From NCBI GenBank assembly GCA_021778415.1, contig JAJYCL010000017.1, positions 1-60,286 of the forward strand: 60,286 nt of DNA, in the 5' to 3' direction. Source of the DNA: a bacterium (lineage in GTDB: Bacteria > Vulcanimicrobiota > Vulcanimicrobiia > Vulcanimicrobiales > Vulcanimicrobiaceae). The first letter of the stretch is position 1, and each line of letters starts with the position of its first letter. The notes beneath the pieces were generated by a model. It made no database searches. It saw only the letters and a program-made list of their open reading frames with translations, and was not told the origin of the DNA. This document shows, in pieces, positions 1 through 60,286 of the stretch. A program made the position numbers and the translations under genes.

Positions 1-2
1 CA

Positions 3-434
3 CGCACAATCAATAGCGACGGATCGGTCACCTGGCAATCAACGCACACGGGCAACGGTTTTAAGGGTGCCATTGGATCGCTCTCGGTGAACACCGGCAC
101 GCAAAATACCGCGTGCCCAATAACGACGCCGATGTTTACGCTCTCGGGCGGAACCCAGGGTGGGAGCTACTCGATTCCGATCACGGCAACCTATGCCGGC
201 GGCGAGCTGACCAATCTGACGGTCAGTAATGCGCAATTGGCAAACGGCAACTCCCTCAATGTCGTGACCAACGCCGGGCAACCGCCGCTCTCATCGACTT
301 TCATTAGCGGCACGATCGCTAATTCCGGCACACAGATTGCCACCTTCGCCGTCAACGCCTTTGGCGACGGCACGCTCACGGTGACATCATCCGGAACGCA
401 ATATGTCATGAACGATTGGCACGTCGTCAAGTAA
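3..434 (+). CDS. Surface or secreted protein, C-terminal part (5' truncated by window edge)
   Basis: The reading frame is open from base 3, so this is the tail of a longer gene; the GTG at 87 is only an internal codon. The visible 143 residues are rich in Gly, Thr, Ser and Asn with alternating hydrophobic residues, as in beta-rich exported or adhesin-like proteins. Two cysteine-poor repeats of the type 'GGxLTxL' and 'xGTQxxT' are seen, and the protein ends MNDWHVVK. No catalytic motif is recognisable and no family is assigned. An intrinsic terminator follows 20 bases after the stop, so this is the last gene of its transcript. Function unknown; export is inferred from composition only. Confidence 0.6.
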   Translation, partial: RTINSDGSVTWQSTHTGNGFKGAIGSLSVNTGTQNTACPITTPMFTLSGGTQGGSYSIPITATYAGGELTNLTVSNAQLANGNSLNVVTNAGQPPLSSTFISGTIANSGTQIATFAVNAFGDGTLTVTSSGTQYVMNDWHVVK

Positions 435-451
435 AGGGAACGAACGAACGC

Positions 452-490
452 AAAAAAGAGCCGTGGAGCATGCTTCGCGGCTCTTTCTCT
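452..490 (+). terminator. Rho-independent terminator
   Basis: A 9-bp stem (AAAGAGCCG at 455-463 with CGGCTCTTT at 478-486) encloses a 14-base loop and is followed by TCTCTT. It lies between the stop codon at 434 and the SRAP gene at 505, and a run of A before the stem could make it work in both directions. Confidence 0.8.
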
Positions 491-504
491 TGAAGTCGTC
501 GCAC

Positions 505-1200
505 ATGTGCGGGCGCTATTCGTTTTTTGCACGACGAAACGACATTGTTCGGTCTTTTGCTCGTCTGCAACTTCCCGATGACTACGATGCCCACACACCA
601 CCGCGCTACAACATTGCACCGACGCAAGCGATTCTCACGATCAGTGCCGCCGACCCCACGCACCTCACGGCCATGCGTTGGGGGCTCATCCCCTCCTGGG
701 CGAAGACGATCGGCGCGCCGCTTATCAATGCGCGCATTGAAACCATTGCCGAAAAGCCCAGCTTTCGTTCCGCCTTCCGTTCGCGCCATTGCCTAATTCT
801 TAGCGACGGCTGGTACGAATGGATTGCCGGCGAGCATGGGCGACGCCAGCCGATTCGAATCGAACCCGCCGACGGACGCGTCGTTGGTTTAGCGGGGATA
901 TGGGAGATATGGACTGCGCCCGACGGAAAAGAATTGATGACTTCTGCTATCATCACCCGGCAGGCAAATGGCACACTTGCGACGATTCATGATCGTATGC
1001 CGATTGTGATCGAAGCGGCGCGCGCTGAGCGGTGGCTCCATGCCGTTTCGGTCGAGGATTCTCTCACCGTGCTCATGGAGGAGCCAGGATTGCCTCTACG
1101 CGCCTTCCCGGTCGGATTAGCCGTCAACTCAGCGCGCAACGACGGACCGCAGCTTCGTAATCCGATCCCCGACGCTTGGTGCCGAGAGACGGGAACCTAA
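505..1200 (+). CDS. SRAP-domain protein (YedK/HMCES family), abasic-site DNA-protein crosslinker
   Basis: SRAP proteins protect abasic sites in single-stranded DNA by forming a thiazolidine link through cysteine 2. The start was placed on the ATG at 505 because the family needs Met-Cys at the N-terminus: the protein then begins MCGRYSFF. The longer frame opening at 463 starts inside the terminator hairpin and would bury the cysteine. Family motifs are in order: YNIAPTQ, a basic stretch with LINARIETIAEKPSFR, the DGWYEW segment with the catalytic Glu, and TIHDRMP with the active-site His near residue 161. At 231 residues it has normal length. It is followed after 6 bases by a cyclase gene on the same strand. 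Identification is secure; the role in SOS or repair is from the family. Confidence 0.93.
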   Translation: MCGRYSFFARRNDIVRSFARLQLPDDYDAHTPPRYNIAPTQAILTISAADPTHLTAMRWGLIPSWAKTIGAPLINARIETIAEKPSFRSAFRSRHCLILSDGWYEWIAGEHGRRQPIRIEPADGRVVGLAGIWEIWTAPDGKELMTSAIITRQANGTLATIHDRMPIVIEAARAERWLHAVSVEDSLTVLMEEPGLPLRAFPVGLAVNSARNDGPQLRNPIPDAWCRETGT

Positions 1201-1206
1201 AACTCC

Positions 1207-2532
1207 ATGCGTGCATCGCGAATTCTCCGTGTCGGCGGCACAGAAGCCGACGGAAAAATATTAAGTACGGTCCTCAAGGGCGCGCTACCGTGCTCCGTTG
1301 AGTCCGTCTCCGCAGAATTGGCGACGGGAATCATCGGCAGCCGTAGCGCGGATCTCGTGATTCTCGATGTCACCGACGATGCCGCCGTTGCAACCGTCAT
1401 GAAAGCCGCCTCACCCAGCGATACCGCCCGCAATCGCGTTCCCGTTATTGTCAGCGGCCCGCATCGCTACGACGATCGCATAGCCCGCTTACTCCAATCA
1501 GGGGCGGAGGACTACCTCACCACGCCGTTTGACGGGACGAAACCGTCGCTGATTTCACGGCGCATCGAACTCTGCTTGTATCGCCGACACCTTCGCGATA
1601 CGACGATCCGCCTGCAATCGCTTCCCGGCGGAATGGATCAGAGTAGCATCGTCGAGCGCTACGCGCATGCAACCGATAAATTCGTTCCGCGTGAATTTCT
1701 CGAACTTTTGCGGCGCAATTCCTTAGCTGATGTTGCTCTTGGCGATAACGTCCAACGGGAAATGTCGATTCTGTTTTCCGACATTCGCCAATTTACGGCT
1801 CTTTCGGAACGGCTCACCCCAAAGCAGAATTTCGATTTCCTCAACTCATATCTCCGCGGCGTTACGCCGCTCGTTCGGAACAACGGCGGCTTCGTCGACA
1901 AGTATATCGGTGACGCTATTTTAGCGCTTTTCGCCCGCTCACCCGAAGATGCGCTGCGCACGGCCGTTGCCATGCAAGAATTTCTCGTCTCCTATAACGA
2001 GGGGCGCCGTCGCGCGGGGTACGTTCCCATTCGCATCGGCATCGGCGTGCATGCCGGCGACCTTATTCTCGGCACGATTGGCGAGGAAGAGCGTATGCAG
2101 ACGACCGTTATCTCCGATGCGGTGAACGTCGCTGCGCGCATCGAAGATCTCACGAAAAATTTCGGTGTTGGCATTCTTGTGAGTCACGCTGTCGTGACCG
2201 CATTGCCTAACGGGCATCCGTATCTTCTGCGCCATCTCGGGTCCGTGAAAGCAAAAGGGAAAAGCCGCAGCGTCGATATCTACGAATGCTTTAATACCGA
2301 TTCTCCCGAACTTCGCCAGCATAAATCCAATAATGCAGCCCTCTTTATCGAAGGGGTGATGGAATACCGCAAAGGCCTCTTCCTCACCGCCGGCCGCATC
2401 TTCTCGCGCGTTGCCGTGCAAGATCCCCGCGATACCGTCGCCGCGTTCTACCGAGATCGCTGCTCGCTGGCCATCGCTCACGGCGGCATTCGAGGAGATT
2501 CCGAGATTATAGAAACGGCCGACGCCCATTAG
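1207..2532 (+). CDS. Class III adenylate cyclase with N-terminal degenerate receiver domain
   Basis: 441 residues. Residues ~1-125 resemble a response-regulator receiver: a strand with LVILDVTDD (possible phosphoacceptor Asp), PVIVSG, and [10 protein letters not shown], where the usual KP lysine is Thr; the N-terminal acidic pair is absent ([10 protein letters not shown]), so phosphorylation is doubtful. Residues ~180-370 are a class III cyclase catalytic domain: the metal Asp in FSDIRQFT (~190), [12 protein letters not shown] with the adenine-selecting Lys and second metal Asp, and [15 protein letters not shown] with the substrate Thr and the transition-state Asn and Arg. All catalytic residues are present in one chain, so an active homodimer making cAMP is expected. 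A short C-terminal helical tail follows. It lies between the SRAP gene and an acyl-CoA dehydrogenase, 17 bases upstream of the latter, suggesting one transcript. Confidence 0.88.
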
Positions 2533-2549
2533 GTGTCGAAGGGAGCGCC

Positions 2550-3737
2550 ATGACTGCTTTCATCGATCGGCTCTCCTCGTTTTACGCCGACTTCATTCGC
2601 CCCAATGAACGCCTCTATTCGGAGCAACTGCTCGCGAGCCCGTCGCGCTGGGTCCAACCCCCGATTATGGAGCAACTCAAGTCGCGCGCGAAAGCCGCGG
2701 GATTATGGAATCTCTTTCTCCCTGAGCCGGAATTTGGGGCAGGGCTGACCAACCGCGAGTACGCGCCGCTCTGCGAGATGATGGGGCGCTCGCCGATTGC
2801 ACCAGAAGTGTTTAATTGTAACGCGCCGGATACCGGTAACATGGAAGTACTGGCACGCTACGGATCGCCGGAGCAGCAAGATCGCTGGCTCACACCGCTG
2901 CTCAACGGTGAGATTCGCTCAGGGTTTGCCATGACCGAACCTGCCGTGGCTTCATCCGATGCAACCAATATCGAAGCGTCGATCGTGCGTGACGGTGATG
3001 AATACATCCTTAATGGCCGGAAATGGTGGACGACGGGCGCATTGCATCCACAATGCAAAATTCTCATCTTCATGGGCAAGACCGATCCACGTGCTGCCAA
3101 ACATCTGCAACAATCGATGATTCTCGTTCCCATGGATACGCCCGGCGTGCGCGTTGTGCGCCATCTGCCCGTCTTTGGCTACGATGACGCGCCGTTCGGC
3201 CATGCCGAAATCGATTTTTCAAACGCACGCGTCCCCGTGTCGAACATTCTTCTTGGAGAAGGTCGCGGTTTTGAAATTGCTCAGGGGCGACTTGGGCCCG
3301 GTCGCTTGCATCATTGCTTGCGCTTGATCGGCATGAGCGAACGCGTCTTGGAAATGCTATGCGACCGCGTTCGCCATCGCGTCGCTTTTGGGCGTCCGTT
3401 AGCCGATCAAGGCGTGGTCCGCGAGTGGATCGCGCGCTCGCGCATCGAAATCGACCAACTGCGCTTGCTTGTGTTCGATGCAGCCGAACGGCTCGACCGC
3501 GATGGAAACAAGGCCGCAGCAACGGCTATTGCGATGGCAAAAGTTGAAGCGCCCAACGTCGCGCAGCGCGTGGTCGATCGCGCCATCCAAGCCTTCGGCG
3601 GCGAAGGATTACTCGATGATACGGGACTGACCCAGGCATGGCTCGCCGCGCGATCGCTACGCATTGCCGACGGTCCCGACGAAGTCCATCTTATCGCCAT
3701 CGCCAAAGCCGAGCTTAAAAAAGGATTGCATGCCTAA
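2550..3737 (+). CDS. Acyl-CoA dehydrogenase, ACAD10/11-like
   Basis: FAD flavoenzyme of 395 residues with the usual order: N-terminal helical domain, [19 protein letters not shown], the WWTTGA strand, and a C-terminal helical domain with RVAFGRPL and [15 protein letters not shown]10/11 enzymes act on acyl-CoAs with 4-phosphorylated hydroxyl groups, and their bacterial relatives are found with APH-fold kinases such as the one two genes downstream. A good Shine-Dalgarno (AAGGGAG, five bases before ATG) fixes the start. The stop overlaps the next gene by 8 bases. The general enzyme class is certain; the ACAD10/11 assignment rests on context plus resemblance. Confidence 0.88.
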
Positions 3738-4359
3738 TTTTTCCCTCGAATCCGGCGCAACGGAAATACTCCTCATTCGGCACGCCGATGCACACCCACA
3801 TGAGCATGCATCGCCGACGACGCACGCGGATCTTCCGCTTTCAGAAAAAGGGCGAGAGCAAGCAGCGTTGCTCGGTGCCCGGTACGCAACGCAACGCATC
3901 GATGCAATCATTTCCAGTCCGCTACAGCGAACGAAGCAAACCGCAGAAGCATTAGCGAAGGGGCATAGCCTTGACATCGTGTACGATGATCGGCTTCGTG
4001 AAGTCCACATCGGCGACGGTAGCGTCGCCTATGATCTTGCATCGCTGGCAAAGATCGCCATCGAATATGGCGGATGGTCGCATCTTCCTGGCGCAGAGCC
4101 CTCGGTGTCGATCCGCGAACGCATGGGGAGCGCCATGACGGAATTTGCCGAAACCTACGCCGGCTCGCGCATTGCCGTCGTGTCTCACGCGGGAACCATT
4201 AACGCGTGCATTGCGGATTTTCTCGGCCTCAAGCGAGATTTTTTCTTCCCCGCCGGGAACACATCGGTATCCACCATTCGCGCGCACGACGGTTTACGTA
4301 TGATCGTCACCCTCAATGACACCGCACATCTGCAAATGGCGATGCCTCGTGGCGCATGA
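3730..4359 (+). CDS. Histidine phosphatase superfamily protein (phosphoglycerate-mutase-like)
   Basis: 209 residues. The active-site motif is LLIRHAD (an RHA variant of RHG), followed by the [13 protein letters not shown] helix, [14 protein letters not shown] with the second phosphate-binding Arg, a Glu in [12 protein letters not shown], and [11 protein letters not shown] with the second catalytic His. Start chosen at ATG 3730, with AGGA upstream and an 8-base overlap with the dehydrogenase stop; a longer frame from 3664 would overlap by 74 bases. It sits between the dehydrogenase and an APH kinase, a trio also known in actinobacteria, so a role in removing or editing a phosphate in the same acyl-CoA pathway is plausible but inferred. 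Confidence 0.87.
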
Positions 4360-5413
4360 TCCCGAAGTCATTCCCGTTCGACGTGAAGAGCAACTCGATT
4401 GCGCTCGCCTCGAACCGTATCTCCGGGCCAATCTCGATGGCGCCGATGGTCCATTTTCTTTAGCGCAGTTCGCGGGCGGCCACGCAAATCTCACCTATCT
4501 TCTGACCTTCGGAACGCGCGAATTCGTTCTTCGCCGACCGCCATTAGGGCCGATTGCCGCTCGCTCCCACGATATGCAACGCGAATACCGTGTGCTTTCG
4601 CGGCTCTATGCGGCGTTTGATCTTGCCCCGCGCGCCTTCGCTCTTTGCACCGACGCTTCGATCATCGGCAGCGATTTCGTCGTCGAAGAGCGCAAGCACG
4701 GCATCGCCATTCGACGTGAGCTTCCCCCATCGGTCGCCAAGGATCCCACCATGACGCGTCGTTTGGGTGAGATGATGATCGACACGCTGGCAGCCTTGCA
4801 TCGCGTTCGCTACGCCGATCTCACGCTATCCGATCTCGGCAAACCCGATGGATACGTTTTACGACAACTCACCAGTTGGTCGCAACGCTGGAAAGATTCC
4901 GCAACCGACGAAAGTGCCGACGCTTCCGATGTGATCGCGCGCTTAGAACGGTCGCTTCCATCGTCGCAAACGAGCACCATCATCCATAACGATTTTAAAC
5001 TCGACAATATGCTCGTCCGCGCCGATGATCCGGCTGCAGCCAGTGCGCTCCTCGACTGGGATATGTGCACTCTTGGCGATCCGTTGATGGATCTCGGGTA
5101 CCTCCTTGCGCTTTGGGTGCAAGCCGACGATCCGCCGAACGCACGAGTGGGCGCAATGCCGACGTGGCATCCTGGGTTTCTCACGCGCCGTGAAGCCACC
5201 CAGCGCTACGCGCAGGCCACCGGCTTCGATGTTTCAGCGATCTCCTGGTATTACGTCTTTAACATTTTCCGTTTTGCCGGCATTTTGCAACAGATTTACA
5301 AGCGCTACGCCAATGGTCAAACCCACGATGAGCGCTTTGCATCGTTCGGCAAACAGGCAAATGCGCTCATTCGAACTGCCACGCTGTTGGCGGCAACGCC
5401 GTCGCGCGGTTAG
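4349..5413 (+). CDS. APH-fold phosphotransferase (ACAD10/11 kinase-domain-like)
   Basis: 354 residues. The N-lobe has QFAGGHANLTYLL, the glycine-rich element typical of the ACAD10/11 kinase domain, and FVLRRPP. The catalytic loop is IIHNDFKLDNML (Asp base and metal-binding Asn) and the metal Asp is in LLDWDMCTLGDPLMDLGY. In the characterised relatives (mammalian ACAD10/11, Pseudomonas LvaA) the kinase phosphorylates the 4-hydroxyl of 4-hydroxyacyl-CoA before the dehydrogenase-fold partner removes it. A GTG start at 4349 overlaps the phosphatase stop by 11 bases; upstream starts are possible and the ribosome site is weak. The stop TAG shares bases with the stop of lysA on the other strand (TTAG, 5410-5413). 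Confidence 0.85.
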   Translation: MAHDPEVIPVRREEQLDCARLEPYLRANLDGADGPFSLAQFAGGHANLTYLLTFGTREFVLRRPPLGPIAARSHDMQREYRVLSRLYAAFDLAPRAFALCTDASIIGSDFVVEERKHGIAIRRELPPSVAKDPTMTRRLGEMMIDTLAALHRVRYADLTLSDLGKPDGYVLRQLTSWSQRWKDSATDESADASDVIARLERSLPSSQTSTIIHNDFKLDNMLVRADDPAAASALLDWDMCTLGDPLMDLGYLLALWVQADDPPNARVGAMPTWHPGFLTRREATQRYAQATGFDVSAISWYYVFNIFRFAGILQQIYKRYANGQTHDERFASFGKQANALIRTATLLAATPSRG

Positions 5414-6708
5414 CGATCTAAACGCAGCAGATCGTCGAGCGTCTCTCGGCGCGTCATCACCGTCACTCCATCGTCATCGACGCTCACAATCGCAGGACGC
5501 CCGAACCGATTATAGTTTGACGCCATGCTATAGGTGTAGGCGCCCGTCGTACACACCGCCAGCAGATCACCCGGCAAGAGATCACTCGGCAATTCCACGC
5601 GCGCGAGTTCGTCGTTCTCGCACGACCGACCGCAGACGATAGCCGGCGCACGTTCCCCGGAACGAGCCGTTGCGGCGACGACATGATGATAGGCATCGTA
5701 GAGCGCCGGACGCGGATTATCGCAGAGCCCGCCATCGACGATGATGAAACGATGACGCTCTTGCTGTTTTACGGCTTGTATGCGATAGAGGGTCGTCCCG
5801 GCATCGGCGATGACGCTTCGCCCGGGTTCAATTCCCAGTATTGGCGTCGGCAAACCGCGCTCCCGGCAGGCCGTGCCAAAGCGCAAGGCCATCGCGCGAA
5901 GCGTTGTCGGAACATCAAGCGAATCCGGCCCGGCAAAAGGATGCATACGAACGCCGAAGCCTCCACCGGCAATGGCATAGTCGGCAACGAGTCCAACTTC
6001 CGCAGCTTCCGTGAGACATTCGACTAATGCATCGACCACGGACGTGTAGCTGGGAAGATCATAGATTTGAGATCCGGCATGCGCATGAACGCCCGAAAAA
6101 CGAAGCGATGAACTTTCGCGAAGAAACTGCCAGGCTGTCGGCCGATCGCGGGCCGATATCCCAAATTTCGTTTCATCTCCACTGGTCGTAATGGCTTTGT
6201 GTGTGTGCGGAGCGTCGGAAAGCGTGCAACGAACGACGACATCGACGATCCGCCCGGCACTCGATGCACAATCATGGAGTGCGACGAGTTCGAGCACATC
6301 ATCAACAACGATGCGGCCCACACGACCGTCGACTGCAGCCATTAGCTCGAGATCGCTCTTTCCACTTCCATGGAGCGTGAGATGAGACGCCGGAATCCCC
6401 GCACGCTCGGCAACGGCCAATTCCCCAAGCGAACACACATCGATTCCCATCCCGTGTTCAACAAAAAAACGGGCGAGCGACGGCGTTATCATCGCTTTTG
6501 CCGAATAGGAAACGCTCACTCCCGATGCGTTGGCCGACGTTTGCAACGCTTCGGTCCGCGCACGCAAGAGCGCCATATTGATCGTCACGAGCGGTGAGCC
6601 GAATTCGCGGACAAGTTGCTCGGTAGAAACGCCGGCGATGATTAAGCCCCCGCGAGCGTCGCGCTGGAGTCCCGGAGCAAGCTCCCCATGCCATTCAAAG
6701 ATCGCCAT
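5410..6708 (-). CDS. lysA: Diaminopimelate decarboxylase
   Basis: PLP fold-III decarboxylase of 432 residues making L-lysine from meso-diaminopimelate. The PLP lysine is K71 in SYSAKAM (most family members have YAxKAN). GVHAHAGSQI, GGGFGVRM, the phosphate-binding EPGRSVIADAG, the catalytic-site CGRSCENDELA and GAYTYSMASNYNRF follow in the usual order. The cysteine and acidic residue donated across the dimer are kept, although the motif is usually GPxCESxD. Start at ATG 6708; the frame runs on to 6861 but would overlap the divergent dehydrogenase gene and adds a basic non-family stretch. No clear ribosome site, so the exact start is uncertain. It is monocistronic and tail-to-tail with the APH kinase. 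Confidence 0.87.
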   Translation of the reverse strand: MAIFEWHGELAPGLQRDARGGLIIAGVSTEQLVREFGSPLVTINMALLRARTEALQTSANASGVSVSYSAKAMITPSLARFFVEHGMGIDVCSLGELAVAERAGIPASHLTLHGSGKSDLELMAAVDGRVGRIVVDDVLELVALHDCASSAGRIVDVVVRCTLSDAPHTHKAITTSGDETKFGISARDRPTAWQFLRESSSLRFSGVHAHAGSQIYDLPSYTSVVDALVECLTEAAEVGLVADYAIAGGGFGVRMHPFAGPDSLDVPTTLRAMALRFGTACRERGLPTPILGIEPGRSVIADAGTTLYRIQAVKQQERHRFIIVDGGLCDNPRPALYDAYHHVVAATARSGERAPAIVCGRSCENDELARVELPSDLLPGDLLAVCTTGAYTYSMASNYNRFGRPAIVSVDDDGVTVMTRRETLDDLLRLDR

Positions 6709-6779
6709 ACGTGCTGCACATGCGGGCTCAATACGATGGTTCCTTTCTTTCCTGAGAATCCGAAGGCACGCCGAGTAGC

Positions 6780-7847
6780 ATGCGGAATCACATCGCGATG
6801 AGCATGCAAGCCTACCGATTATTTGCCGATGGCCCTCGCTTTGACGACGTCGAGGAACCAACGCCGCAATCCGGTGAAGTGATCATCAAAATTGCCGGTG
6901 CCGGTGCGTGTCACTCGGATCTGCACGCAATCGACTATATCGCCAATCCAAAATCATTTTTCACGCCGCCGTTTACGCTGGGCCATGAAAACACCGGCTG
7001 GGTCCACGCCATGGGCGCCGGCGTAACGACGCTGCGCATTGGTGAGCCGGTCGCCATTTACGGTGCCTGGGGATGCGGAACGTGTTCGGCCTGCGTGATC
7101 GGTGCGGAAAGTTACTGCCATCATCAGGCGACGATGCGCGGCGGCGGACTCGGATTTGACGGTGGAATGGCCGCCTACATGCGCGTTCCCGCTGCACGCT
7201 ACTGTATTCCGCTTGGAGATCTCGAGCCGCGCGACGCAGCCCCACTATCCGATGCGGGGCTGACGCCGTATCACGCAATCAAACGTTCGCTGCAACTACT
7301 AACACCGGATGCAACCGTCGTTGTCATCGGCATCGGCGGACTCGGTCACATGGCGATTCAAATGCTGCACACGCTTTGCGCCGCTCGTATTATTGCCGTG
7401 GATGTCGCCGCCGATAAGCTACTTCTTGCGGCCAAGCTCGGGGCCGATGAAACACTGCTCGCGGGAGACGAAGTGCGCGAGCGCTTTTTCGCACTTACCA
7501 ACAAGCAACGCGCCGATGTTGTCCTCGATTTTGTCGGAGCGCAAAGCACCATCGATTTTGGACGGCGCGTCGTCCGTCCAAATGGCGACCTCTCGATCGT
7601 CGGACTGGGCGGCGGCGGATTGCTCTTTGCGCAAGGCAAAGTTCCCTGGGGAGCGCGCGTGAGTACGCCCTTCTATGGAACCATCAACGAATTGCGCGAA
7701 GTCATCGCGCTTGCCGCTCGCGGTCGGATTCACGCGCACGTTACTCGCTTCGCACTCGCCGACGCGCCGAAAGCCTATGAGGCCATGCGCGAAGGCACCC
7801 TTGAAGGACGCGCCGTCATCTGCCCAAATGGCGTAGAAAGCACATGA
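6780..7847 (+). CDS. Zinc-dependent NAD(P) alcohol dehydrogenase
   Basis: 355-residue medium-chain dehydrogenase. Catalytic zinc ligands are the Cys in GACHSDLH and the His/Glu pair in GHENTGWV. The structural zinc site is complete in WGCGTCSACVIGAESYCHH (four Cys with 2-2-7 spacing). The Rossmann loop is VVIGIGGLGHMAIQML, with Asp (IIAVDVAADK) after the second strand, favouring NAD. Start at ATG 6780; the ATG at 6798 (MSMQAYRLF) is an equally good candidate. It is divergent from lysA with 71 bases between them. Its stop overlaps the distal part of the tRNA terminator on the other strand. The physiological alcohol is unknown. Confidence 0.88.
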   Translation: MRNHIAMSMQAYRLFADGPRFDDVEEPTPQSGEVIIKIAGAGACHSDLHAIDYIANPKSFFTPPFTLGHENTGWVHAMGAGVTTLRIGEPVAIYGAWGCGTCSACVIGAESYCHHQATMRGGGLGFDGGMAAYMRVPAARYCIPLGDLEPRDAAPLSDAGLTPYHAIKRSLQLLTPDATVVVIGIGGLGHMAIQMLHTLCAARIIAVDVAADKLLLAAKLGADETLLAGDEVRERFFALTNKQRADVVLDFVGAQSTIDFGRRVVRPNGDLSIVGLGGGGLLFAQGKVPWGARVSTPFYGTINELREVIALAARGRIHAHVTRFALADAPKAYEAMREGTLEGRAVICPNGVEST

Positions 7848-7889
7848 AAAATATGACAGCATCATCGACCTTCTTGAAGCCGACGATGC
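7845..7889 (-). terminator. Rho-independent terminator of the tRNA operon
   Basis: On the minus strand a 13-bp stem with a few G-U pairs (7877-7889 with 7859-7871, 5-base loop) is followed within a few bases by ATATTTTTC. It lies 39 bases beyond the tRNA-Thr(GGT) 3' end and reaches the stop codon of the convergent dehydrogenase gene. Confidence 0.7.
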
Positions 7890-7928
7890 ACGATTATACG
7901 GCGATGGAATTTCGCACACACGAAACGC

Positions 7929-8003
7929 TGGAGCCGTTGACGGGGATTGAACCCGTGACCTCCTCATTACCAATGAGGTGCTCTACCACTGAGCTACAAC
8001 GGC
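7929..8003 (-). tRNA. tRNA-Thr (GGT anticodon)
   Basis: A full cloverleaf reads on the minus strand: acceptor GCCGTTG/CAACGGC, D-arm with AGCTCAGTGGTAGAGC, anticodon loop TTGGTAA (GGT), T-arm with GGTTCAATCCC. Discriminator T and an encoded CCA follow. Third gene of a Tyr-Gly-Thr transcript. Confidence 0.95.
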
Positions 8004-8013
8004 GTGCGTCCGG

Positions 8014-8087
8014 TGGAGCGGGCGGCGGGAATCGAACCCGCGCTGTCTGCTTGGAAGGCAGAAGCACTACCACTATGCAACGCCCGC
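8014..8087 (-). tRNA. tRNA-Gly (TCC anticodon)
   Basis: Minus-strand cloverleaf with acceptor GCGGGCG/CGCCCGC, anticodon loop CTTCCAA (TCC), T-arm GGTTCGATTCC, and encoded CCA. Lies 10 bases upstream of tRNA-Thr(GGT). Confidence 0.95.
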
Positions 8088-8100
8088 GATGCCGTCGAGA

Positions 8101-8188
8101 TGGTGGGCAGGGCAGGATTTGAACCTGCGTAACGCTTTCGCGTGCCGAATTTACAGTCCGGTGCCATTAACCACTCGACCACCTACCC
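8101..8188 (-). tRNA. tRNA-Tyr (GTA anticodon)
   Basis: Class II tRNA on the minus strand: acceptor GGGTAGG/CCTGCCC, anticodon loop CTGTAAA (GTA), long variable arm CACGCGAAAGCGT, T-arm GGTTCAAATCC, discriminator A and encoded CCA. First gene of the Tyr-Gly-Thr group. Confidence 0.95.
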
Positions 8189-8309
8189 ATACTTTCGACG
8201 GCCCGGCACAGTACGATACCAGGGACACGAGCTCCTGGCGAAGCCCATAAAGTCTCAATACGCAAAAAAACCAGGACGAATACAACGGCCGAAGAATCGC
8301 AGTCGTCGC

Positions 8310-8385
8310 GCCGACGTGGCTCAGCGGCTACAGTAGCAGTTTTGTAAACTGCCAATCGTGGGTTCGAGTCCCACCGTCGGCTCCA
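8310..8385 (+). tRNA. tRNA-Thr (TGT anticodon)
   Basis: Plus-strand cloverleaf: acceptor GCCGACG/CGTCGGC, anticodon loop TTTGTAA (TGT), T-arm GGTTCGAGTCC, encoded CCA. It faces away from the other three tRNAs and ends 24 bases before the ferredoxin-like gene, so the two are probably co-transcribed. Confidence 0.95.
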
Positions 8386-8409
8386 TACTTTCACGCGGGA
8401 CGAGGCACC

Positions 8410-8742
8410 ATGAAACCGGTTTTCCCAAAATGGCAACGTGGAGGCCTCGTCCTCGTCTGCGAACGTTGCAGCACAGAACGCATTCCCGAAGAGAGTCCGG
8501 AAATTGCTGCGCGTATCGGCGATTTTCATCTGCGCGATTGGCTCAAGAGCGAATTAAAAGCGCGCGGCGCCTGGGGGCCGATTCGCGCCATCTCGACATC
8601 GTGTTTGGATGTCTGTGCCAAAGGCTGCGTCACCGTCTGCATCGACCCGCAAAATGCACACACAGCCAGCGAAATCCTCATCGTCGATCCTCTCACCGAC
8701 CGAGATACCCTCTACACCCGCATCATCGAAAAACTCGCATAA
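8410..8742 (+). CDS. Thioredoxin-like [2Fe-2S] ferredoxin family protein
   Basis: 110 residues. Cysteines are placed as VCERC near the N-terminus and SCLDVCAKGCVTVC in the middle, matching the thioredoxin-like 2Fe-2S fold, where four of them bind the cluster. The end (LIVDPLTDRDTLYTRIIEKL) resembles the family's C-terminal helix. Start supported by GAGG five bases before ATG. It follows tRNA-Thr(TGT) directly. Expected to be a small soluble electron carrier; the partner is unknown. Confidence 0.75.
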   Translation: MKPVFPKWQRGGLVLVCERCSTERIPEESPEIAARIGDFHLRDWLKSELKARGAWGPIRAISTSCLDVCAKGCVTVCIDPQNAHTASEILIVDPLTDRDTLYTRIIEKLA

Positions 8743-8748
8743 TCCACA

Positions 8749-9530
8749 CGTCGAGACGCGCAAAACTCCCCGTCATGCTGAGGAGCACGCACCCTTCGAG
8801 ACGCGCAAAAACCCCCGTCATGCTGAGGAGCACGCGAAGCGTGCGTCTCGAAGCACGCGCCCTTCGCAACGCGCACAAAACCCCGTCATGCTGAGGAGCA
8901 CGCACCCTTCGAGACGCGATGCTGCGCATCGCTCCTCAGGGTGACAGCACACGCCCTTCGAGACGCGATGCTGCGCATCGCTCCTCAGGGTGACAACACT
9001 CATCCTTCGCAACGCGCAACAACCCCCGTCATGCTGAGGAGCACGCAAAGCGTGCGTCTCGAAGCATGAGGAGCACGCAAAGCGTGCGTCTCGAAGCATG
9101 AGGAGCACGCAAAGCGTGCGTCTCGAAGCATGAGGAGCACGCAAAGCGTGCGTCTCGAAGCATGAGACGCGATGCTGCGCATCGCTCCTCAGGGTGACAG
9201 CACTCATCCTTCAAGACGCGCAAAAAACCCCGTCATGCTGAGGAGCACGCGAAGCGTGCGTCTCGAAGCATGCGCCCTTCGAGACGCGATGCTGCGCATC
9301 GCTCCTCAGGGTGACAGCACACGCCCTTCGAGACGCGATGCTGCGCATCGCTCCTCAGGGTGACAGCACTCATCCTTCAAGACGCGCAAAAACCCCGTCA
9401 TGCTGAGGAGCACGCAAAGCGTGCGTCTCGAAGCATGCGCCCTTCGAGACGCGATGCTGCGCATCGCTCCTGTAGGGTGACAGCACGCGCCCTTCGAGAT
9501 GCGATGCTGCGCATCGCTTCCGGTGCGTGG
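8749..9530 (+). repeat. Array of palindromic (REP/BIME-like) repeats
   Basis: No gene here. One element of about 40 bp, bounded by a TCATGCTGAGGAGC-type end and a GTCTCGAAG-type end, is present many times in both orientations. Forward copies start near 8772, 8817, 8885, 9028, 9232 and 9397; the reverse form (CTTCGAGACGC ... CTCCTCAGGGTGACA) has ends near 8932, 8981, 9185, 9301, 9351 and a decayed one near 9466. The centre is itself a hairpin that varies while staying self-complementary (ACGCgaaGCGT, GATGCtgcGCATC). It fills the whole gap between two tail-to-tail genes. Confidence 0.93.
9036..9163 (+). repeat. Perfect 32-bp direct tandem repeat, four copies
   Basis: Units start at 9036, 9068, 9100 and 9132, each running GAGGAGCACG through a CGCAAAGCG hairpin to CGAAGCAT. 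This is the inner part of the palindromic element, amplified head to tail without spacers. Confidence 0.9.
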
Positions 9531-9536
9531 CGGCGG

Positions 9537-10223
9537 CTATTTAAATTCGAACTCTGCGAGGTTCTTTTCGATTTTGCGTTTGACGCGTTGCAACGCGTTA
9601 TCGATCGATTTCACGTGACGTCCGAGATCCCGCGCCATCTCTTGATAGCTCTTGCCCTCTAAATAGGATTCGAGCACCTGGCTCTCGAGATCCGAAAGAT
9701 TCTGGCGAATCCGCTGACGAATATCGTCGCTCACTTCTTGCGTGATGACGAGATCTTCCGGGTCGCTCGTTTTGGGCGAGGCCATCACATCGAGAAGCGT
9801 GCGTTCGCTATCTTCGTCGTAAATCGGCTTGTTGAGCGAGACGTATTGATTCAGCGGGATATGCTTTTGACGCGTTGCGGTTTTGATCGCCGTAATGATT
9901 TGGCGCGTGATACACAATTCAGCGAAGGCGCGAAAACTCGAAAGCTTATCGGCCTTAAAATCACGAACTGCTTTATACAGGCCGATCATACCCTCTTGAA
10001 TGATATCTTCGCGATCCGCGCCGATAAGAAAGTAGCTTTTGGCTTTAATGCGAACGAAATTCTTGTACTTATTGAGCAAGAACTCCATCGCCATCGGGTC
10101 GCCGCCCTTAGCGATCGCGACTAAATCTTCATCGCCCCGTTCGCTATAGCCGCCCGAAATCTCGGGCGCGGGTTGTGTCATCGCCATGGTCTTCGTCAAC
10201 TCTGCCTCTTGTGGGTACGACAT
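9537..10223 (-). CDS. sigH: RNA polymerase sigma factor, SigH-like (sigma-30 family)
   Basis: About 228 residues from the ATG at 10223; ATGs at 10187 and 10181 are alternatives. Region 2 is seen as FLLNKYKNFVRIKAKSYF, DREDIIQEGMIGLYKAVRDF and FRAFAELCITRQIITAIKTA, and region 4 as LSDLESQVLESYLEGKSYQ with a helix-turn-helix MARDLGRHVKSIDNALQRV. The combination is typical of Bacillus SigH, which directs transition-state genes. There is no sporulation gene in the window, so the regulon is unknown. The gene has its own near-consensus promoter and follows rlmB, as in Bacillus (rlmB-yacP-sigH) but without yacP. Confidence 0.88.
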   Translation of the reverse strand: MSYPQEAELTKTMAMTQPAPEISGGYSERGDEDLVAIAKGGDPMAMEFLLNKYKNFVRIKAKSYFLIGADREDIIQEGMIGLYKAVRDFKADKLSSFRAFAELCITRQIITAIKTATRQKHIPLNQYVSLNKPIYDEDSERTLLDVMASPKTSDPEDLVITQEVSDDIRQRIRQNLSDLESQVLESYLEGKSYQEMARDLGRHVKSIDNALQRVKRKIEKNLAEFEFK

Positions 10224-10269
10224 GACGCAAACGCGGGCCGCGGCCCGTTCGGCGCGCCACATCCGGAAA

Positions 10270-10298
10270 AGTATAGGAGGGAACCCCTGCCCCGTCAA
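10270..10298 (-). promoter_or_regulatory. Sigma-70-type promoter of sigH
   Basis: Reading the minus strand, TTGACG (10298-10293) and TATACT (10275-10270) are separated by exactly 17 bases. The predicted start of transcription is near 10263, leaving about a 40-base leader before ATG 10223. It lies in the only gap between rlmB and sigH. Confidence 0.8.
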
Positions 10299-10323
10299 GG
10301 ACCAAGTCGGTTGACAGAAGGCC

Positions 10324-11139
10324 TTAATTTGCCTCTCGCTGGCGCAGGGCTTCATAGAGCAGAACGCCGGCGGCCACGGAGGCGTTGAGAGATTCCGTCT
10401 GCCCTCGCAGAGGAATACTCACCAGATAATCACATTCACGGGCCACGAGTGGAGCGAGCCCTTGGCCCTCAGCTCCGATCACGAGGGCAAGATCCCGATT
10501 AAGATCGGCCTTCCCCATGGTCACCGAGCCCTCGCCACCGTGCGCCCCGGCCACCCAGACGCCGGCCTTCTTGAGAGCGCGAATCGCCTCGCTGACATTG
10601 CCGACACGAGCGACCGGCAAATGCTCGGCAGCTCCGGCCGCCGCTTTACGAACGGTCGCATTCACTCCGGCGCTTCGACGCTCCGGCAATACGACGCCGT
10701 GAGCACCCGCGCACTCGGCACTGCGAATAATCGCTCCGACGTTATGCGGATCGGTCAAATGATCGAGCAACACAACGAGAAGATGCCCCGTTCGCGGCGT
10801 CGCAATGATATCGTGCAAATCGGCATACGCAAACGGCGGGGCAATCGCAATGACACCTTGATGCGTCTTGAATGGCAATTGCTTGAAGAAACCGTTGTTT
10901 TCGAATTTCACCGGCACGCTACGAACTTTTGCCTGGTCGAGGATCGACCGCATCGCCGGATCGCGGCGGCGATCTTCATGCGCGTGAATCATGCGCAGTT
11001 CTTCACCGGAAGCTAGGGCTTCTTCAACAACGTGGATGCCGTAAACGACATCATCAAAATCCAAACGTAGCGGGCGCGGACGATCGCCACCGGTGCGCCG
11101 CAACGGCGGACGCGCTCCTTCTACACGACGACGCTCCAT
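10324..11139 (-). CDS. rlmB: 23S rRNA (guanosine-2'-O-)-methyltransferase, TrmH/SpoU family
   Basis: 271 residues. After a basic N-terminal stretch, the substrate-binding domain begins VVYGIHVVEEAL. The SPOUT catalytic domain carries the three family motifs: DPHNVGAIIRSAE, VIGAEGQGL and IPLRGQTESLNASVAAGVLLYE, which form the knotted AdoMet site. The length and position after cysS match RlmB/YacO. The start overlaps the cysS stop by 19 bases. Methylation of G2251 of 23S rRNA is the family role. Confidence 0.92.
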   Translation of the reverse strand: MERRRVEGARPPLRRTGGDRPRPLRLDFDDVVYGIHVVEEALASGEELRMIHAHEDRRRDPAMRSILDQAKVRSVPVKFENNGFFKQLPFKTHQGVIAIAPPFAYADLHDIIATPRTGHLLVVLLDHLTDPHNVGAIIRSAECAGAHGVVLPERRSAGVNATVRKAAAGAAEHLPVARVGNVSEAIRALKKAGVWVAGAHGGEGSVTMGKADLNRDLALVIGAEGQGLAPLVARECDYLVSIPLRGQTESLNASVAAGVLLYEALRQREAN

Positions 11140-12605
11140 GTGGTGCCCTCCTTTGAATCTTTGAGTTCAATGCCGACCGCTGTCAGCGCATTGCGCAGAC
11201 GATCCGATTCGGAAAAATCTTTGCGTGCACGCGCTGCTAACCGCGCCTCGATAATCGCCGCTAAGGCCTCTTCCGGCGCGCCACCCGCCGGAACATGCTC
11301 GTGACCAAGCACGGCAGTTAAGCGTTGCACGAAATCATCGGGGAGCATTGCTGGAGGCACGATAAGCCAGCTATCGTGCGGGGTAAGTCCCAGGAGATCG
11401 AGCATCGCATGAAACTCACCCAGCGCGGCCTGCGCATCGCCACCGTGAGCGGCAACTAACGCATCGGTATTGGACGCCGTAGCGAGCAACTTACTGAGAC
11501 TGACGGCGGTATTCATATCGTCGTCGAGTGCGTTCCGAATGGCCGTCGTCAACTGCTCGGTTGCGTGCAACGTCGGCGCACTGCGTCCCTCGGCACGTTG
11601 GTGTAATGCACGATAGCCCTTACGAATCGTCTGCAGCGTTCCGGTCGCCGCCATCATCGATTCTTCGGTAAAATTCATCACCTTGCGATACCCGGTCTGC
11701 AAGAATAACAGGCGAATCGCTTGGGCATCGTGGCGAGCGAGCAAATCGGGAAGCGGTTCAAAATTCCCTAAGGATTTGCTCATCTTGCGATTATCGAACA
11801 GCAAAAGCCCGCCGTGCATCCAGACGTTGGCCATCGGAGGATGTTGCATCAGCGGCTCGCTCTGCGCGATTTCATTCTCATGGTGCGGAAAAATTAAATC
11901 CGCGCCGCCGCCGTGAATATCAAAGCCAAGACCTTGTGCGTCGAGAAGTTCCCGCGACATCGCCGAACACTCGATGTGCCAACCCGGTCGACCGGCACCC
12001 CATGGAGCCTCCCATTGCGGTTCGCCTGGTTTTGCAAACTTCCACAGCGCAAAATCTAAAGGATCATCTTTGAATTCATCCACTTCGATCCGTGCACCGG
12101 ATTGCAATTCCGCAATATTACGATTCGAAAGCGCTCCGTAGGTTGGGAAGGTCGCGACGCGATAATAGACGCCATCCTTAGAGACGTAGGCGTGCCCGCT
12201 CTCGATTAAACGCGCGATCATCTCGACGATCTGCGGAATATAGTTCGTCGCGTACGGTTCGAAATCGGGTTCTTGTACGCCAAGCTGCGCCATCGCCGCT
12301 TTAAAATCGCGATAGTACCCGTGAACGATCTCACGCCAATCGCCGCCGGTTTCCCGCGCTCGCTGAATCGATCGATCGTCGATATCCGTCACGTTTTGAA
12401 CGTAGGTCACTTGATAACCGCAATGTGCCAAATAGCGTCGCAGCAAATCAAAAAACAGAAACGATCGCGCATGCCCGAGATGCGCTTGCGCCGACGGCGT
12501 TAATCCGCAAACGTAGATACGAACATCATTATCGCGAATCGGCGTGAAGAGTTCCGTTTTGCGTGTTCGCGTATTGTAGAGTTTAAGCGGCACCGCCGGC
12601 CCCAT
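11121..12605 (-). CDS. cysS: Cysteine-tRNA ligase
   Basis: 494 residues. Class I synthetase signatures: HLGH in [13 protein letters not shown], and KMSKS in RKMSKSLGN. Zinc ligands are visible as the Cys of YVCGLT, the Cys of ECSAM and the two His of [18 protein letters not shown]-type helical domain and a short C-terminal domain follow. KMSKS and length argue against the mycothiol ligase MshC, whose 'CGxTPxxxxHLGH' start it resembles. Start at ATG 12605, 23 bases inside the end of cysE; the open frame continues to 12875 but only as a shadow of cysE. Confidence 0.93.
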
Positions 12606-13269
12606 CGGTTTTCTTGCCAGGGAATGTTTGTTGCCCCACCAGGCGTTCAAGACGCGCAATGCGGTCTTGTAATTCTGCAATGACGGCAGCATTCGGATCG
12701 GGAAGATCAACTTGCGGACGATCGACGATCGCGGCCACCGGTTTACCGTCGACTGCAACGACTCGTGCCGGCACGCCGACAACCGAGGCTCCCGGCGGAA
12801 CGTCTTTAACGACCACCGAGCCGCCGCCGATTCGCGCATTATCACCGATGGTGATCGCTCCCAGAACAGCGGCATTCACGCCGACGATCACGCCGCGCCC
12901 GAGGGTTGGATGTCGCTTTCCGTGCGAGAGCGACGTTCCGCCAAGGGTCACGCCCTGGTAAATCGTACAGTCGTCCCCGATTTCCACGGTTTCGCCGATC
13001 ACAACACCCATGCCATGATCGATGAGAACGCCACGGCCGATTTTGGCTGCCGGATGGATTTCGATACCGGTGAAAAATCGCGCGACGTGGGCAAGCCAAC
13101 GTGGAAGCAACGGAATGCCGAGACCGTTGAGCGCGTGGGTCACGCGATAAAACAACAGCGCATGAAAGCCGGGGTAGGACAATATGACATCGAGCGGACC
13201 GCGAGAGGCCGGGTCGCGTAACAGGGGTGCCCGCAAATCTGCGAGCAGCGTAGAAAAGGGTCGAGCCAT
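12583..13269 (-). CDS. cysE: Serine O-acetyltransferase
   Basis: 228 residues. The N-terminal helical part includes [19 protein letters not shown]; the left-handed beta-helix follows with hexapeptide turns and the catalytic segment [34 protein letters not shown] is the acetyl-CoA/serine loop. It makes O-acetylserine for cysteine synthesis and is coupled to cysS, as in Firmicutes. The gene begins 11 bases after the stop of the GltX-like gene. Confidence 0.93.
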
Positions 13270-13280
13270 GTTCGTCTAGT

Positions 13281-13847
13281 CTAAACCGGAGGGTCAAGTG
13301 GCGGTTGCCGCTTGGCCCGAATTGGCTCAAAGGCACTGCCATCCGGCCCATACCTGATCGGCTCAAGTCCCCTGCCGTGGAGCAGCTTGGAATTGACTGC
13401 CCCGATACGCATAAGGAGCCGATCGTGACCGAGGAGGACGAAAAGGTGCTCAAGCGAGGGTCCGTCGCGGCGGCCCGTAATCGCCAGCCTCACCGCGAGG
13501 AGTGCATCTTCCGGTGCAATGGCAAACTCGGCTCCGATGGTGACCACATCCTTCATCACCGGAAGATCTCGTAGCTCCGGTGCATGATCGACGTATTGTG
13601 CGACGGTATCCAAAAAGAACAGCACATCGCGTGTTCTCAACCGTTCCAAATCAAGAGCCGGAATGATGCACGCCTCGGCCCGTAAGGCGGCAATGGCCGC
13701 TTCGGCCTCATCGAGCGAAGTCAGGCGACCGCGATACGCCTCTAAAAAGGTGCCGATCCAACGCAACGCTGCCTGCGGAGCCGGAGTTTCCAAATAGCCC
13801 CACGCCTGCATGCGCGCGGCAAGGTCATCGACCGAATCCTCGATCAT
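13281..13847 (-). CDS. Stand-alone GltX C-terminal (anticodon-binding) domain-like protein
   Basis: 188 residues with no catalytic domain. It resembles the C-terminal third of glutamyl-tRNA synthetase: the helical part SLDEAEAAIAALRAE ... VLFFLDTVAQYVDHAPEL, then LLAVRLAITGRRDGPSLEHL and the final FVLLGHDRLLMRI, corresponding to the family ending 'RVAxTG..GP.L.....LLG...xxxRL'. HIGH and KMSKS motifs are absent from the gene and its surroundings. It occupies the place of gltX between ispF and cysE, and starts with an ATGA overlap with ispF, so it is a maintained gene rather than debris. Function unknown; tRNA binding is inferred. Confidence 0.72.
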   Translation of the reverse strand: MIEDSVDDLAARMQAWGYLETPAPQAALRWIGTFLEAYRGRLTSLDEAEAAIAALRAEACIIPALDLERLRTRDVLFFLDTVAQYVDHAPELRDLPVMKDVVTIGAEFAIAPEDALLAVRLAITGRRDGPSLEHLFVLLGHDRLLMRIGAVNSKLLHGRGLEPIRYGPDGSAFEPIRAKRQPPLDPPV

Positions 13848-14326
13848 CGTGATCGCTCGATCAAGGCGACGGCATAGGCGGCAATGCCGCTGCCGTCACC
13901 GGTATATCCCAACCCTTCGCTCGTTTTCGCTTTTATGCTCACCGCACCGATATCGAGCGATAAGACCGTGGCAACCTGCTGACGCATAGCAGCAATATAC
14001 GGTGCCAACTTCGGTTCTTGCACCACGATGGTCGCATCGATGTTGCTCGGGAGCCAACCGGCCTCCGCTAACAGTCCCCGACATTCCGCCATAAGCAGCA
14101 TCGAACTCACGTCTTTCCAGCGTGCATCGGAATCCGGAAAATGTGCTCCGAGATCGCCTAGGGCGGCTGCTCCCAGCAGCGCATCGCAGATCGCATGGGC
14201 AACGACATCGGCATCCGAGTGACCGAGCGGGCCGACATCGTGCGCAATGGAGACTCCGGCGAGAATAAAGCGTCGCCCGGCGACGAGTCGATGCGCATCA
14301 AACCCGTGTCCGACGCGAAGGCTCAT
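13844..14326 (-). CDS. ispF: 2-C-methyl-D-erythritol 2,4-cyclodiphosphate synthase
   Basis: 160 residues. Zinc ligands and active-site residues are in RVGHGFDAHRL (D and H) and PLGHSDADVVAHAICDA; HFPDSDARWKD, the KAKTSEGLGYTGDGSGI strand and an AYAVALIE end complete the family pattern. It makes MEcPP in the MEP isoprenoid pathway. Its start overlaps ispD by 4 bases. Confidence 0.95.
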   Translation of the reverse strand: MSLRVGHGFDAHRLVAGRRFILAGVSIAHDVGPLGHSDADVVAHAICDALLGAAALGDLGAHFPDSDARWKDVSSMLLMAECRGLLAEAGWLPSNIDATIVVQEPKLAPYIAAMRQQVATVLSLDIGAVSIKAKTSEGLGYTGDGSGIAAYAVALIERSR

Positions 14327-15021
14327 CGCCGGCCTACGCGGCGTTGCAATATTGCCTCGGCACGCTCGGCATCATCGGGCGTCGTCACTTTGAAATTATC
14401 GGTACTTGAAGTCACCAGCGCAATTTTTATCCCGGCGTGTTCAAGGAGCGCCGCGTCATCGGTTGCATCCAATCCATCATGCAGCGCGAGATCATGCGCG
14501 GCAAGCATATCCGCCTTCATCGCAAATTGTGGCGTCTGCGCCGCCCACAATCGCTCGCGTCGCAGCGTACGTTTCACAAACGCTCCTCGCGCATCGGATT
14601 CCTTCACCGTATCGACCATTTGCGCGGCGAGGACCGCCGCTCGACCCGGCGAGACCGCATCCATGCCGGCGCGCACATCATCTCCGCGCACGAGCGGGCG
14701 CGCGCCATCATGGACGAAGACGGCATTACATTGCTCGGGCACGGCGGCAAGGGCTTTTCGCACCGATTCCTGTCGCGTTGCGCCGCCGGCGACCACCGTC
14801 CAGGGGCATCGGGGCGCGAGATGATCGAGTAAGGATCGCACGCGCTCAATCCAATCGCGCTCCGTAGCCACCACGATTGCACCGAGATCATCGAACGACG
14901 CAAACGTTTGGAGCGACCACGCAATCATCGGCTTTCCGGCAAGGAGAATAAACTGCTTGGGTTGACCGAAGCGCGTGCCGCGACCCGCCGCGACGACGAT
15001 GGCGGCGAATTTACATTGCAC
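14323..15021 (-). CDS. ispD: 2-C-methyl-D-erythritol 4-phosphate cytidylyltransferase
   Basis: 232 residues. The CTP-binding loop is IVVAAGRGTRFGQPKQF, followed by HDGARPLV, the AAQMVDTVKE strand and AAQTPQFA. Start chosen at GTG 15021 because GAGGT lies eight bases upstream and it begins right after the yacL stop (15023-15025); the longer TTG start at 15051 has no ribosome site. It makes CDP-ME in the MEP pathway. Confidence 0.93.
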   Translation of the reverse strand: MQCKFAAIVVAAGRGTRFGQPKQFILLAGKPMIAWSLQTFASFDDLGAIVVATERDWIERVRSLLDHLAPRCPWTVVAGGATRQESVRKALAAVPEQCNAVFVHDGARPLVRGDDVRAGMDAVSPGRAAVLAAQMVDTVKESDARGAFVKRTLRRERLWAAQTPQFAMKADMLAAHDLALHDGLDATDDAALLEHAGIKIALVTSSTDNFKVTTPDDAERAEAILQRRVGRR

Positions 15022-15022
15022 G

Positions 15023-16096
15023 TTATGCAACCTCGCGCTTTGGCTTGACAAAAATCATGCGCCCCGTACCTGTTTGCAAGATTGAGGTGACAACAACATC
15101 GATATGCTCGCCCATGTGAATGCGGCCCTGTTCGACCACGACCATCGTGCCATCATCGAGGTATCCAACGCCCTGATGCTGTTCGCGTCCTTCGCGAATA
15201 ACATGCAAGCCGAATTCCTCACCGGGAACGACGATGGGCTTGAGCGCATCGGTGAGTTCGTTCAGATTAAGCACACGGATACCATCGACATGAGCGATGC
15301 GATCCAATCCATAATCGTTCGTCAATAATTTCCCGCCGAGATCGCGACAGAGTCGCACCAATTTCGCATCGACGGATCCCGGCGGAAGTTCTTCGTAATC
15401 ACGCTCCTCAACGGTAATCGAGCCGCGGAGTTGCAAACGCGCCAAGGCATCCAACCCCCGGCGGCCCCGCGTTCGTTTGAGGGAATCGCTGGAATCGGAA
15501 AGCGCTTGCAATTCCCGCAAGACAAAGCGCGGAACAATCACCGCACCTTCGATGAACGATTTCTCGATGAGATCAACGATGCGCCCATCGATAATCACCG
15601 AGGTATCGAGGACTTTAGGAATACCGGTATTCAACGCGGATCGTATTGGAACGATACGCAACTTCGCCCCAATGCGTGCCCCCAATGCCGCTGCATAGAT
15701 TGAAACGATCACGTAGACCACAATAGCAACCGTCGAGCCCGCCGTTCCGGCGAGCGTCACAAATTCGAAAAGTATCGATTTGACAAGAAACGCGATGACC
15801 AAACCACCGGCCAAGCCAACTGCGCCGCCGGCGACTTGAGCGGGCTCCAGATTTTCAACGGCTCCTTCGATGAGCGCAAATTGCGATTCAAAGAAACTCT
15901 GTCCCAGCGGTGCTAACGCGATACCGATAATCGCTCCAACGATGGGAACCCCTAAGAGCAGAATAAATTGCCAGTATTCGCTGGACACGTGGAGCGAGAT
16001 CAGACGATCGTAGGCTTCGCGCCCGAGCAGAAACCCGGATACGAAAAACACGAGTCCGAAAACCGTTCGCAAGATCGATGTGGAAGGATTCATCAT
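15023..16096 (-). CDS. PIN/TRAM-domain membrane protein, YacL family
   Basis: 357 residues. Four hydrophobic segments occupy residues ~10-150 (for example FGLVFFVSGFLLG and VAIVVYVIVSIYAAALGARIG). A PIN nuclease domain begins KVLDTSVIIDGRIVDL, with further acidic residues in FVLREL and TNDYGLDRIA, and a TRAM domain ends the protein (GVGYLDDGTMVVVEQG). Bacillus YacL lies in the same place before ispD. Start at the first ATG of ATGATGA, with GGAG eight bases upstream, overlapping hemW. Probably a membrane-anchored RNase; substrate unknown. Confidence 0.88.
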   Translation of the reverse strand: MMNPSTSILRTVFGLVFFVSGFLLGREAYDRLISLHVSSEYWQFILLLGVPIVGAIIGIALAPLGQSFFESQFALIEGAVENLEPAQVAGGAVGLAGGLVIAFLVKSILFEFVTLAGTAGSTVAIVVYVIVSIYAAALGARIGAKLRIVPIRSALNTGIPKVLDTSVIIDGRIVDLIEKSFIEGAVIVPRFVLRELQALSDSSDSLKRTRGRRGLDALARLQLRGSITVEERDYEELPPGSVDAKLVRLCRDLGGKLLTNDYGLDRIAHVDGIRVLNLNELTDALKPIVVPGEEFGLHVIREGREQHQGVGYLDDGTMVVVEQGRIHMGEHIDVVVTSILQTGTGRMIFVKPKREVA

Positions 16097-17226
16097 CCAA
16101 GAAACTCCGCGCACACGCTGTTCGCCAGCATGCGACCGCGACGCGTCAGGCGGAACTGCGTCGCAGTCCGCTGGAGCAAGCCATTATCGAGAAGGCGCGT
16201 TATCACTGGTCCGTATTCTTCCTCAAACTGTATGCCATATCGATTCTGGAAGTCATCGGTTTCAACCCCTTGCTCCGTCCTTAATGCAAGCATAATCGCC
16301 TCGCCAACGCGCTTCGCCCCTTCGAGACGTTCGCTCTGTACGGGAATACGGGCGTCCTCTTCCAGAGCCGCGCAATACGCGTCGAAATCGCGCGTATTCA
16401 CGTACCGAACACCATCACGATAACTCGCGGCTCCGACTCCAAGACCGATGTAGTCGCCATTACGCCAATAGTTCTCATTATGCGCACAACGTTTGCCGGG
16501 GCGGGCAAAGTTGCTGATCTCATAGTGCTCGAAGCCCGCGGCCTCGAGTCGATCCATCGTTGCCCCATAGAGTTCGGCTTGCGCGTCATCGTCGGGAAAA
16601 GCGGCCGGTTCGCGTCGTTCCCAACGCTCAAAGGGCGTCCCCTCCTCAACCGTCAGGCCATAACACGAGATGTGATCGACGCCTAAGGCAATCGCCGCGT
16701 CGACACTGTGCAACCAACTTTCCAGCGTCTGGCCCGGAATGGCAAAAATGAGATCCATGGAAACATTCTGCATTCCCGCCGCTCGCGCCGAGTGAACGAC
16801 GCGGCTGGGATCTTCGGGCGTGTGTCGTCTTCCCATCGTTGTAATTTCCGCTGGGACGAACGATTGAACGCCGATGGAAATCCGCGTCACCCCGGCGGCC
16901 CGATACGCAGAAAAATCCCCATCGCGAACGAGTTCGGGATTTACTTCAACGCTGATCTCTCGCTCGTCCGAACCGATGGCCGGAAAGGCCTGAGACACGC
17001 GCCGTGTCAGGGCCGACAGCGATGGCGCATCATAAGCGTTTGGTGTTCCACCACCAAAAAATATCGTCGCCGCCGGAACATTTCCCATGCGTTCGATCTC
17101 GCGGTCGAGCGCAGTCAAATAGCGTTTTGCCCGCGATGCGCGATGAGGAAATTTCGCGAAATCGCAATAGGGACAAATATACGGGCAGAATGGTAAGTGA
17201 ACATAGACGCCGAGTGCGTCGATCAC
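16093..17226 (-). CDS. hemW: Radical SAM protein HemW (heme chaperone, coproporphyrinogen-oxidase-like)
   Basis: 377 residues. The 4Fe-4S/AdoMet site is CPYICPYCDF (CxxxCxxC). FFGGGTPNAYD, EVNPE, RISIGVQSF and MDLIFAIPGQTLESW are the usual HemW-type motifs, and the C-terminal HemN domain is present. It lacks the extra N-terminal residues of oxygen-independent HemN, favouring the heme chaperone. The start overlaps degV by 4 bases (ATGA). Confidence 0.88.
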   Translation of the reverse strand: MIDALGVYVHLPFCPYICPYCDFAKFPHRASRAKRYLTALDREIERMGNVPAATIFFGGGTPNAYDAPSLSALTRRVSQAFPAIGSDEREISVEVNPELVRDGDFSAYRAAGVTRISIGVQSFVPAEITTMGRRHTPEDPSRVVHSARAAGMQNVSMDLIFAIPGQTLESWLHSVDAAIALGVDHISCYGLTVEEGTPFERWERREPAAFPDDDAQAELYGATMDRLEAAGFEHYEISNFARPGKRCAHNENYWRNGDYIGLGVGAASYRDGVRYVNTRDFDAYCAALEEDARIPVQSERLEGAKRVGEAIMLALRTEQGVETDDFQNRYGIQFEEEYGPVITRLLDNGLLQRTATQFRLTRRGRMLANSVCAEFLG

Positions 17227-18071
17227 GTTCGAGCCGAAAACACCGCGATCGTGCGCGGACCGGCATGGACCGCAACGGAGGGGCCCAATTCAAACAGCGT
17301 CATCGACGCAGGCGGCTCGGGGAGTTTTTCGACCACCCGTTTGAGAATCGCATCGCCGATATGCGCGGCATGCGCGTGACCCACGAGCATATGCGTATTC
17401 GCCGGCTGGTTCACGTTTTTGACGACGATCTCGACGAGCGCGTCATACGCTTTCTCAATGCCGAAGGCTCGCGACACCGGCTCCATGCGACCGTCGCGGA
17501 CGCGCAAGACGGGATTGACGTTGAGCAACGAACCTATTGCCAGAGAAAATCGGTTGAGTCGAGCGCTTCGCCCGATATACGAAAGATCGGGCGGCGTAAA
17601 TGTTGCGTGCTGATCCTCGCGGATCCGATCGAGAAGGGCGAGAATGTCATCGACGCTTTTTCCGTCCCGGGCCGCTTCGGCAGCGAAGCGAACTTGCAAA
17701 AATAGGCCTCCCGAAACAGTACGCGAATCGACAACGAACACATTGTCGGGAAAATGCGACGCCGCGATTTTTGCATGTTCGTATGTGTTGGAAATTTCAG
17801 CTGAAATCGTCGGGCAGATGACGGTATTCCCAGCGCGGACGTGACGCGAAAACACGTCGGAAAAATCGTCGATCGATGCCGGTTCGGTCGTGGGAACATT
17901 TTTCCCGGCGCCATGCAATTGCGTATAAAACGTCACCCGATCCATATCGACCCCATCGCGATATGAGTGGCCGTCAAAAATGACACGCGTCGGAACAAGC
18001 TCGACACCGAGCGCTTTTGATTTCGCTCCGCCCAGGTCGCTGGACGTATCGGTGACGATGACGGTACTCAT
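17223..18071 (-). CDS. DegV/FakB-family fatty-acid-binding protein 1
   Basis: 282 residues with the DegV pattern: VIVTDTSSDL, EPASIDDF, DLSYIGRSARL, NVNPVLRVRDG and the final AVHAGPRTIAVFS. FakB proteins hold a fatty acid while FakA phosphorylates it. The usual SGT of the carboxylate loop is SNT here (SAEISNTYE), and the C-terminal His is kept. Last of three tandem copies downstream of fakA-plsX. Four-base overlap with hemW. Confidence 0.88.
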   Translation of the reverse strand: MSTVIVTDTSSDLGGAKSKALGVELVPTRVIFDGHSYRDGVDMDRVTFYTQLHGAGKNVPTTEPASIDDFSDVFSRHVRAGNTVICPTISAEISNTYEHAKIAASHFPDNVFVVDSRTVSGGLFLQVRFAAEAARDGKSVDDILALLDRIREDQHATFTPPDLSYIGRSARLNRFSLAIGSLLNVNPVLRVRDGRMEPVSRAFGIEKAYDALVEIVVKNVNQPANTHMLVGHAHAAHIGDAILKRVVEKLPEPPASMTLFELGPSVAVHAGPRTIAVFSART

Positions 18072-18916
18072 ACGACGATGGCCGTGACCCCGAGCGTTCC
18101 GGGGCCGAGATTCGCCGACGTCGTTGCGCCGATATTCGCCATGATCGGATCGGGCGATCCCGGTGGTAATTTCCGAACCAAGAGATCATGCAATGTTTGG
18201 GCGGCTGCGGGCGAATTCGCATGTTGAACGGTGCAACGCGGGCGCGCTCCATCGCCCAGATGACGAATGACGACATCCACCATCATCTCCTGACTTTTTT
18301 CAAAATTGCGAGTCTGACCGGCCGGAGCAACTCCGCCATTCTCGTCGAGCCGCAGTATTAAGCTCACATTCAGCATCGAACCCAGCGCGACGACGGCTTT
18401 GGGCAGTCGACCGGTCCGGCCGAGAAACGTGACATCGGACATCACGAAATACGCTTGTCCTTTGAGTTTTGCCCGATCGACTTTGGCGACGATTTCGGCA
18501 GGCGTTGCACCGGCTGCGGCAAGCTCGGCGGCATACATCGTCATCAGCATGAGCAAACCCGATCCCGCTTTCGTGTCGAGAACGAAGATTTTTCCGGGAA
18601 ACTTCTCAGCTGCTTTCGAGGCGTTGTTATAGGTCTCCGAGAGTGCCTTGCTGACGAGGCTGCAAACGACATCATTGCCGGCACCCGTCAGGCGCGTAAA
18701 AAGGGCAACGAAATCGTCAACCGATGCGGGCTCCGATTTCGGCAACTCTTTATCCGCAGCCATGCGCGAAAAAAACGTCGCCGCATCAATCTCGTAGCCG
18801 TCGCGAAGTTTCTGTCCACCCATATGAACATAGAGCGGTATGAGTTCGATACCAAGTCGTCGCGCCTCCGTGGGCGAAATATCGGAACTGGTATCGGTGA
18901 CGACGACGGTGGGCAT
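18068..18916 (-). CDS. DegV/FakB-family fatty-acid-binding protein 2
   Basis: 282 residues: VVVTDTSSDISPTEA, SEPASVDDFV, DVTFLGRTGRLPKA, NVSLILRLDENGG. The fatty-acid loop reads SKALSETYN (SET instead of SGT), and the C-terminal motif is ANLGPGTLG, where the otherwise conserved His is Asn, so ligand handling may differ. ATG 18916 is preceded by AAGGAG ten bases upstream. The longer frame to 18994 lies inside the preceding gene. Confidence 0.87.
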   Translation of the reverse strand: MPTVVVTDTSSDISPTEARRLGIELIPLYVHMGGQKLRDGYEIDAATFFSRMAADKELPKSEPASVDDFVALFTRLTGAGNDVVCSLVSKALSETYNNASKAAEKFPGKIFVLDTKAGSGLLMLMTMYAAELAAAGATPAEIVAKVDRAKLKGQAYFVMSDVTFLGRTGRLPKAVVALGSMLNVSLILRLDENGGVAPAGQTRNFEKSQEMMVDVVIRHLGDGARPRCTVQHANSPAAAQTLHDLLVRKLPPGSPDPIMANIGATTSANLGPGTLGVTAIVV

Positions 18917-18923
18917 AGTGACG

Positions 18924-19775
18924 CTACTCCTTGGTGCTAAAGATCCCGACCGCTCCCTCGCCTGCATGCGACGCAATTGCCGGACCTGCCTCAATTATCT
19001 CGATAGGAATATCATACCCTGCACCCAATCGCGCTTGGAGCTTCTCGCGCACGCTTTGTGCGTTAGCGAGCGCATTGGTATGGATGATGACATATCGGGC
19101 ATCGCTTCCCGCACCCGCGCTCGCAAACGAAAGATCGATCATGGTCTCCTGCGCTCGAGCGAGCGTTCGAACGGACGCCTTGGCCTCGACTTTCCCATCG
19201 TTGAGGCAAAGGACAGGCACAATTTTCATCAAGCCGCCGATCACGGCTTTCGCCTTGCCAATCCGGCCCATACGCTGCAGATGCGACAAATCGGAAAAAC
19301 ACGCGTAAAGCTGTTGAGCTTCGCGCTCATGATCCAAGGCAGCGAGAATTTCATTCATCGCGGCTCCTCGCGATGCTAATCCCTGCGCGCGTAAGACCTG
19401 CAACAATAAACCGCCGGACGCAGATTTTGAATCGTAGACGTGCACTCGGCCCGGTGGGAACTGCTGCGCGGCGGCCGTCGCAGCACTGCTCGTTCCGGAC
19501 AGACCGGCCGAGACACAGATGCACAGCACATCATCTCCACGCTCGACGATTGGCGCGAAGGCTTCCTCAAACATTGCCGAGGTCGGCTGCGAAGTCCCCG
19601 GCAGCGCCGATTCGTGAACCAGCTTATAGTAAAAATCCCGTCGGGAAAGCTCGACAACATCACGATACGACGCGTCGCCAAACAACACGAACAAGGGAAC
19701 GATGGAAATACCGAGTTCTTTGGCGCGCTCCGGGGAGAGATCGCTGGTGCTATCGGTAACGATGGAGATTCCCAA
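18924..19775 (-). CDS. DegV/FakB-family fatty-acid-binding protein 3
   Basis: 283 residues and the most canonical of the three: SIVTDSTSDLSPE, SQPTSAMFEEAF, the fatty-acid loop SAGLSGTSS (S93-G94-T95), DLSHLQRMGRIGKA, and the final SHAGEGAVGIFSTKE with the conserved His. Starts directly at the end of plsX. Expected to present acyl chains to FakA, giving acyl-phosphate for PlsX/PlsY. Confidence 0.9.
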   Translation of the reverse strand: MGISIVTDSTSDLSPERAKELGISIVPLFVLFGDASYRDVVELSRRDFYYKLVHESALPGTSQPTSAMFEEAFAPIVERGDDVLCICVSAGLSGTSSAATAAAQQFPPGRVHVYDSKSASGGLLLQVLRAQGLASRGAAMNEILAALDHEREAQQLYACFSDLSHLQRMGRIGKAKAVIGGLMKIVPVLCLNDGKVEAKASVRTLARAQETMIDLSFASAGAGSDARYVIIHTNALANAQSVREKLQARLGAGYDIPIEIIEAGPAIASHAGEGAVGIFSTKE

Positions 19776-20786
19776 TTAGGCCTCTTTTGCGAGTGTCGGT
19801 GCGACAAGTGCGGCGATGGTGCCGACAACATCGCGCCGCGCTTCTTCCGCGGCAATTCGAATGGCATGATGCATGCCGTTGCGACTGACTCGACCGTGGG
19901 TCACGATGCAATTTCCGCGCAGGCCGAGTAACGGCCCTCCGGCGTGCGTTTCATAATTGAAACGCGTACGAAAACGACGCAAGGTTGGGCGAAGTAACGC
20001 CGCCCCGAGCATCGCGAATAGTCCACTCGATGTGATTTCATCGCGAATGGCATCCGGGAGTTTCGACAGTATCCCTTCGCTCGTCTTGAGCGCGACATTC
20101 CCGACAAAACCATCGGTGACAATGACGTCGGCAAGATTCGCAAAGAGATCCTTGCCTTCAACATTTCCGATAAAATTCACGGGAGCCGCATCGAGCAGAG
20201 CGGCGGCTTCGAGAACTTGCGTATTCCCCTTGCTCCGCTCTTCACCAACCGAGAGAACGGCAACCCGCGGATTATCGATTCCGAGAACGGCTTTTGCGTA
20301 GGCACTTCCCATGATGCCGAACTGCATCAGCCACTCCGGCTTACAATCCATATTCGCACCGGAATCAAGCACCACCGTCGGCCCTTTGAGTGCGGGCCAC
20401 ACGGTCGCAATTGCGGGCCTGGCAATGCCCTCGATCGTACGCAATTTAATGAGAGCGATGGCTAAAAACGCGCCGCTGTTTCCTGCCGAAACAACCGCAT
20501 CGGCTTCGCGTTTTTTTACTAAGTTTACAGCCACGCCAAGCGAAGTACGATCGGCGCCTTTGAGCGCCTGCGCAGCGTTGACATCCATGGACACTTCATC
20601 GTCGGCATGCACGATCTCGATATGTTCGCTCCCGGGGCCTTTGACATGCGGTCGAACTCGCGCTTCGTCGCCGACTAAAATAATGTGCCCATAGCCAGCT
20701 CTCGCCGCCATGAGCGCCCCGGCGACAATTTCGCTCGGCCCGTGGTCGCCGCCCATTGCGTCAACGGCAATTCGTGGTTCAGTCAT
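19776..20786 (-). CDS. plsX: Phosphate acyltransferase
   Basis: 336 residues. IAVDAMGGDHGPSEIV at the N-terminus is diagnostic, followed by GNSGAFLA, LDSGANMDCKPEWL, ADVIVTDGFVGNVALKTSEG and GAPLLGLRG-type end (GGPLLGLRG). It converts acyl-ACP and phosphate to acyl-phosphate, the first step of phospholipid acylation. ATG 20786 overlaps the fakA stop by 8 bases. Confidence 0.95.
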   Translation of the reverse strand: MTEPRIAVDAMGGDHGPSEIVAGALMAARAGYGHIILVGDEARVRPHVKGPGSEHIEIVHADDEVSMDVNAAQALKGADRTSLGVAVNLVKKREADAVVSAGNSGAFLAIALIKLRTIEGIARPAIATVWPALKGPTVVLDSGANMDCKPEWLMQFGIMGSAYAKAVLGIDNPRVAVLSVGEERSKGNTQVLEAAALLDAAPVNFIGNVEGKDLFANLADVIVTDGFVGNVALKTSEGILSKLPDAIRDEITSSGLFAMLGAALLRPTLRRFRTRFNYETHAGGPLLGLRGNCIVTHGRVSRNGMHHAIRIAAEEARRDVVGTIAALVAPTLAKEA

Positions 20787-22368
20787 CGAGTGAGATCCAA
20801 TACTCCGCATTTTTCATGCCACCGTAGTAATACTCAACATCCGCATTCGCAAATGCCGAGGCTAGGTCCGCGACAAGATGCTGCGCATCCTTCTCCTTCT
20901 GTACGCCGCCGTAATACAGGGTAACGAGTCCCCCCGATGCGGCACCCATCGTTTGCAGGCACTCGCGCGCCAGATCGGAGAGGGTTGCCGCGGTGCTCAA
21001 CGTGCCGCCAATGAGCGCTGCCGGAGTCCCGCGTGCAACGCTCACGCCGGCAACGGAGGCATCCTTGCCGGCAAAAAAGAGTTGCGCACTGGCGACACGC
21101 CCGGCCACCTGCATCAGAGTTGCAACGTCGGGAAGCTCGTCGCCGGTATTACGACACGCAAAGAGTGCGGCAATTCCCGCGATAACATCGCGAGTCGGCA
21201 CCAGATGAACGGTCTTTTCCGTCAGCCGTACCGCTTCTTTGGCCGCGAGTGCCACGTTGGGATCGTTCACGAGAAGAACCACCGTTTCCGATAGCGTTTT
21301 ATTGATCGCTAAGACCAAGTCTCGTACCGATGGATTCCGTGTTCCATCGACGGTCACTTCCGCCCCTAACTCACGAACAATCCGCTCGAATCCCGCGCCG
21401 GGAACGACAACAACTAACGAATAGGCGGGAACGGGAGCATCGACGACAAGCACATGATGTTGTTGCTCCATGTTATCAACTTTGACGCGAGCAAGTGTCC
21501 CGAACCGTCCGGCGAGTTCTTTGACACGTTCGGGATCGTCGGTGTGGATATGAACTTTTAGCGTCGGCGGCTCACCGATAACCAACAGACTTTCGCCGCG
21601 CGATGCTAAGTGATCGCGCAGCTCGTGCATCGTGCACGTCGCACCTTCGACGACGAATTCCGTACAAAACTTATTGTCGCCAACAACTTGCGCATGCGTA
21701 AAAACGTGATTGCGAACCGGTCGCCGCGGGAACGACGTCGCGCGCGCCTGAGCCTCGGGCAAAAAGCGTAAAATGCCCTCGATAAAATAGACAAAACCGG
21801 CGCCGCCCGAATCGACCACGCCGGCCTCTTTGAGAACCGGCAGCTGATCCGGTGTGCGATCCAGCGCCTCATTGGCAGCGCGTACGACGGCACTTCCAAA
21901 GCGGTACAAATCGGCTTCATGGAGCGCCACTTTATAGGCCGCTTCGGCGGCCGCCTCAGCGACCGAAATAATCGTCCCTTCAACCGGGCGCAAGAGGGCA
22001 GCCTTGGCAGCGGCAACGCCCTCGCGGAGGGCCGTCGCAATGAGGAACGCGTCGGCCGTCTCCCGATGACGAACATGGTGGGCAAAACCGCGAAGCATCT
22101 GCGAAATGATCACGCCCGAGTTGCCGCGAGCCCCCATGAGACTGCCTTCCGCCGCCGCCGCCGCAACGAGCGAGAGCGGTCGCTGGTGCGTACTCGTCGC
22201 ACTGAGCATCGCCGAGCGCATGGTCAGGAACATGTTTGTTCCCGTGTCGCCATCCGGCACCGGAAAGACATTGAGGTCGTTAAGCACGCCGCGATACTTC
22301 TTCAAGAAGTAGGTTCCAGCGGCGACGAAGCGCGCGAACCCGCGCCCGTCCAAGGAGGTAAGGGTCAT
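20779..22368 (-). CDS. fakA: Fatty acid kinase, ATP-binding subunit (DhaL/YloV family)
   Basis: 529 residues. The N-terminal DhaL-type domain has VFPVPDGDTGTNM with the metal-binding Asp residues (D39, D41), GARGNSGVIISQMLRGF and the VDSGGAGF segment. The middle FakA domain has KFCTEFVVEG and LKVHIHTDDP, and a DegV-like C-terminal domain follows. Start at ATG 22368, with AAGG nine bases upstream; the frame continues to 22503 without family similarity. Its neighbours plsX and three fakB-like genes make the fatty-acid activation assignment firm. Confidence 0.92.
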   Translation of the reverse strand: MTLTSLDGRGFARFVAAGTYFLKKYRGVLNDLNVFPVPDGDTGTNMFLTMRSAMLSATSTHQRPLSLVAAAAAEGSLMGARGNSGVIISQMLRGFAHHVRHRETADAFLIATALREGVAAAKAALLRPVEGTIISVAEAAAEAAYKVALHEADLYRFGSAVVRAANEALDRTPDQLPVLKEAGVVDSGGAGFVYFIEGILRFLPEAQARATSFPRRPVRNHVFTHAQVVGDNKFCTEFVVEGATCTMHELRDHLASRGESLLVIGEPPTLKVHIHTDDPERVKELAGRFGTLARVKVDNMEQQHHVLVVDAPVPAYSLVVVVPGAGFERIVRELGAEVTVDGTRNPSVRDLVLAINKTLSETVVLLVNDPNVALAAKEAVRLTEKTVHLVPTRDVIAGIAALFACRNTGDELPDVATLMQVAGRVASAQLFFAGKDASVAGVSVARGTPAALIGGTLSTAATLSDLARECLQTMGAASGGLVTLYYGGVQKEKDAQHLVADLASAFANADVEYYYGGMKNAEYWISLDD

Positions 22369-22441
22369 CGGAGTCGGCCTTGCGGCCTGCGCCTGCGGAA
22401 TCCCTTCGCCCTCAAAGCGGGCCCGACAACTCATAAGTCGC

Positions 22442-22470
22442 TTGAAATTGCCGAGGCGGCATGCTAAACT
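22442..22470 (+). promoter_or_regulatory. Sigma-70-type promoter of rpmB
   Basis: TTGAAA (22442-22447) and TAAACT (22465-22470) are 17 bases apart. Transcription would start near 22477, 52 bases before the rpmB ATG; the leader contains a short CCGGGC-GAG-CCCGG hairpin. Confidence 0.68.
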
Positions 22471-22528
22471 GCGCAGGTTGTCCGGGCGAGCCCGGTAGCT
22501 CATTGTATTTCTTTAGGATGGAACGAAC

Positions 22529-22720
22529 ATGGCGAAGCGCTGCGACGTTTGCGGCAAGGGCCCAATGGCGGGGAATAACGTCAGCCACGCGATGAATAAG
22601 ACGCGTCGGCGCTGGCTTCCTAATCTCCAATCGGTCCGCATCGATGACCGCGGCACCCATAAGACTGCCAAAGTCTGCACGGGCTGCCTACGCTCAAAGA
22701 AAGTCACGCGCGTCGTTTAG
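22529..22720 (+). CDS. rpmB: 50S ribosomal protein L28
   Basis: 63 residues of the zinc-binding (C+) type: RCDVCGKG near the N-terminus and [11 protein letters not shown] near the C-terminus give the four Cys ligands, with [13 protein letters not shown] and PNLQSVRI between. AGGATGG lies upstream of ATG. It is a single-gene transcript with its own promoter and terminator, oriented against both flanking operons, as rpmB is in Bacillus. Confidence 0.96.
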
Positions 22721-22741
22721 CCGCGCGGCACACCCATTGTT

Positions 22742-22777
22742 ACGAGGCGGCGCCATTGGCGTCGCCTCGTTTTTCTT
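22742..22777 (+). terminator. Rho-independent terminator of rpmB
   Basis: An 8-bp stem, ACGAGGCG (22742-22749) with CGCCTCGT (22763-22770), is followed by TTTTTCTT. It ends two bases inside the stop codon of the convergent gene. Confidence 0.9.
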
Positions 22778-23198
22778 ACAGGTCTTTTAAACGCTCCAGG
22801 GCAGCGGCAGCTTGCCCGATCTCGTGCGGCTCGAGGGTGACGAGATACTCGAGCCGTAGATGCGCATCATCCACTTCCTTAAGAATCACCCCCAGAAGCA
22901 CCGGGCCGCGACGCGACGGGGCGAAGGACAGCTCCAGAATCCCACCGGCAAAGGTCAACGCGCGGGCGGGCCCATTCCCGGAGACGATTTCGGCGAGATA
23001 CTCGGCGAGTTCGCTCAGTTCGAAATCGTGTATTTGCACGGCGAACTCGGCAGTCACACTCCCGGCACGCACATCCAGGCGCACATCGAGGAGATCGAAG
23101 CCTTCGGGCTCGGCAATCTCGGGATGCGCATAGCCGAGAATCGACAGACGCAAGCGCGCCCGCTCCCGATGTCCAAAAACGAGATCGAAGGCGATCAC
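22776..23198 (-). CDS. Uncharacterised small protein, weakly WapI-immunity-like
   Basis: 140 residues, acidic, without signal peptide or membrane segment. The pattern LSILGYAHPE, a conserved-looking DVRLDVRAGS strand, LSELAEYLAEI and a final EPHEIGQAAAALERL helix resembles the small WapI/DUF-type immunity fold, but the match is by eye and weak. Its start overlaps pdxK by 4 bases, so it belongs to the thiL-pdxK transcript. No toxin gene is nearby, which speaks against an immunity role. Function unknown. Confidence 0.6.
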   Translation of the reverse strand: MIAFDLVFGHRERARLRLSILGYAHPEIAEPEGFDLLDVRLDVRAGSVTAEFAVQIHDFELSELAEYLAEIVSGNGPARALTFAGGILELSFAPSRRGPVLLGVILKEVDDAHLRLEYLVTLEPHEIGQAAAALERLKDL

Positions 23199-24154
23199 GT
23201 ATAGATAATTTTGTGCTTCGGCGGAGAAAATTTTAATCGCGGAATATCGTCGGCCGTCGATCGCAAGGTTTCATTCTCAACGCTCGATTTTTCGGCAAAT
23301 CGCATCGCCTTATCGTCTTCGACGTGGTATCCCAGCGGATTCCATTTTGCCAGCGCGGCGACGGGATCGACACAGGCGCCACCATAATTGGAACTGTTTG
23401 CAACGGCGCGCGCGGTGAGCGCGGATCCCAATAAGGTTGCGGCAAACGGCGATGCGCCGAGAGCAATAAACGTTCCGACGGCCGCAGCAAACGTATCGCC
23501 GGCGCCGTGCGCCGGATAGCGCGGATAGTAGGGCGCAGAGATGCGATGATACGAGTAGCCGTTGGTCACCAACGTGCGGACACGATGTTTCTCTGCGTCC
23601 TTTTCAAACGATTTGATGATCACCGAATGCGGGCCTAAATCAAACATGGCATTGAGATACGCCCAGGGTGTTTTCACGCGATCTGCTCCGCCGATAAATA
23701 CTTCGGCTTCGAAACGATTCGGCGTGATAATTTGCGCGATCGGCAAAAGCTTATTACGAATAGCCGTCGCCGTCTCTTCGCTCACATAGAGCCCTTTATT
23801 GTAATCCCCGATCACCGGATCGAGGAGAACGACCCCATTGAATGGACGGAGGGCATCGGCTACGGCATCGACATGCCCCGGCCGCGGAAGAAAACCGATG
23901 ATAATGAGGCCCGGACGCTGTTGGACTAAAAACTGCACCTCTTTGCGCAGTTCAATGGGATCGGTCACCCAACTCGTTCTCCCGTGAAAGCCGGGATGCG
24001 CCGTGCCGAATGCCGTCGTTGCATGAATGACGCGAACCCCTAAGGCATTGGCAATCGACCATAAGGCTTGATTACCGAGAAATCCCATACCAACGCTATT
24101 TTGAATCGAACCGATGAGCGGATACCGTACGGATTCATCGTCAAGAAGATTCAT
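23195..24154 (-). CDS. Pyridoxal/pyridoxamine kinase-like protein, ribokinase fold
   Basis: 319 residues. PLIGSIQNSVGMGFLGNQA at the start and LLDPVIGDYNKGLYVSEE match the pyridoxal kinase family (PdxY/PdxK), and the ATP/anion-hole motif is PAHGAGDTFAAAVG with the catalytic Asp. A longer C-terminal tail than usual (VDPVAALAKWNPLGYHVEDD onwards) is present. Start at ATG 24154, overlapping the thiL stop by 14 bases; upstream sequence to 24406 is antisense-like shadow. Substrate could also be another hydroxymethylated heterocycle. Confidence 0.82.
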   Translation of the reverse strand: MNLLDDESVRYPLIGSIQNSVGMGFLGNQALWSIANALGVRVIHATTAFGTAHPGFHGRTSWVTDPIELRKEVQFLVQQRPGLIIIGFLPRPGHVDAVADALRPFNGVVLLDPVIGDYNKGLYVSEETATAIRNKLLPIAQIITPNRFEAEVFIGGADRVKTPWAYLNAMFDLGPHSVIIKSFEKDAEKHRVRTLVTNGYSYHRISAPYYPRYPAHGAGDTFAAAVGTFIALGASPFAATLLGSALTARAVANSSNYGGACVDPVAALAKWNPLGYHVEDDKAMRFAEKSSVENETLRSTADDIPRLKFSPPKHKIIYT

Positions 24155-25139
24155 GGAGCTGATCCCATCCCGTCGAAGTAAGGGTGACGTCGCCCTCGTC
24201 CGTTCGACGTACCACGCCCAGTTCCGCGCAAACCGTCCCGATGCGCAGAAGCGACCGACCGGAATGCGCCGCAAAGCGAGCGGCAAGATATGTAAATGAA
24301 CGCGGGTCGATTGCAACGAGCAGTTCAAAATCCTCACCACCGGCAAGCGCAAAATGTTCCGCATCTTCGTTGAGCGCGCGTGCCATCGCAGTTGCCGCCG
24401 GCGCAACGGGAACGGCTTCCAGCACTGCGCCGACGCAGCTTGCCGTACACAGTCGTAGCAGATCCGTCGAAAGCCCGTCGGAGATATCCATCATGGCGTG
24501 AATGCGCTCGCTCGCCGATAAGAATCGTGCATCTGCGAGTCGCGGTTGCGGACGTCGATAGGCGGATAGCGCGGCATCGCGCAAGGCGCCTGTGAGAGCA
24601 TCGGGATGTGTATCGAGCAACCATCCCGCGCGCGCCGCACCTAACGGTCCGGTCACGGCAAGCACATCGCCAACGCGTGCGCCATCGCGACGCTTGACGC
24701 GAGTTGAGCGCACTTCCCCGACAACAGTGATCGCCAGCATCAATCGATCAGCCCGTACGAGATCTCCCCCAACAATGGAGAGTTTCGCTGCAGTTGCGAC
24801 TTCTTGCATGCCGCGATACCACGCGCATGCCTCGGCCTCGGTGACATCGTGGGGAACGGCGAGAGACACCGTTGCCAGAACGCCACATGCGCCCATTGCC
24901 GCGAGATCGCTGATACTTGCGGCCATGGCTCGCGCTCCGATATCTTCGGCGGGCATCAATCCGCGTCGAAAATGTACGCCATCGACAAATGCATCCGAAG
25001 AAATGACACTGCGATGCGAGCGGGACGGCTGCCAGATCGCCGCATCGTCGCCTATGCCAAGGAATACGCGGCCTCGCGGTTCCCGCACGACGGAGCGCAG
25101 GGCCGCAATGAACTGATCTTCGCGAATCGCGACCGTCAC
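24141..25139 (-). CDS. thiL: Thiamine-monophosphate kinase
   Basis: 332 residues, AIR-synthase-like ATP fold. GIGDDAAIW, the ISSDAFVDGVHFRR segment with Asp residues for Mg, GGDLVRAD, AVTGPLGAARAG, MMDISDGLSTDLLRL and LAGGEDFELLVAI are all present. It makes thiamine diphosphate. The start is GTG 25139, which forms GTGA with the rpe stop; the frame reads on to 25403 inside rpe without family similarity. Confidence 0.93.
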   Translation of the reverse strand: MTVAIREDQFIAALRSVVREPRGRVFLGIGDDAAIWQPSRSHRSVISSDAFVDGVHFRRGLMPAEDIGARAMAASISDLAAMGACGVLATVSLAVPHDVTEAEACAWYRGMQEVATAAKLSIVGGDLVRADRLMLAITVVGEVRSTRVKRRDGARVGDVLAVTGPLGAARAGWLLDTHPDALTGALRDAALSAYRRPQPRLADARFLSASERIHAMMDISDGLSTDLLRLCTASCVGAVLEAVPVAPAATAMARALNEDAEHFALAGGEDFELLVAIDPRSFTYLAARFAAHSGRSLLRIGTVCAELGVVRRTDEGDVTLTSTGWDQLHESS

Positions 25140-25789
25140 GAAAGCAGGGAGCGCATATCGCGCACCGTTGCCGCCGGATCCGGCGTACCGAAGATGGCCG
25201 ATCCCATGACGACGGCATCGACGCCCGTGGCCACAATGTCGCGAAGATTGTTGGCATTCACGCCACCGTCGACTTCCAACAGGCACGCGGGATTGCGTGC
25301 GTCGATGAGAGCGCGCGCCTCGCGCAGCTTCACCATCGATCGCGGAAGAAACGATTGCCCACCAAAACCCGGATTGACGGACATGATGAGCACGAGATCG
25401 CAATCGTCGATAATATCGACAAGCATCGCAACCGGCGTTTGAGGCGTGATCGAAATGCCGGCGCGAACCTTGCGCGATCGAATATGCGCGAGCAGGCGTT
25501 GCGCGTGCGGCGTTGCCTCCAAATGGAACGTCACCGTGTCTGCACCGGCCTCGATGAATTCATCCACGTAGCGCTCGGGTTCGACGATCATGAGATGGCA
25601 GTCAAAGGGCAATGTACTCACGCGTCGCAGATCGCCGACAATCTTCGGTCCCCAGGTGAGGTTCGGAACGAAACGTCCATCCATCACGTCGATATGCAGC
25701 CAATCGGCGCCGCCATCGGCCACACTCTTCATCTGCTCGGCAACACGGGCAAAATCTGCCGAGAGTAACGACGGAGCAATGAGCGTCAT
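25136..25789 (-). CDS. rpe: Ribulose-phosphate 3-epimerase
   Basis: 217-residue TIM barrel. LIAPSLLSADFARV, WLHIDVMDGRFVPNLT (metal His and Asp), DCHLMIVEP, VLIMSVNPGFGGQSF and LEVDGGVNANN are complete. It interconverts ribulose-5-P and xylulose-5-P. Four-base overlap with the PASTA gene. Confidence 0.96.
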   Translation of the reverse strand: MTLIAPSLLSADFARVAEQMKSVADGGADWLHIDVMDGRFVPNLTWGPKIVGDLRRVSTLPFDCHLMIVEPERYVDEFIEAGADTVTFHLEATPHAQRLLAHIRSRKVRAGISITPQTPVAMLVDIIDDCDLVLIMSVNPGFGGQSFLPRSMVKLREARALIDARNPACLLEVDGGVNANNLRDIVATGVDAVVMGSAIFGTPDPAATVRDMRSLLS

Positions 25790-26826
25790 GGTGCAGTCCC
25801 TTTCGGTGGCTTTTCATCGTAGACGGCAGGCGGTTCAAAACCAAGCTGGGTTCGCGAAATAAGATGATCGTTGACATAAAATTCCAACGATGACGTCCCT
25901 ATCGCACTAACCGTGAGGGTGAGTTTTTGCCCGGGGAGCGCATAGGAATCGAGCAACGGGTACGACCCGGTGGCATCGTCGACAACCAGTCGAATGTGCA
26001 ATCTCGTATCCGGTGTCGATCCGATGGGGACCGGAACCGTCAACAAGACATGCGCCTGACGAATCAGATACCCGGATTGATGCGGCCCGGCACTCACCTG
26101 CAGCGATAGCGTTTGATAGGGGAAGAGTTTCGATCCGGGCTTGGGATTTTCTCGAACGACGATGCCGTGGGCAGGGGCACCGAAACCAAGCGGCGTCCAG
26201 ACAATTTGACCCAGCGTTAGACCATCTTTGGCAGCTCGCGCGCGAACGGCATCAATCGACATCCCCGTAAAATCCGGCACGATGCCGCCTCGCGCTCCAC
26301 CCGAACTCATCACGAGATTCACGGGTTGGTGCGACTGTACGGGGGCCAGCGGCGAAGGCGATTGGGTAATGACGTGCCCTGCCGGGACCGTTGCGGATTT
26401 TGCGTCGGTCGTCGTTCCGAGAACAAGGCCCGCACGCGCCAAATCCAAGGCGACTTCCCGCATCGATTCAAAACGCAGATCGGGCATGCGATGTTCAAGA
26501 ACGCCGGAGGAGACGACGAAGCCGATCCGTCGACCCTCGCGAACCGAACTCCCAGGCAGCGGTCGCTGCTTACTGACAATACCGGCCGGGTACGTATCGC
26601 TTGTCGCCGTCGTAATCACCGTCGTTGCGAGATGCAATCGAGCAGCGGTACGCTTTGCATCGGCCAAGGTTTGACCGATGAATGTGGGGACGCTCACAAT
26701 ACCCGACGATGGCGCGAACAGATCGATGATCGCATGGGAAAACCAGGCGAGTAGACCGACGAGCGCGGCTAGGGCAAAGGCAAAGACACGATCGCGTCGG
26801 TGAATCTGCTCGAACGACGGGTCCAC
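25786..26826 (-). CDS. PASTA-domain membrane protein without kinase domain
   Basis: 346 residues. A short cytoplasmic N-terminus (MDPSFEQIHRRDRV), one membrane helix (FAFALAALVGLLAWFSHAII, ~14-36), then three PASTA repeats with the typical VPTFIGQTLADAKRTA, MPDLRFESMREVALDL and VPDFTGMSIDAVRARA starts, and a C-terminal beta domain ending in a Pro-rich tail. In Firmicutes the gene before rpe is prkC, a Ser/Thr kinase with the same membrane-PASTA half; here only that half exists. The external part may bind peptidoglycan fragments. Its signalling partner is not in the window. Confidence 0.85.
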   Translation of the reverse strand: MDPSFEQIHRRDRVFAFALAALVGLLAWFSHAIIDLFAPSSGIVSVPTFIGQTLADAKRTAARLHLATTVITTATSDTYPAGIVSKQRPLPGSSVREGRRIGFVVSSGVLEHRMPDLRFESMREVALDLARAGLVLGTTTDAKSATVPAGHVITQSPSPLAPVQSHQPVNLVMSSGGARGGIVPDFTGMSIDAVRARAAKDGLTLGQIVWTPLGFGAPAHGIVVRENPKPGSKLFPYQTLSLQVSAGPHQSGYLIRQAHVLLTVPVPIGSTPDTRLHIRLVVDDATGSYPLLDSYALPGQKLTLTVSAIGTSSLEFYVNDHLISRTQLGFEPPAVYDEKPPKGTAP

Positions 26827-26829
26827 GTC

Positions 26830-27576
26830 TTAGACCGGGGCACCCATCGAAGCCGCATCAAAATCGACATTGCTAAAAATGCGAACAATATCTTCGTGGT
26901 CGTCGAGCGCCGCCAAAAAATCAAACACATTGCCGGCCTGCGCGTCGCTTGGCGCAACCTTAATTTTCGGACGCATTCCAAGATACATCTCGGTCACACG
27001 CAGTCCTAGCGCAACGAACGCTTCGCGAACCGTCGCAAGCGATGTCGGGGTGGTAAACACAATCGACCGTGCGGGATCGAATTCGAGATCGAGCACACCG
27101 TCGATCATCGCAGATTCAAGCAACTGCTCTTCACTTCGCCCGGCCGTATCGAGTTCGAGAACGCCGACGGGAGTAAACATCCACCCTACCGTCCCCGTCT
27201 CACCCATCGTTCCGCCATTCTTTTGAAAGAGAAAGCGCAGTTCACCGGCGGTGCGATTGCGATTATCCGTCGCGGCATCGACGACGACGGCGACGCCATG
27301 CGGCCCATAGCCTTCGTAGCGCAACTCTTCGATCAGCTTTTCATTTTCCAGGCCGGAACCACGAGCAATCGCGCGCTTGATATTTTCTTGCGGCATATTG
27401 CTCTCGCGCGCTTTTTCAATCGACATCTTTAGGCGATAGTTGGCCTCAGGGTCGGGCGAGCCGGAGCGCGCGGCAAGAATGATCTCCTTGCTGAGCTTCG
27501 TAAAGAGCGCACCGCGCTGCGCATCGACTTTGCCCTTGCGAAGTCGGATATTGTGCCATTTTGAATGTCCGGACAT
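26830..27576 (-). CDS. YebC/PmpR-family regulatory protein
   Basis: 248 residues beginning MSGHSKWHNIRLRKGKVDAQ, the universal YebC start, which fixes ATG 27576 (27645 is a spurious extension). FTKLSKEIILAARSG, NMPQENIKRAIARG, YEGYGPHGVAVVVD and MTDN-like NRNRTAGELRFLFQK follow. The family includes transcription regulators and, in recent work, factors that help ribosomes on proline runs. Followed after three bases by the PASTA gene. Confidence 0.93.
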   Translation of the reverse strand: MSGHSKWHNIRLRKGKVDAQRGALFTKLSKEIILAARSGSPDPEANYRLKMSIEKARESNMPQENIKRAIARGSGLENEKLIEELRYEGYGPHGVAVVVDAATDNRNRTAGELRFLFQKNGGTMGETGTVGWMFTPVGVLELDTAGRSEEQLLESAMIDGVLDLEFDPARSIVFTTPTSLATVREAFVALGLRVTEMYLGMRPKIKVAPSDAQAGNVFDFLAALDDHEDIVRIFSNVDFDAASMGAPV

Positions 27577-27628
27577 AGACGTGCTCTCTTCGCCGTCGTG
27601 CCTTACGAGTCCAGCCTTCTCCGAGAGG

Positions 27629-30600
27629 TTACAGCCAAGAGCCAAGCCAGCGGCGATTTGCCCACTGTTCCGAGGAGATCGGCAGCCCGGCTAAGATCGG
27701 ATAAAAGTAGATGAACGTTCCGGCGACAAGAAGAACGGCTGCGGCCACGACGTAGGGGGCAGCCTTCTTAATCCGCGGGCCATTCTGGACGCGCATCCAT
27801 TCGTAGAGTCGTTGTAGTGCAATGGTATTGCATAGAGCGATCAGTGGAACGTTCACGTAAAAGTGATAGATCCACGCGATGCGTGGCGAAAGGCTCCAGG
27901 GAAGCCACTGCAAGAGGTAGTCGAGCACGATCAAAGCGTAGGCCTTGCGGCGCTCCTTCCACGCCAACCAACCGACGAACGGGACGCAGAATAACCCGAA
28001 CCACATTGAAATCGGATTCGGGAGCGTATAGATCACCGCCGACGTCGTCTTGGTATAATGCGCGTAATAGAGCACCGGGCGAAGATCCAACGGCCACGTC
28101 CACCATAACGATGCGTACGGGTGTGTGGCGACGAGGTGATCGTGGTATTCGAACATGCTGTATTGCCGTTGCACCACGTCGGAGATGTTATGAATCTCGT
28201 TGGGATCGGGCGATTGGCGAATCAAATCCGGAACCCAGACAAGTGCGTAGACCGTCATCGCAATAAACATGATCGAGACGAGCGCCACGTCTAAGCGGAA
28301 TCCGCGAGGATTGCCCCACAATGTCGGTCGTCCGGTCGAAAAGAAGCGCTGCAGCCAAATCCCGATAATCACAGCAAATGAGACGCCGAAGCCCATCACG
28401 CCGTACCATTTGCTCCCAACGAGCAGCCCTAAGGCGACGGCAAAGGCGATGAGCCAGCGACGGGCGTGCGATCCTTTGGCGACACCTTCATCACTGCGCA
28501 CCTCTCCCGGAACATACGTCGCCGTACCCGCCGGAGTGGCATACGTGACGGTAGCATCTTTGCTATAGGTGATGGAAAGTTCATCATCCGTGTAGACGAG
28601 TTGGCCACCGCGACTCTGCGAATACAGGCCGCGGGTTATCTTTCCCGCTGCATCGATGCGCCCGCCATCGGGAGCATAGAGCGTTTGTCCGGACGCATCG
28701 CGCATGATGATGCTGCCGTCGGGATAGGAGATCGCCGTCGTGTCACTCCCGGCGAACCGCGGAAGCACGACAACACGGAAAAGCAGATACAGCCCGAGTG
28801 CCGAGTAGCAACCGATAACAATCGTCGCTGCTAGGGTCTGCGGCTGCCAGCCCGGGTGCGACGCTGCCGCCGCCGACGTTAACGCAGCCGTAAGCGCTGC
28901 GATGGCTATGCCACCCACGACGGCACCGAGCAACGAAAGCAGTGCCTGGCCCCATGAATCACGCGCATGTTCGCGCACATTGGTTTGCGCAACGATCCAG
29001 AATCGATAGAAAAAGTAGACCGCGAGGAGCGAGAATACGTAGACGAAGCCTTCCGGCGTAGCAATGCGCGATTGCACGAAATGCATGCCGTCGAACGTTA
29101 GAAACGCGGCGGCAACGGCTGCAAAAAGGGTCGATTTCGTGACGCGCTTGGCAAAGGCGAAAAGCACGACGACGCCGATTCCCGCGAAAACAACGCTTAA
29201 AAAACGCCAGCCCGTCGAATTATCTCCGTGGGCGAGACCGCCGAACATCATCGTTGAGAGCGTGATTAATAATTTCGTAAACGGGGGATGCGTATTTTCA
29301 TAAATTCGCAGATTTTTGAGATACTCTTCGGCCGCTCGAGCGAAGTAGACCTCATCGAAAATCTTTTCCGGCGGGAACCAATAGTTCACAAATGAGAGCA
29401 GAAATGCACCGATCCCAAGGCCGGTTGCGACAAGATAATCCAACGGCCAAACGAGGCCGCCGAGTCCTTCACCCGGTTCATACCACCGTCGAGGAGCCTC
29501 GTTTTTAGGTGTCGCTTTCGCCGGTTTCGCGGCTTGCTCAGCCGGCAATGCTTCCGGCTCGTCGTCGACGAGATAGGCATTCCCGAGATAAAAGAAGACC
29601 AACACGCCAAGCGAAGAGAAAATAATACGAGCTGCCGGCCAAAGATCTGCCGCATTGACGCCAGCGACGTGATTTTGCATGACCGAAAGATAGGCGAGTG
29701 AATACGCGAGATTGACACCGAGAAGCACGCTCAGTGCGATGGCCGACCATAGATAGCGCCGATTGATGGCGAAAGCGGCAATGACAAACAGCACGCCATC
29801 GAAACTATAGCGCTCATGCATACGCGTGGAGAACAAAAAGAAGGCGAGCAGTGCAAGCGCACATCCTTCGATGAAGGCACGCGCAGTGCGCACTTGCATG
29901 TATCGCCAGATAAGCAACGCAACCGCCGCAACCACAAGGCAGATGCCAAATGCATATTGCGGGAATAACGGAATGGGACCGAAGTGGAGGAGCGCTTTAT
30001 CTTTCTGCCAGAATTGCGATGTAATCGACCACAAATTGAATGCATTGACTGAATTATCCGGATACACGTTCGAACCGAAGACATAGCGCTCATACAGCCA
30101 CTGCAGGACGGCAAACGGATTGAGGCTCGGATGGAACGGCAGCGAAGCCAGCCAGGCAAGAGCAAAGGATGCGATGATGCCGGCTCCCGTTGCCAACATT
30201 CGCACTCGTATTTTCACTGCGTCGGTACAGGCAAATGCGATAAAGAATGGGATGACGACGGCTGCTTGCGGCTTAATCAGCAGCGATGCAGCTAACGCCA
30301 GCCAGGCAAAAATGATCGACGCGGTGGGTTGCGCTTCGTCGTCGCTACGAAGCAGCAGGTATGCGGCAAGTAAGGCCAATCCACCGGCGATCGCATCGAC
30401 TTGACCCCACGCGGCAGAGATATAGATAACTGCCGGGTTCAGCACATAGAGCGCGGCGACGAATAACGATCTCTTCTCATCGGTAAAGCGCCGAGCCAAC
30501 GCATACAGCAACGCGCCGACGCCAAGATCGGCGAAGATCGCCGGAAGTTTGACGAGAACATGCAAGAGCCCGGGTGAAGGGATGATTCCGCGCAGATATT

Positions 30601-30877
30601 CCCACAGATGCCCGATCACGGCGAGCACATAAAAATACCCCGGAGGATAATCGGCAAAGCCTGATGTCTGATAGAACGCCCACAGCGGATGCTCGGCCAG
30701 TGTGACGGCCCAACTCGAAAACGCATCGATGTCGTTGGTGAAGCCGGGAACACCGATGAGCGCAATGCGCAGCAGCAAGCCCCCAATGAGGAGTGCCCAG
30801 AGCAAGGCACGGGCAGTAACGCGGTTCTTTATACCGTGGGAATCAAGCATAGGGGCGAGGTTTGCACCCCGCGACAT
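27629..30877 (-). CDS. Fused GT-C glycosyltransferase / PMT-family protein mannosyltransferase
   Basis: 1082 residues and many membrane helices. Residues ~1-435 form one GT-C module (LRIALIGVPGFTNDIDAFSSW with the early Asp, then FADYPPGYFYVL); a charged Ala/Pro/Lys linker follows near 436-465; residues ~490-1082 form a PMT (GT39) module with DEVYFARAAEEYLKNLRIYE (~508) and NTHPPFTKLL. Inside this second module, ~715-800, there is a soluble beta-rich insert made of short YPDGS/ITYSKDATVTY repeats. Such enzymes move mannose from polyprenyl-phosphate to proteins. The polyprenyl synthetase gene is the upstream neighbour. The first start (30877) or ATG 30850 may be used. Confidence 0.82.
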   Translation of the reverse strand: MSRGANLAPMLDSHGIKNRVTARALLWALLIGGLLLRIALIGVPGFTNDIDAFSSWAVTLAEHPLWAFYQTSGFADYPPGYFYVLAVIGHLWEYLRGIIPSPGLLHVLVKLPAIFADLGVGALLYALARRFTDEKRSLFVAALYVLNPAVIYISAAWGQVDAIAGGLALLAAYLLLRSDDEAQPTASIIFAWLALAASLLIKPQAAVVIPFFIAFACTDAVKIRVRMLATGAGIIASFALAWLASLPFHPSLNPFAVLQWLYERYVFGSNVYPDNSVNAFNLWSITSQFWQKDKALLHFGPIPLFPQYAFGICLVVAAVALLIWRYMQVRTARAFIEGCALALLAFFLFSTRMHERYSFDGVLFVIAAFAINRRYLWSAIALSVLLGVNLAYSLAYLSVMQNHVAGVNAADLWPAARIIFSSLGVLVFFYLGNAYLVDDEPEALPAEQAAKPAKATPKNEAPRRWYEPGEGLGGLVWPLDYLVATGLGIGAFLLSFVNYWFPPEKIFDEVYFARAAEEYLKNLRIYENTHPPFTKLLITLSTMMFGGLAHGDNSTGWRFLSVVFAGIGVVVLFAFAKRVTKSTLFAAVAAAFLTFDGMHFVQSRIATPEGFVYVFSLLAVYFFYRFWIVAQTNVREHARDSWGQALLSLLGAVVGGIAIAALTAALTSAAAASHPGWQPQTLAATIVIGCYSALGLYLLFRVVVLPRFAGSDTTAISYPDGSIIMRDASGQTLYAPDGGRIDAAGKITRGLYSQSRGGQLVYTDDELSITYSKDATVTYATPAGTATYVPGEVRSDEGVAKGSHARRWLIAFAVALGLLVGSKWYGVMGFGVSFAVIIGIWLQRFFSTGRPTLWGNPRGFRLDVALVSIMFIAMTVYALVWVPDLIRQSPDPNEIHNISDVVQRQYSMFEYHDHLVATHPYASLWWTWPLDLRPVLYYAHYTKTTSAVIYTLPNPISMWFGLFCVPFVGWLAWKERRKAYALIVLDYLLQWLPWSLSPRIAWIYHFYVNVPLIALCNTIALQRLYEWMRVQNGPRIKKAAPYVVAAAVLLVAGTFIYFYPILAGLPISSEQWANRRWLGSWL

Positions 30878-30900
30878 AATCGCCTGTCCGGCGGCGCGAA

Positions 30901-31917
30901 TTACGGGGGCGAGGCGAGGGTTTGGCTGGCGAAGGCGGCCATCGCATCGGCCGCAAAGCCTGCGACCGCCTGCGTCCGGGTGAGGATTTCAGCCTCGAGT
31001 GCATCGCGCGCGCCCATGCTATCAAGGGCCGCCACAACGCGCTCCACGTCCTCTGCATCCAAGGGGCACATCTTGCCGTAGGCCTCCTCAATCGCGGCGC
31101 GCGCCGCGCTCGGCTCTTGAGCCAAGGCCCACACGACCGGGTACGACCATTTCCGCCGGGCTACATCGTGAGCCACGGCCTTCCCGGTCATATCGGCATC
31201 GGCCCAAATGCCCAGCAGATCGTCGCGTAACTGAAAAGCCATGCCGTAGGCAAATCCGGCATCGTAATAGGCCCGTACATCGCGGTCGTTCTCGTCGCGA
31301 TTGCGTGCGGACATGACCCCGAGTTCCGCCGACGTCGCAAAAAGTGCCGCCGTTTTATAGCCGATCATCGCACGATAGCGCGCAATCTCGACATGGCGTT
31401 CACGTTCAAAGGCGATATCGAGCGCTTGCCCGTCGCACATGATACGGTGCGCTTGATGCAAGCGACGGACCATCGCAAGCGCGACCTCCGAGTGAATCCG
31501 TGCGTCGACGCGCATCAACGCTAAAAACGACAGCGCGCAGAGTGCATCGCCCGCATTGAGCGCCTGGGCAATCCCAATGCGCTTCCAAAGCGTCGGCCGC
31601 CCGTGACGAAATTCATCTTGGTCTTCGATATCATCGTGAATCAACGAATAATTATGCAGCAGTTCGATACCCGTTGCCGCCGGAAGCCACAGCGATGGTT
31701 CCGCGCCAAAGGCCTCGGCGCTCAGCGCCACCATGCGCGGGCGCAACCGCTTTCCGGTCCGCGCCGGACCATACGGATCAAAGCCAAAGTGATACGCGAG
31801 AGAATCGACGACCGTCGAATCCTGTGATTTCGCATCAATGACGGCCGCTTCCAAGGCGGCCTCGAACGCGTTAGACCAAGACGGGTGCAAACGACTCCAT
31901 CTTCTTTTCAACGGCAT
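30901..31917 (-). CDS. Polyprenyl (prenyl diphosphate) synthetase
   Basis: 338 residues from ATG 31917; 31944 and a TTG at 31890 are alternatives, as all candidate starts lie within the end of ispH. The first Asp-rich motif is LIHDDIEDQDEFRHGRPT and the second QLRDDLLGIWAD; GKRLRP and KTAALF are also present. The product chain length cannot be read safely. It lies between ispH and the mannosyltransferase, so it may supply geranylgeranyl-PP for carotenoids, longer polyprenyl carriers, or both. Confidence 0.88.
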   Translation of the reverse strand: MPLKRRWSRLHPSWSNAFEAALEAAVIDAKSQDSTVVDSLAYHFGFDPYGPARTGKRLRPRMVALSAEAFGAEPSLWLPAATGIELLHNYSLIHDDIEDQDEFRHGRPTLWKRIGIAQALNAGDALCALSFLALMRVDARIHSEVALAMVRRLHQAHRIMCDGQALDIAFERERHVEIARYRAMIGYKTAALFATSAELGVMSARNRDENDRDVRAYYDAGFAYGMAFQLRDDLLGIWADADMTGKAVAHDVARRKWSYPVVWALAQEPSAARAAIEEAYGKMCPLDAEDVERVVAALDSMGARDALEAEILTRTQAVAGFAADAMAAFASQTLASPP

Positions 31918-32713
31918 CAACGAGCCAGCCCGGTGTCGATGCACCCGACATCAAGCCTGCAATCTTCACGCCATCAAACCACTCCGCTTGAAGTTCATCC
32001 GGCCCCTCGATGTGATAGGCCTTGGCCCCTTGCATTTCAGCCAGTTCTGCCAAGTGCTTCGTATTCGCAGACGTTTTACCACCGACGACGACCATCACGT
32101 CAACTTGCTTGGCCAACGTGATCGCTTCGGTTTGACGATTATTCGTATCCGTACAAATCGTATTCACGGCCCGCACTTCGTAATAGCGAGCGCTCATCGC
32201 CCGAACGATGTCCATAAAGCGCTCGCGTGAATACGTCGATTGCACGACAACACCGACGCGCGAAGCGCGTGGCAACTTGGCGACATCATCGACCGTTTCA
32301 ATGCACCATGCACCCGGTACGTGCGAAAGCGTGCCTTTGACTTCCGGATGATTCGGATCGCCAACGACGGCAATTTTGTATCCGTCGGCTTTGAGCTTTT
32401 CGGCTTGCACATGAATTTTTGTCACCATCGGGCACGTCGCATCGATGATTTCCAAGCCTTTGCTTTTTGCCGTTTCGAAGACTTCGACTGGGAGTCCGTG
32501 CGCTCGAACGAAGAGTGCGCCGGCATCGACGTCATCGACGCTCTGCGCATTTTTTAGCCCGCGCTCTTGCAGCGACGTCACCATTTGCGGGTTGTGGACG
32601 ACATGGCCCAGCGTCGTGACATCATTACGCGAAGCGATGGCTTCTTCTGCCTTCTTCACGGTGATTGCCACGCCAAAACAAAATCCTTGAACGCGCGCCT
32701 TACGAATTTCCAT
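31871..32713 (-). CDS. ispH: 4-hydroxy-3-methylbut-2-enyl diphosphate reductase
   Basis: 280 residues. Three cluster-binding Cys are in place: C12 in VQGFCFGV, DATCPMVTKIH and NTICTDTNNRQ. LGHVVHNPQMV, VRAHGLP and SGASTPGWLV complete the family pattern. It makes IPP and DMAPP in the last MEP step. The start overlaps plsC by 14 bases. Confidence 0.96.
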   Translation of the reverse strand: MEIRKARVQGFCFGVAITVKKAEEAIASRNDVTTLGHVVHNPQMVTSLQERGLKNAQSVDDVDAGALFVRAHGLPVEVFETAKSKGLEIIDATCPMVTKIHVQAEKLKADGYKIAVVGDPNHPEVKGTLSHVPGAWCIETVDDVAKLPRASRVGVVVQSTYSRERFMDIVRAMSARYYEVRAVNTICTDTNNRQTEAITLAKQVDVMVVVGGKTSANTKHLAELAEMQGAKAYHIEGPDELQAEWFDGVKIAGLMSGASTPGWLVDAVEKKMESFAPVLV

Positions 32714-33323
32714 CTTCGAGCCTCATCTTAAGAGCGCGAATTGCGCCCATTACCTCGAGCGTAAAGTTCGACAACTCTTCACGAGTTGCTTTCCGATCCG
32801 TCGGTAATCGCAACGGTTCGCCGAATGCGACCTTTATCTGATGCAATCGTCCGGCACGGTCGGTGCCGGAAAGCGCAGCGGGGAGAACGGGCGCGCCCGA
32901 AAGCGACGCGAGCAACGCAACTCCCTGCTGCGGCTCGCGTGTGCCGTCCGTATTGCGCGTACCCTCGGGAAAGATGCCGATAGCACCACCCCCGTGCAGG
33001 ACGTCGAGGGAACGTTTAATGGCAGCTTTTGCGCTACCGTGACGATCCACCGGATAGGATCCGACCCCGGCAATCAACGCACCCAACACCGGGATATCGA
33101 AGAGCTCTTTTTTCGCCATGTACGAAATTTGCCGGGGGAGCGCAACGCCGAGCATCGGTGGATCGAGATACGATAGATGATTTGCCGCAACGATAAGCGG
33201 CCCATCGAGCGGCACGTGTTCCGTTCCATACGCCTGTAACCGCCAAACATGAGAAAGCCCAGCGCAGACGGCACGGCCGAATTTGAACATCCCGGGAGCG
33301 GGACGCGCGAGTCTCGTGGCCAT
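32700..33323 (-). CDS. plsC: 1-acylglycerol-3-phosphate O-acyltransferase
   Basis: 207 residues. The catalytic HX4D motif is ANHLSYLDPP, the glycerol-phosphate site is IFPEGTRN, and a further conserved block (PVLPAALSGTD) follows. One N-terminal amphipathic region may associate with membrane. It makes phosphatidic acid; the cmk-plsC-ispH order recalls the Firmicutes cmk-plsC pair. Starts immediately after the cmk stop. Confidence 0.92.
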   Translation of the reverse strand: MATRLARPAPGMFKFGRAVCAGLSHVWRLQAYGTEHVPLDGPLIVAANHLSYLDPPMLGVALPRQISYMAKKELFDIPVLGALIAGVGSYPVDRHGSAKAAIKRSLDVLHGGGAIGIFPEGTRNTDGTREPQQGVALLASLSGAPVLPAALSGTDRAGRLHQIKVAFGEPLRLPTDRKATREELSNFTLEVMGAIRALKMRLEDGNS

Positions 33324-34013
33324 TTACGCGGCGAGATGATGCGCGAGTGCGGTGATCCGTGCAACGACTTCATCGACGGAGAGGAGCGACGAATCGATCA
33401 CATGCGCATCGGGTGCGATCTGCAGCGGCGAAACGGCGCGATTTTCATCGAGCGAATCGCGCTCTTCTATTTCGCGCGCAAGCTGATGCAGCGCGACATC
33501 GACACCGGCACTCAATAACTGCGCTCGGCGCCGGCTTACTCGCGCTTCAACCGTCGCCGTCAAATAGATCTTCACCGGTGCATCGGGTAACACGACCGAA
33601 CCGATATCGCGACCGGCCATGACGACGGGGCCGCAGAGCGCGATCCGACGCTGCTCGAGCACCAACGCCTCGCGCACGTGAGGATGGGCCGCGATGGTCG
33701 ACACGACGGCGGACACCGTGTTGGACTGCAACATCGCGGATTGGAGTTCGCGCGCACCGGCAAAGACGCGAAATCCCATCGGCGCGTTCGCATCGAGACG
33801 AACATCGATGGGATGCATGGCACAGATTCGCAGAACGGCGGCTTCATTATCGGCATCGAGGCCGGCGGCTAAGACTTCGGAGGCAACGGCGCGATACATC
33901 GCACCGGTATCCAAATACAAAATACCTAAGCGTTGCGCCAACGCATGCGCGACGGTCGTTTTCCCGGAGCCTGCCGGACCATCGATGGCAATTTGAAGAT
34001 GCGGTGCAATCAC
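33324..34013 (-). CDS. cmk: Cytidylate kinase
   Basis: 229 residues from the GTG at 34013, which forms GTGA with the preceding stop. The P-loop is IAIDGPAGSGKTTVA; LYLDTGAMYRAVA, VVMAGRDIGSVVLPDA and the LID-region RRRAQL with DSLDENRAVSPL match the family. It phosphorylates CMP and dCMP. A longer start at 34055 would overlap the glycosyltransferase by 46 bases. Confidence 0.94.
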   Translation of the reverse strand: MIAPHLQIAIDGPAGSGKTTVAHALAQRLGILYLDTGAMYRAVASEVLAAGLDADNEAAVLRICAMHPIDVRLDANAPMGFRVFAGARELQSAMLQSNTVSAVVSTIAAHPHVREALVLEQRRIALCGPVVMAGRDIGSVVLPDAPVKIYLTATVEARVSRRRAQLLSAGVDVALHQLAREIEERDSLDENRAVSPLQIAPDAHVIDSSLLSVDEVVARITALAHHLAA

Positions 34014-35101
34014 GACAGCGGAGGCTTCGCGTCGCTCACCACCCGCCCCCGCCATGTGATCCGCCCGGTGCGACGCTCATACGCCCCAACGACCGCGGCG
34101 ACGGCAAAAACGGCGTCGGCAACCGGCGTGAGCAAAAGCGAGATGGGATTTTCAGAAAAGGCGATACTATTTCCGCCGCGACTAAGAAACACCAGGAGAA
34201 CCAGTGCCAGCGGAAACGGGAGAATTGCGGCAAACGTCAGAGCGACGAACAGCGCGACGCTACACAGTTGCCAGACGGCAAAGCCAAGTGCCCCTATCGG
34301 CCCCAAGCCAAAGGCCAGTGAACGGCCATAACCGCGCACATTTTCCATGAACGAGCCGTAGGCGCGATAACTCCCGATACGCCGACCGGATGCCAAGCGG
34401 ATGCGCCCGCCAACACGTTTGATTAATCGCGCTAGGGCAACGTCCTCAACGAGATCGGTGATTTCCGCGTGCCCGCCGCACCGACGATAGAGATCGGCTC
34501 GAACCAACAAACACTGGCCGTTTGCCGCAGCAATCCGCGGGTCGGCTGCATCGAGTGCGAACATCGGGAGAAATCGCAACAAAAAAAGCGTGACCTGCGG
34601 CGCAAACAAGAGCGACCATAACGACATGTCACGACAACGCAACCAGGCCGTGACAAAACCGACATTGCATTTTTCGGCGACGCGCTGCAAGGCCATGATA
34701 CCGCCCGGATCAAAAGCGACATCGGCATCGGTGAAGAGCAACCACTCGGATGTGGGCGGGCACTGAGCAATCGCCGAGGCAAGTGCTCCCGATTTTCCTA
34801 CGCGATCACCGGGCCGCATGAGCAACCGATGTAAGCGCGGTTCCCGGGATCCAATTTCCTCCAGTCGCTTTTGCGTCGCATCCTCGGACCCATCATCGAT
34901 GACAATGATCCGCGCCACACTCGTTTGAACCCGAATCGACTCAAGACAAAGGAGAATATTGGACGCTTCATTGCGAACGGCGAGATACACGTCGACAGAC
35001 GGCTTGCCATCGCCATCGGCACGCGGATGCAGGATGAACATCGCATGCACGAGGCTAAAAACCCATGGGAGCGCAACAATTCCTATGAGGACAGTGATCA
35101 T
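34010..35101 (-). CDS. Family 2 glycosyltransferase, CrtQ-like (carotenoid glycosyltransferase)
   Basis: 363 residues. An N-terminal membrane helix (MITVLIGIVALPWVFSLVHA) precedes a GT-A domain: VYLAVRNEASNI, IVIDDGSEDAT, LLFTDADVAFDPGG and LVEDVALARLIKR (acceptor-site Asp). Several membrane helices end the protein. This arrangement matches CrtQ of staphyloxanthin synthesis, which adds glucose to a carotenoid acid. Start ATG 35101 overlaps the acyltransferase stop by 4 bases. The acceptor is inferred from its neighbours. Confidence 0.78.
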   Translation of the reverse strand: MITVLIGIVALPWVFSLVHAMFILHPRADGDGKPSVDVYLAVRNEASNILLCLESIRVQTSVARIIVIDDGSEDATQKRLEEIGSREPRLHRLLMRPGDRVGKSGALASAIAQCPPTSEWLLFTDADVAFDPGGIMALQRVAEKCNVGFVTAWLRCRDMSLWSLLFAPQVTLFLLRFLPMFALDAADPRIAAANGQCLLVRADLYRRCGGHAEITDLVEDVALARLIKRVGGRIRLASGRRIGSYRAYGSFMENVRGYGRSLAFGLGPIGALGFAVWQLCSVALFVALTFAAILPFPLALVLLVFLSRGGNSIAFSENPISLLLTPVADAVFAVAAVVGAYERRTGRITWRGRVVSDAKPPLS

Positions 35102-35781
35102 CGCAACGACTTTTTCGAGCGATGACCTAGCACGATTGCGTAGGCTGCATCCAGCCGATCGGCGACGCAATCATCATCAATCGTTTTCAGTAATTGCTCA
35201 ACAGCTCGTTGTGTGCGCTCTTGCGCGACCTTATCGCGAGGATCGATCGGGTCGCCGATAGCCAGGAGCATTTCCGGCTGTCGTCGTCCGAGAAAGAGAT
35301 AGCGCACGGCAAGGGGGATAATCGGAACGTCGGCGCGCCGCGCCGCATGCACAAATCCGGACGTAAAGGCCAACGGACTCTGCGGTGGGCGCAAGATACC
35401 GTCCGGCAATATCCAGACACCGGTACCGGAGGCCGCCTCTTCGGCCGCATACAGGATCGCATCCCGGGCCGTGCGCACGGAGGTTGCATCCACGGAGAAT
35501 GCACCGGCCATGCGAAAATACGGAAATCGACGTAATTCACGATCGCTCATCATGATGGCAAAGCGTCGCGTGGGATCCGAACGACGATGCGCAACAAGGG
35601 CCGCAAACCCATCCCACCACGCATGATGATTGGCAACGCCGATGTAGCCCCCGGACATTGGGAGCGTGATCCCGGTGCGCACGCGTAGTGCGGCAAAATT
35701 GCGCATGATCAGCCAATCGATCACGCGAGAAAATCCGGCAGAAAATCCGGCGTTACGACGAGCTCGTTGCCACGTACTCAT
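35098..35781 (-). CDS. PlsC-like acyltransferase in carotenoid locus
   Basis: 227 residues. The HX4D motif is seen in ANHHAWWDGFAAL, and WILPDGILRPP stands where plsC has FPEGTR. PIIPLAVRYLFLG follows. It differs from the plsC copy 2 kb away and has an AxxDG-type second motif common in acyltransferases acting on non-glycerol substrates. Placed between a CrtI-like enzyme and the CrtQ-like glycosyltransferase, it may esterify the sugar of a glycosyl carotenoid (the job of CrtO in staphylococci). That role is inferred. Confidence 0.75.
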   Translation of the reverse strand: MSTWQRARRNAGFSAGFSRVIDWLIMRNFAALRVRTGITLPMSGGYIGVANHHAWWDGFAALVAHRRSDPTRRFAIMMSDRELRRFPYFRMAGAFSVDATSVRTARDAILYAAEEAASGTGVWILPDGILRPPQSPLAFTSGFVHAARRADVPIIPLAVRYLFLGRRQPEMLLAIGDPIDPRDKVAQERTQRAVEQLLKTIDDDCVADRLDAAYAIVLGHRSKKSLR

Positions 35782-37211
35782 TGCAAAAGACGCTGCGCGG
35801 CGAGACGCCCCGAGATGAGCACCATCGGAACGCCGGAGCCCGGACGCGTACCGCTTCCGGCGAAGACGACATTCCGATAGTGTGGATGGGCAATGCTCGG
35901 TCGAAAGGCCGTCATTTGATCGAGTGTGTGATCCGGGCCGAATGCCGCGCCATGAAGCAAACCGAGTTCTTCGGCGAACTCCTTAGGTCCGCGGAATCGC
36001 TCGACTGCAATCGCATCGCGGAGCGGGCCAACCTCGCGCTCCAAACGTTGGAGGACGCGCTCCCGCAACGCGTGCGTATCGAGTTCCGGGCCATTCGAGC
36101 GATTCGGGACCGGAGTAAGCACAAGAAGCGCACTATGCCCGGCCGGCGCAACGGTTGCATCGCTCACACGTGGGTTGCAGACATACACCATCGGATCGTC
36201 GAGTTGCCGCCCGGCATCGAGAGCAGCATAAGCTTGCCACGGATTTTGCGGCAGAAACACCGTATGATGCGGTAAATCGATCGCGCGACGAACGCCGACA
36301 TACCATACCGCTGCCGAATGTCCGTACCGCATCCGACGTTCTCGCGGAGGCGCTTGCGCACCGAAAAGCTGACGCATCGCAGGTTCTCGATCGGCGGTCA
36401 CGACAACGGCGTCGGCATCATAGCGTTCGTCATCTGCAAAAATGCTAACGCCCTTGTTCGTCGCGTCGATGCGATCCACGCGAGCATTGAAGACGAAGCG
36501 AACGCCCAACTGTTTGCAGGCATCGACGCAGGCAGCAACGATTGCCCCGGTCCCGCCTGGCGCATACCACACCCCGCCGACCGCTTCACTCACCGGCAAT
36601 AGTGCGTAGAGCGCCGGTGCGCGTAATGGAGACGTCCCAAGGTAGAGCGATTGAAACGTCAGGGCTTCCACTGTGCGTGGATGCGTAAAATACCGCTGGG
36701 TAAATGCTCGGAGATTCCCGAAGATCCACGGTCGCATGCGCCCCGGCGTGATGATCGTACGAAGGAAGGACGCAACCGTATGATCTCGTTCGAGAATACG
36801 CGATTGCGCATCGGTGAACGCTTCGTGAACATCGGCGAGATAGCGTAATGCATGCGATGCACGCATCGGCCCTTCAAAGCGGGCAAACTCTGCTACGAGC
36901 AACGCGATGTCGGAATGAAGGGCAAACCGTTGCCCATCGGGCCAACGAATTTCGTATCCCGGCTCGATCCGCGAAAGGGCAAGCCGAGCAAAGCTCTCAT
37001 CGCCTAACGTCCGTTTGAGGACATCGGTCATCACGATCAGCGTCGGCCCAAGATCGAAGGTGTAGCCGTTTTCCGTTCTTCGTTGCGCTCGACCACCCGC
37101 AGAGCTCAATGCTTCGAGCACCGTAACCTGTACGCCGGCGCGGCCGAGTTCGAGCGCCGCCGAAAGCCCGGCAAATCCGGCTCCAACGACGATGGCGGAC
37201 TTCGGCTTCAT
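35778..37211 (-). CDS. CrtI-family FAD-dependent carotenoid desaturase/oxidase (first copy)
   Basis: 477 residues. FAD-binding Rossmann motif AIVVGAGFAGLSAALELG, then GGRAQRRTENGYTFDLGPT, and the C-terminal FAD motif VFAGSGTRPGSGVPMVLISG. Paralogous to the copy at 38.5-39.9 kb but clearly diverged. In staphyloxanthin-type pathways CrtN desaturates and CrtP oxidises the end group, and the two copies here could divide these roles; which does which cannot be told from motifs. Start ATG 37211 is only 18 bases from the divergent DUF2269 start; ATG 37226 is possible. Four-base overlap with the acyltransferase. Confidence 0.86.
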   Translation of the reverse strand: MKPKSAIVVGAGFAGLSAALELGRAGVQVTVLEALSSAGGRAQRRTENGYTFDLGPTLIVMTDVLKRTLGDESFARLALSRIEPGYEIRWPDGQRFALHSDIALLVAEFARFEGPMRASHALRYLADVHEAFTDAQSRILERDHTVASFLRTIITPGRMRPWIFGNLRAFTQRYFTHPRTVEALTFQSLYLGTSPLRAPALYALLPVSEAVGGVWYAPGGTGAIVAACVDACKQLGVRFVFNARVDRIDATNKGVSIFADDERYDADAVVVTADREPAMRQLFGAQAPPRERRMRYGHSAAVWYVGVRRAIDLPHHTVFLPQNPWQAYAALDAGRQLDDPMVYVCNPRVSDATVAPAGHSALLVLTPVPNRSNGPELDTHALRERVLQRLEREVGPLRDAIAVERFRGPKEFAEELGLLHGAAFGPDHTLDQMTAFRPSIAHPHYRNVVFAGSGTRPGSGVPMVLISGRLAAQRLLQ

Positions 37212-37229
37212 TGCTGCGAACCGCATCGC

Positions 37230-37676
37230 ATGGCGTGGCTCAAAATGCTCCACATTGCAACGGCAGTGCTCTGGCTCGGAAATTTTGTCATAACCGGAAT
37301 CTGGAGCATTCGTGCATTTACGAGCGGAAGCGCCGAACTGCGACGCTTCGCTGCTCGCGAAATTCTGTTTACCGATCTCCTCTTCACCTTCGGCGTTGGC
37401 GCAGCCGTGATCATGTCCGGGATCGGCTTGGCAGCGCTGGAAGGGTTCAATCCGTGGGCGGTCCTTTGGACGCGAATGGCCCTACTCACCACGATTGGAA
37501 GCGGCGTTGCATGGATGCTGCTCTTACTTCCTTTGGAGATCCGACTCACACGTCTGACAAAGAGCGAGCATGTGCTCGCGGCAACGCAGACCTTCATCTG
37601 GTGGAACATCATCGGCTGGCTCATTACCATCGCGCTTTTTTCCGTCATTTATTTGATGGTCGCGCGCCCGATGTAG
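37230..37676 (+). CDS. DUF2269-like four-helix membrane protein
   Basis: 148 residues with four membrane helices. The start MAWLKMLHIATAVLWLGNFV is typical of the DUF2269 family, and the end WNIIGWLITIALFSVIYLMV is the fourth helix. A His and Trp near the start recall heme- or redox-linked small membrane proteins, but no function is known. It is the only plus-strand gene within the carotenoid locus, and its last 28 bases overlap the end of crtB on the other strand. Confidence 0.75.
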   Translation: MAWLKMLHIATAVLWLGNFVITGIWSIRAFTSGSAELRRFAAREILFTDLLFTFGVGAAVIMSGIGLAALEGFNPWAVLWTRMALLTTIGSGVAWMLLLLPLEIRLTRLTKSEHVLAATQTFIWWNIIGWLITIALFSVIYLMVARPM

Positions 37677-38482
37677 GCTCGGCCGACACAACGGGCCGCA
37701 CGCAAAAGTTTCTCGGGCATCGGGACGAATACGCGCCCGCGCGTCGGATCGAATCCGCGGCGTTCGAGATGATCGAGAATTCCGCCGTAAATATCGGCAG
37801 TCATGAGCAGGGCAACACGGGAACCGTCGTTTGGAACGCGCGATGCTAACACGGCGGCCTCGCAATACAGTTCGCGAGCGCGCATCGCAAGCATCCGCAT
37901 GAGATCTTCCGTTCGCATACCGGGGAAGGCGGCTCGCGGCAAATAGTCGCGACCGAGCCGAGCATCCTCTTCCACATCGCGCAAAATATTGGTCAGTTGC
38001 ATCGCGATTCCCAAACGTTCTCCGCGATCTAACGAATCGCCATCGGCGACACCTAAAATCGGCATAGTCGTTCGGCCAACCGTCCCCGCAACGGCAGCAG
38101 AATATCGTTCAACGTCGGCCATGGTTGCGAAGCTGATCGGCACCAAATCGCCTTCACAGCCTTCAACGAGACGCAACGCGTCGCGAACATCAATCGGAAA
38201 ACGAGCGAATGCTCGGCGTACGGCAAGAAACCACGGAGCATCGCTCTCCACGTTCTCATCGTGAATGTGCAAGAGCGTCCGCTTGATCTCGGCAATTCCG
38301 GCGCTGCGTTGCGCAAACGGCAACCCGGGTTCGTCGGCAAGATCATCGGCGGTGCGGAAGAGTCCGTAGAGTGCTTCCACCGCTTCGCGTTTCTCACGCG
38401 GCAAAATGCGGGTCGAAAAATAAAACGACGTGGCATGGGCACGCATAATCCCTGCGCACCAATGTTGGCTCTGCTCGATCAT
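37649..38482 (-). CDS. crtB: Phytoene/squalene synthase family protein (carotenoid synthase)
   Basis: 277 residues. Both Asp-rich motifs are intact: FRTADDLADEP and LTNILRDVEEDA, with GRDYLP after the second. It condenses two prenyl diphosphates head to head. The neighbouring polyprenyl synthetase and CrtI-like enzymes make a C40 or C30 carotenoid precursor the expected product; phytoene and dehydrosqualene synthase cannot be told apart by motif. ATG overlaps the stop of the second desaturase by 4 bases. Its 3' end overlaps DUF2269. Confidence 0.9.
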   Translation of the reverse strand: MIEQSQHWCAGIMRAHATSFYFSTRILPREKREAVEALYGLFRTADDLADEPGLPFAQRSAGIAEIKRTLLHIHDENVESDAPWFLAVRRAFARFPIDVRDALRLVEGCEGDLVPISFATMADVERYSAAVAGTVGRTTMPILGVADGDSLDRGERLGIAMQLTNILRDVEEDARLGRDYLPRAAFPGMRTEDLMRMLAMRARELYCEAAVLASRVPNDGSRVALLMTADIYGGILDHLERRGFDPTRGRVFVPMPEKLLRAARCVGRAYIGRATIK

Positions 38483-39948
38483 GCGACCGGCATCTCCTCA
38501 AGAATGCGCTCAACGGTCTGCATCGCACTCATCGAAACCAGCGGCACCCCCGTTGCCGGGCGTGTCGAGGCACCGGCAAAATACAGATTCCGATAGCGGG
38601 CATGACGATTATCGGGACGCATCGGTCCGATCTGCAACAGATCGTGAGAGAGGCCGAAGGCAGCACCCAGATTGAGATTGAGTTCGTCGTGAAAATGCAC
38701 CGGCGTGCGATGGTTCATAAACCGAATGCGCTGACGCAATCCCGGCAAGCGACGCTCTTCGATCGTTCTGAGAATGCGATCGATCACTGCGGGAGTTTGC
38801 GCGGGCCAATCCATCGGCGAATCAAGCGACGGCGACGGGACGAGAACGTACAGCGCTTCACATCCCGGTGGCGCCATGGAAGCGTCGCTCGCACCGGGCG
38901 CACAAAGATAGATTGCCGGATCGTCGGGGATGCGTCCGCGTCGGAAGATATCGTCGCAGGTGCGCTGTAAATCCGAGGGCATTAAAAATTCATGATGGAG
39001 AAGATCGTCGTAGCGACGATCAAGGGCAAGATACAAGAGTAGCGCCGACGGAGTATGACGCATGCGCAACGAGCGGTCCTGCGTTTCGCCCAGCAACGTT
39101 CCATAGACATACGGAAGATCGGCGTTGGCGACGATGAGATCGGCTTCGACGCGACCGCTGCTCGTCTGCACTGCGACGACACGTTGCCCTTCGCGTTCGA
39201 TTCCCGTCACTTCGGTGGCATAGTGAATCGCTCCGCCGTTTTCAATCACGGCGCGATGCAAGGCACGAGCAAGAGCACCGATACCGCCGATCGGATAGTG
39301 TATGCCTTCGCCGAGCTCGGTGAAAAGCAGTAACCGATACAACAACGGCGCATCGAATGGCGACATTCCTAAGTACATCGATTGAAAAGAAAAAACGCCG
39401 GCCACGCGATCATCCCCGAACGCCTGCTTTGCGCGTGTTGCGAGCCTTGCCAGCGCTCCGGTCTTCCAAAGCGCATGCAATTTGTTCGGCGTAAAAAACG
39501 ACGCAAACGATGGAATACGTCGGCCGACAAACTCTCGCCGCGAAATTTCGTACGATTCCGCCGCTTCGGCGAAATAGCGCAGAAAACCGCGCGAGGAGCC
39601 CGGAGCGAGTGCATCCAGCGAGGCCATCGTTTCCGAGAGCAACGAGGTGATGACCAGCGATTTCCCATCAGGGTAATGCAACGTATAATTCGGACGCAAT
39701 CGGATCGTCGGCACTTCACGATCGAAGTCTCCACCCCAACTGGCAAAAGCCGTACGATAAACATCCAGCATAAATAACAGCGTCGGTCCGAGATCAAAAC
39801 GGAACCCCTCCCACTGCGCCTGGGCCGCTCGCCCGCCAGGTATCGCCTGCTTTTCAACGACGTGAACGTCGTATCCGCGATGGGCAAGCTGCGCCGCAGC
39901 CGTAAGCCCCGCAATTCCCGCTCCGATTACCACGACGCGCCGCTTCAT
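38479..39948 (-). CDS. CrtI-family phytoene desaturase-like protein (second copy)
   Basis: 489 residues. RVVVIGAGIAGLTAAAQL, GGRAAQAQWEGFRFDLGPT and YFAGASTRPATGVPLVSMSA are the N- and C-terminal FAD motifs; IHYPIGGIGALARAL is the usual substrate-side block. ATG 39948 is preceded by GAGG seven bases upstream, so this is the promoter-proximal gene of the crt transcript. The frame extends to 40041 without family similarity. Probably the main desaturase, as it is coupled to crtB. Confidence 0.9.
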   Translation of the reverse strand: MKRRVVVIGAGIAGLTAAAQLAHRGYDVHVVEKQAIPGGRAAQAQWEGFRFDLGPTLLFMLDVYRTAFASWGGDFDREVPTIRLRPNYTLHYPDGKSLVITSLLSETMASLDALAPGSSRGFLRYFAEAAESYEISRREFVGRRIPSFASFFTPNKLHALWKTGALARLATRAKQAFGDDRVAGVFSFQSMYLGMSPFDAPLLYRLLLFTELGEGIHYPIGGIGALARALHRAVIENGGAIHYATEVTGIEREGQRVVAVQTSSGRVEADLIVANADLPYVYGTLLGETQDRSLRMRHTPSALLLYLALDRRYDDLLHHEFLMPSDLQRTCDDIFRRGRIPDDPAIYLCAPGASDASMAPPGCEALYVLVPSPSLDSPMDWPAQTPAVIDRILRTIEERRLPGLRQRIRFMNHRTPVHFHDELNLNLGAAFGLSHDLLQIGPMRPDNRHARYRNLYFAGASTRPATGVPLVSMSAMQTVERILEEMPVA

Positions 39949-40024
39949 TCTCACGCCTCTAACCCGCCGTCCGCGAAAATGGGTGCGTCTCCAGGAGCTC
40001 CCACTCTTTCGTTCTAACTCCCGA

Positions 40025-43000
40025 ATGATGCGCGTGTCCAAAGCAGCGAAGCGATGGCTCTCTCATGCGGCTATGTTGCTCTTGCTTATCGTCGTACTGC
40101 CAACAATGGTTGGTGCAATGGCCTATTTGCCTATGCCGCATGGGCAAATCGGACTATCGGTGGCTTGGCAAACGGCTGGCGGAACGGATCAAGCCCTGGT
40201 GGTAACGGCCGTGCGGCGCGGCCTCCCCGCAGACCGTGCCGGCGTTCGCGTTGGCGATACGATCGTCGGATTTCCGACATTTTCGGATCGCATAATCGTC
40301 GTCGGCGAAGGGACACTCTATTTCATGGCGCCCGGGCAGCGCGTCACCTTCACACTACGGCATGGGAATAGCGTTACCCCGATAACCCTCCAAGCCGTCG
40401 GTCGCCCATTAACGCGTTCCATGTTCTTAGTCGAGCTTCGCTTAGCTCTGTATATCCTCGGAATTTGCATCGTCGGCGCATTGGTGTTTCTACGGCCGAG
40501 TACCATCACATGGGGCTTCGCACTTTTCGTCATTTTTGCGACGCAACCGACACTTGAAATCACCGAATTTATTGGATCGCTACAATGGCCGCCGGGATTT
40601 TTAGCGGCTTGGTTTCTTACCGATGCGGTCTACTACGTCGGTCTCCAGGGTCTGCTTGCGTTTGCGATCGCGTTTCCCGATAATGCTCCTCCCAAAAGTC
40701 ATCGCATCGTCGAACGCATCATGCTCGCCTTCAACGGGCTGCTCATTTTTGCGCTCATCGGCGGCTTCGTGAATGCATTTTTCGGAGTCCCGGCGTGGTC
40801 CATATGGAACCTCCCCGATTTCGCAACGGTCATCATCTACAACGTTCCGGCCATCGTTGCAGTGGCAATTCTTGCACAGAAACTGACGAATGCCAAAGGC
40901 GATGCGCGCATTCCCCTGCTCTGGGCCTTAGGCGGACCGCTCGTTAGCATGATCCTCTTTGTTGGCGATATGTCTTGGTCGTCGCTCCCCTTCTTGGGCA
41001 CATCGACACCAATTCTGCTCGGCATGCTCTCCTCGATTGCTCCATTTTCAGTGATGTACGCCATCCTTCGACATCGCGTTATCGACATCGGGTTTACCCT
41101 CAATACCACATTTGCCGAAGCGGTTTCGCAATCGAAGGGTGCCATGGAGCCGATCGCCGCACGACGGCAGATCGTTCGACGCACGGCGTTGCTCCTTAGC
41201 GCCGATCTTCCGCTACAAACGCTTTATTCCCAATTTGCTCTCCTTCTCGCATCGTTTGTCGACGCCTCGACCGTGCTGCTTGCCGTCAAATCGGCAAAAG
41301 GTTCGCACTTCGCATTCATTTTCGAAGATGGTGTGAGCGGAAAACCCGATGACACGACGGTCAGTCCGGATGGAAACACGGGACGTGTGCTGCGCGAAGG
41401 AAAGTCGGTGCTCTACCGCAACGCACAAGAATGGCCCTCACAACGCTTTCTGACCCTCGGCGGGCGGACCTCGCGTCCAACGCAATCGGCAATTTTCGTG
41501 CCGATTGTCTTCGGCGGGTCCATCGTCGGCGCTCTCAGCGTCCAATCGACGGCAATCAATGCATACAACGAAGAAGATCTCGAACTCATTGAAACATCGG
41601 CCGTGTACCTCGGTGCTCGAATCCACGACGAAGAACAACATGCCCAACGTGCAGAACTTCGAGCGCTTGCAACACACGACGCACTCACCGGATTAGGAAA
41701 CCGTCGAGCGTTCGATGATGCGATAGCCACTGAGTGCCTTCGCAAACGGGCGGCCGGAGAAACGTTCAACCTCCTCATGATCGATATCGATTATTTTAAG
41801 CCGTTTAATGATGCGTATGGCCACGTTGCCGGAGATGCATGCTTGCGGCAGATCGCCCGTGCATTGCAGTCGAGTCTTAGTCACGATGAAGGCCTCGTTG
41901 CCCGATTTGGCGGCGAAGAGTTTGCCGTCATCCTGAAAACCGGGGATCGTCAACACGCCATTGACATTGCCGAGTCGTTGTGCGCAGCGGTCCGTTCTCT
42001 TGCCATTCCGCATCAGGGCTCATCGCTCGGCTACGTTACGATCAGTATCGGTGTCGGTTCGGTGACCGCCGATCCTGGTTGCGATCCGCGCGTCCTTATT
42101 CTTAATGCCGACGCATGCTTGTATGAGGCGAAGGATGCCGGGCGTAATCGCGTCGGAGCCCGCGGCTATCGCGCTCAATCTCCACCGGCATTACCACGCT
42201 TTATCGAACGCAACAATTTGCCGGTGCCGCAAACCAGTTTTATCGGCCGACAAGCCGATATCGAAGAGATCGAATCGGCGATGAACGCCCATCAAATCGT
42301 CACGATTGTTGGCGCCGGCGGTGCCGGAAAAACGCGAACCGCTCTGGAAGTCGCGCGCCGTTCCGTCGGACGATTTCCGGACGGGGTCTGGTTTGTCGAT
42401 CTCTGCGCTGTTTCAAGCGGAGACTCCGTCGCACAAGCGATTGCCAATGCCGTACTCCCGCGCTCGGAACGCGTTGTCAGCAGCGAGCGACTTGCCGAAC
42501 TTCTCCGCGAAAACCGACTCTTGATCGTCCTCGATAACTGCGAGCACGTGATCGCTGCATGCGCGAATATTATCGCAGCCATTCTCGTGCGCGCGCCCGG
42601 TGTCGCCGTGCTGGCGACGAGTCGCGAAAATCTCGCGATTAGTGGAGAGCGAGTCTACCGCTTGCCGGCACTCTCCGAGCAAGACGGCATCTCGCTGTTG
42701 CTTGAACGCGCGCGTAGCGCAGGCATCGCGGAGATTCCACCGCAAAGCCGTGGCGTTGCCGAACGTATTGTCGGCGCGCTCGACGGCTTGCCGATGGCCA
42801 TCGAACTTGCCGCAGCCCGCCTCGTGATGCTCTCGCCCGACGAGCTTCTGCTCAGACTAACCGACCGACTCGAAGCCCTCCGCACGACAAGTCGTGAAAT
42901 TCCATTACGCCAGCAAACGCTTGGGGCGTTGCTTGATTGGAGCTACAATCTACTCCCCGAAAACGAGCGCGCGATTTTTACTCGGCTTGCCATTTTCGTT

Positions 43001-44329
43001 GGCGGGTGGACATTGGCGACGGCAACACTCGTATGCGGCGATCACGATTTTTCTCTTGAGGCGATCGAAGGAGCCCTCTCGGGCCTGGTCCGTAAGTCGC
43101 TCGTAGTCGTCGACGAACAGAGCGCAACCAGACGATTCTTCTTTCTCAGTACGACTGCCGATTATGCACGCGCATTACTCAAAGAAAGCGACGACTTTGA
43201 CGAAGTCGCATTGCGCCACGCCGAATGTTTTGCAGCAATGGCTCGTGAGCGAACCGGTCAAAAACGTTCGCTGCCGTACGTCGATTGGTTACGCTTACAA
43301 CGCGACGACCTCGAAAATTATCATGCTGCCTTGCGTCACGCACTGTCCGCCGGACGCTATCATCTCGCCGTCGATATCCTACAATCGCTGGGCGGGCTCA
43401 TGCTCTCATCGCAGATGTTTGAAGACATCTCGTCTCCGCTGCGCAAAGCGTTAAAAGAAACGACGTTACCGAACGCAACGCAAGGCTGGCTTCTCCTTGG
43501 ACTTGCAGAACTCGCGCAAGCAAAAAACCCCGGCGATGCGCTTGAAGCCTCGCGTCGCGCCTATGATCTTTTTACGCAATGTCATGATGACAAGAGTGCG
43601 GCCTATGCGCTGTGGACACTTGCAAGTGCGCAATTGCGCGTCGACGGCGCAATCGACAATGCCCTGCATGGTCCGCTTCAATCGTGCCTCTTGACCATCC
43701 GGCAATATGGTGACCGCCATCTCAGCGTCGGACTTCTCCGACACATCGCCTACATTCGCTCCGAAGCCGGTCGCTTCTCGGAGGCACGCGCCGCGCTTCG
43801 GGAGGCGGCCGAAATCATCGATCGCACCGATGTAGGCGTCCTCGCGGCACTGCTTGGCAGTAGCGCACGCGAAGAATTTCGTTCCGGGAATTTTCGAGAA
43901 GCGGTGACGCTCTGGCAACGTGCATCGGCGCTCGTTGAAGAGAGCCAGTCCGCGTATGCCTCGCTCTGTCGGCTCAATTCGGGCCTCGGAGAGCTGATGC
44001 TCGGAAACACCGAGGGTGCACGCATCTTCTTGCGTGAAGGATTTGCAGATCTCGAAAAAGCCGGACATTCCTTTGGCGTCGCCCTAGCGTACGACTACTT
44101 CGCACTTCTTGCGCACAAACGCCATGACGCCGTTCGCGCGGCGAAACTCGCCGGCTTTGCGGCGCGCTGTTTTGAAGCCGGTCCTCGTCGCGATTCCCTC
44201 GGCCAAGCGATGTTCGACGAGCTCATCGATCAACTCCGCAAAGAACTCGGCCCCGATGCATTCGAGCGCGAATGGTCCCATGGTCGGATGCTTGAGCCAA
44301 GCGAAGCGAGCGCGCTCGCTGCCCATTAG
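40025..44329 (+). CDS. Multidomain membrane signalling protein: PDZ, 7TM, GAF, GGDEF, STAND ATPase, TPR
   Basis: 1434 residues from ATG 40025; a GTG at 39983 would add 14, and no clear ribosome site decides. Order: first membrane helix (AAMLLLLIVVLP), PDZ-like domain (~45-125, RAGVRVGDTIVGF), about seven helices (~130-355), GAF domain (~385-540), diguanylate cyclase domain with DALTGLGNRRAFDDA (~550) and ARFGGEEFAVIL (~628), then a STAND/AfsR-type ATPase (Walker A VGAGGAGKTRTALE, ~762; Walker B LLIVLDNCEHV, ~836) and a helical TPR-like end (~1060-1425). No RxxD product-inhibition site precedes GGEEF. All catalytic motifs for c-di-GMP synthesis and ATP binding look intact. Target unknown. The stop is shared (TTAG) with the opposite gene. 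Confidence 0.82.
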   Translation: MMRVSKAAKRWLSHAAMLLLLIVVLPTMVGAMAYLPMPHGQIGLSVAWQTAGGTDQALVVTAVRRGLPADRAGVRVGDTIVGFPTFSDRIIVVGEGTLYFMAPGQRVTFTLRHGNSVTPITLQAVGRPLTRSMFLVELRLALYILGICIVGALVFLRPSTITWGFALFVIFATQPTLEITEFIGSLQWPPGFLAAWFLTDAVYYVGLQGLLAFAIAFPDNAPPKSHRIVERIMLAFNGLLIFALIGGFVNAFFGVPAWSIWNLPDFATVIIYNVPAIVAVAILAQKLTNAKGDARIPLLWALGGPLVSMILFVGDMSWSSLPFLGTSTPILLGMLSSIAPFSVMYAILRHRVIDIGFTLNTTFAEAVSQSKGAMEPIAARRQIVRRTALLLSADLPLQTLYSQFALLLASFVDASTVLLAVKSAKGSHFAFIFEDGVSGKPDDTTVSPDGNTGRVLREGKSVLYRNAQEWPSQRFLTLGGRTSRPTQSAIFVPIVFGGSIVGALSVQSTAINAYNEEDLELIETSAVYLGARIHDEEQHAQRAELRALATHDALTGLGNRRAFDDAIATECLRKRAAGETFNLLMIDIDYFKPFNDAYGHVAGDACLRQIARALQSSLSHDEGLVARFGGEEFAVILKTGDRQHAIDIAESLCAAVRSLAIPHQGSSLGYVTISIGVGSVTADPGCDPRVLILNADACLYEAKDAGRNRVGARGYRAQSPPALPRFIERNNLPVPQTSFIGRQADIEEIESAMNAHQIVTIVGAGGAGKTRTALEVARRSVGRFPDGVWFVDLCAVSSGDSVAQAIANAVLPRSERVVSSERLAELLRENRLLIVLDNCEHVIAACANIIAAILVRAPGVAVLATSRENLAISGERVYRLPALSEQDGISLLLERARSAGIAEIPPQSRGVAERIVGALDGLPMAIELAAARLVMLSPDELLLRLTDRLEALRTTSREIPLRQQTLGALLDWSYNLLPENERAIFTRLAIFVGGWTLATATLVCGDHDFSLEAIEGALSGLVRKSLVVVDEQSATRRFFFLSTTADYARALLKESDDFDEVALRHAECFAAMARERTGQKRSLPYVDWLRLQRDDLENYHAALRHALSAGRYHLAVDILQSLGGLMLSSQMFEDISSPLRKALKETTLPNATQGWLLLGLAELAQAKNPGDALEASRRAYDLFTQCHDDKSAAYALWTLASAQLRVDGAIDNALHGPLQSCLLTIRQYGDRHLSVGLLRHIAYIRSEAGRFSEARAALREAAEIIDRTDVGVLAALLGSSAREEFRSGNFREAVTLWQRASALVEESQSAYASLCRLNSGLGELMLGNTEGARIFLREGFADLEKAGHSFGVALAYDYFALLAHKRHDAVRAAKLAGFAARCFEAGPRRDSLGQAMFDELIDQLRKELGPDAFEREWSHGRMLEPSEASALAAH

Positions 44330-44706
44330 GGTGAAATGGTTCGCAGCTTCCACGCGCTGGCAGACCAGGCAATCCCGGCCAAGAAGAAATTCAACCCAAC
44401 AGCAAAACCCAAAAACCACGTCGCAGAAAACGGCCACTGCGCCCAGAGCAGAACCCCCAGCAAGAACGAAGCGAGGGCACTAAAGACGGCCCATCCGTAG
44501 TGTGGAAATCGTAACCAGAGAGCGGCAATACTTCGATAGATCCCGCCAAAGACGAGCAGCGCTGCGAGGAGTAGCGTCGTAATGAGCGCGCCAAGAGCAA
44601 CGACCGATCCAAGCGTTGCACTCGTTTCAAAGATCATCGCAAGAAGGCCCATGATGATCAGCGCGATGCCAAGGCTAAAAAACCACGCCCAATGATGCTG
44701 TTTCAT
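44326..44706 (-). CDS. HdeD/DUF308-like membrane protein
   Basis: 126 residues with about four to five hydrophobic helices in two similar halves, for example WAWFFSLGIALIIMGLLAMI, which is the usual HdeD-family start. HdeD is linked to acid resistance in Escherichia, but most relatives have no known role. It shares four bases with the dnaQ-like gene upstream (44703-44706) and its stop with the giant gene (TTAG). Confidence 0.75.
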   Translation of the reverse strand: MKQHHWAWFFSLGIALIIMGLLAMIFETSATLGSVVALGALITTLLLAALLVFGGIYRSIAALWLRFPHYGWAVFSALASFLLGVLLWAQWPFSATWFLGFAVGLNFFLAGIAWSASAWKLRTISP

Positions 44707-45212
44707 GCGACGGTTTTTTGCAGCGCTTGAATCAGAATATGCGCCGAAACCATGGCATCGGCAAGCGCACGATGGGCATCCAGCTTGGCAATGTGCGGAT
44801 CACGGTCGAGGCGCAAATATTTGCGCAGCGTCTGGTTCTGATGATTCGGTGCTCGTGGAAAAGCGCGCCGAGCCAGTTGCATCGTGCACAGTGAATCGTG
44901 TGAGGCCAAAAAAGGCAAAAAACTCAAATCAAAACGGGCGTTATGGGCAGCCACAATGCGCCCATCGCAGCGAGCAAGGATCTCGGCCTCCAACGCTTCC
45001 ATCGTCGGTGCTTGCGCGACATCCTCATCATAGATGCCATGAATCTGCGAGGCCCGCGCCGGAATCGGCATCTCCGGATTCACCAGCGACGACCATGAAT
45101 CGACCACCCATTGCTCGTCCACTAAGACAACGGCAATCTCGACGACTCGTTCAACCTTGGGATCCAAACCCGTCGTCTCAACATCGACGACGGCGTAACG
45201 CGACTTTTCCAC
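44703..45212 (-). CDS. DnaQ-like 3'-5' exonuclease (DEDDh)
   Basis: 169 residues. Exonuclease motifs: YAVVDVETTGLDP (Exo I), AHNARFDLSFL (Exo II) and DAHRALADAMVSA (Exo III with the His). It lacks polymerase-binding tails, so it could be a proofreading subunit or an RNase T-like enzyme. The start is GTG 45212, with a perfect AGGAGG only three bases upstream, an unusually tight spacing. Confidence 0.85.
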   Translation of the reverse strand: MEKSRYAVVDVETTGLDPKVERVVEIAVVLVDEQWVVDSWSSLVNPEMPIPARASQIHGIYDEDVAQAPTMEALEAEILARCDGRIVAAHNARFDLSFLPFLASHDSLCTMQLARRAFPRAPNHQNQTLRKYLRLDRDPHIAKLDAHRALADAMVSAHILIQALQKTVA

Positions 45213-45258
45213 CTACCTCCTATCGGCAAAACGCCACCCAGTTGGCACACCGGCACGC

Positions 45259-45264
45259 TATGAT
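45259..45264 (+). promoter_or_regulatory. Candidate -10 element upstream of a 19-residue leader ORF and radA
   Basis: TATGAT at 45259-45264 lies six bases before the ATG of the leader ORF, placing the start of transcription about on the ATG itself. No convincing -35 box is seen at the right distance, so this is only a candidate. Confidence 0.35.
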
Positions 45265-45270
45265 ACCCAC

Positions 45271-45330
45271 ATGAGCAGCGATCCTCCCGACGGAAGCGGT
45301 AAACCGGGCGCTTCAGGGAAAGCACCGTAG
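45271..45330 (+). CDS. Possible 19-residue leader peptide before radA
   Basis: ATG 45271 to TAG 45330 encodes MSSDPPDGSGKPGASGKAP, a hydrophilic Gly/Pro-rich peptide. The -10-like TATGAT six bases before it would make the message leaderless. The stop is three bases before the radA ATG, so translation could be coupled. It may also be chance. Confidence 0.3.
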   Translation: MSSDPPDGSGKPGASGKAP

Positions 45331-45333
45331 ACG

Positions 45334-46650
45334 ATGGCGAAAGCGAAATCGGTCTTTTTTTGTCATGCCTGCGGCTTTGAGTCGGCACGCTGGTTGGGCC
45401 GTTGCCCTCAGTGCGAGGCGTGGAACTCCTTCGATGAGCGCCCCTTTTCCGTCGCTTCGACGAAAAATTCGCTGCGCGCCGCTCGCCCGCTTGGTTTGGG
45501 CCCGGTGCCGCTTGCCGATATCGATGAAGCTCGTGTTGCCCGGACGACGACGGGCTTCAAGGAGTTCGATGCGGTCCTAGGCGGCGGCATCGTCCCAGGC
45601 TCACTCGCCCTTGTCGGCGGGCCACCGGGTGCAGGCAAATCCACGCTCCTGCTCCAAATCGCGGCGCGACTCGCCGGGAGCATGCCGGTTGTCTACGTCT
45701 GCGGCGAGGAGTCGGCCGCCCAAGTGAAATTACGAGCGCAACGGTTGGGAATCGGCGGCGATCTGCTCGTCTATCCGGAAACGAATCTTCGCGATGTCCT
45801 CTCGCACGTCAACGATATTCGCCCACGCGTCCTGATCGTCGATTCGATTCAAACCGTGTGGCTCCCGGAAGCCGAATCTTACGCCGGAAGCGTCACGCAA
45901 ATCCGCGATTGCACGCAAGCACTCATGGAATACGCAAAGCGAACCGACTGCGCCACCTTTCTCGTCGGTCATGTCACCAAAGACGGCGCAATCGCCGGCC
46001 CGCGTTTGCTCGAACATCTCGTCGATACCGTTCTCTACTTCGAAGGCGAAACCGGAGGCGAACATCGGATTGTTCGTGCGTACAAAAATCGCTTCGGATC
46101 GATCGACGAAATCTGCGTCTTTGCGATGCGCGATACGGGCTTACACGAAGTCGAAAATCCTTCCGAACTCTTTCTCGCCGGCCGCGGTGCGCGACCGAGC
46201 GGGAGTTGCGTTGTTGCATCGATCGTCGGCACGCGACCGGTGCTCGTCGAAGTGCAGGCGCTGGTTGGCGAAACGAGCTACGGAACGCCGCGACGCCTCG
46301 CAAATAACATCGATCAGGCTCGGCTTGCGATGATTCTCGCGGTATTAGAACGACGAGTCGGGTTGCATCTTGGAACGCACGATGTCTATGCCTCCGTCGC
46401 CGGCGGCTTACGCGTCAACGAGCCTGCCGCAGATCTCGGGATTGCCCTGGCGATCGCGTCCTCGTTTCGCAACCGAGCGCTCGTCTCCGATGCCGTCGCG
46501 TTCGGTGAGCTTGGGCTCTCGGGAGAACTCCGCGCCGTCAACGCCGGAGCTCGCCGCATTGCCGAAGCAAAAAAGCTGGGGTACGGTACGGTGTATTCGC
46601 CCGATGCCTATGCGGATATTGCCCTCGCCATCGGCGCCGCACTGGAGTAG
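45334..46650 (+). CDS. radA: DNA repair protein RadA (Sms)
   Basis: 438 residues. The N-terminal zinc finger has CHAC and CPQC separated by GFESARWLGR. The RecA-like ATPase has Walker A GGPPGAGKSTLLLQ and the RadA-specific KNRFG (YKNRFGSIDE), and a Lon-protease-like domain ends the protein. It unwinds recombination intermediates. Here radA leads a radA-ftcD-M16 peptidase run; in Firmicutes it precedes disA-yacL, and neither follows here. Confidence 0.95.
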   Translation: MAKAKSVFFCHACGFESARWLGRCPQCEAWNSFDERPFSVASTKNSLRAARPLGLGPVPLADIDEARVARTTTGFKEFDAVLGGGIVPGSLALVGGPPGAGKSTLLLQIAARLAGSMPVVYVCGEESAAQVKLRAQRLGIGGDLLVYPETNLRDVLSHVNDIRPRVLIVDSIQTVWLPEAESYAGSVTQIRDCTQALMEYAKRTDCATFLVGHVTKDGAIAGPRLLEHLVDTVLYFEGETGGEHRIVRAYKNRFGSIDEICVFAMRDTGLHEVENPSELFLAGRGARPSGSCVVASIVGTRPVLVEVQALVGETSYGTPRRLANNIDQARLAMILAVLERRVGLHLGTHDVYASVAGGLRVNEPAADLGIALAIASSFRNRALVSDAVAFGELGLSGELRAVNAGARRIAEAKKLGYGTVYSPDAYADIALAIGAALE

Positions 46651-46653
46651 CGC

Positions 46654-47490
46654 ATGGCGGCACTCTTTGAAATCGTTCCCAATATCAGCGAAGGCCGCGA
46701 TCGCTCGGTGATCGATGAAGCCGTCGCCGGCGTCGAAGCGACGGGAGCAAAACTTCTGCACCGCACCTCCGATCCTACGCATCATCGAAGCGTCCTCACG
46801 ATTGCCGGGACAGGCGATCAATGCGTCGCTGCATCCGTGGCCTTGGCCGAAATCGCCGCAAAGCATATCGATCTGCGAACCCATCGGGGCGTGCATCCCC
46901 GGATCGGTGCGCTCGATGTCCTCCCGTTCGTCCCGCTTCGCGATGCAACCATGGCGCAGGCCGTTGCGCTCGCGCACGAAGCCGGAGCTCGCATATGGGA
47001 ACGGCTTCGCATTCCCGCCTTCTATTACGGGCAGGCCGCTCGCAACCCCAAATTTCGACTGCTCTCCCAGGCTCGTCGCGGCGAATTCGAGGCCCTCGCA
47101 ACACGCGCGGATGCCCCCGATACGGGTGACATCCGCCTCCATCCAAGCGCCGGAGCGATAGCTATCGGTGCTCGAAAGATTCTCGTGGCCTTTAACGTCG
47201 TGCTCGCATCGGGGAATCTCCAGATTGCCAAACGGATTGCAGCACAGATTCGGGAACGCAACGGGGGCTTTCGCACGTTACGTGCCTTGGGATTCCAAAT
47301 CGATGCAACGCATGTCCAAGTCTCGCTCAATATCACCGATGTATACGCGACACCCATCGCGCTAATCGTCGAAACCATTCGTACCCTCGCAGCCAAAGAC
47401 ACCATCGCAATCGATCATTGCGAACTCATCGGCCTACTTCCGCGCGACGCCGTCAGCGACGTCGCACGAACCACTCTTGGAGTATCGTGA
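46654..47490 (+). CDS. Glutamate formimidoyltransferase (FtcD N-terminal type)
   Basis: 278 residues. VPNISEGRD, HHRSVLTIAG, the catalytic-region HRGVHPRIGALDVLPFVP and IAIGARKILVAFNV are diagnostic. Only the formiminotransferase half is present, without the cyclodeaminase domain, as is usual in bacteria. It moves the formimino group between formiminoglutamate and tetrahydrofolate. No histidine-degradation gene is near. It starts three bases after radA and overlaps the M16 gene by 4 bases (GTGA). Confidence 0.88.
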   Translation: MAALFEIVPNISEGRDRSVIDEAVAGVEATGAKLLHRTSDPTHHRSVLTIAGTGDQCVAASVALAEIAAKHIDLRTHRGVHPRIGALDVLPFVPLRDATMAQAVALAHEAGARIWERLRIPAFYYGQAARNPKFRLLSQARRGEFEALATRADAPDTGDIRLHPSAGAIAIGARKILVAFNVVLASGNLQIAKRIAAQIRERNGGFRTLRALGFQIDATHVQVSLNITDVYATPIALIVETIRTLAAKDTIAIDHCELIGLLPRDAVSDVARTTLGVS

Positions 47491-50165
47491 AACATTATAT
47501 TCTCGCCGCCGTTGCGGCAGTTCTGTTGCTTGGTGTCGCTCCCGTTGCACCCCCTAGCCCCGGCGATGCCGGCATCTACGAGACGCGCCTAGCAAACGGT
47601 CTTCGCGTTTTAGTCGTCGAGGATGCGTCGGTGCCCGTCGTGCAAACCGGTGTTTGGTATCGCTTTGGATCGATCAACGAACCGGTCGGCGATTACGGGC
47701 TTGCTCATGCCCTCGAGCACATGATGTTCCGCGGTACGACGGATCTTTCTTCGGGCGGCTTGGATGATCTCGTCGCTCGTCTCGGCGCGCAAATGAACGC
47801 CACGACGAGCTACGATTACACGCATTTTTATTTTGTCGTTCCGGCGGATAAGGTCAACGTTGCACTCGGCATCGAAGCCGACCGAATGTCGCGTCTTGCA
47901 TTGGCACCATCGCAATGGAAGATCGAGCAACGAGCGGTGCTCAACGAACTTGATGGCGATGCCTCTTCTCCGATTCTCAACTTGCTTTCTCGCGTTCGCG
48001 CCGCAGCCTATCCCAATTTGCCGCTCGGCCGCACGCCCATTGGTCTACGCAGCGATGTCGCGCGCGCGACAACGACGCAACTTCGCTCCCTCTACACCAC
48101 CTGGTATCGCCCGGGAAATGCAACGCTTGTTATCAGCGGCGATGTCCGTCACGACGCGGTCTTTGCGTTAGCGCGGAAATATTTTGCCGCGATTCCGGCG
48201 GGCGTAACGCCGGCACACCCGGCCATCGATACCACTGCGCACATCGGAGCCACGGTGGAAGCGGAGTTCCCGTCGCCGTTCGAGATTCTCGATCTCGCCT
48301 ACGCCGTGCCCGGAGACAGCCAGGCTGGGGAACCTGCGATCAGTACGCTGGCAACATTCATCAACAATCAAAACGCGCCGTTCTATCAATCGCTCGTCGC
48401 AAGTAATGTCGCTCTCGCCGTTCAAGCGAATGCCGATACGCAAGTTCAGGGCGGCCTGTTGCACGTTTTCATCGTGCTCAATCCAGGGCATTCTGCCGAT
48501 GTCGCTCAGACGATCTTCCAATCTCAAATGAACTCCATCATAGCGAACGGTATTCCGCCAGAACTCGCCCACGACGCAAAACGCATGACGATTGCCCAGC
48601 GGCTTTATTCCGCCGACTCTATCGATGGGCTCGAATACCTTGCCGGATACACCTACGGAATTATCGGTGAAAAAGTCTCCGATGAAGATCATCGACTTGC
48701 TGCGTTGACGGAAGCCGATTTACAAGCTGCCGCAAAACGCTGGCTCTCGCGTCCGACGGTCGTGGGCCATTTGAGGCCCAACGAAACGCCTCCGAAATCG
48801 ACATCCAACAAAAGCACGGCGAACGCGACCGATTCATTCGGAGGCCGCGAACCCAAAGGCCCGATTATGATTCCGGCATGGATGAAAACAGCGGCCATGC
48901 AACCGACGACGGCGCGCAGCGTCCTCGCACCCATCCGCTTTACGCTTCCGAATGGCCTTCACGTGCTTTTTCAACGGAAAGCGGATCGCCCAACCTTCAC
49001 GCTCCAAGGAAAAATTACAACGTTACCAAGCTTCGAACCACCGGGGCAAAAGGGGATTGCGCAACTTGCCAGTTCCGTTGCAAATTACGGGAGCAAGGCG
49101 TATTCGTTTGCCCGGCGCCGCTCGCTCGTTGATGGCATGGGCGCATATCTCTCGACGGGCTCGTCATTCTCCATCACGGGAACGCCCGATCATTTTGCAC
49201 AGTTGCTCACCATTCTTGCGGACGGTGAATTACATCCGACGTTTGCCGAGCCTTGGTTTTCACTTGAACGCGGTCAACTGGCCAATACCGTCGACAGCGA
49301 AAATCATCTTGCCGGCGTTTTGGCGCAAAGGGCATATTTGCGTATTCTCTTGCAGCCCGGCGATCCGACACTTCGCGAGGTCACCCACGACCATGCAATG
49401 GCCCTCACTCGCTCCGACCTTCTGGACTATACCCACCGCTACTGGCGCCCGGATCTCACAACCATCGTCATCGTCGGCGATCTGGATATCGCAACCGTGA
49501 AGAAAGATCTCACAACGGCATTCGGCGACTGGCGCAACGATGGGCCAAAACCGAATCTCGCCGAATTACCGCTGGCTGCCGCGCATTCGGCTTCCGCTTG
49601 GATCCAAACGGACGCCAATCAAGTCACTGTCGAGCTTGGGATGCCTGGCATCTCCAGTGCAGATCGCGATTACGATGCCGCCCGCCTGTTGGTACAAATC
49701 CTCGGAGGCCCCGGTGTCTTTGAATCTCGTCTTTTTCAAAACTTGCGCCAACGAACGGGACTTGTCTATAGCGTCTCGGCCGATCTCTCCTCGAATCAAC
49801 GTCGCGGCGACCTCTCGATTACGTTTGCGACCGGCCCTGAGCGCGTTGCCCGCGCCATCGCCCTCGTTCGCGAACAACTGAGAAACCTTCAAGCGCATCC
49901 CGTCTCGCAACGCGAACTTGACGACGCGCGCCAACGCCTCGTTGTCACCGCGCTACTTGACGAAGCATCGGCCGACGGCCAAGCTGAACAACTCATGCAT
50001 CTTGCAAATAACGGACTATCAGCGAACTATTATCAGACCCTAGGCGCGCGACTGGCGCACATCACACCGGCCGATCTGCAACGCGTTGCCAAACGCATCT
50101 TGCAACCGGATCGCCTAGCCCAAGTATTCACCGGTCCCCGAGGCTATTGGTCCGACGGCCAATAA
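47487..50165 (+). CDS. M16-family zinc metallopeptidase, two-domain, secreted
   Basis: 892 residues. A GTG start at 47487 with GGAG four bases upstream gives a clear signal peptide, (V)KHYILAAVAAVLLLGVAP. The first M16 module has the inverted zinc site HALEHMMFRGT and a downstream Glu in KIEQRAVLNELDG. The second module (~residues 490-892) keeps the fold (RQRTGLVYSVSADL) but has no HxxEH, as in pitrilysin-type enzymes, and closes the chamber. It probably degrades peptides outside the cytoplasm. The longer frame from 47418 is antisense noise inside ftcD. Confidence 0.9.
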   Translation: MKHYILAAVAAVLLLGVAPVAPPSPGDAGIYETRLANGLRVLVVEDASVPVVQTGVWYRFGSINEPVGDYGLAHALEHMMFRGTTDLSSGGLDDLVARLGAQMNATTSYDYTHFYFVVPADKVNVALGIEADRMSRLALAPSQWKIEQRAVLNELDGDASSPILNLLSRVRAAAYPNLPLGRTPIGLRSDVARATTTQLRSLYTTWYRPGNATLVISGDVRHDAVFALARKYFAAIPAGVTPAHPAIDTTAHIGATVEAEFPSPFEILDLAYAVPGDSQAGEPAISTLATFINNQNAPFYQSLVASNVALAVQANADTQVQGGLLHVFIVLNPGHSADVAQTIFQSQMNSIIANGIPPELAHDAKRMTIAQRLYSADSIDGLEYLAGYTYGIIGEKVSDEDHRLAALTEADLQAAAKRWLSRPTVVGHLRPNETPPKSTSNKSTANATDSFGGREPKGPIMIPAWMKTAAMQPTTARSVLAPIRFTLPNGLHVLFQRKADRPTFTLQGKITTLPSFEPPGQKGIAQLASSVANYGSKAYSFARRRSLVDGMGAYLSTGSSFSITGTPDHFAQLLTILADGELHPTFAEPWFSLERGQLANTVDSENHLAGVLAQRAYLRILLQPGDPTLREVTHDHAMALTRSDLLDYTHRYWRPDLTTIVIVGDLDIATVKKDLTTAFGDWRNDGPKPNLAELPLAAAHSASAWIQTDANQVTVELGMPGISSADRDYDAARLLVQILGGPGVFESRLFQNLRQRTGLVYSVSADLSSNQRRGDLSITFATGPERVARAIALVREQLRNLQAHPVSQRELDDARQRLVVTALLDEASADGQAEQLMHLANNGLSANYYQTLGARLAHITPADLQRVAKRILQPDRLAQVFTGPRGYWSDGQ

Positions 50166-50179
50166 CACCGCAACCGAAC

Positions 50180-50735
50180 GAGCGAGCACCCCGAAGCACG
50201 CCCCTTCGAGACGCGCACTACGTGCGCTCCTCAGGGTGACAATGCCCTGTCATGCCGACAAGCGTCTCTGTCATGCCGAGGAACCTATCTGTCATGCTGA
50301 GGAGCGAGCAAAGCGAGCGTCTCGAAGCATCATCGAAACGGAGCACGCGGAGCGTGCAACCTTTTGGTCCCCCCTTCGAGACGCGCACTGCGTGCGCTCC
50401 TCAGGGTGACAATGCCCTGTCATGCCGACAAGCGTCTCTGTCATGCTGAGGAGCGAGCAAAGCGAGCGTCTCGAAGCATCATCGAAACGGAGCACGCGAA
50501 GCGTGCAACCTTTTGGGTCGCCCTTCGAGACGCGCACTACGTGCGCTCCTCAGGGTGACATCCGTCATGCTGAGGAGCGAGCAAAGCGAGCGTCTCGAAG
50601 CATCATCGAAACGGAGCACGCGGAGCGTGCAACCTTTTGGGTCGCCCTTCGAGACGCGCACTACGTGCGCTCCTCAGGGTGACATCCGTCATGCTGAGGA
50701 GCGAGCGAAGCGAGCGTCTCGAAGCACGAGAAGCA
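50180..50735 (+). repeat. Second palindromic repeat array, partly a ~124-bp tandem repeat
   Basis: No gene here. Copies of the same TCATGCTGAGGAGC ... GTCTCGAAG element start at 50291, 50440, 50564 and 50688, joined by a second hairpin (GCACGCggaGCGTGC) and an inverted end (CTTCGAGACGCGCACTacGTGCGCTCCTCAGGGTGACA, shown in two parts: CTTCGAGACGCGCACT and GTGCGCTCCTCAGGGTGACA). Spacing is 149, 124 and 124 bases. It fills the gap between two tail-to-tail genes and uses a different central hairpin (GAGCgaGCaaaGCgaGCGTC) from the array at 8.7-9.5 kb. Confidence 0.92.
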
Positions 50736-50746
50736 CGGCCCCGGTG

Positions 50747-51931
50747 CTAGACTTCGAAGAGTCCTGCGGCTCCCATGCCGCCGCCGACGCACATGGTCAC
50801 GACGACGTATTTTTCACCGCGGCGTTTTGCCTCGATGAGTCCATGCATAGTCATGCGAGCTCCGGACATGCCGTAGGGATGTCCGATTGAGATCGCGCCA
50901 CCATCGACGTTGAACTTCTCATTCGGAATTCCTAAGATATTGCGGCAATACACGGTCTGCACCGCGAATGCCTCATTAAGTTCCCATACTCCGATGTCAT
51001 CGATTTTCAGGTTATGACGACGGAGCAATTCCGGAACCGCATAGGCTGGGCCGATACCCATTTCGCTCGGCTCGCATCCCGCGACGACAAACCCGCGATA
51101 CGCACCGAGGATAGTGAGGCCGCGTTTTTCTGCAACGGCACGCTCCATGATGACAAGTGCCGCTCCGCCATCGGAAAGTTGCGACGCATTGCCAGCGGTG
51201 ATGGTCGTCTCTTTGATGCCGGGGACGGCACCTTTGAGCGATGCAAGGCCCTCAAGTGTCGTATCGGCCCGATTGCCTTCGTCGCGCGTGAGCGTGAAGA
51301 ACTCCTCGGTCACGACACCCGTTTCTTTCTCCTGATTGTATTTCCACGCCGGCAGCGGGACGATCTCCGCATCGAAACGACCGGCCGCTTGCGCCGCAGC
51401 CGTACGTTGTTGACTTTGGAACGCATATTCATCCTGCGCTTCACGCGAGACGTTGTATTTTTTTGCAACGAGATCGGCTGTGTAGAGCATCGGCATATAG
51501 ACATCCGGCGTGTGGCGCAGGAGCCATTCATCGGTGAAATGCGACATGTTCATGTCGTTTTGCACGAGGCTGATGGATTCGACACCTCCGGCAACAACCA
51601 CATCGGAGTGATCGACGATCACCCGTTTTGCGGCTGATGCGATGGCATCGAGGCCCGATGCGCAGAAGCGACTAACGGTGTGGCCAGGTACGCTGACGGG
51701 AAGACCCGCGCGCAACGCTGCGGTACGACCGATGTTATTTCCCGTCGAGCCCTCCGGCAAACCGGAGCCAACGACGACATCGTCTACTTCCTTAGGATCG
51801 ATACTCGCACGTTCAAGTGCGGCTCGGATCGCGTGGCCGACGAGCGTCGGCCCCGACGTTTGATTGAATGCACCACGATAGGCGCGACCGATCGGCGTGC
51901 GCGCGACCGAAACTATGACCGCTTCACGCAT
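50747..51931 (-). CDS. Acetyl-CoA acyltransferase (thiolase)
   Basis: 394 residues. The acyl-binding Cys is in [15 protein letters not shown], the catalytic His in [14 protein letters not shown] and the second Cys in [19 protein letters not shown] 51931 with AAGGAG seven bases upstream is the start; the frame to 51979 is a shadow. Last gene of the fadE-fadB-fadA transcript, catalysing thiolytic cleavage in beta-oxidation (or the reverse). Overlaps fadB by 8 bases. Confidence 0.93.
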
Positions 51932-54038
51932 GCGCGAGCTCCTTTGTATATAAGGCAAAAGTTTTTCCGGTGCGAGCAAGCTCCGTTAAGAGCGGGGCCG
52001 GCTCCCACTGTTTTCCGTATTTCTTGGCAAACTCGGACAGACGAGCGTGGACCTCTTTAAGACCACGAGCATCCGCATACCACATCGGTCCGCCAACATG
52101 CGGCGGGAATCCATAGCCGTACACATAGACGATATCGATATCGCCCGCACGCAAGGCGACGCCTTCTTCGAGGAGATAGGCACCGCGGTTGACGAGCGCG
52201 AGAATCAAGCGATCGAGAATTTCCGCATCGTCGATTTCGTGCTTTGCAACACCAGCCTTTGCCGCAGCTTCGGCAAAGAGCGCTTCCACTTCAGGATCCG
52301 GAATCGGTTCGCGGCCTTTGCCGACAGCCTTATCGTATTTGAAATACCCAGCCATCGTCTTTTGACCCAATCGCTTCATCTCGACGAGGCGATTGATCAC
52401 ATCCGTGCGTGCACTGACAACATCCGGACGCGCCTTGCCGATATGCCAAGCGACATCGATCCCCGAAAGATCACCCATTGCAAACGGTCCCATCGGGAAT
52501 CCGAAGGCTTTCGCCACGCCATCGATGCGTGCCAACGAGACGCCTTCTTCGGCCATCGCTCCGGCAGCACCGGCATAATCGAATACCATCCGGTTACCGA
52601 TAAATCCAAACGCATTCGCCGAAAGAACCGACGTTTTGCGCAACGCTTTGCCAAGCTTAAATGCCGTCGCCAAGGTTTGCGCCGACGTGTCTTTGCCGCG
52701 CACGATTTCGAGCAACGGCATGATGTTGGCCGGAACGAAGAAGTGCAGTCCGAGAAATTTATCGGGGCGCTTCGTGACCGAGGCCATTTCGTCGATGTCG
52801 AGGGTCGATGTATTCGAAGCAAGCAGACAACTCGGTTTGCAGAGCTCATCGAGTTTCGCAAAGACTTGCTTTTTAACGTCCATCGACTCAAAGACCGCTT
52901 CGATAACGACGTCGACATCATCGAGCGCGGAATAATCGTCGGTGAAGGTGATGGACTGACCGAGTTTCCAGGCTTGTTCCTGGGTTAACTTGCCCTTTTG
53001 CACTTGATACATAAACATGCCGAACACGGTCTGTTTTGCTTTTTCCACCGCGTCATAATTGGAATCGATGACGACGGATGGGATGCCGGCTTGCGCAAAC
53101 GTAATGGCGATGCCGGAGCCCATGGTGCCGGCACCAATGACACCGGCCTTTTTAATTTCAAGCGGTTCGGCGGCGGCAAGGCCCGGAACTTTCGAGAGTT
53201 CACGCTCGGCAAAGAAGATATGTCGCAACGCAGCCGACGGCGCAGAGCGAACCAGTTCTTCAAAAAGTCGAGCTTCGCGCGCAATGCCAAAGGCAAACGG
53301 AAGCGTGACGGCGGCCTCAACGGCATCGATGAGTTTGTGCGCCGCGAATCCGCCGCTTTGCTCCTTGGGAACCATCTTATGCGCCTGAGAAACAATGAAC
53401 GGCGCAGCATTATTGGGAATCCCTTTGGCAATCCATGGCTTCATGGCGGAAATGCGTCGTTTTACGGGGTGTTCGTTGATAAACGCGACGGCGGCAGCAA
53501 CGACGTCACCATCGACGACTTCATCGATCACGCCAAGTGTTTTTGCCTTTTCAGCCGCATGCGTCGATCCTTTGAGCATGAATTCGAGCGCTGCCTGCGC
53601 GCCGATAAGACGCGGTAAACGTTGCGTACCGCCGGCACCGGGCAGCAAGCCCAGTTTAATTTCCGGAAGTCCGACTTTGGATTTCGGCGTTGCTAAGCGA
53701 TAATCGCAGGTGAGCGAGAGTTCGAGTCCGCCACCGAGTGCATTTCCGTCGATTGCCACGGCGTATGGTTTATTGCTTGCTTCGATTGCAAGAAGGACAT
53801 CGCGAACCGTCTTGGTTTCCGGTGTCGGTTCTGTCGAAAAATCATTGACATCGGCACCGCCGGAAAAAATTCCATTGGCTCCCGTAATGACAACGGCTTT
53901 CACCGACGCATCGCTCTCGGCCGCTTGCACGGCCGAGAGGAGGAGTGCGGAAAACGCGAACGAGAGCGCATTGACCGGCGCGTTATCGAGCGTAAGAACG
54001 CGCACGCCATCGCGATCATTCACATGGACTTGCGCCAT
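51924..54038 (-). CDS. Bifunctional enoyl-CoA hydratase / 3-hydroxyacyl-CoA dehydrogenase
   Basis: 704 residues. The N-terminal crotonase domain shows GGADVNDFS and [15 protein letters not shown] with [13 protein letters not shown]. The dehydrogenase part begins [16 protein letters not shown] (NAD), with the catalytic [17 protein letters not shown], and the C-terminal domain ends with [19 protein letters not shown]. It matches the FadB/FadJ domain order. The start shares one base with the fadE stop (TAATG). Confidence 0.93.
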
Positions 54039-55855
54039 TATGCGAGCACCGCGAGTTTACGATCCAGCTCGTAGGCATCTTCGGTGAGCGAAAGCACATC
54101 CGAAGAGCCGTCGACGATCTGGCGCTTGTACCACGCACCCTGCGAGAGCACGTGCGAACAATAGAACTTCGTCGTAGCAATCTTTGCTTCGTAGAACGGC
54201 GTCTCGACATCCTTTGCCGCGATACGTTGCGCCGAAACGATGGCGGCCTTTGCCATCATCCAACCGCCAGCCGTCACGCCCCAAAGCTTGAGATACGGAA
54301 CGGAGCAGGCGAATGCTTTATGCAGATCGCTCATCGCGTTCATGCCGATCCACTGCGAAACCTCGGCGAGTGTTGCAACCGCTTTGCCAAAGGAATCGGC
54401 AATGGTTTTGAGTTCCGGATACGCTTCGAGTTCTTTGTGCGTTTTCTGCATCGTGGTGATCACGGCGGTTGCCGTCGATCCCATATCGCGAATTAATTTC
54501 CGGCCAACCAAATCCATCCCCTGAATACCGGTCGTGCCTTCATAAATCGTCGTGATGCGCACATCGCGATATTGTTGCGCGATGCCGGTCTCTTCCACAT
54601 ATCCCATACCGCCGAAGACTTGCAGAGCGGTCGAACAGACATCGATCGAATTTTCTGTCAGCCAGCCTTTAACGACCGGAATCATCAATTCAATGAACGC
54701 ACGATGCTGCTTGCGAATTTTCTCGTCCGGATGCTTCCCTTGAAAATCAAGCGAGGCTGCCGAATAATACGCAAGCGCGCGCATTGCTTCGATATTTGCT
54801 TTCATCGTCATCAGCATGCGACGCACATCGGGATGTTTGATAATCGCTTCCGGGGCCTTTGAACCAGGCTTGATATCGCGACCCTGGACACGCTCTTTGG
54901 CATACTCCAGCGCGTGCTGGTACGCACGGTCCGCGCAGCCGAGGGCTTGCACGCCGACGCTAAAGCGCGCTGCGTTCATCATGATGAACATATACTCGAG
55001 CCCGCGATTCGCTTCACCGACGAGATAGCCGATAGCGCCCTGGCCTTTTTCGCCATACGCGAGGGTACACGTTGGATTACCGTTGATCCCAAGTTTGTGC
55101 TCGATACCGACGCACGTGACATCGTTGCGTTCACCGAGTTTTCCATGATCGTCGACCATGAATTTCGGAACGATAAACAACGAGATACCTTTTGTGCCTT
55201 CCGGCGCGTCGGGAAGCCGTGCAAGCACGAGGTGGACGATGTTTTCGGCCATATCGTGTTCGCCGAACGTGATAAATATTTTTTGACCGCTGATGCGATA
55301 GTGATCGCCTTCCGGAACGGCTTTGCTACGCACTTGGGCGAGATCGGAACCGGCCTGCGGCTCGGTCAAGCACATCGTTCCCGTCCACTTCCCAGAGACG
55401 AGATTCGGAATCCATTTCTTCTTCTGCTCTTCGGAGCCGCACAGCTCAATCGCTTCGATTGCACCCTGATTGAGCAGCGGACCATTGGCAAAACCAATGT
55501 TCGCCCCATTCCACATTTCCAGCGTCGGCCCGAGCATAATTTGCGGCAACCCTTGGCCACCGAACTCTTCGGGAACAGGCAAACCGATCCAACCGGCATC
55601 GGCAAACTGCTTATATGCTTCCTTGAAGCCGGTCGGTGTGGTGACCTCACCGTCTTTCCACGTGCAGCCTTCTTTATCTCCGATGCGATTGATCGGATCG
55701 AGAACGCCGGTCGCAAACGAGGCAGCTTCTTCGAGGATGGATTCGACGACATCAAGCGTCTCTTCACAACCCGGGAGTTTGGCAATTTCTTCAATGCCGG
55801 CGATATCGCGCAGTACAAACTGCATATCGCGCAATGGGGCTTTATACGTGCTCAT
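54038..55855 (-). CDS. Acyl-CoA dehydrogenase, long form (~600 residues)
   Basis: 605 residues: the usual N-terminal, beta (TEPQAGSDLAQVRSKA; RISGQKIFITFG) and C-terminal helical domains, with RVQGRD and VFGGMGYVEETGIAQQYRD, plus an extra C-terminal domain of about 130 residues typical of this long subgroup, which prefers long or unusual acyl-CoA. Start ATG 55855 has GGAAAGAG upstream. With fadB and thiolase it forms a complete beta-oxidation cycle, downstream of padR. Confidence 0.92.
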   Translation of the reverse strand: MSTYKAPLRDMQFVLRDIAGIEEIAKLPGCEETLDVVESILEEAASFATGVLDPINRIGDKEGCTWKDGEVTTPTGFKEAYKQFADAGWIGLPVPEEFGGQGLPQIMLGPTLEMWNGANIGFANGPLLNQGAIEAIELCGSEEQKKKWIPNLVSGKWTGTMCLTEPQAGSDLAQVRSKAVPEGDHYRISGQKIFITFGEHDMAENIVHLVLARLPDAPEGTKGISLFIVPKFMVDDHGKLGERNDVTCVGIEHKLGINGNPTCTLAYGEKGQGAIGYLVGEANRGLEYMFIMMNAARFSVGVQALGCADRAYQHALEYAKERVQGRDIKPGSKAPEAIIKHPDVRRMLMTMKANIEAMRALAYYSAASLDFQGKHPDEKIRKQHRAFIELMIPVVKGWLTENSIDVCSTALQVFGGMGYVEETGIAQQYRDVRITTIYEGTTGIQGMDLVGRKLIRDMGSTATAVITTMQKTHKELEAYPELKTIADSFGKAVATLAEVSQWIGMNAMSDLHKAFACSVPYLKLWGVTAGGWMMAKAAIVSAQRIAAKDVETPFYEAKIATTKFYCSHVLSQGAWYKRQIVDGSSDVLSLTEDAYELDRKLAVLA

Positions 55856-55903
55856 CGTGTGTGCTCTTTCCGCTTTCTTTGCGTTGGAATGAAGCGAGGT
55901 GAT

Positions 55904-56293
55904 TTACGCCGCGCGATCGCCGTCGTAAAGTTCGCGACGGAGCCGATCGATCGACGCTGAGATGAGGTCCAGATAGGGCAGCATCCCTGTTTTGATGCGT
56001 TGGAGGCGTGATTTACCGGCCTCGGTAATCGTGTAGAACCTCCGCGAACGTTTCGTGGGATGCTCCCACTCGCCCGCGATAAACCCACGCTCCTCCAAGC
56101 GGCGGAGCAAGGGATAGATGGTGTTTGTGTTGACCGCAAGCAGATTCCGCGTGAGATCATCGATGCGGCTCATGATGCCGGATCCGTGATCCGGACGTTC
56201 GGCCAGCAAATGCAGAATAAGAACGGGAAAGAGCGTTTTGCTCTTTACCGGTCCGTTGACGACCTCGTCGGCCTGCGCTTTACGGCTTGCCAT
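55904..56293 (-). CDS. PadR-family transcriptional regulator
   Basis: 129 residues. A winged helix-turn-helix: TLFPVLILHLLAERPDHGSG, NTIYPLLRRLEERGFIAGEW, and the wing RSRRFYTITEAGK. A short C-terminal helical dimerisation part follows. It is 48 bases upstream of fadE on the same strand, so it probably controls this beta-oxidation operon and itself. A palindrome over its promoter is a likely binding site. The inducer is unknown. Confidence 0.87.
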   Translation of the reverse strand: MASRKAQADEVVNGPVKSKTLFPVLILHLLAERPDHGSGIMSRIDDLTRNLLAVNTNTIYPLLRRLEERGFIAGEWEHPTKRSRRFYTITEAGKSRLQRIKTGMLPYLDLISASIDRLRRELYDGDRAA

Positions 56294-56328
56294 GATAGAT
56301 ATGATAATGATAAATCTATCAAACGCAA
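56294..56328 (-). promoter_or_regulatory. padR promoter with overlapping palindromic operator
   Basis: On the minus strand, TTGCGT (56328-56323) and TATCAT (56306-56301) are 16 bases apart, and the ATG follows the -10 by seven bases, so the message is probably leaderless. GATAGAT at 56294-56300 and ATCTATC at 56314-56320 are inverted arms with a 13-base centre, covering the -10. A dimer bound there would block transcription. Confidence 0.6.
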
Positions 56329-56366
56329 GGGGTCAGTCCTATTATTTATACGTTGTTGCGCTTGGG

Positions 56367-56936
56367 CTAGAAAGCGGGAGCCCGTGTGGGGGCTGATTCG
56401 GGCGGATCGCTCGGGGAAGCCGACGGCGTGGTGGTTGCATCGGGAAATTCGACGGACTTCACCGTGATGCTCGAGCCGGACGGCGCAGCGCTTGGCAAGC
56501 CGGCCCGGAGGCTATGTGCGACAAGCAGGATAGCGCTGTCTGCATCGGCGCCGTTGATGGTGATCCCCAAGAGCCAGGCCAACGCGTGATGGGCTCGCAA
56601 CAGGCCTGCCGGCGTGTGCACATGCGTATAGACCTCGACGAGCAGCCGAAGCCGATCCGGAATCCAGGAATCGCGCGGATAGTGCTTCTGCCAATCGCGA
56701 ATCGAGTCTTCAATGAGATCGGTCATGCGAAAAATCTGCTCGGCGTGGGCCGGGTCGGCATCGGCCCGCTGCTCAAGAAGATGCAACTCATTGCGCATGC
56801 CAATCGGGCTGAGTTTGAGGCGACCGAAATACTCATCGACGGGTGCCGAATCGCTTACCGAATCGGCTTGAAGCCGAGCCGGGTGAATCGCGAGCACGAG
56901 GACGAGAGCGGAGAACAGCACCGCGTAGACTCTCAT
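56367..56936 (-). CDS. Secreted protein of unknown function
   Basis: 189 residues from ATG 56936. A signal peptide is clear (MRVYAVLFSALVLVLAIHPARLQA, with cleavage after Ala), followed by a helical region with FGRLKLSPIGMRNELHLL and a C-terminal Ser/Pro/Thr-rich tail (residues ~155-189). No family is recognised. It is divergent from the secreted-protein gene at 57006, with 69 bases between them. The frame extends to 57188 but only as antisense shadow. Confidence 0.65.
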   Translation of the reverse strand: MRVYAVLFSALVLVLAIHPARLQADSVSDSAPVDEYFGRLKLSPIGMRNELHLLEQRADADPAHAEQIFRMTDLIEDSIRDWQKHYPRDSWIPDRLRLLVEVYTHVHTPAGLLRAHHALAWLLGITINGADADSAILLVAHSLRAGLPSAAPSGSSITVKSVEFPDATTTPSASPSDPPESAPTRAPAF

Positions 56937-57005
56937 ACCCAAGTATCGTCCTTTCTGGCGTACGGCTAAAGGCCTCACATCGTTTTTTGGCGCAAGAGGG
57001 TGGCT

Positions 57006-57743
57006 ATGAAAAAGTGCACTTTTCTTGCCATTGCCATGATCGCCGCGCTCTTGCTGCCGATGGCAGCTCGCGCCGCAGATCCGACGCTCAATCTCTCGAC
57101 GAGCGGACGCTACTCGCCGATAACGGTGAGCACTTGCTCGCTCATGTTCGGCGCCACGAATCTGGCGAGCCAAATCAAAGGCGTACAAATCAGTTTCACC
57201 AATGAAAGTGCCTTAGTTGCCGATCTCGTTGTCTTTCGCGTAAAAATCAACGGAGCCGAATCGCTCATTCGCGATGTCGGCACATTTTCGCCCGGCGTTG
57301 CCATCGTTCACGACTATCGCACGGCGCAAGGTCAGTTCGTTTTGCCATCGGTGCTTTCGCAGCTCTTTGGAAGACCATCGATTACCTGCGATGTCGATTC
57401 GGCCCGCTTTGTCGGCGGCAAAATCTGGACGCGCGGTGCAGCACAAGCGATGAATTCGACCGACGCCGGAAGTGCTTCACCGATTCAAGTGTTGCCACGA
57501 GTACTCAATTTCGAAAACATTAACCCCAACGCCGCACGCGATGTTCTTGCCGTCGAAGGCCCTGGCGCACAGCTCTCGATGAGCGCGAATTGCGGTCAGA
57601 TTGCGAAAATCGTCATTAGCTCGCAAAGCGATCGGGATTTAAGCTTGCGAGTGACGCCAATCGGCCCCGGAGGCTGCACCATCACGATCACCGATGCCGC
57701 CGGAAACATCGCGACGGTCCCCGTGAACGTGAGCGGTTCGTAG
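57006..57743 (+). CDS. Secreted beta-rich protein of unknown function
   Basis: 245 residues. Signal peptide MKKCTFLAIAMIAALLLPMAARA, then a mature part starting DPTLNLS. The first ~110 residues resemble an immunoglobulin-like fold (SFTNESALVADLVVFRVKING). The C-terminus (~165-245), with LSLRVTPIGPGGCTITITD and GNIATVPVNVS, looks like a cadherin- or BACON-like beta domain. AGAGGG lies upstream of ATG. No family is assigned. Confidence 0.7.
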   Translation: MKKCTFLAIAMIAALLLPMAARAADPTLNLSTSGRYSPITVSTCSLMFGATNLASQIKGVQISFTNESALVADLVVFRVKINGAESLIRDVGTFSPGVAIVHDYRTAQGQFVLPSVLSQLFGRPSITCDVDSARFVGGKIWTRGAAQAMNSTDAGSASPIQVLPRVLNFENINPNAARDVLAVEGPGAQLSMSANCGQIAKIVISSQSDRDLSLRVTPIGPGGCTITITDAAGNIATVPVNVSGS

Positions 57744-57788
57744 GAAGTTCTTCTCGCCACCTTCTTGCCTCGTTGCTAGTATTGTCGC

Positions 57789-58265
57789 ATGACGACGCTT
57801 TTGCAACGGACAAGGGTTGCTTGCCCCTATCATCTGGCGAACATGCGGGTAGATGAGATCATCGGCGAGGTGCTCTCATCTACCCACCCGACGTTGCGTC
57901 TGAAGGCACCGCTCCTCGGGCAAGCCATGCCGCTTTCAAAAGACGTCGATGTCTTCTTTGGGCGTGGGGTCGACCCAATGCATTTTGACGCCCCGTGGAG
58001 CGTCCATTGGGAGACCAGCGAAGGCGCATTTCCCACCTTCGATGGAACGCTCTGCGTCTGCGCGGATGAAACCTATGCATCGTCGATCATCGAGCTGCGG
58101 GGTGAATATACGCCGCCACTCGGCTTGGCCGGCGAAGTCTTCGACTATGCCGTCGGATCCCGAATTGCCTCCGCTACGGCGCGCAATCTCCTCGAAGGTA
58201 TTGCGCGGAAAATCGAGGCGCGATACGGTGAGATCGAACGGAGCAAACATGTCACATCGAATTGA
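57789..58265 (+). CDS. SRPBCC-like small protein A (tandem paralogue)
   Basis: 158 residues. It has LRLKAPLLGQAM, VHWETSEGAFPTFDGTL and ELRGEYTPPLGLAGEVFDYAVGSRIASATARNLLEGIARKIE, the last being the 'Y.PPLG..G..(D/Y)' ending of polyketide-cyclase/SRPBCC ligand-binding proteins. TAGTAT lies six bases before ATG, suggesting a leaderless start. It shares the C-terminal pattern with the next gene and overlaps it by 17 bases. Ligand unknown. Confidence 0.7.
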   Translation: MTTLLQRTRVACPYHLANMRVDEIIGEVLSSTHPTLRLKAPLLGQAMPLSKDVDVFFGRGVDPMHFDAPWSVHWETSEGAFPTFDGTLCVCADETYASSIIELRGEYTPPLGLAGEVFDYAVGSRIASATARNLLEGIARKIEARYGEIERSKHVTSN

Positions 58266-58752
58266 GCTCTACAAAAGCCTCGGCGCACCCGGTAGCCTTG
58301 CCTACGCCGCCCTTCGGACGATGCTCGAACTCGGCAAAAACTCTGCAGAATCGGCGGTTGCGCATGCAGCGGCCCTCGGCATTCAAGGCTTCCACGTTCT
58401 CGGCGATCCGATACTTCAGGTGCCGATCTCCTTGGATGCGCAACTCGTTCCGATCCGTTGGGAAGCCAATATCGAAATCGCAGCTCATCGCCATCCGAGA
58501 CTTTATCCGCACTTTAGCGGCACACTGAGTATCACGCCAACCGGCACGGACCACTCTGAATTGTGGCTCATCGGCGATTACGTCCCACCACTTGGTGTCG
58601 TCGGAGATATTGTCGATCGCACGCTCTTTCGCGATGTCGCCGAAGGTTCGCTTAACGATTTCGTCGCTCGCTTAGCGACGCACATCGAAGCGCAGGTGCA
58701 GAAAACCCAACATGAACACGAACGCGCAATTCGCGCGATGCATAACGGCTAG
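58249..58752 (+). CDS. SRPBCC-like small protein B (tandem paralogue)
   Basis: 167 residues from ATG 58249, with GGAG five bases upstream. WEANIEIAAHRHPRLYPHFSGTL is followed by LWLIGDYVPPLGVVGDIVDRTLFRDVAEGSLNDFVARLA, matching the ending of protein A. An earlier start in the same frame lies inside gene A and is not used. The N-terminal half differs from A. The stop (CTAG, 58749-58752) is shared with the histidine kinase on the other strand. Confidence 0.7.
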   Translation: MSHRIELYKSLGAPGSLAYAALRTMLELGKNSAESAVAHAAALGIQGFHVLGDPILQVPISLDAQLVPIRWEANIEIAAHRHPRLYPHFSGTLSITPTGTDHSELWLIGDYVPPLGVVGDIVDRTLFRDVAEGSLNDFVARLATHIEAQVQKTQHEHERAIRAMHNG

Positions 58753-59615
58753 GGGTAGCCCTCAAGCGGAACCATCGGGAGTCGCACGTCGAAAATCGTT
58801 CCATGTTGACTCGTCTCTTCTACTAGAGCGTGGCCACCGATTGCAGTGAGAATCGACTGCACAACGCCGAGTCCCAGCCCTTCTCCTGGCGACATGCGCG
58901 GAGCGGCGCGAAATCCGTAATCGAAAATGCGCTCACGATCGGCATCCGAAATGCCCGGACCGGTATCCGCAATATGGACGCGAAGCGCCGTCTCGTCTTC
59001 GAGCTCGCACGAGAGCATTACGGCGCCGCCGGGTGGCGTATAGCGAACGGCGTTGAGTAACAGATTACGCAGTATTTGCCCCACTCGAACGGGATCGCCG
59101 CGGTAATGCATGCAGGTCGCCCGAATGGGTTTCCCATCGTGGTCGTCACCACACTTTTGAAAACTAATATCGACGCGTTTGGCTTTTGCCATTGCGTCAA
59201 TGGCTTCGATTTGCGCGTGAATCAGCGCACAGATATTAAACGACTCGACACGAATAATCGACGTCATCGGCTCGGCCGGCGGCCGACCGATATCGGCAAC
59301 CATCATCGAGGCACCGGCAAGCGCTTCGCGGATCCCGTCGTAACGCTGCTGGGAAGCCTCTAAGACGCCATCGGCAATTCCCTCGATATTCGCTCGCGCA
59401 ACCGTTAGCGCGTTTCCGATCTCGTGGCGCGACACCGCATTTGCCTGCGTCCGTAAGGCGACGCGTTGCTCCAGCTCACAGACGAGCAAAAACACGCGTT
59501 GCGCGACGTCGCTTGATTCCGATTCCAACAACCGTTTTGCCGAATCGTAATCGGCGAGAATCATGAGGTCGAGAGCATGGAGCAGGCGATCCTTCTGCTC
59601 CGGATTCATCGTCAT
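58749..59615 (-). CDS. Soluble sensor histidine kinase
   Basis: 288 residues without membrane helices. The H box is VSRHEIGNALTVARANIEG (His ~63), the N box QILRNLLLNAVRYTPPGG, G1 DTGPGISDADRERIFDYGF and G2 GEGLGLGVVQSIL. A short helical N-terminal part replaces a sensory domain, so input is cytoplasmic or from a partner. ATG 59615 overlaps the response-regulator stop by 4 bases, so the two form an operon and presumably a cognate pair. Confidence 0.9.
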   Translation of the reverse strand: MTMNPEQKDRLLHALDLMILADYDSAKRLLESESSDVAQRVFLLVCELEQRVALRTQANAVSRHEIGNALTVARANIEGIADGVLEASQQRYDGIREALAGASMMVADIGRPPAEPMTSIIRVESFNICALIHAQIEAIDAMAKAKRVDISFQKCGDDHDGKPIRATCMHYRGDPVRVGQILRNLLLNAVRYTPPGGAVMLSCELEDETALRVHIADTGPGISDADRERIFDYGFRAAPRMSPGEGLGLGVVQSILTAIGGHALVEETSQHGTIFDVRLPMVPLEGYP

Positions 59616-60286
59616 TGGCGGCGCATCTTATATCCAACGCCGTACACCGTGATCACGTATTCCGGCTGGCTTGGATTCGGTTCGATTTTCCGTCGTAAAT
59701 TATTGATATGCCGATCGAGTGTGCGCTCGAAAATCGAACCGTCGTCTTGCAGCACGTCGAGGAGATGAGCCCGCGAGAACACATGCCCCGGATGCTCGGC
59801 AAGAATTCCCAAAATGCGGAATTCGGACGGCGTGAGCGAGATCGGCTGATCGGCAATACGGACCTCGTGCGCCGAAAAATCGATGTGCATTTCGCCGATA
59901 TGCATAGCGCGTGTTGACGGGCTTTCACGCGATTCAAGCCTGCGGAACACCGCTCGGACTCGCGCTACAACCTCGCGCGGAGAAAACGGCTTAATCACGT
60001 AATCGTCGGCCCCCATCTCGAGGCCGACGATACGATCTACTTCTTCCGTTCGCGCCGAAACGATGATCGTTGGAATGCGGCGATCTCCCATGCTACGCAA
60101 GATATCCAACCCATTGCCATCGGGCAGATTGAGATCCAGCAACATGAGATCCGGAGGAGAGGCTTCAATTGCGGCGAGCACGTCGGCGACGGTCGTGCGA
60201 ACGTCCGCAATGAAACCATCCCGTTCCAGGTAGGCTTTTAGGACGCTCCCGATTTGAGGTTCGTCATCGACGACAAGAATACGACG
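59612..60286 (-). CDS. OmpR/PhoB-family response regulator (5' end beyond window)
   Basis: The frame is open to the last base and codes for RRILVVDDEPQ at the edge, so only a few N-terminal residues are missing; the GTG at 60181 is internal. Receiver: acidic pair DD, phosphoacceptor Asp in LMLLDLNLPDGNGL, SAR and KPFSP. A winged helix DNA-binding domain follows (ISLTPSEFRILGILAEHPG, RRKIEPNPSQPEYVITVYGVGYKM). It is translationally coupled to the histidine kinase. Confidence 0.92.
   Translation of the reverse strand, partial: RRILVVDDEPQIGSVLKAYLERDGFIADVRTTVADVLAAIEASPPDLMLLDLNLPDGNGLDILRSMGDRRIPTIIVSARTEEVDRIVGLEMGADDYVIKPFSPREVVARVRAVFRRLESRESPSTRAMHIGEMHIDFSAHEVRIADQPISLTPSEFRILGILAEHPGHVFSRAHLLDVLQDDGSIFERTLDRHINNLRRKIEPNPSQPEYVITVYGVGYKMRRQ

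Follow-up and report, generated by a model that had tools for sequence, protein, structure and literature searches.

The window analyzed here, a 60,286-nucleotide stretch of bacterial DNA, carries on its forward strand a frame (40025–44329) that is uninterrupted over 1434 codons. An in-frame GTG farther upstream, at 39983, is a possible alternative start, and no Shine-Dalgarno sequence was found near 40025. The gene is solitary, with a divergent crtI on one side and a convergent DUF308-like gene on the other, and the neighboring genes are carotenoid, exonuclease, RadA, FTCD and M16 genes; no operon or synteny conserved with its homologue L011 was found. An earlier note on this DNA had described the product as a single 1434-residue chain joining PDZ, seven-transmembrane (7TM), GAF, GGDEF, STAND and TPR parts, a description borne out by Pfam, hydropathy, and fold and profile matches. 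The features of the locus are:

40025–44329, + strand: whole gene, 1434 aa, TM1-PDZ-7TM-GAF-putative coiled coil-GGDEF-STAND-TPR (open frame, Pfam, full-length homologue L011)
40067–40123, + strand: first transmembrane helix (TM1), residues 15–33 (hydropathy, positive-inside pattern; helix 6–34 in the structure model)
40136–40399, + strand: extracytoplasmic PDZ domain, residues 38–125 (Pfam PDZ below cut-off; DegS/HtrA PDZ matches of the model)
40436–41068, + strand: seven-transmembrane block, residues 138–348, ending in YAILRHRVIDIG (hydropathy; structure model)
41213–41620, + strand: GAF domain, residues 397–532 (Pfam PF01590, 1.7e-8; GAF_2 PF13185, 5.6e-10)
41570–41674, + strand: 35-residue helix connecting GAF and GGDEF, residues 516–550 (helix 148–182 of the 369–1434 model)
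41669–42151, + strand: GGDEF diguanylate cyclase domain, residues 549–709 (Pfam PF00990, E 5e-46)
41882–41893, + strand: location of the c-di-GMP inhibition site, with HDEG (His620 to Gly623) in place of RxxD (family alignment)
41909–41923, + strand: GGEEF active site, residues 629–633 (motif inspection, family alignment)
42227–43204, + strand: STAND nucleotide-binding oligomerization domain (NOD; NBD, HD, WHD), residues ~735–1060 (NB-ARC, AfsR profile, PH0952 fold)
42311–42334, + strand: Walker A, GAGGAGKT, residues 763–770 (Lys invariant in 32/32 STANDs aligned)
42521–42538, + strand: Walker B, LIVLDN, residues 833–838 (Asp invariant in 32/32 STANDs aligned)
42785–42793, + strand: GxP motif, GLP, residues 921–923 (family alignment)
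43403–44299, + strand: arm and TPR sensor, residues ~1127–1425 (Pfam TPR, all-helical solenoid in the model, PH0952 match)

L011, from the genome of another genus, has the same complete architecture with ~40% identity over its full length, and GC is even along the frame (0.55–0.59). These two observations rule out a chimera or an artefact of frame or assembly, a possibility that the earlier note had raised, while chance domain calls are ruled out by the fold and profile matches. HMM annotation placed GGDEF, NB-ARC, GAF, GAF_2 and AAA_22 above the Pfam cut-offs, with PDZ and TPR under the curated cut-offs (E 1e-6 to 2e-4). The protein is built entirely from known domains, yet their combination is real and unusual.

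Hydropathy gives the membrane part a clean topology of 1+7 transmembrane helices with the PDZ domain outside and positive charge concentrated in the predicted inside loops. The structure model of this part has a pLDDT of 86.8 and a pTM of 0.82, and its confident PDZ fold finds the PDZ domains of DegS/HtrA as best PDB matches (best E 0.0018, none reaching 0.001), which at the level of the model confirms the assignment. TM1, an outside PDZ, seven further transmembrane helices and a GAF after the last of them are what characterizes the PDZ-7TM receptors of this lineage, and the window protein shows all of them. In these genomes PDZ-7TM is commonly a stand-alone receptor, and it is elsewhere fused to BTAD regulators or class III cyclases; this part is a common, exchangeable receptor in the lineage.

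Behind the GAF domain, the connecting helix is likely, from the model, to form a dimer coiled coil leading into the cyclase. The GGDEF domain matches active cyclases in fold (42–45% identical to the WspR GGDEF in the fold search) and retains the metal-binding Asp587, the guanine-reading Asn595 and Asp604 (PleD N335/D344) and GGEEF. The RxxD I-site, five residues before GGDEF, was not found in the window protein, so that both the intact active site and the missing inhibition site of the earlier note stand for this protein. As a family trait the latter does not hold: RxxD is present in 42 of 45 GGDEF-STAND fusions and half of it in L011, and judged from the alignment its absence is a peculiarity of the window protein. 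GGEEF is likewise conserved in 42/45 copies, which together with the invariant Walker A Lys (32/32) answers the earlier concern that GGDEF or STAND might be degenerate in all relatives. Degenerate-looking GGDEFs do occur within the family (L011, L127, L132); L011, the only full-length homologue, carries GEEEF and a broken DxLTGLxNR motif, and may have little or no cyclase activity.

The STAND part is modeled with a pLDDT of 89. PH0952, itself a STAND-TPR protein, heads its PDB matches (6mfv; E 8.5e-14, 712 columns), with Apaf-1 also among the fold matches for the NBD-HD-WHD core. Pfam NB-ARC lies at residues 753–935 (E 5e-10), and the closest solved NOD by sequence is that of AfsR, matched at profile level (8k60; E 9e-30, positions 6–334). 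The PH0952 and AfsR matches confirm the STAND fold. The sequence and domain features that mark a STAND protein are present: Walker A of the form GxxGxGK[TS], Walker B of the form hhhhD (LIVLD, 833–837), both of which the earlier note had rightly called good, an NBD-HD-WHD core with GxP, and a C-terminal TPR sensor, in addition to the sensor Arg867. The WHD His that contacts ADP in Apaf-1, AfsR and PH0952 (H382) is Leu1041 here and is His in 0/32 aligned members. This residue is not universal among STANDs and hence was not treated as defining, but its loss suggests that nucleotide control may differ from that of Apaf-1, AfsR and PH0952.

A survey of the architecture, as the earlier note had advised, found 49 genes with the GGDEF-STAND-TPR core, spread over 34 of the phylum's 149 genomes; the family to which the window belongs (Vulcanimicrobiaceae) accounts for 33 of them. 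No hit spanning GGDEF and STAND was obtained in ~1,010 genomes of other phyla, comprising 26 genomes and samples of 297, 398 and 292 centered on one genome each from Acidobacteriota, Dyella and Trichormus; in these three large samples a few best candidates were scored per genome and strong matches listed, and Actinomycetota and Chloroflexota chromosomes were left out. Among 72,556 plasmid records, none had a single locus matching 80% of the query. Two Deinococcus plasmids, the best rows with both domains, were rejected: one has separate adjacent genes, and the other has no annotated GGDEF joined to its STAND gene. The core makes up a sizeable family, known to date from this lineage alone, and no precedent was found in the open-access literature, although Leipe 2004 may mention one. 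A scan of genome contigs matched mostly the GGDEF part. In the window's own genome eight PilZ domains, possible c-di-GMP receptors, lie above cut-off. Class III cyclase-STAND-TPR proteins are abundant in the same genomes; the NOD tree interleaves them with the GGDEF-STANDs, and the GGDEF tree of the fusions did not resolve. The earlier suggestion of an undescribed signalling system thus survives for the unusual STAND-GGDEF pairing but not as something wholly new, since 49 fusions beside many class III cyclase-STAND-TPR proteins read more like a familiar STAND layout in which the effector has been exchanged.

As the likeliest explanation we propose, with about an even chance of being right, that this is a membrane-anchored STAND signalling protein with a diguanylate cyclase as effector, in which ATP-driven multimerization pairs the GGDEF domains. 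In the resting state an ADP-bound NOD would be held closed by the arm and TPR with the GGDEF domains apart. Binding of a cytosolic inducer to the TPR would open the NOD, allow exchange of ADP for ATP and lead to multimerization, whereupon the GGDEFs, located just N-terminal of the NOD, would be paired via the GAF-helix-GGDEF stalk and make c-di-GMP, to be read by PilZ proteins. PDZ-7TM would serve as membrane anchor and second input: the PDZ would probably bind a peptide or a protein C-terminus outside the cytoplasm, and the signal would be relayed via 7TM to GAF. With the TPR input we propose that two signals are detected jointly. Loss of RxxD would release the window protein from product inhibition. 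Domains, intact motifs, topology, family conservation and lineage restriction are observed; the inducer, the multimerization, the direction of control, the output level and the coupling of STAND to cyclase we infer. Several lines of evidence favor the proposal: the NOD-arm-TPR order, the same as in PH0952 and AfsR; the same STAND-TPR module with class III cyclases in sister proteins, together with the interleaved NOD tree; the predicted 35-residue stalk, the 1+7 topology and the PilZ domains; and the intact GGDEF residues, Walker A/B, Arg867 and GxP. Counting against it are the missing WHD His, the defects of the L011 cyclase and a gene that, standing alone, gives no operon hint. STAND rings are many-fold and GGDEF dimers two-fold, a further point against it that needs reconciling.

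The GAF-helix-GGDEF arrangement is also the standard layout of receptor-driven cyclases, and the cyclase could be driven solely by PDZ-7TM-GAF via the coiled coil, with STAND-TPR as a static scaffold placing c-di-GMP near a partner; TPR domains are often mere partner binders, and the missing WHD His fits as well. A pure scaffold would not need the Walker A/B, sensor 1 and GxP motifs that are conserved across very divergent members, however, and GGDEF and STAND stay joined in most family members, which have no PDZ-7TM, so that we consider this rather unlikely. Less probable still is that the GGDEF is a sensor or second effector whose GTP/c-di-GMP state gates STAND multimerization as the main output, recruiting another protein: the c-di-GMP-binding RxxD of most fusions and the degenerate-looking copies would suit such a role, but the window protein has no RxxD and an intact active site, and Pfam found no further effector domain in the whole protein. 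Nucleotide second messengers serve in defense, and the protein might be an NLR-like, Avs-type anti-phage sensor raising a nucleotide alarm upon infection. Phage sensors do exist among STAND proteins (Avs5, PMC12931631), but no PADLOC model matched, the neighbors are not defense genes, the nearest solved NOD belongs to a transcription regulator and the membrane PDZ receptor suggests extracytoplasmic signals, making this very improbable.

Returning to the ATP-switched cyclase, we extend the proposal, with somewhat less than even confidence, to the lineage as a whole: c-di-GMP synthesis would be switched by STAND (NLR-like) hubs in which an ATP-assembled, TPR-sensing platform pairs GGDEFs, the window copy being membrane-bound, gated in addition by PDZ-7TM and freed of product inhibition. 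The assembly of a STAND platform and signalling by c-di-GMP would then be linked within a single chain. STAND proteins are known to drive class III cyclases, transcription and cell death. It is plausible that c-di-GMP output is under ATP-dependent control, and ~50 proteins with a mostly intact diguanylate cyclase effector would add c-di-GMP to what the STAND switch can put out. c-di-GMP per minute would be a simple enzymatic readout for STAND activation, and the lineage, in which related STAND-TPR modules are joined to either of two cyclase types, provides a natural experiment on the way one switch drives unrelated catalytic dimers.

Several known systems resemble parts of this protein. WspR/PleD-type diguanylate cyclases share the GGDEF fold and active site, but have REC inputs and an I-site and are without STAND. 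ComP is likewise a polytopic sensor with an extracytoplasmic PDZ between TM1 and TM2 (PMC9620489), but has ten transmembrane helices and a histidine kinase output; the likeness is one of layout and does not imply homology of the membrane part. In vWA-MoxR/VMAP NTP-dependent systems GGDEF occasionally replaces the cNMP cyclase (PMC7159879), with MoxR/VMAP proteins in place of the AfsR-like STAND. PH0952, the first fold match, and MalT are STANDs with a TPR sensor, but their effectors are DNA-binding and they have neither a cyclase nor a membrane part. AfsR (SARP-STAND-TPR; PDB 8k60, 8jke) shares the N-terminal effector and C-terminal TPR, whereas its effector is the DNA-binding SARP and its WHD His is kept (FHD), as against Leu-Ser here; for PH0952 and AfsR, closed-ADP/open-ATP switching or activation by ATP has been described (PMC6468293, PMC10936776), as it has for MalT (PMC4381067), and STAND effectors are located at either end of the protein (PMC6468293). 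The class III cyclase-STAND-TPR proteins (PF00211 + NB-ARC/AAA + TPR) have the same order of N-terminal cyclase, NOD (34–43% identical) and TPR, and differ in having a class III catalytic domain instead of GAF-GGDEF and, in those examined, no PDZ-7TM.

The gene under study lies open over 1434 codons without a stop. It and two other features of the window are as follows:

40025-44329, forward strand: PDZ-7TM-GAF-GGDEF-STAND-TPR protein
35778-40041, reverse strand: carotenoid-type cluster divergent from the studied gene, with one phytoene/squalene synthase and two amine oxidase family proteins that resemble desaturases
1207-2532, forward strand: protein of 441 residues that combines a class III cyclase domain with an N-terminus resembling a receiver by eye

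The GTG at 39983 is in frame and could serve as the start instead; near 40025 there is no Shine-Dalgarno sequence, so the N-terminus may extend 14 residues further. Pfam searches placed GAF, GGDEF and NB-ARC above cut-off and gave weak matches to PDZ and TPR. The hydropathy profile has eight helices arranged 1+7. Loops predicted to lie inside carry positive charge and the short outer ones carry none, placing the PDZ domain outside the membrane. The best PDB match of an AlphaFold2 model of residues 1-385 (25 relatives; pLDDT 86.8, pTM 0.82) was to DegS/HtrA PDZ domains (E 0.0018, probability 1.00). Together with a model of the remainder and a profile match to AfsR, these results bear out the domain order read earlier from the sequence.

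GGEEF occupies residues 629-633 of the GGDEF domain and the metal-binding Asp587 is present; Asp587, Asn595 and Asp604 are invariant across 45 fusion proteins, and we take the latter two to correspond to the guanine-reading N335 and D344 of PleD. The I-site position reads HDEG, indicating that RxxD is absent. The STAND part carries Walker A (GAGGAGKT), Walker B (LIVLD), sensor Arg867 and GLP (GxP). The earlier note's claims of an intact GGEEF lacking an upstream RxxD, and of good Walker motifs, are thus correct.

The fusion is a family, not a one-off. The survey across genomes that had been proposed, using a GGDEF+STAND profile (A1) against 149 genomes of the phylum, found 49 gene fusions spread over 34 genomes: 33 of the 99 in the window's own family, 1 of 14 in another and none in the rest. 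Matches spanning both domains were not found in 26 genomes of named organisms outside the phylum or in samples of 297, 398 and 292 genomes covering some phyla; among plasmids, no place covered 80% of the query. A typical member has ~1050 residues, with an N-terminal GAF or similar stretch followed by GGDEF, STAND and TPR. Degeneracy in all relatives, which would have undermined the earlier claim, was not seen: GGEEF is intact in 42 of 45 fusions studied (exceptions L011, GEEEF; L127, GGKEF; L132, degenerate). RxxD is likewise kept in 42, the exceptions being the window protein, L011 and L132. At one locus (L124 1190-7740), two GGDEF-STAND genes of 1073 residues each lie in tandem. A second GGDEF gene immediately precedes the GGDEF-STAND-TPR gene, with hardly any gap, at L253 126-4791 and L254 1-4187, which come from two genomes of the same genus.

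Among the 45 fusions, PDZ-7TM precedes GGDEF-STAND only in the window protein and L011, a homologue from a different genus with ~40% identity over 1430 residues, no gene neighbourhood in common and a GGDEF domain that looks weakened (GEEEF, without DxLT). As a receptor of ~580 residues, the PDZ-7TM-GAF half is common: many genomes of the family have it (stand-alone loci L121 2916-4637 and L214-L241), with no recognisable known output domain. PDZ-7TM is also fused to a class III cyclase (L250) and to OmpR/BTAD regulators (L242-L244); the latter, ~1300 residues with a terminal OmpR-type wHTH and BTAD, are apparently membrane-bound SARP-like regulators. The STAND-TPR half bears other effectors in the same genomes as the GGDEF-STANDs: a class III cyclase in most of the ~920-residue relatives examined, and BTAD in L004. 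Since each half occurs apart with other partners, the window protein unites two cassettes, one a receptor and the other GGDEF-STAND-TPR. GGDEF and cyclase members interleave in the NOD tree, whose starred branches require at least two changes of GGDEF label; the tree gives no direction of change because its cyclase members were selected for resembling the window protein. The window's own genome also encodes a 1282-residue STAND(AAA_16)-TPR-LuxR HTH-GAF-GGDEF protein (L120 1941-5786; contig C61:17940-21785), a MalT-like regulator with a C-terminal diguanylate cyclase, joined in a different order. Its GAF-GGDEF is 42% identical to that of the window protein, and across the phylum no other full-length match reached the threshold applied.

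Diguanylate cyclase activity requires two face-to-face GGDEF domains, often set by a coiled coil. One such arrangement is treated in PMC8041772. Bacterial TPR-sensor STANDs rest closed with ADP, and an inducer triggers ATP uptake and multimerisation (PMC4381067, PMC6468293); ATP binding, not hydrolysis, precedes AfsR activation (PMC10936776). Beside the domains, motifs, topology, conservation and distribution established here, the most likely working is an ATP-switched STAND that drives GGDEF pairing. By analogy, the TPR would bind an inducer and the protein would take ATP and assemble into multimers. Since a 35-residue helix joins GAF to GGDEF in the 369-1434 model and GGDEF directly precedes the NOD, multimerisation would set the GGDEF domains side by side for pairing. 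The receptor half may add to or veto the signal in a two-signal logic, and loss of RxxD may relieve this copy of product inhibition. Eight PilZ domains scored above cut-off in the genome; their proteins are possible receptors for c-di-GMP. The strongest rival makes the STAND a static scaffold under a receptor-driven cyclase, but the Walker motifs are conserved over large divergence and many members have no membrane receptor. A GGDEF that senses and gates STAND output is less likely for the window copy, which has lost RxxD and kept its active site. A role in defence has no support.

Every domain is already known, and GGDEF in place of a cNMP cyclase has precedent in another NTP-dependent system (PMC7159879), which tempers the suggestion of an undescribed signalling system; what stands is that no GGDEF-STAND NOD fusion was described in the literature searched, a scope excluding the founding STAND survey (Leipe 2004). 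Apaf-1, AfsR and PH0952 share a WHD His (PMC6468293), whereas the window protein has Leu1041; with His in 0 of 32 relatives, class III cyclase-STANDs included, its absence characterises the family and does not reflect decay of the window copy. The 369-1434 model (30 relatives; pLDDT 89.3, pTM 0.65) first matches the STAND-TPR protein PH0952 (6mfv, 712 columns), followed by phytochrome- and WspR-type diguanylate cyclases and, after these, Apaf-1; by sequence profile, the nearest solved NOD is that of AfsR (E 9e-30).
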